A stretch of DNA of 16,144 bases from an uncultured Spirochaetia bacterium (GTDB lineage: Bacteria; Spirochaetota; UBA4802; JAGODF01): assembly GCA_937967705.1 (NCBI GenBank), contig CALCJG010000248.1, positions 1-16,144 of the forward strand, written 5' to 3'. A model generated the notes under the pieces. It saw nothing but the letters and a program-made list of their open reading frames with translations. It was not told the origin of the DNA and ran no database searches. Position numbers and translations under genes: made by a program. Each line of letters starts with the position of its first letter. Positions within the stretch are counted from its first letter, which is position 1. This document shows positions 1 to 16,144 of this stretch, piece by piece.

Positions 1-1
1 G

Positions 2-334
2 GCAATATCGCTGGGAACGGTGATGGGGGGATGGAAGGTGATCGAAACTCTGGGCATGCGCATGACCAAGCTCAAGCCGGTCCATGGAGTCGGCGCCGAG
101 ACGGCTGCGGCCACATCCATACTCTTCTCGTCCGTGCTGGGCGTTCCCGTTTCGACAACCCATACCATCACAGGCTCCATCATCGGCGTGGGCGCCACAA
201 CAGGTTTTTCCGACATTCGCTGGGGGATGGCTTACCGCATCATGTGGACCTGGTTGCTCACCATTCCCTGCACAGCCCTCTTCTCGGGGCTGTGCTGGTA
301 TCTTTACGCTTACCTGGAGAAACTGTTCCGCTAA
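2..334 (+). CDS. Inorganic phosphate transporter, PiT family (C-terminal fragment)
   Basis: This is the C-terminal part of a PiT/PHO4-type phosphate:cation symporter of the inner membrane; the gene enters from the left edge, so its start and N-terminal half are missing. About 110 residues are visible. The family signature is clear: a GAETAAA stretch followed by GVPVSTTHTITGSIIGVGA, the second of the two inverted PHO4 repeats that form the phosphate pathway. The last 40 residues are a hydrophobic helix ending in a short charged tail. The stop is only 6 bases from the stop of the converging FecR-domain gene. PiT transporters often follow a PhoU-like DUF47 gene, which would lie outside the window. 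The family assignment is firm; the ion used and the exact substrate are inferred from the family. Confidence 0.9.
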   Translation, partial: AISLGTVMGGWKVIETLGMRMTKLKPVHGVGAETAAATSILFSSVLGVPVSTTHTITGSIIGVGATTGFSDIRWGMAYRIMWTWLLTIPCTALFSGLCWYLYAYLEKLFR

Positions 335-340
335 GAGGGA

Positions 341-1312
341 TCAGAGGCTGGGTACGTTACCCGGTCTCTTCTCTTCTTCTTTCTTTTTAGCCTTTTCCAG
401 TCTTTCCTTTTCCTTCTTTATCCGCTCAGCTTCTTCCCTGGCCAGCCTTTCCTTTTCCTCTTTATCCCTGCGTTCCTTCTCGAGCCGTTCTTTTTCGGTA
501 CGCTCCTTTTCCGCCTTTTTCTTCAGGGCCAGCTCTCGCTGTTTTGCCTCCTTTTCCTTCGAATCATCCTTCTGCTCGACGGCTGACTGATTGGTTTCCA
601 GCACATCGTTGCGCAGTTCCGACTTGGATTCCTCATTTAGCTTCTCTATAATTTCAGGCTTGATGTCCTTGATTTCTTCCTTTATGGCTTTGATCTCTTC
701 CGCCTTCAGAACCGCCACCACGATGGGGGTCTTTTTCTCGGCGGCCTTCTCGGCGGTCTTCGTGTCCAGAACGACGTACTGGTTCATGGAAACCTTCTGC
801 TCGATCTCCTCCACCGCTATGCCTCCCTTGACTGGATTGACGGCTACGGTACCTTTTAAAACATCCAGCCGGGCATAATTCTTCGATGCGGTAACCCGGA
901 AGGTGGTTCCCCTCACGGCGATCACCTGAGTAGGGGTCTTTATCTGAAATTTCCGCGCCTTGAGGATGCGGGACAGGGTGACGAAGATCTTTCCCTGATC
1001 CATGTTGATCCTCGTGTCCCCCGATTCCTCCTTCATGAGGGATTCCAGGGAAAGCCGGGAATCGGCGTAAACCCGGATGATCCCGTAATTGCCGTAGAGC
1101 ATATCCAACACCGAGGCCTTTCCCGTGACGATGACATCCTTGAGCCTGATGACATCTCCCAGGGACGGGATTTTCTCCCTGCCGTCTGTTATGATCTTTA
1201 CATCCCCTGTCAGGAACTGGACTTTGATATCAAGGTTGACCGGCGCCTCTTTCTTGCAGCTCAGCATGAGGAGGGGGATGAGAAGGAAAGGGACTAGTTT
1301 AGAGAGTTTCAT
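341..1312 (-). CDS. FecR-domain lipoprotein with charged coiled-coil tail
   Basis: A predicted lipoprotein of 323 residues. I chose the ATG at 1312 rather than the longer reading from 1396: it has a GGAGG ribosome site 5 bases upstream and yields a classic signal peptide with lipobox LMLSC (lipid-bearing Cys19). Residues about 30-190 resemble the FecR domain, including the characteristic TPTQVIAVRGTTFRV near the middle. FecR domains occur in anti-sigma regulators of iron uptake but also, as here, in envelope lipoproteins without a sigma-factor neighbour, where the role is unknown. From about residue 205 the chain is dominated by Lys, Glu and Arg, with KERLEKER-type heptads to the end, so it should form a long coiled coil or charged rod. 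No sigma factor or TonB receptor lies beside it, so a regulatory role in iron uptake is not supported. Converges with the phosphate transporter. Confidence 0.82.
   Translation of the reverse strand: MKLSKLVPFLLIPLLMLSCKKEAPVNLDIKVQFLTGDVKIITDGREKIPSLGDVIRLKDVIVTGKASVLDMLYGNYGIIRVYADSRLSLESLMKEESGDTRINMDQGKIFVTLSRILKARKFQIKTPTQVIAVRGTTFRVTASKNYARLDVLKGTVAVNPVKGGIAVEEIEQKVSMNQYVVLDTKTAEKAAEKKTPIVVAVLKAEEIKAIKEEIKDIKPEIIEKLNEESKSELRNDVLETNQSAVEQKDDSKEKEAKQRELALKKKAEKERTEKERLEKERRDKEEKERLAREEAERIKKEKERLEKAKKKEEEKRPGNVPSL
348..388 (+). terminator. Possible terminator of the phosphate transporter gene, lying inside the FecR gene end
   Basis: Arms CTGGGTA and TACCCGG (one G-T pair) enclose a 3-base loop, 14 bases after the transporter stop. 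A pyrimidine-rich run ending in five Ts follows. The T run is interrupted by Cs, so it may be a weak terminator. On the other strand the same bases encode the last residues of the FecR-domain lipoprotein. Confidence 0.35.
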
Positions 1313-1420
1313 GGGAACCTCCGATTTAATGATCTTACAGCTTCTTTCAACAGGCATGGAGAAACCCTGTACTTGCCACGAAAAAGGACCATTCATGTAA
1401 AATTGATTGTAATAATGCCC

Positions 1421-1450
1421 TTGTCAGGGTTTATTTGATTTTACTATGTA
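1421..1450 (+). promoter_or_regulatory. Possible promoter for recD
   Basis: TTGTCA at 1421-1426 and TATGTA at 1445-1450 are separated by 18 bases, giving a passable sigma-70-like promoter 155 bases ahead of the chosen recD start. It sits in the divergent gap between the FecR-domain lipoprotein and recD. The -10 match is only partial. Confidence 0.3.
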
Positions 1451-1529
1451 AAACAATACAGAAGGCTGATCTTAGGTGCTGCATGATGAAACCCGCGGAA
1501 CGGGAGAAGCAGTATTTAAATCAGCAGGA

Positions 1530-1582
1530 CAATAATAGAGGATCGATGAGGTTCCCGTCAACCTATTATTGCCGGTTTTTTT
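1530..1582 (+). promoter_or_regulatory. Inverted repeat followed by T run in the recD leader
   Basis: Nine-base arms CAATAATAG (1530-1538) and CTATTATTG (1563-1571) are perfect complements around 24 bases. A smaller inner stem AGGTT/AACCT (1549-1553 and 1560-1564) competes with the second arm. After GCCGG comes a run of seven Ts (1576-1582), which ends 22 bases before the recD start. This could be a weak attenuator or a fold in the leader. The outer stem is A/T-rich, so its stability is doubtful. Confidence 0.35.
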
Positions 1583-1604
1583 CTGCTTCGCGGGGAGGAG
1601 TGCC

Positions 1605-3755
1605 TTGCCGGAATTGTTGACCTTGCAGGCTCTGGAACGTTCAGGGGTGATTCCGTCTGACGGAATTATCCGGTCTCTCTATGAAAATATATGGGAGAGC
1701 CTCGATATAACGCTTCTGGATTGCCTGACCATCAGGGATCTGGTCCAGATTTCCGGATGCGGCCGGATTTCTGAAGAAGACCTCGGTCTTCTTCACCTGC
1801 TGCTGATAGGCATCACCTCGTCGCTTAAGGAGGGGAGCCTCTGCATGAACTGCTCGTTACCGGCGATGGTGCACAGGATGGAACAGTACAATCTGCCAAA
1901 TGCTTCGGAAACTGCGGTCCGTATCAGGGATAAATTGCATGAGCGTCACTTCTCCCCCCTGATAGCGGATGACCCAGAAGCCTTTCTGCCGCTGATCTAT
2001 GTGCGGGATAAGAACGGTGAACGACTCTATTTCCAACTCTATTACCGTCATGAGGCTCTCCTGCGGGAGGATTTGAACAGGCTGTTGAACAAGCCGAGGA
2101 GAAGGACGCAGCTTTCACCTGAGGACGCCGGGAAACTGCTGGGGGATGTGCTGGAAAAGAATCCCCTCAGGGATCCCGCCGGATCTCCCCTTCTGCCCGA
2201 TGATCATCAGAAAATGGCCCTGCTGCTGGGGCTTACATCGGATTTTTGCATCATATCAGGGGGGCCGGGTACCGGAAAAACTTCCCTGGTGGTCAATCTG
2301 CTCCGCTGCATCGCCCGGAGAGAGGGGACGGTAGCCCTGGAGGGGATTCGCCTAGCAGCCCCGACCGGACGCGCGGCACGGCGCCTTGTGGAATCGGTGC
2401 TTGCCGGCCTCAGATCTCTTGAAAGGCGCGATACGATTGACCAAACCCTTCTGGCGATGCTCGATGAGACGGAGGTGCCCGGTGCGACACTGCACAGGCT
2501 CTTGGGCTACAGCCCCGGGAGAAACAGCTTCCTGTACGGTCCCCTCAATCCGCTGCCAGCCGGGGTTCTCATTATCGATGAGGTATCTATGGTGGATGTG
2601 ATCATGATGTCGCGCCTCCTGAGTGCGGTGGGGCCGAACTCCCGGGTCATACTTCTGGGAGACAGGAATCAGCTGCCCTCTGTCGAGGCGGGAGCCGTTC
2701 TGGCGGACATGATGCCCCGGGATGACAGGCCCCTCTACAGCCCATCCCTCATAAAACTCGCCGGGGCGGTCATACCCAGGCTTGAACTGGAGGAGGGTGA
2801 TCCTGCGTACCCCTTTACTGACCGAGTCGTGCTGCTGGCCAGGAGTTACCGCTCCACGGTGCAGATACTGGAAACCGCCGATTCCATCAACGCCTTAAGG
2901 AACATACCGGAAGACCGTCTCGATACGTCCGTCACTCAGATCATCCAAAAACTCACTCCTCTGGATTTAAAAGAGTTTTCCGTGTCCGTGGGAGACGGAA
3001 CCCGAAGGATCGGATGCTTTTTTGCCGAAATGTATCCTGAGGAAGGGAAGGAGTACAGGGATGGGGTACGCCGGTTTCTGGATGTTTGGGCAGAGGAAAT
3101 GATGAATGTTCATCCCACTGAGGGAAAAGGGGGAAGAAGCTATTGGGAGCTTGTCCGGGAGGTCCGTTCAAGGTCTTTTTCCGCGGATCAGGAGGGGGGA
3201 TGGAACGATCTATTGAAGGATATCTTCCTCTATCTTCAGAACAGCCGTATTCTCACGGTGCTCAAGCGAGGTGCGGGAGGAGCCGAGGGAGTCAATGCTT
3301 ACCTTGCTGAACGTATCAGGATGAGGGATGCAATGTTCCGCGAGGATTCGGACCTGTTTCCGGGGGAGCCAGTCATGATCACCCGAAACGATTACCGGAA
3401 CAATCTCTTCAACGGCGATCTGGGGGTCATTCTGAAGGATGATTCCAGTACTTACCGGGCTTTTTTCCCCTCCGGTGAGGGATATGCCGGCTTTGCCGTC
3501 GATCGGTTGCCCCGTTACGAAAGGGCCTTTGCCATGACGGTACACAAAAGCCAGGGGTCGGAGTACGGGCATGTCTTGATTCTTCTCCCCGCAGAGGAAC
3601 AGCATCCCCTTATGAAGCGCGAATTGCTCTACACGGCCCTCACCAGGGCCAGGAAGCAGGCGGTGATATGCGGCAGAAGGGGAACGCTGTTTCAAGGCCT
3701 GATGAACCGCACGGAGCGGGAATCGGGTCTGGGATGGTTTCAAGGAATCAGCTGA
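1605..3755 (+). CDS. recD: Exodeoxyribonuclease V alpha subunit (RecD helicase)
   Basis: RecD is the 5'-3' helicase motor of RecBCD, which processes double-strand DNA ends for recombination and degrades foreign linear DNA. The helicase motifs are complete: Walker A GGPGTGKT at residues 219-226, a PTGRAARR segment, Walker B IIDEVS (Asp325, Glu326), motif III GDRNQLPSVEAG, a UvrD-type VHKSQGSEY motif near residue 647 and YTALTRARKQ near 676. The N-terminal 200 residues fit the RecC-binding region of RecD1, including the LYFQLYYRHE segment, and argue against the RecD2 type. I chose TTG at 1605 because GGGGAGGAG lies just upstream with a 6-base gap; the upstream TTG at 1569 has no ribosome site. 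The protein is 716 residues, about 100 longer than E. coli RecD. Neither recB nor recC is adjacent on either side. The end overlaps thpR by 8 bases. Confidence 0.93.
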   Translation: MPELLTLQALERSGVIPSDGIIRSLYENIWESLDITLLDCLTIRDLVQISGCGRISEEDLGLLHLLLIGITSSLKEGSLCMNCSLPAMVHRMEQYNLPNASETAVRIRDKLHERHFSPLIADDPEAFLPLIYVRDKNGERLYFQLYYRHEALLREDLNRLLNKPRRRTQLSPEDAGKLLGDVLEKNPLRDPAGSPLLPDDHQKMALLLGLTSDFCIISGGPGTGKTSLVVNLLRCIARREGTVALEGIRLAAPTGRAARRLVESVLAGLRSLERRDTIDQTLLAMLDETEVPGATLHRLLGYSPGRNSFLYGPLNPLPAGVLIIDEVSMVDVIMMSRLLSAVGPNSRVILLGDRNQLPSVEAGAVLADMMPRDDRPLYSPSLIKLAGAVIPRLELEEGDPAYPFTDRVVLLARSYRSTVQILETADSINALRNIPEDRLDTSVTQIIQKLTPLDLKEFSVSVGDGTRRIGCFFAEMYPEEGKEYRDGVRRFLDVWAEEMMNVHPTEGKGGRSYWELVREVRSRSFSADQEGGWNDLLKDIFLYLQNSRILTVLKRGAGGAEGVNAYLAERIRMRDAMFREDSDLFPGEPVMITRNDYRNNLFNGDLGVILKDDSSTYRAFFPSGEGYAGFAVDRLPRYERAFAMTVHKSQGSEYGHVLILLPAEEQHPLMKRELLYTALTRARKQAVICGRRGTLFQGLMNRTERESGLGWFQGIS

Positions 3756-4311
3756 GATGCAGAGTTTTCAGCGGCTGATAAACCGGCCCTCCGGGAGTCA
3801 GCCGGGATGCATAGAGGATCATTTTGTCAAAACTGGATTCCCCGAAACGGCTGTTACGGTTTTTCTCGAAAAAGCTGATAATTTCCCCGGTAAGCTTCCT
3901 TCCCTTTCTTACCCTCCCGAGAGTCAGATGAGGGACAAGGAGTTTCTTCTCCCGCGGGAATCCGAGGGATGCGGCAAATTTTTCAATGTCTCCATGAAGG
4001 GACTGCAATCTTTGCATATCCGTTTCCAGGCCGCACCAGAGAACCGTGGCGCGTTTGAGATCAGGAAAGGAACCCAGACCTGTAAGAGCGTAGGAGAGAT
4101 CCCCGGGTTTCAGGGAAAGGGCCTCAAAGCCTTTTTCCACATCCCGGGCCAGACCCCCCTCGCATTCACCCAGAAATTTTATGGTCAGATGATAATTTTC
4201 CGGCTGTACGGTTTTAATAAGAAAACTGTTACGGGTGAGAAAATCCTGTACTTCCGAGAGATTTCCCGCAAGTGAGGAGTTTAGGGGCAGGCCGATAAAG
4301 AGACGTGTCAT
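3748..4311 (-). CDS. thpR: RNA 2',3'-cyclic phosphodiesterase (2H family)
   Basis: A 187-residue member of the 2H phosphoesterase superfamily (LigT/ThpR), soluble and cytoplasmic. Such enzymes open 2',3'-cyclic phosphates on RNA ends and can show reversible 2'-5' RNA ligation in vitro. Both catalytic HxT motifs are present: HLT at residues 41-43 and HLT at 128-130. The N-terminal RLFIGLPL strand and the LGRVRKG segment after the second motif are also typical. Length matches the family. Its ATG shares four bases (ATGA) with the gatC stop, so translation is probably coupled to gatC. It converges on recD with an 8-base overlap. The assignment to the family is firm; the natural RNA substrate is unknown for most members. 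Confidence 0.92.
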   Translation of the reverse strand: MTRLFIGLPLNSSLAGNLSEVQDFLTRNSFLIKTVQPENYHLTIKFLGECEGGLARDVEKGFEALSLKPGDLSYALTGLGSFPDLKRATVLWCGLETDMQRLQSLHGDIEKFAASLGFPREKKLLVPHLTLGRVRKGRKLTGEIISFFEKNRNSRFGESSFDKMILYASRLTPGGPVYQPLKTLHLS

Positions 4312-4604
4312 TCCTGTCCGTCGATGATCCTAGGGACTATGAAGTGATTGTCTGCAAAACTGGGCGCCATCTCGGCGATATCCTTCAGCGGCAGAGATTC
4401 CCGGACCCTGTCCTCGCGAACCACATTTTTCAATTCCACGATGTGGTCGGTGGGTTCCACGGAATCAGTGTCCATTTCCTTAATTTTTTCCACGTAATTA
4501 ATTATGTCGGAGAGCTGTCGGGAGTATTCCTCCATTTCTTCCTGGCTCAGTTCGAGTCTGGACAATTCGGCAACTCGATTTATCAGCTTTTGGTCAATCT
4601 TCAT
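4308..4604 (-). CDS. gatC: Asp-tRNA(Asn)/Glu-tRNA(Gln) amidotransferase subunit C
   Basis: GatC is the small stabilising subunit of GatCAB, which converts Glu-tRNA(Gln) or Asp-tRNA(Asn) to the amidated forms in cells lacking the direct synthetase. The 98-residue product shows the family pattern: RVAELSRLELSQEE near the start, a DIINYVEKIKEMDT helix, VEPTDH and VREDRVRES. A longer reading from 4697 exists, but the ATG at 4604 gives the normal length and has GGGAG upstream. The start overlaps the end of the preceding lipoprotein gene by 11 bases, and the stop overlaps the thpR start by 4. gatA and gatB, often next door, are absent here, so the complex must be encoded at dispersed sites. Confidence 0.93.
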   Translation of the reverse strand: MKIDQKLINRVAELSRLELSQEEMEEYSRQLSDIINYVEKIKEMDTDSVEPTDHIVELKNVVREDRVRESLPLKDIAEMAPSFADNHFIVPRIIDGQE

Positions 4605-5340
4605 CGGTATCCACTCCCTTCCTTCTCTTCTTTTCCTTGGGCTTGACAAAGTGCTTGCCCTTGGTCCTATGCTCAATCCTTTGAAAATCAACATCAATTA
4701 TTTTTTTTGTCGTCCCGGGTAATGTATCCAATATAAAAATTAGCTTGAATTCCCTAAATTCCACAGGGATCCAGTCGAAAACAGCAAACCGTATCTGCTT
4801 GTCACCGGGCATGAGAAAGGGAAATCCCGTGTTGACTGTTTGATTTTTAAAGTCGATCTCGTGGAAACAGTATTTTTCCGTAAAGACCGTTCTGGTGTTC
4901 AGGAGTTCTGAAAAATTAATGAGGGAATAGGAGGGGGAATGCAGTTTTTTCTTTATCTCCTCCGGGGAGAGGCAGGGGATCTCCCGGTCGCCGTATTTGA
5001 GGGTGATCTTGTCGATGACCACAGGGGTTTTGCCCATATTGGCGGTATATATATAAAAGAAATAAAGCCGAGGGAGACGATGATCTCTCACAGAGGTTTT
5101 GCGCCTTAGAAAGTATTTATCCTTTAATAACTTTTCCCACTCCTTAATGCCCAGAAGTTGGGTTGCCAGGTCCAGGTTCCGAGTTCGGATAAGACCGCAT
5201 CCCCCTTTTTTTATATCCACATCCAGGCGTTCCAGGGGTTTGATGTCCCGCTCAATTCCATATTTTTTTGAACAGCCTGCAAGGGTTGCCGTGGCGGATA
5301 TAAAAGTCAGTACAATTATGTAGGTTGCCAACCGCTTCAA
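4594..5340 (-). CDS. Lipoprotein of unknown function
   Basis: I do not recognise the family. No ATG is available at the front. The TTG at 5340 gives a compact signal peptide (MKRLATYIIVL... with lipobox TLAGC, lipid-bearing Cys23), whereas an upstream TTG at 5370 would add ten polar residues. Neither has a good ribosome site; AGAGA lies upstream of 5340. With this start the protein has 248 residues. The mature part alternates hydrophobic and polar residues as in a beta-sandwich, with a likely strand region around RLYFFYIYTANMGK and another near LMPGDKQIRFAVFDW. The last 20 residues are very basic (KPKEKKRRKG) and then acidic. It leads an operon with gatC and thpR, overlapping gatC by 11 bases, which suggests coupling rather than shared function. 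The start codon is uncertain; the reading frame is well supported by the lipobox. Confidence 0.72.
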   Translation of the reverse strand: MKRLATYIIVLTFISATATLAGCSKKYGIERDIKPLERLDVDIKKGGCGLIRTRNLDLATQLLGIKEWEKLLKDKYFLRRKTSVRDHRLPRLYFFYIYTANMGKTPVVIDKITLKYGDREIPCLSPEEIKKKLHSPSYSLINFSELLNTRTVFTEKYCFHEIDFKNQTVNTGFPFLMPGDKQIRFAVFDWIPVEFREFKLIFILDTLPGTTKKIIDVDFQRIEHRTKGKHFVKPKEKKRRKGVDTDED

Positions 5341-5417
5341 TTTATTCTCTGATAAACTAAGTGTTTTCAAAATAAGTATGGATAGAGAATGGGAAAGGGA
5401 TATTTATTTTTCTATTA

Positions 5418-5474
5418 TTTTTTTAAAAAAATACAATAATTATTATTGACAAAAGCTGGTAATAATTTTTAATG
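5418..5474 (+). promoter_or_regulatory. Promoter of the 5S rRNA gene with A/T-rich upstream element
   Basis: A perfect TTGACA (5446-5451) is followed after 16-18 bases by a TTTAAT/TTAATG segment (5468-5474), ending just before the predicted 5S start. Immediately upstream, T7A7 (5418-5431) and further A/T runs resemble the UP elements of rRNA promoters. The position and the -35 match make a dedicated promoter likely; the -10 is less certain. Confidence 0.6.
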
Positions 5475-5478
5475 CATA

Positions 5479-5599
<121 letters not shown>

Positions 5600-5614
5600 G
5601 CAATTATACCAAAA

Positions 5615-5641
5615 GGGGTGCTGAAAAGCATCCCTTTTTTT
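5615..5641 (+). terminator. Terminator of the 5S rRNA gene
   Basis: GGGGTGCT (5615-5622) pairs with AGCATCCC (5627-5634, one G-T pair) across a GAAA loop and is followed by seven Ts. It begins about 15 bases after the 5S end, a textbook intrinsic terminator. Confidence 0.9.
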
Positions 5642-5665
5642 ATTCATCGACTCTAATGAGGGAAT

Positions 5666-5699
5666 AAAAAAAGGCCGTGAAATGATCCACGGCCTTTTT
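5666..5699 (-). terminator. Terminator of the LPP20-like lipoprotein gene, possibly bidirectional
   Basis: GGCCGTG (5673-5679) and CACGGCC (5688-5694) form a stem flanked by an A run on one side and a T run on the other, so it can work in both directions. On the minus strand it lies about 20 bases after the lipoprotein stop. On the plus strand it would back up the 5S terminator. Confidence 0.85.
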
Positions 5700-5719
5700 G
5701 AGCTTTCTTGGAATAAAAA

Positions 5720-6166
5720 CTATTTGGTTGCTCCGCCCTCTACGCTGGACTTGAGACCCTTTCTTTCAATCTGGTATACGATTTCACAGTTGTCGTCTTT
5801 ATCGTATATGGATCTTACAATGGTTCCGCCTTTAACAGTTCCGCCGAATTCCTTCGCAACGGCAACGCCGGTGGAAGCATAATCAGCAGCACCAGCAGCG
5901 CCCTCAAGTCTGGCACCAACAAATTTCTCGATGATTCTCTTCTGGGCCATGATAAGAGCGGCTTCTTTAGCAGTTCCCCTTCTCTGGACTTTATTGGTTA
6001 AGCCGGGTTTCGGAACGCCAGTTGCAGTTACACGGAAAATATCAGGACTTACCCAACCTTCAGTAACAAAAGCGTCTCCTTTGATTTCTCCACCCATGCT
6101 TTTCACGCAGGCAGTGAAAGAAACGGCAACCATCAGCACCAGAATTAAAGAGAAAATTTTCTTCAT
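5720..6166 (-). CDS. LPP20-like lipoprotein
   Basis: A 148-residue lipoprotein with signal peptide ending in lipobox FTAC (lipid-bearing Cys20). The ATG has the strong ribosome site CAGGAGGA six bases upstream. The mature part contains a DIFRVTATGVPKPG strand, then a helical segment with RGTAKEAALIMAQKRIIEKFVG and a closing IVYQIERKGLKSS strand. This arrangement, residues that recall the pattern of repeatedly seen 'A..A...A...LLE.' helices, fits the LPP20/LPP20-like lipoprotein family, which includes envelope proteins of Helicobacter and spirochaetes of unclear function. It is monocistronic, with its own terminator and a long structured leader, which suggests well-expressed and regulated mRNA. 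The family call is by eye; function is unknown. Confidence 0.8.
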   Translation of the reverse strand: MKKIFSLILVLMVAVSFTACVKSMGGEIKGDAFVTEGWVSPDIFRVTATGVPKPGLTNKVQRRGTAKEAALIMAQKRIIEKFVGARLEGAAGAADYASTGVAVAKEFGGTVKGGTIVRSIYDKDDNCEIVYQIERKGLKSSVEGGATK

Positions 6167-6205
6167 ACAAAATCCTCCTGTTTAAATGTAAAAACTATAA
6201 ATCTA

Positions 6206-6237
6206 ATTAAAAGGGCTTTTTTTAAAGCCCTTTTAAT
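6206..6237 (-). promoter_or_regulatory. Perfect 14-base inverted repeat in the leader of the LPP20-like gene
   Basis: ATTAAAAGGGCTTT (6206-6219) and AAAGCCCTTTTAAT (6224-6237) are exact complements around TTTT. The 3' arm on either strand ends in TTTTAAT, like an intrinsic terminator. It sits 40 bases upstream of the lipoprotein ATG and downstream of its likely promoter, so it would be part of the mRNA leader. It may be an attenuator, a stabilising 5' hairpin, or a terminator for the upstream membrane protein gene. Confidence 0.6.
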
Positions 6238-6427
6238 ATGTATTACTTAATAATCTAAGTAACTGAAATATATTAATAATTAACAAAGCCAAAGTCAACC
6301 GAAAATTTTAATTTTTTGGTCGAAAGATAGGAGTTATTTTAATACAATAAAGCCTTATAGTGACTATATTTAATAGAATGAACTCTAAAAATATTCTATT
6401 TTTAGTGATTATTCCGGCTCTGTGAAG
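6238..6427. other. AT-rich intergenic stretch with palindromes
   Basis: No gene is visible between the membrane protein stop and the leader of the LPP20-like gene. The sequence is very A/T-rich. CTAAAAATA and TATTTTTAG (6385-6405) form a perfect 9-base stem with a TTC loop, 22 bases past the membrane protein stop, and AATAGAAT/ATTCTATT (6372-6379 and 6393-6400) overlaps it. The stems are almost pure A/T and no T run follows on the minus strand, so terminator function is weak at best. Confidence 0.5.
6270..6298 (-). promoter_or_regulatory. Likely promoter of the LPP20-like gene
   Basis: Reading the minus strand, TTGACT (6298-6293) and TAATAT (6275-6270) are 17 bases apart. Transcription would start near 6263, giving a leader of roughly 97 bases that contains the perfect hairpin at 6206-6237. 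Confidence 0.5.
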
Positions 6428-6964
6428 CTATTCTTTGATAATCTTCTGAATGGTGTACTCCAGAAGAAAGGTAAAGGCTATCAGGTTGAGCATGAACCAC
6501 ATAAAAGACAGTTCGCGATCGGTTACCCAGACGAACATAAAGGAACTGGCATATCCCAGGCCGAAACCGAGGATGATGATCTCACTAACACCGGTGAATA
6601 CATTGATGAAACTGTCGGATATCCTGTCGGAGGAGGTGACTTTCTGGTTCTCAAAATAACTTTTAACTATGGGAAGAAAGAAAAGGATTATGCCGAAGAG
6701 TATGGCGGATTGTATAAACCAGTGGCTTCCGACGAAAGGGATAAGTCCCGCTATAAATGATGATAGGATGAAGGCAAGAAGGACCTGGGGAAGTGCATGC
6801 TTCGAGTTGATCTTTTCCATCAGAATGGAAAAATAGGGTAAAATATTTTTCAATTCCTCCTTGGTGTACTCCTCTTTTTCGGAAAACAGGTTGATGTAGT
6901 AATTGACACCCAGCAGAACAATCAAATAGACAACAAAGACGATGATAATATAGATAAAATCCAT
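6428..6964 (-). CDS. Membrane protein of unknown function, five predicted helices
   Basis: I do not recognise this 178-residue protein. Five hydrophobic segments are visible, at about residues 3-25, 58-79, 84-101, 124-146 and 152-172, so it should be an integral inner-membrane protein. Between helices 1 and 2 is a charged stretch with SEKEEYTKEELKN, and between helices 3 and 4 a polar loop (ENQKVTSSDRISDS). The ATG at 6964 has GGAGG seven bases upstream, supporting the start. It is preceded by a 122-base gap after purN and followed by an AT-rich gap, so it is probably transcribed alone. Base composition of the gene is more A/T-rich than the purN-ubiB operon beside it. No catalytic or transporter signature was found by eye. 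Confidence 0.75.
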   Translation of the reverse strand: MDFIYIIIVFVVYLIVLLGVNYYINLFSEKEEYTKEELKNILPYFSILMEKINSKHALPQVLLAFILSSFIAGLIPFVGSHWFIQSAILFGIILFFLPIVKSYFENQKVTSSDRISDSFINVFTGVSEIIILGFGLGYASSFMFVWVTDRELSFMWFMLNLIAFTFLLEYTIQKIIKE

Positions 6965-7016
6965 TCCTTCCCCTCCAGCAATAAAGGATCATCGCATTTA
7001 TGATGATTCTGTGTGG

Positions 7017-7045
7017 TGATTATTTAATGATCAGTAAAAAATCAA
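7017..7045 (-). promoter_or_regulatory. Possible promoter of the five-helix membrane protein gene
   Basis: On the minus strand TTGATT (7045-7040) and TAATCA (7022-7017) are 17 bases apart, about 53 bases ahead of the ATG. Both hexamers deviate from consensus in two or three positions. Confidence 0.3.
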
Positions 7046-7086
7046 GCACTATTTGGTTTTTTTCCTGGAAAGACCCCGGATAAGGC

Positions 7087-7704
7087 CTATTTCTTGATTA
7101 AAACCTTCCTTCCCTGGACTTTTAACCGGTCGCTGCAGAAGAGACGCACGGATTCCGGGAGTATCAGATGTTCTTCTCTGAGAATTCGGGCAGCCAGGGT
7201 ATCCTCCGTGTCCTCCGGCAGGACCGGAACAGCGGCCTGGAGTATGATGGGACCGGTATCCGTACCCTCGTCGATGAAATGGGAGGTGCAGCCGGCTATC
7301 TTGACTCCGTAATCGAAGGCCTGTTTCTGGGCATGCACGCCGGGAAAGGACGGCAGGAGGGCGGGGTGGATGTTGATGATCCGATGCCGGTACTCCCGGA
7401 CAAAAAGAGGTGTAAGGACCCTCATATATCCTGCTGCGACGATAAGGTCGGTCTTGGCCTTTTTCAGCAGGCGTATCATCTCCCGCTCATGTTCCTCCCG
7501 GCTGCCGTGGCTCTTTGGATCTACATGGTGGGCGGTAATGCCGTAGTCCCGGGCTATATCGAAAGCCCCCACACCGGCCTTGTCGGATATGAGAATCCCG
7601 AACCGGGCGTTGAGGGAGCCCTTTTTGATCTCTTCGGCTACGGCCTTGAAGTTTGAGCCCCTTCCCGAGACGAGAAAGGACACCACCCTTTTTCCCATGA
7701 TCAC
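7087..7704 (-). CDS. purN: Phosphoribosylglycinamide formyltransferase
   Basis: PurN transfers the formyl group of 10-formyltetrahydrofolate to GAR in step three of purine synthesis; it is cytoplasmic. The 205-residue protein carries the phosphate-binding SGRGSNF near the N-terminus (residues 13-19), the folate-site AGYMRVL (91-97), the NIHPALLPSFPG signature with catalytic Asn111 and His113, and GTDTGPII with Asp149. These equal the E. coli Asn106, His108 and Asp144. The GTG at 7704 is preferred over the ATG two codons later because AGGAGG sits 5 bases upstream of it; it overlaps the ubiB stop by four bases (GTGA), so translation is probably coupled. It is last in an operon with a phasin-like gene and ubiB; no other purine gene is near. 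Confidence 0.96.
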   Translation of the reverse strand: MIMGKRVVSFLVSGRGSNFKAVAEEIKKGSLNARFGILISDKAGVGAFDIARDYGITAHHVDPKSHGSREEHEREMIRLLKKAKTDLIVAAGYMRVLTPLFVREYRHRIINIHPALLPSFPGVHAQKQAFDYGVKIAGCTSHFIDEGTDTGPIILQAAVPVLPEDTEDTLAARILREEHLILPESVRLFCSDRLKVQGRKVLIKK

Positions 7705-9389
7705 AGTTTCCTCCTAGTAATGATATAGATGAGAAGTCCGAACCCTAAAAGCCCCGCGCTGATGAAGCCTCCAATCCCGATAACCGGTACCCCCTGCCAT
7801 TTGGGGGGTATCCCGGAGAGGACGATCAGCGAGGATCCGATGATGAGCGCGGCCAGAACGATGGCGAAGACCAGCCGATTGCTGATGATGTCATGCCGTT
7901 GTATCATCGTCTCTAGTCCCTTGTGTTCAAAGATGATCTTTATCCTGCCCTTCTTTATCTGGTCAAGGATTTCTCGCAGATCTCCGGGGAATTCTTTGAT
8001 CAACGCCCCGGCATCGGCAGCCGAAAGGAAAAGGTCCTTGAGGGTGCGGAGGGGATTGAGCTGTTCCCTTATAAGGGAGCGGGCAAAAGGCTCCATGTAC
8101 TCCACCATGTTGAAATCCGGGTCCAGTTTTCGGGCGGTCCCCTCCATGGTGATCAGGGCTTTGAGAAGCAGGAAAAAAGCCGGGGATATGCGGAGCCGGA
8201 AGGTGATGACCGTGCCGATGAGATCGGAGAGCATCCCGGTCATGTCGAGTTTCTTAAGAGGCAGGTAACTGTAGCGGTCCAGGAGCTCCGAGACCTGTAC
8301 CTCCAACTGTTCGGAATTTTCAATTCGGCCTCCTTCGGTCAGGACCTGCAGGCCCCGCACTATGCGCCGGGGGTCTCTTTCCACGGTGCCGATAATCATG
8401 GAGGAGAGGGTTTCCCGGTAGCGTGAGGGCAGGGTTCCCATCATGCCGAAATCGAGGAAACAGATGACGTTTTCCTCCAGGATCAGGATGTTGCCCGGAT
8501 GAGGGTCGGCATGGAAGAAACCGTGTTCGAAAACCTGTTTCAACACCATCTCCGAACCCCTGCGTGCTATGAGACGTGTATCCCATTCCCCGGGGCCCTC
8601 TCTGATGATCCCGGAAAGCTTGGTCCCCTCCACATATTCCATGGTGAGCACCCTTCTGGCGGAGAGTTCCCGGTAGACCTGGGGAACGTAGACCGTGGAG
8701 TCCCGGAGGAAGTTTTCCCGGAAACGCTGTATATGTACGGCCTCCAGGTTGAAGTCGATCTCCTTTCGGATAGTGCGGTCAAACTCCTGGACGATGCCCA
8801 CGGGATTGAGTATGTTCATCCCTTCGATGTACTTTTCCGCGAGGAGGGCCAGATTGAGCATGATTTCAAGGTCGATCTCGATGAGGCGCCCGATGCCCGG
8901 GCGTTGGACCTTGACGGCCACGATGTCCCCTTCCGCAAGCACGGCACGGTGTACCTGGGCAATGGAGGCCGTCGCCAGGGGCGTCTCGTCGAATCCGGTA
9001 AAGATTTCTGCAACCGGTTCTCCCAGTTCTTCCCTGATCAGCTGACGCGCCTCGGCGGCGGAAAAGGGGGGCACGGAGTCCTGAAGCTTTTCCAATTCAG
9101 TGATGAGCTCTGCGGGAAGGAGATCGGGCCGGTTGCTCATAATCTGCCCGAATTTGATGAAGGCGGGTCCCAGCTCTTCCAGAACGCAGCGCATTCTTTC
9201 CCAGCGCGTGAGGGTGGCCCTCTCTCCCTCATGGCGGTCGAGGATTTTACGTCCTATATCCAGGTATTTATCCAAGCGACCGGCGACTACCATATCCCCG
9301 AAGCCATGTTTTACCAGGACGGTGAGTATCTCCCGGTAACGGTTGATATGCCGGTAACCCCGCCCGATACTGCCGATCCCCCGGATCAA
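7701..9389 (-). CDS. ubiB: UbiB/ABC1/ADCK-family atypical kinase
   Basis: A 562-residue member of the UbiB (AarF/ABC1) protein-kinase-like family, linked to ubiquinone biosynthesis or isoprenoid lipid handling. The diagnostic KFGQ (79-82) of the KxGQ motif, PLATASIAQVH in the Ala-rich loop (137-147), VAVKVQRP with the nucleotide-site Lys160, KEIDF (209-213), HADPHPGN (293-300) and DFG (313-315) are all present. The C-terminal end has two hydrophobic helices (about 505-525 and 535-558) separated by a short loop, the usual membrane anchor. The only start giving the full N-terminus is TTG at 9389, four bases past the phasin-like stop, with a weak ribosome site; the next Met would cut into the conserved RYREIL region. 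Overlaps purN. No ubiE or other ubi gene is seen, so the symbol marks family rather than proven pathway. Confidence 0.92.
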   Translation of the reverse strand: MIRGIGSIGRGYRHINRYREILTVLVKHGFGDMVVAGRLDKYLDIGRKILDRHEGERATLTRWERMRCVLEELGPAFIKFGQIMSNRPDLLPAELITELEKLQDSVPPFSAAEARQLIREELGEPVAEIFTGFDETPLATASIAQVHRAVLAEGDIVAVKVQRPGIGRLIEIDLEIMLNLALLAEKYIEGMNILNPVGIVQEFDRTIRKEIDFNLEAVHIQRFRENFLRDSTVYVPQVYRELSARRVLTMEYVEGTKLSGIIREGPGEWDTRLIARRGSEMVLKQVFEHGFFHADPHPGNILILEENVICFLDFGMMGTLPSRYRETLSSMIIGTVERDPRRIVRGLQVLTEGGRIENSEQLEVQVSELLDRYSYLPLKKLDMTGMLSDLIGTVITFRLRISPAFFLLLKALITMEGTARKLDPDFNMVEYMEPFARSLIREQLNPLRTLKDLFLSAADAGALIKEFPGDLREILDQIKKGRIKIIFEHKGLETMIQRHDIISNRLVFAIVLAALIIGSSLIVLSGIPPKWQGVPVIGIGGFISAGLLGFGLLIYIITRRKL

Positions 9390-9393
9390 GGAA

Positions 9394-9699
9394 TCAGCCC
9401 TGCCGGTTCCTCAGCTGCTCCTCCAGTTCGGCGATCTTTTTCTTGAGGTCCTCCACTTCCGTCTTGCTGGGAATTTCCAGCTTGCCCAGGGCCTTCTGCA
9501 CCAGCCCGGAGACCTGCTCCTCCAGTTTGACCTTGGTCTCCTCGGACTGCTTCACGAAATCCTGAACGAACTTCTTCCCTTCCTCCTCGGCCAGTTTGGC
9601 CTCCTCCGCGAACTTCTTGGCCCATTCCTCGATCTTATCCTTGCTCATGGCCGCAATACCCACACCGGTAAGCATGGCCTTTTTCAGAGATTCTATCAT
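9394..9699 (-). CDS. Phasin-family-like coiled-coil protein
   Basis: A 101-residue protein that is predicted almost wholly helical. It starts with a short hydrophobic stretch, MIESLKKAMLTGVGIAAMSK, then a Lys/Glu-rich amphipathic helix and a C-terminal leucine-heptad segment DLKKKIAELEEQL. This pattern matches small proteins annotated as phasin-like or polyhydroxyalkanoate granule-associated, which are often found beside ubiB in diderm bacteria. No PHA synthase is in the window, so granule binding is not shown. ATG at 9699 has AGGAGG eight bases upstream. It is first in the operon with ubiB and purN, with only four bases to the ubiB start. Confidence 0.8.
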   Translation of the reverse strand: MIESLKKAMLTGVGIAAMSKDKIEEWAKKFAEEAKLAEEEGKKFVQDFVKQSEETKVKLEEQVSGLVQKALGKLEIPSKTEVEDLKKKIAELEEQLRNRQG

Positions 9700-9744
9700 G
9701 GGGAATACCTCCTTTTTTTCTCTCCTGTATTACAGGGTCCTTCT

Positions 9745-9774
9745 TTTGTACAGGTTTTGAAGGTCTCTTGTCAA
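9745..9774 (-). promoter_or_regulatory. Possible promoter of the phasin-like/ubiB/purN operon
   Basis: On the minus strand a perfect TTGACA (9774-9769) is followed after 18 bases by TACAAA (9750-9745). The implied start lies some 35-40 bases ahead of the phasin-like ATG. The -35 is strong and the -10 is a 4 of 6 match. Confidence 0.4.
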
Positions 9775-9812
9775 TCATAGTTTTTTTATCAGGAGGTGTC
9801 GGGATAATTTTA

Positions 9813-9826
9813 TCAAGTTTACTTGA
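9813..9826. promoter_or_regulatory. Palindrome overlapping the -35 box, possible operator
   Basis: TCAAGT and ACTTGA are exact complements around TT. The right half contains the first four bases of the TTGACA -35 box of the WD40-caspase operon, so a dimeric regulator bound here would block the promoter. The site lies in the divergent region shared with the phasin-like/ubiB/purN operon. Confidence 0.35.
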
Positions 9827-9851
9827 CATAATGCATAAAATGCCAATGATA
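9823..9851 (+). promoter_or_regulatory. Promoter of the WD40-caspase lipoprotein operon
   Basis: A perfect TTGACA (9823-9828) and AATGAT (9846-9851, 4 of 6 match) are 17 bases apart. Transcription would start near 9858, giving a leader of about 28 bases that carries the ribosome site GGAAGGA before the ATG at 9886. Confidence 0.5.
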
Positions 9852-9885
9852 GTTCGAAACTTTTTTTATTGTTGCGGAAGGAAAT

Positions 9886-12800
9886 ATGAAATCTACGGAT
9901 ATCCCACAATGCTTTTTGATCGTATTATGCCTCCTGGGGGCCTGTAAATCAGCTCAGACAACGGGCTTTGATATGGGTATACAGAAGGGACACACCGCCC
10001 GTATCGACAAACTGGTTCTCAGTCCCGACGGTTCCCTCATCGCTACCGGATCAACCGCCGACAGTATCGTGAAGATCTGGACGGGGGACTGCCGCCTTAT
10101 CCGGACGGTCAAGGTTGATGCGCGGCTGAAACATATCACCTTCAGCCCCAACGGGGAGAAATTTGTCTGCGTATCCGCGGGATATACCCACTTTACGGTC
10201 TCCGCCTGGAATCTTCGGGGGGAGCTTCTGGGAACCATACGAGAAGAGGTGGACCGCACATTCGAACTGAGCGGCGAGGTGGCCTTCGGTGCGGGAGACC
10301 GTATTGCCGTAGCCACGGAGAGGGAGATTAAGATTTTCTCCCTTCAGGGGAAACTGCTGAAAACGGTCCATTACGGGAAAATGAACTTCGTACGCGTCTA
10401 TGCCCTGGAGGGGGGGACAGTCCTGGCCGGCGAACTCTATACCTCCGATCTGGCCGCCACCGCCTTCTGGAACTTCGAAGGAAAATTTCTGAGAAAACTG
10501 GTCACCCGCAATCCCCTGATTCCCTTCGGGAAACATCTGGCCGCCTATATCATACCGGCCAGGCCCTGTTATGTCTGTGACAAGAAGGGGAGGAAAAAAA
10601 GCCTGCCTCCACAAATCCCCTATATAGAGGTGTATGACCCGATTACCGGCGCTCGGATCAACCGGATAAAGCTACCGGCGGAAATAGCCGGCATAGATCT
10701 GCCTCAAAGGGCGTGCTTCAGCCCGGACGGCAGGTTCTTCGCCGTGCGGATACCCTCGGGAACGATTGCTCTCTATGGCTATGACGGCCATGGACTGGGA
10801 TTGATAAAATCCCTGGAAGCTCGGGGTTCCGTATCCGATCTGTCTTTCAGTGCCCACAGCGGATTCCTGGCCCTTGTCATTCACGAGGGGGGGATATCCC
10901 GCCTGGAGACCCGGGACATTCAGAGCGGCGGTGTCATCAGCTATTCCCCTCCACCCTTCGGCAACAGGCCGCGCTGCCTTTCCCTGAGCGGTAACGGGCG
11001 GGTCATAGCCCAGGTCGGGCAGAGGGACTTGGATATCTGGAGCCTCAGCAGGGGGAAACATCTCTTTGCTGTTCCCCTGGAGGATTCCGACGGTTACGAC
11101 AGAACGGCGTTGAATACGGAAGGGAGCATCCTGGCCTGCACCTCCCGGAAGGGGATCAGGCTCTACAACGCTCGGGGTGAACCTGTGAAAATTCTGACCT
11201 ATCCCCCTCTCTGGAAAAAGGGCTTCTATCCCTCCGGGGGTCTTTTCTTCAGCGCTGACGGCAAGGGGCTTATCCTTCACGGGTCCGGGCGCAGGGGGGA
11301 TTTGCTGGTTTTCTGGGATCTCGCAGGAAAGAGCCGTCATCTCCTTCTGGAAGGGAGGGTTTACCTGAACGCCGGGGGGAATCGGATCACGGTAGTCCGG
11401 GGGGATGAGGTCAGCGTGGCGGACATCTCCGGCAGGGTCGTCAAAAAGTTTCGCATAACGGGTGATCGCAAGGCCCTCGCCGTCAGCGGCGATGGCAGGA
11501 GAATAGCTACCGCTTCCGCTGATCCGGTGGTGCGGGTATGGGATGATACGGGGAGGCTTCTCCATACCATTGAGGGGCCGCGTTATGAGGGTGCCAAACG
11601 CATGAGGGTGCGAGACCTCGTTTTCAGCCCCAACGGGAAGTTTATCACCCTGCGACTCACCCTGTACCGAAATGACGGGGGCGTTTTAGCCTACAAGTCG
11701 ACCCTCTGGGATGCGGAGGAGGGGGTCTTCATCCGGAAACTGGAGCATCTTGAAAATATCTTCAGTCCTGATTCGGGCTCCATCGTCTCCTATAACGGCA
11801 GGAACCTGCATTACCTGACCTCCTACGGGAGGCCTGTGGGGGCTCCCAGAATCCTGGATGCCCTTCTGGAGAAGGTCTCCTTCACTCCCGACGGGAAGTA
11901 TCTGGCCGCCCTCTGTGACGACATGACCCTGAGAGTCATCAACGTGTCTACGGGAAAAACCCTGGCCTTTCTCTCCGACGGGAGGGAATGGATCATGTAT
12001 ACCCCCAGCGGCTATTTTGACGGTTCCCGGTACGGGGGTTCGCTCCTGGCCATGACAGAGTCGAAAAACGCCGTGGGAGTGGATCAGTTTGCCCTGAGGA
12101 ACAATCGCCCCGATCTGATCCTTCGGGAATTGTCCGTGGACGCCCCGGAGGAGATAGACCGGCTGTATCATCAGCATCTCCGTAGGCTGAAGAAATGGGG
12201 TCTTTCGGAGGAATCGGCGGTCAGGACCGTACGGGCTCCCCTGGTGAGGATTATGGAGATGAAGCAAGACTTTCGGGACAGGGGGGGGAAGTTTGTCGAT
12301 CTCCGCCTGTCTCTCAGGGCGAGAGGCGGCTCTCTCAGATCCTACAACATCTACGTGAACGATGTGGCCCTCTTCGGTTCCGGCGGCCGGAAAATTTCAG
12401 GGAAGGAGATGGATATCCCCGGGCAGAGGGTTGAGCTGACAGCCGGAAGGAACAAGATCGAGGTCACCTGCGTCAGCGACCGTGGCGTGGAATCCCTTCG
12501 GGCATTGACTTATGCCTATTATAAGAAGGAAGCGAAGGGAAATCTCTATTTCCTGGGCTTTGGCGTGTCGCGTTACCGGGACAGCGCCCTGAACCTCAAA
12601 TACGCCGGGAAGGATGTCATGGATATGGCGGAGCTGTTCAGCCGCATGGAAGAACGCTACAACCGGATTATCGTAAAAACCTATGTGGACAGCGAGGTGA
12701 CCCGGGAGAAGATACGCAAAGCCAAAAGCCTTTTCGACGGAGCGGGGGTCGACGACACGGTGGTCCTCTTCATCGCGGGGCACGGCCTGCACGACAACGA

Positions 12801-13380
12801 CAGCGCGCGAACCTATTACTACCTGACCAGCGATGCGGATATCAAGAGGCTTTCGGCAACAGCCGCGGACTTCGACATGATCGAGGATCTGCTGCAGGGC
12901 ATCAGGCCCCGGAAAAAACTCTTCCTCATGGATACCTGCGAGTCCGGCGAGGTGGAGGATGAAAAAAGCGGGATCATCGCTTCGGCAGAGGGCCTGCGGG
13001 GAGTAAGACCCCGGACCAGCCGTGCCCTGAGCATAAAAGTACGGGAGATGCGCGGGGTGCGTATGAGGGCGGTAACCGAGGACCGGGACCGGTTCATCTA
13101 CAACGATCTTCAACGGCGCTCCGGGGCGGTGGTCCTCTCCTCTTCCCGGGGAGGCGAGTTCTCCTACGAGAGCGACAGTTACGCGAACGGCCTTTTTACG
13201 GAGGAGATCATCAACGCCCTGAAAGGTCGGGCGGACAGGAGCCGGGACCGGTTCGTCTCACTCCGGGAGCTGAAGGAATACGTCATCAAGACCGTCCCGA
13301 AGATCAGCGGCAACCGGCAGCATCCCACGGTGGACCGGGACAATCTCTCCGCCGATTGGAAATTCCCGGTTGTGAAATAG
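9886..13380 (+). CDS. WD40-repeat lipoprotein with C-terminal caspase-like peptidase domain
   Basis: A 1164-residue predicted lipoprotein: signal peptide with lipobox LLGAC (lipid-bearing Cys20), then about fourteen WD40-like blades (residues 35 to about 725; e.g. FSPNGEKF, LSPDGSLIATGS, WDDTGRLL), enough for two propellers. The propeller ends with the WIMYTPSGYFDGS segment typical of these proteins. Residues about 750-880 look like a beta-sandwich (YNIYVNDVALFG). From 886 on lies a caspase-like (peptidase C14, COG4249-type) domain: LYFLGFGVSRY, catalytic His966 in FIAGHGLHD, catalytic Cys1018 in LFLMDTCESGE, and the VVLSSSRGGEFSYES and GLFTEEIINAL segments of the small-subunit part. A 50-residue Arg-rich stretch follows the Cys. 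The ATG has GGAAGGA upstream. It heads an operon with a second lipoprotein. Peptidase activity and envelope location are inferred from domains and lipobox; substrate is unknown. Confidence 0.93.
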   Translation: MKSTDIPQCFLIVLCLLGACKSAQTTGFDMGIQKGHTARIDKLVLSPDGSLIATGSTADSIVKIWTGDCRLIRTVKVDARLKHITFSPNGEKFVCVSAGYTHFTVSAWNLRGELLGTIREEVDRTFELSGEVAFGAGDRIAVATEREIKIFSLQGKLLKTVHYGKMNFVRVYALEGGTVLAGELYTSDLAATAFWNFEGKFLRKLVTRNPLIPFGKHLAAYIIPARPCYVCDKKGRKKSLPPQIPYIEVYDPITGARINRIKLPAEIAGIDLPQRACFSPDGRFFAVRIPSGTIALYGYDGHGLGLIKSLEARGSVSDLSFSAHSGFLALVIHEGGISRLETRDIQSGGVISYSPPPFGNRPRCLSLSGNGRVIAQVGQRDLDIWSLSRGKHLFAVPLEDSDGYDRTALNTEGSILACTSRKGIRLYNARGEPVKILTYPPLWKKGFYPSGGLFFSADGKGLILHGSGRRGDLLVFWDLAGKSRHLLLEGRVYLNAGGNRITVVRGDEVSVADISGRVVKKFRITGDRKALAVSGDGRRIATASADPVVRVWDDTGRLLHTIEGPRYEGAKRMRVRDLVFSPNGKFITLRLTLYRNDGGVLAYKSTLWDAEEGVFIRKLEHLENIFSPDSGSIVSYNGRNLHYLTSYGRPVGAPRILDALLEKVSFTPDGKYLAALCDDMTLRVINVSTGKTLAFLSDGREWIMYTPSGYFDGSRYGGSLLAMTESKNAVGVDQFALRNNRPDLILRELSVDAPEEIDRLYHQHLRRLKKWGLSEESAVRTVRAPLVRIMEMKQDFRDRGGKFVDLRLSLRARGGSLRSYNIYVNDVALFGSGGRKISGKEMDIPGQRVELTAGRNKIEVTCVSDRGVESLRALTYAYYKKEAKGNLYFLGFGVSRYRDSALNLKYAGKDVMDMAELFSRMEERYNRIIVKTYVDSEVTREKIRKAKSLFDGAGVDDTVVLFIAGHGLHDNDSARTYYYLTSDADIKRLSATAADFDMIEDLLQGIRPRKKLFLMDTCESGEVEDEKSGIIASAEGLRGVRPRTSRALSIKVREMRGVRMRAVTEDRDRFIYNDLQRRSGAVVLSSSRGGEFSYESDSYANGLFTEEIINALKGRADRSRDRFVSLRELKEYVIKTVPKISGNRQHPTVDRDNLSADWKFPVVK

Positions 13381-13408
13381 AGATAAAAAATTGTCATTGG
13401 AGATATTC

Positions 13409-14509
13409 ATGAAACTGTTTAAACAATTGAGCGTTGTGATACTCTGCCTTGCCGGGATTTTTTCCCTCTCCTGCAAGAGTTCCTTCATCGGGGGCGGTGC
13501 CGTCAGCGGCGCCTCCTGGAATCTCAAACGGGCCGAACCGGGTCAGGAGATCATCCTTTCAGTACGGGCCAAAAAATCGGTGCGCTACGTGACCTTCACC
13601 GTATGGGAGGTAGGGGTCGGAGGGCAGAAGGACCGGAAGGTGCTGACCCATAAGCGGATCAACGACGGTGGAAAGGCGGAGATGGAGTGGCGCTATTCCT
13701 GTCCGCGCAACCGTAACCTGTGCCCCAAAACAATTCCGCGGTACTATTTTACCGCCGCATCGGACAATCCCCCTTACACCACGAAAAGCGGGGAGATCAT
13801 CATCGCCGAGAAGATCAACATGAAGATGGTGAGCGGTTTCGGCGGGTTCGGGATCTCCGACGGCATCTATTTCGTCCTGGAGGCCAGGGACGGCAGCGGG
13901 CGTGTGATACACCGGCTCAAGGGGGTGACCAACGAGAAGGGAAAGATCCCGGACGTCAAGCTGATCCCCTGTGGGGACTACAGGGTTTTCCTGGTGATGA
14001 ACGAAAACGAGTACAAGGGCCGAGAACGGGAGTGGAAAAACTTTACCGAGGAGTGGGGGGACAACCTCGTGGAATGGCAGAAGCTGAGATGGGCGAATCT
14101 GCCGAAAGTAGAGAAAAAGGAGAGGGCTGCGTACAGCGGCAAGAGGGATGTGCGGTCGGGGAAGATCAAGGTTTACATGCTCAACCGGGGCGACACGGTA
14201 CGGATGAAACTGGAGACCAGCGGTATACTCAGGAAGGATTGGGACCGAGTCCAGGCCCGCAAGAAAAGGGAGGCTCTAAGGCGCTCCCGGAACAAGATCG
14301 ATCCGGAATGCGAGAAGCCGGAGGTGCAAAAAACGGTTCTGGAGGAGGTTACCTTCAAACTTCAGGTCAATCCGGACAGCTATTCCCATCTGCAGTCGAT
14401 GGGATGCAAGGAACTGGGGAAAAAATACATGAACCCTCCCTGCTACAACTGGCGCACCATCTTTGCCTACATTGACGGGCGCTGGGTGATGGTGGACACC
14501 TACAAATGA
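13409..14509 (+). CDS. Cysteine-containing lipoprotein of unknown function, partner gene of the WD40-caspase
   Basis: I do not recognise a family. The 366-residue product begins with a signal peptide and lipobox FSLSC (lipid-bearing Cys22). I chose ATG at 13409 (GGAG seven bases upstream) over an in-frame TTG at 13391. The mature protein starts with a likely Ig-like strand region (GQEIILSVRAKKSVRYVTFTVWEV), then a second beta-rich unit around IYFVLEARDGSGRVIHRLKGVTNE, a polar helix rich in Trp, Lys and Glu (EWKNFTEEW), and a basic segment before the closing YIDGRWVMVDTYK. Six further cysteines, including SC(6 residues)C at 98 and 105 and two near the C-terminus, suggest disulfides outside the cytoplasm. 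It starts 28 bases after the caspase gene stop, with no terminator between, so the two are probably co-transcribed. It overlaps the converging hydrolase gene by 10 bases. Confidence 0.85.
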   Translation: MKLFKQLSVVILCLAGIFSLSCKSSFIGGGAVSGASWNLKRAEPGQEIILSVRAKKSVRYVTFTVWEVGVGGQKDRKVLTHKRINDGGKAEMEWRYSCPRNRNLCPKTIPRYYFTAASDNPPYTTKSGEIIIAEKINMKMVSGFGGFGISDGIYFVLEARDGSGRVIHRLKGVTNEKGKIPDVKLIPCGDYRVFLVMNENEYKGREREWKNFTEEWGDNLVEWQKLRWANLPKVEKKERAAYSGKRDVRSGKIKVYMLNRGDTVRMKLETSGILRKDWDRVQARKKREALRRSRNKIDPECEKPEVQKTVLEEVTFKLQVNPDSYSHLQSMGCKELGKKYMNPPCYNWRTIFAYIDGRWVMVDTYK

Positions 14510-15069
14510 TGTTTTCCTTTTTTCTTTTCGTGCGATAGAACCTTTCTGATACGCCGGGCCAGGAACAGTATTCCGATGAGGAGGAGCGCAGGAAGATAGA
14601 TCCAGCGGGCCTCGCTGAATATGACCCGGCGGCCCCATTCCCCGAAAAACGCCTCAATCCCCAGGGGGGAGACCTGTATGGGTCTCCACGGGAGAAAATA
14701 GCGCTGATTGCTGAAGGGGCTGAATAGGGCCACTCCCAGCCCGCCGCTGGTAAGCGCATCCAGAAGGGGGTGGGTAAGGGCCGAGAGGAACAATGCCAGG
14801 AAGAGACGCCGTCTTTCGGGCATCGTCTGAAGGCTGATCAGGAATCGGTACAGGATAAAAGAGGCCAGGACCGCGAAGATCAGGGAGTGCGAGAAGCCTC
14901 GATGTCCCAGGGGATGGGCGTAGGGGATGCCCAGGGTAAACGCAAGGACGTCCAGATCGGGCAGGAGGGCAAGCCCCAGGATGCAGGACCAGTAGAGAAA
15001 TCCCCTGCTGCCCGGATAGCTGTACCCAGCAGCGGCTCCCGCAGCCAGATGTCCCAGGGCAGAGGGCAT
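14500..15069 (-). CDS. YdjM-type membrane-bound metal-dependent hydrolase
   Basis: A 189-residue polytopic membrane protein of the YdjM/YfhO-like family (predicted metal-dependent hydrolases, LexA-regulated in E. coli). Putative metal ligands are arranged as in the family: His7 in LGHLAAG, LLPDLDVL with Asp38 and Asp40, HRGFSHS with His56 and His61, and LTHPLLDALTSGG with His100 and Asp104. Hydrophobic segments cover about residues 24-46, 63-80, 89-103 and 155-172. ATG at 15069 has AGGAGG seven bases upstream. It is divergent from the methyltransferase and converges with the cysteine lipoprotein. I see no SOS box upstream, so LexA control cannot be claimed. Enzymatic substrate is unknown. Confidence 0.88.
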   Translation of the reverse strand: MPSALGHLAAGAAAGYSYPGSRGFLYWSCILGLALLPDLDVLAFTLGIPYAHPLGHRGFSHSLIFAVLASFILYRFLISLQTMPERRRLFLALFLSALTHPLLDALTSGGLGVALFSPFSNQRYFLPWRPIQVSPLGIEAFFGEWGRRVIFSEARWIYLPALLLIGILFLARRIRKVLSHEKKKGKHHL

Positions 15070-15183
15070 GACATTTCCTCCTTTATATCATCTCCGGTCC
15101 CAGTTAATCCGCTCCCTCGTCCCCAGCAACCCTTTTTCCTCTTTTATCTCAACCGGGGCGGACGGTGTGCCGACAATAGGGAT

Positions 15184-15990
15184 ATGATCCCTGTAAAAAA
15201 CCAGAAGAACGACCAGCGAAGTCTTCAGTATGATGTCCAGCGGGGGGATGCCTTTACCCTCATCCGGGAGATCCCGGACCATTCGGTGGACTGCATACTC
15301 ACGGACCCGCCCTATAATCTGAGCCCCTATTCCACGGGCAACATACAGATGAAATGGCGCCGGGACATCAACAACGACCTTGCGGGGTGGGACCGCGAGG
15401 TCTTTCAGCCCTCGGACTGGGTGGCTCAGTTCAAACGTGTGCTCCGTCCCACGGGCAACATCTTCGCCTTCACCAGCTACAATCTCCTGGGGAGGTGGCA
15501 TGATGCCTTCGACCCGGAGTTCGACACCTTCCAGTTCATGGTGTGGCACAAGACCAATCCGGTGCCCAAGATCTACAGGGCCGGGTTTCTCAACAGCTGC
15601 GAGCTGATCGTCTGCCTCTGGAACAAGGGGCATCGCTGGAATTTCATCTCCCAGCGGGAGATGCACAATTTCATCGAATCCCCCATTTGCATGGGGAGGG
15701 AGAGGCTCAAGAACCCGGCGCATCCCACCCAGAAGCCCGTGAAGATACTGAGGCATATCGTAGGCATCGCCACGGACCCGGGGGACCTGGTGCTCGATCC
15801 CTTCATGGGGGTGGGGTCCACCGGCGTGGCGGCCCTGGAACTTGGCAGGAGGTTTGCTGGTTTCGAGCTGGAGGAGAGTTACTATCTTGCCGCCCTCGAC
15901 CGCCTGCACGAGGCGGAGAGGACCTCCCTTTCTGCGGCGGCCCGCCCGGAAGGGGGCGGTGATGTCTCGAAGCGAAAGGTCTCCCTCTGA
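15184..15990 (+). CDS. Site-specific DNA methyltransferase, beta class (N6-adenine or N4-cytosine)
   Basis: A 268-residue S-adenosylmethionine-dependent DNA methyltransferase. The catalytic motif IV, DPPY, is at residues 41-44 near the N-terminus, and the SAM-binding motif I, DPFMGVGST, comes late (205-213), preceded by HPTQKP; this order defines the beta class. DPPY favours N6-adenine methylation, although N4-cytosine is not excluded. Between them lies the variable part that should read the target site (about 75-185). The frame is open far upstream, but ATG at 15184 is the first sensible start; its ribosome site is weak (AGGGAT). No restriction endonuclease or specificity gene is visible, so it may be an orphan regulatory or protective enzyme, or its partner lies beyond the right edge. 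Confidence 0.9.
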   Translation: MIPVKNQKNDQRSLQYDVQRGDAFTLIREIPDHSVDCILTDPPYNLSPYSTGNIQMKWRRDINNDLAGWDREVFQPSDWVAQFKRVLRPTGNIFAFTSYNLLGRWHDAFDPEFDTFQFMVWHKTNPVPKIYRAGFLNSCELIVCLWNKGHRWNFISQREMHNFIESPICMGRERLKNPAHPTQKPVKILRHIVGIATDPGDLVLDPFMGVGSTGVAALELGRRFAGFELEESYYLAALDRLHEAERTSLSAAARPEGGGDVSKRKVSL

Positions 15991-16075
15991 TTGCCCCGCA
16001 CGGCGGATTCCCCGGATGTCCGTGGAAAACCCGGCGCGAATCATCACCCCCCGTTGAACAAAAAATTACGCGCTG

Positions 16076-16144
16076 CTAAAGCCTGTAGACGAGCCTGTAG
16101 GCCTTCTCCGCTCCGGGGGGAACCTCGGCGATCTCTTCGAAGGA
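16076..16144 (-). CDS. C-terminal end of an unidentified protein (partial)
   Basis: Reading in from the right edge on the minus strand gives 22 codons (...EEIAEVPPGAEKAYRLVYRL) and a TAG stop. Third positions are mostly G or C, as in neighbouring genes, and the protein sequence looks natural, so this is likely the end of a real gene whose body lies outside the window. Nothing can be said about its function. Confidence 0.5.
   Translation of the reverse strand, partial: SFEEIAEVPPGAEKAYRLVYRL

Follow-up and report, generated by a model that had tools for sequence, protein, structure and literature searches.

The 1164-residue WD40-caspase protein is best explained as an exported, probably lipid-anchored C14 cysteine peptidase that would most likely cut envelope or surface proteins in a regulated manner instead of acting in cytoplasmic cell death, with the lipoprotein encoded after it being a lineage-specific companion. 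Read from the sequence, this explanation has a probability of about 55%. The window referred to throughout is the whole 16,144-nucleotide stretch of DNA that was analysed. The protein would be exported and tethered by a lipid at Cys20, its propellers would bind a protein partner or substrate, its acidic pocket (Asp910 and Asp1016) would admit arginine or lysine, a loop at residues 1117-1128 would take up calcium outside the cytoplasm, and activation would follow from a cut, possibly at Arg1043, in the flexible linker between p20 and p10. It adds one more protein to a kind that is already known and widespread but little studied; what surprises is not this gene pair but the export and the calcium-like loop seen across the family. 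In the portions of the papers available, work on bacterial caspases is framed mostly on cell death and on cytoplasmic or membrane-bound enzymes (PMC3501461, PMC6426788, PMC8283722, PMC7475262). A large conserved family that apparently lies outside the cytoplasm, with an intact dyad and a likely calcium loop, would suggest a different use, regulated surface proteolysis.

Table 1. Features of the WD40-caspase gene, its product and the adjacent companion gene, in window positions.
Feature	Position	Strand	Basis
Sigma-70-like promoter match TTGACA-16-AATGAT, 10/12	9823..9850	+	consensus scan only
Probable ribosome binding site GGAAGGAAAT ahead of ATG	9876..9885	+	read from sequence
WD40-caspase predicted lipoprotein, 1164 aa	9886..13380	+	
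Signal segment and lipobox, residues 1-20, lipid Cys20	9886..9945	+	sequence pattern; model helix 5-20
WD40 propeller 1, residues about 34-347	9985..10926	+	Pfam, AlphaFold2 model, VIA-align 2
WD40 propeller 2, residues about 358-689	10957..11952	+	Pfam, AlphaFold2 model, VIA-align 2
Helical linker, residues about 717-779	12034..12222	+	model
Beta-sandwich, residues about 786-880	12241..12525	+	model strand pattern only
Caspase-like Peptidase_C14 domain, residues about 887-1161; His966, Cys1018, pocket Asp910 and Asp1016	12544..13368	+	
Flexible p20/p10 linker, residues about 1020-1077, near-invariant Arg1043	12943..13116	+	mostly low pLDDT
EF-hand-like loop DRSRDRFVSLRE, residues 1117-1128, flanked by model helices	13234..13269	+	
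Companion predicted lipoprotein, 366 aa	13409..14509	+	ORF taken from ATG at 13409

The initial annotation had described a 1164-residue protein with a lipobox at its start, roughly fourteen WD40 blades, a beta-sandwich and a caspase-like domain with His966 and Cys1018, and this architecture was recovered. The ORF extends from 9886 to 13380 and carries the lipobox LLGAC with lipid Cys20. Pfam matched WD40 and Peptidase_C14 (PF00656), the latter at residues 892-1155 with 55.1 bits against a cut-off of 21.4, spanning profile positions 7-229 of 233, and the two catalytic residues lie at the positions that had been given. In the AlphaFold2 model (pLDDT 77.4, pTM 0.69) strands over residues 29-714 give way to helices at 717-779; a second set of strands, at about 786-879, precedes the caspase part, which spans 887-1161. 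Roughly fourteen blades would be in line with the two propellers placed by VIA-align 2, and the modelled strands at about 786-879 would fit a beta-sandwich, judged by the strand pattern alone. The lists from structure comparison were filled with WD40 chains and so bear on the propellers, and a sequence search of the PDB with the single caspase domain returned nothing at E <= 1. The NCBIfam family caspase_w_EACC1 (NF047832) scored 63.9 bits, below its cut-off of 140 bits.

Relatives were drawn from a protein search, of which the best 120 of 657 matches were used (including the window's own protein, P0002), and from the best 79 of 110 confirmed genome loci, which contain 3935 ORFs. Residues His966, Cys1018, Asp910, Asp957 and Asp1016 are conserved in all 120 of the best 120 of 657 matches, and Arg1043 in 119 of them. 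In TbMC2, Asp95 and Asp211 accommodate basic residues, according to the part of the article available (PMC6426788), and a reading of the alignment suggests that Asp910 and Asp1016 are their equivalents. The two acidic pocket residues expected of Arg/Lys-specific orthocaspases and metacaspases are present, as Asp910 and Asp1016, in 120/120 listed proteins, and from this pocket a selection for arginine or lysine is inferred. MaOC1 is reported to cleave itself at Arg219 (PMC7475262, in part), and by analogy the activating cut may fall in the p20/p10 linker, perhaps at Arg1043; no earlier mention of a near-invariant linker arginine in the WD40-caspase family was found in the open-licence literature. 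In the model more than half of the protein is propeller, which would also agree with the propellers being the working part, as a surface scaffold or adhesin, and with a caspase domain that trims only its own protein. This is unlikely, as the strict conservation of the dyad and pocket fits activity, although it does not separate self-trimming from the cutting of other proteins.

The lipobox was assessed with the lipoprotein pattern PS51257, which is fitted by LLGAC and also by FSLSC (Cys22) of the companion, the latter being weaker and atypical. The pattern occurs by background in 236/10000 shuffled N-termini and in 38/1229 ORFs of the 79 loci. In both proteins the lipid cysteine opens the triplet CKS, and none of the four residues after this cysteine is acidic. 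The n-region of the caspase signal, MKSTDIPQ, is nearly uncharged and atypical. On these patterns the WD40-caspase likely lies outside the cytoplasm, in the envelope, and is probably lipid-anchored. The weakly charged n-region, together with the 22/120 listed proteins in which the rule found no signal segment, could be taken to mean that the start has been misread and that the protein is cytoplasmic. That is highly improbable, in that a good ribosome site is present at the ATG, the model has a helix at residues 5-20, and 97/119 other listed proteins have a signal segment, with many of the remainder starting inside the propeller by eye.

By a simple rule, a signal segment is present in 98 of the best 120 of 657 matches, own protein included, with 86 signal peptides, 12 lipoproteins and 22 that are neither; the background of this rule is 19/480 for internal segments and 245/1200 for shuffled N-termini. 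With the window's protein excluded, the count is 97/119 in the same list. Judged by eye, many of the 22 begin within the propellers, and the rule overlooked hydrophobic starts in at least P0067 and P0107. The 86 C14 ORFs of the best 79 of 110 loci consist of 61 with a signal peptide, 7 lipoproteins, 12 with neither, 4 that are cut and 2 that are short, and among the 80 intact ones of at least 700 residues, 68 have a signal segment and 79 the dyad pattern. The earlier proposal that propeller and protease both sit outside the cytoplasm would agree with the signal segments in 98/120 listed proteins and in 68/80 long intact ORFs from the loci.

On a tree of 120 caspase domains, in which 50/117 inner branches are weakly supported and from which the 22 unclassified rows were excluded for this count, at least 8 changes between lipoprotein and signal peptide are needed for 12 lipoprotein tips, which would mean that the lipid anchor is not a defining trait. 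The signal classes and the tree therefore indicate that export is the family trait, while the lipid anchor comes and goes. Homologues had been expected to share both the lipobox and the catalytic pair; the pair is indeed retained in 120/120 listed proteins, but the lipobox is missing in most of them, which have signal peptides instead. Full-length relatives that could be aligned (24) are 31-38% identical to the WD40-caspase, and the caspase part alone is 44-58% identical in 16 relatives. Those named 'caspase family protein' come from Spirochaetales, Bacteroidales, Chitinispirillaceae and others. The fact that 8 of the best 79 loci stem from one MAG, Zod_Metabat.749, supports expansion of the family within genomes. 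Peptidase_C14 was found in 94/198 genomes sampled from one spirochaete phylum and in 0/14 control genomes.

The export signal in most listed relatives also bears on whether the protein is a cell-death or anti-phage effector, as cytoplasmic bacterial caspases are, and makes this decidedly unlikely. The WD40-caspase scored 24.5 bits to one PADLOC model, but there was no clear partner among the 10 other ORFs of the window, of which only the RecD, ABC1-kinase and DNA-methylase ORFs had PADLOC hits, all of them generic. Nor do the propellers argue for a death-related role, since unrelated WD40 chains have a Z within 1 of that of Apaf-1 in the structure comparison. A defence island is likewise not supported, with no clear defence partner beside the WD40-caspase among these 10 ORFs by PADLOC.

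WD40 is the commonest extra domain of bacterial metacaspases (73/671), and N-terminal helices that are likely signal peptides, as well as possible extracellular roles, were raised in 2012, in the sections of that paper available (PMC3501461). It had been said that an envelope-located caspase module is not well described, which is fair for experiments, as no experimental study of an exported WD40-caspase was found in the open-licence literature, most subscription journals being outside its scope; it is less so for the idea, the WD40 partner, signal helices and extracellular roles all appearing in the available part of that same article (PMC3501461). Cyanobacterial orthocaspases with WD40 have been reported (PMC8283722, PMC7475262, both in part). 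The WD40-containing bacterial metacaspases and orthocaspases share with the window protein the C14 domain, the His/Cys dyad and WD40 repeats. The window protein differs in having twin propellers before the caspase domain and a signal segment with lipobox, whereas in cyanobacterial orthocaspases accessory domains mostly come after it, as far as the available text goes (PMC8283722). For six cyanobacterial orthocaspases it has been proposed that the WD40 part is outside and the protease inside (PMC7475262, in part), whereas both are predicted to be outside in the window protein. The exported WD40 'caspase family protein' relatives have the same full-length architecture as the window protein, but mostly carry a signal peptide without a lipobox, and the companion is found in none of the best 79 loci.

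Residues 1117-1128 form an EF-hand-like loop that the model sets between helices at 1103-1115 and 1126-1140. Using an EF-hand pattern in strict and loose forms, the loop was found in 105 of the best 120 of 657 matches (71 strict, 34 loose and 15 neither) versus 7/1200 shuffles with the loose form, and the region before the caspase domain has the pattern in 1/120. In the window protein itself only the loose form fits, position 6 lacking the usual glycine. In a PDB search, a profile built from 17 caspase domains gave weak matches to EF-hand proteins at the place of the loop (E 0.06) and to plant metacaspase-4 over the dyad (E 0.054), with an unrelated designed protein outranking both (E 0.027). 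Calcium is commoner outside the cytoplasm than inside, and on this pattern the loop would bind calcium. Plant metacaspase-4 and trypanosome MC2 can be aligned with the window protein over the dyad and acidic pocket; neither is known to have propellers or a lipoprotein signal, or a calcium site at the position of this loop.

For 7 archaeal orthocaspases, EF-hand motifs have been pointed out (PMC6426788); calcium dependence is reported for metacaspases and calcium independence for MaOC1 (PMC7475262), these sources being available in part. No earlier mention of an EF-hand-like loop in the WD40-caspase family was found in the open-licence literature. The relation of the loop to export was compared in 70 C14 ORFs from 54 genomes, 30 from the returned loci and 40 hand-picked from the higher-scoring listed matches, under a lax export rule that allows any start up to the domain; 3 of these ORFs are cut and the rows are related. 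The loop is present in 40/60 exported and 2/7 non-exported ORFs, which is not significant in this hand-picked spirochaete sample (Fisher p = 0.09), and an association of loop and export in spirochaete C14 ORFs is at this point suggestive. The pattern occurred in 14/1400 shuffles of the sample. The crude dyad pattern fails in 26/70 of its ORFs, and an earlier pass over the first 30 loci had given no dyad ORF in 11.

The second gene is on the same strand, 28 bases after the caspase ORF, and has its own ribosome site. The initial annotation took it for a dedicated partner whose linkage to the caspase gene would be conserved, and neither was borne out. No match to the companion was obtained with phmmer at E <= 10 among the 3935 ORFs of the best 79 of 110 loci, 72 of which extend at least 1.2 kb past the match, such that 7 could hide a companion (hand count). 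The closest relative found, in a sludge spirochaete MAG (G002), is 53% identical over the last 500 residues, its start being cut by the contig end. No companion is present beside it; the next gene is convergent and dioxygenase-like by our own reading of it. These two results speak against a companion that is a dedicated partner in general, and the adjacency is not conserved among these relatives.

Companion-like matches were present at E <= 1e-5 in 2 (G019 and G057) and at E <= 1 in 8 of the 46 genomes of the class of G002. The G019 relative is 27% identical, its neighbours look like thioesterase and ammonium-transporter genes, and no caspase is seen on its 4986-base contig. The matches in G057 resemble P0122 and so count as PAAR-like, and their neighbours look LysM-like by eye. 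In a further genome, G024, whose ABC1 protein is 58% identical, phasin and ABC1 still form a pair, with no caspase beside it.

It is rather unlikely that the companion is a true functional partner, be it a substrate, an inhibitor or an anchor, whose origin lies within this one lineage, in which case its absence elsewhere would say little. The short gap, shared strand and separate ribosome site would favour this, as would the common CKS start without nearby acidic residues; it is weakened by the lack of a companion in the best 79 loci and beside the G002 caspase, by the distant G019 relative that has no caspase on its contig, and by the fact that a single pair in one species is also expected from chance adjacency. 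As a lineage-specific predicted lipoprotein that probably shares its transcript with the caspase, the companion may bind the protease or be cut by it.

The cysteines of the companion are at residues 13, 22, 98, 105, 188, 301, 333 and 345, which gives six beyond the signal segment and lipid cysteine, the same number as first counted for this second lipoprotein. Pfam gave nothing for the companion at E <= 10, and hence no PAAR, VgrG, hub or SpaA domain, and a database search returned one match, 99% identical. A four-row profile gave 19 matches including that one, 7 with PAAR (PF05488), 4 of these also with PF04717, 2 with a peptidoglycan-binding domain, and 3 labelled Spirochaetes or Leptospirales. 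Because the profile itself contained spike-type sequences, the companion was tested alone, and 16/18 of the matches scored 13-39 bits, where the best of 360 shuffles reached 11.5 bits. Residues about 32-182 therefore comprise an Ig-like module and then, probably, a SpaA/CnaB-like one, and the Ig-like module is of the kind known from injection-system spike proteins. The model is confident only at residues 31-130, and a structure search returned generic Ig folds (best E 4.4e-5, low TM). The last ~165 residues, from about 200 on, have no relatives in the database and profile searches. PAAR/VgrG spike and baseplate-hub proteins carry Ig-like/SpaA-like modules, and companion residues ~32-182 match the PAAR-type module; unlike these proteins, the companion lacks PAAR and hub domains and is predicted to be a lipoprotein.

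Injected toxin systems have processing proteases that include caspase-like peptidases (PMC3482391, in part). A profile of the module had one clear ORF in the best 79 loci, a baseplate-hub gene in L029 that lies about 1 kb beyond a WD40-caspase and is read in the opposite direction; six other matches had E 4.9-9.2 and were counted as noise. The hub protein has Phage_GPD just below the Pfam cut-off and SpaA above it. The companion alone scored 0.0 bits against the tail of this protein, and pieces of hub and PAAR proteins gave no second case in the best 79 loci, for which reasons the location of the hub gene near a caspase is taken as chance. Nothing here ties the WD40-caspase gene to an injected toxin system. 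A broader reading, in which diderms and above all spirochaetes keep a class of extracytoplasmic caspases with an EF-hand-like p10 loop, this gene encoding a lipid-anchored envelope-surface protease that has its twin Apaf-1-like propellers on a single chain, with ligand and calcium as its switches, and that works in this lineage on or with a spike-module lipoprotein, would be rather improbable as a whole.

The consensus scan that gave the promoter match found 6 sites in the region, where shuffles had a mean of 2.4 (sd 1.7). Elsewhere in the window there is an isolated 5S rRNA gene at 5481-5597, and weak matches to LipL45/Lsa33- and LipL21-like lipoproteins, all under the NCBI cut-offs. With these leptospira-like traits the window looks like spirochaete-type chromosome. 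Among the 13 and 46 genomes searched, the protein nearest to the window's ABC1/UbiB-family protein is that of G002, with 62% identity.

The adjacency of the phasin-like and ABC1/UbiB-like genes is kept in genome G024 (58% identity by the ABC1 protein; locus L122, 3314–5669), where there is no caspase gene beside them. That these two genes remain together without the caspase would therefore suggest that the neighbouring pair of WD40-caspase and companion lipoprotein is lineage-specific.

Among the loci of the best 79 of 110 confirmed relatives, eight WD40-caspase loci (L009, L011, L014, L016, L024, L025, L045, and L061) are in MAG Zod_Metabat.749, which is a strong paralogue expansion. In the sludge spirochaete MAG G002, the exported protein encoded closely after the second C14 (caspase-like) gene looks FecR-like. 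Of 70 spirochaete C14 ORFs (L127–L196), hand-picked from the higher-scoring matches, 60 are predicted by a lax rule to be exported and 44 carry an EF-hand-like loop.

Features of the window and of other loci
Feature	Location	Strand	Remark
Predicted lipoprotein	window 341–1396	-	weak LipL45/Lsa33 likeness (FecR domain), under NCBI cut-off
5S rRNA, isolated	window 5481–5597	+	
Predicted lipoprotein	window 5720–6166	-	weak LipL21 likeness, under NCBI cut-off
Phasin-like and ABC1/UbiB-like genes	window 7701–9699	-	
DNA methylase	window 15196–15990	+	N6_N4_Mtase, 117.8 bits
Baseplate-hub-like protein	L029 5724–7397	-	Phage_GPD match just under cut-off
Second C14 gene of G002	L099 1–882	+	
Exported protein, closely after second C14 gene	L099 916–1701	+	

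No restriction enzyme to accompany the DNA methylase was seen among the window ORFs scanned, and no tRNA or further rRNA genes were found in the window besides the 5S rRNA. Scattered rRNA genes are a feature of Leptospira, and the lone 5S rRNA gene here resembles such genomes.

At L029, the baseplate-hub-like gene is about 1 kb past a different WD40-caspase and its product has a tail of Ig-like and SpaA domains, the sole such case found near a WD40-caspase in the loci of the best 79 of the 110 relatives.
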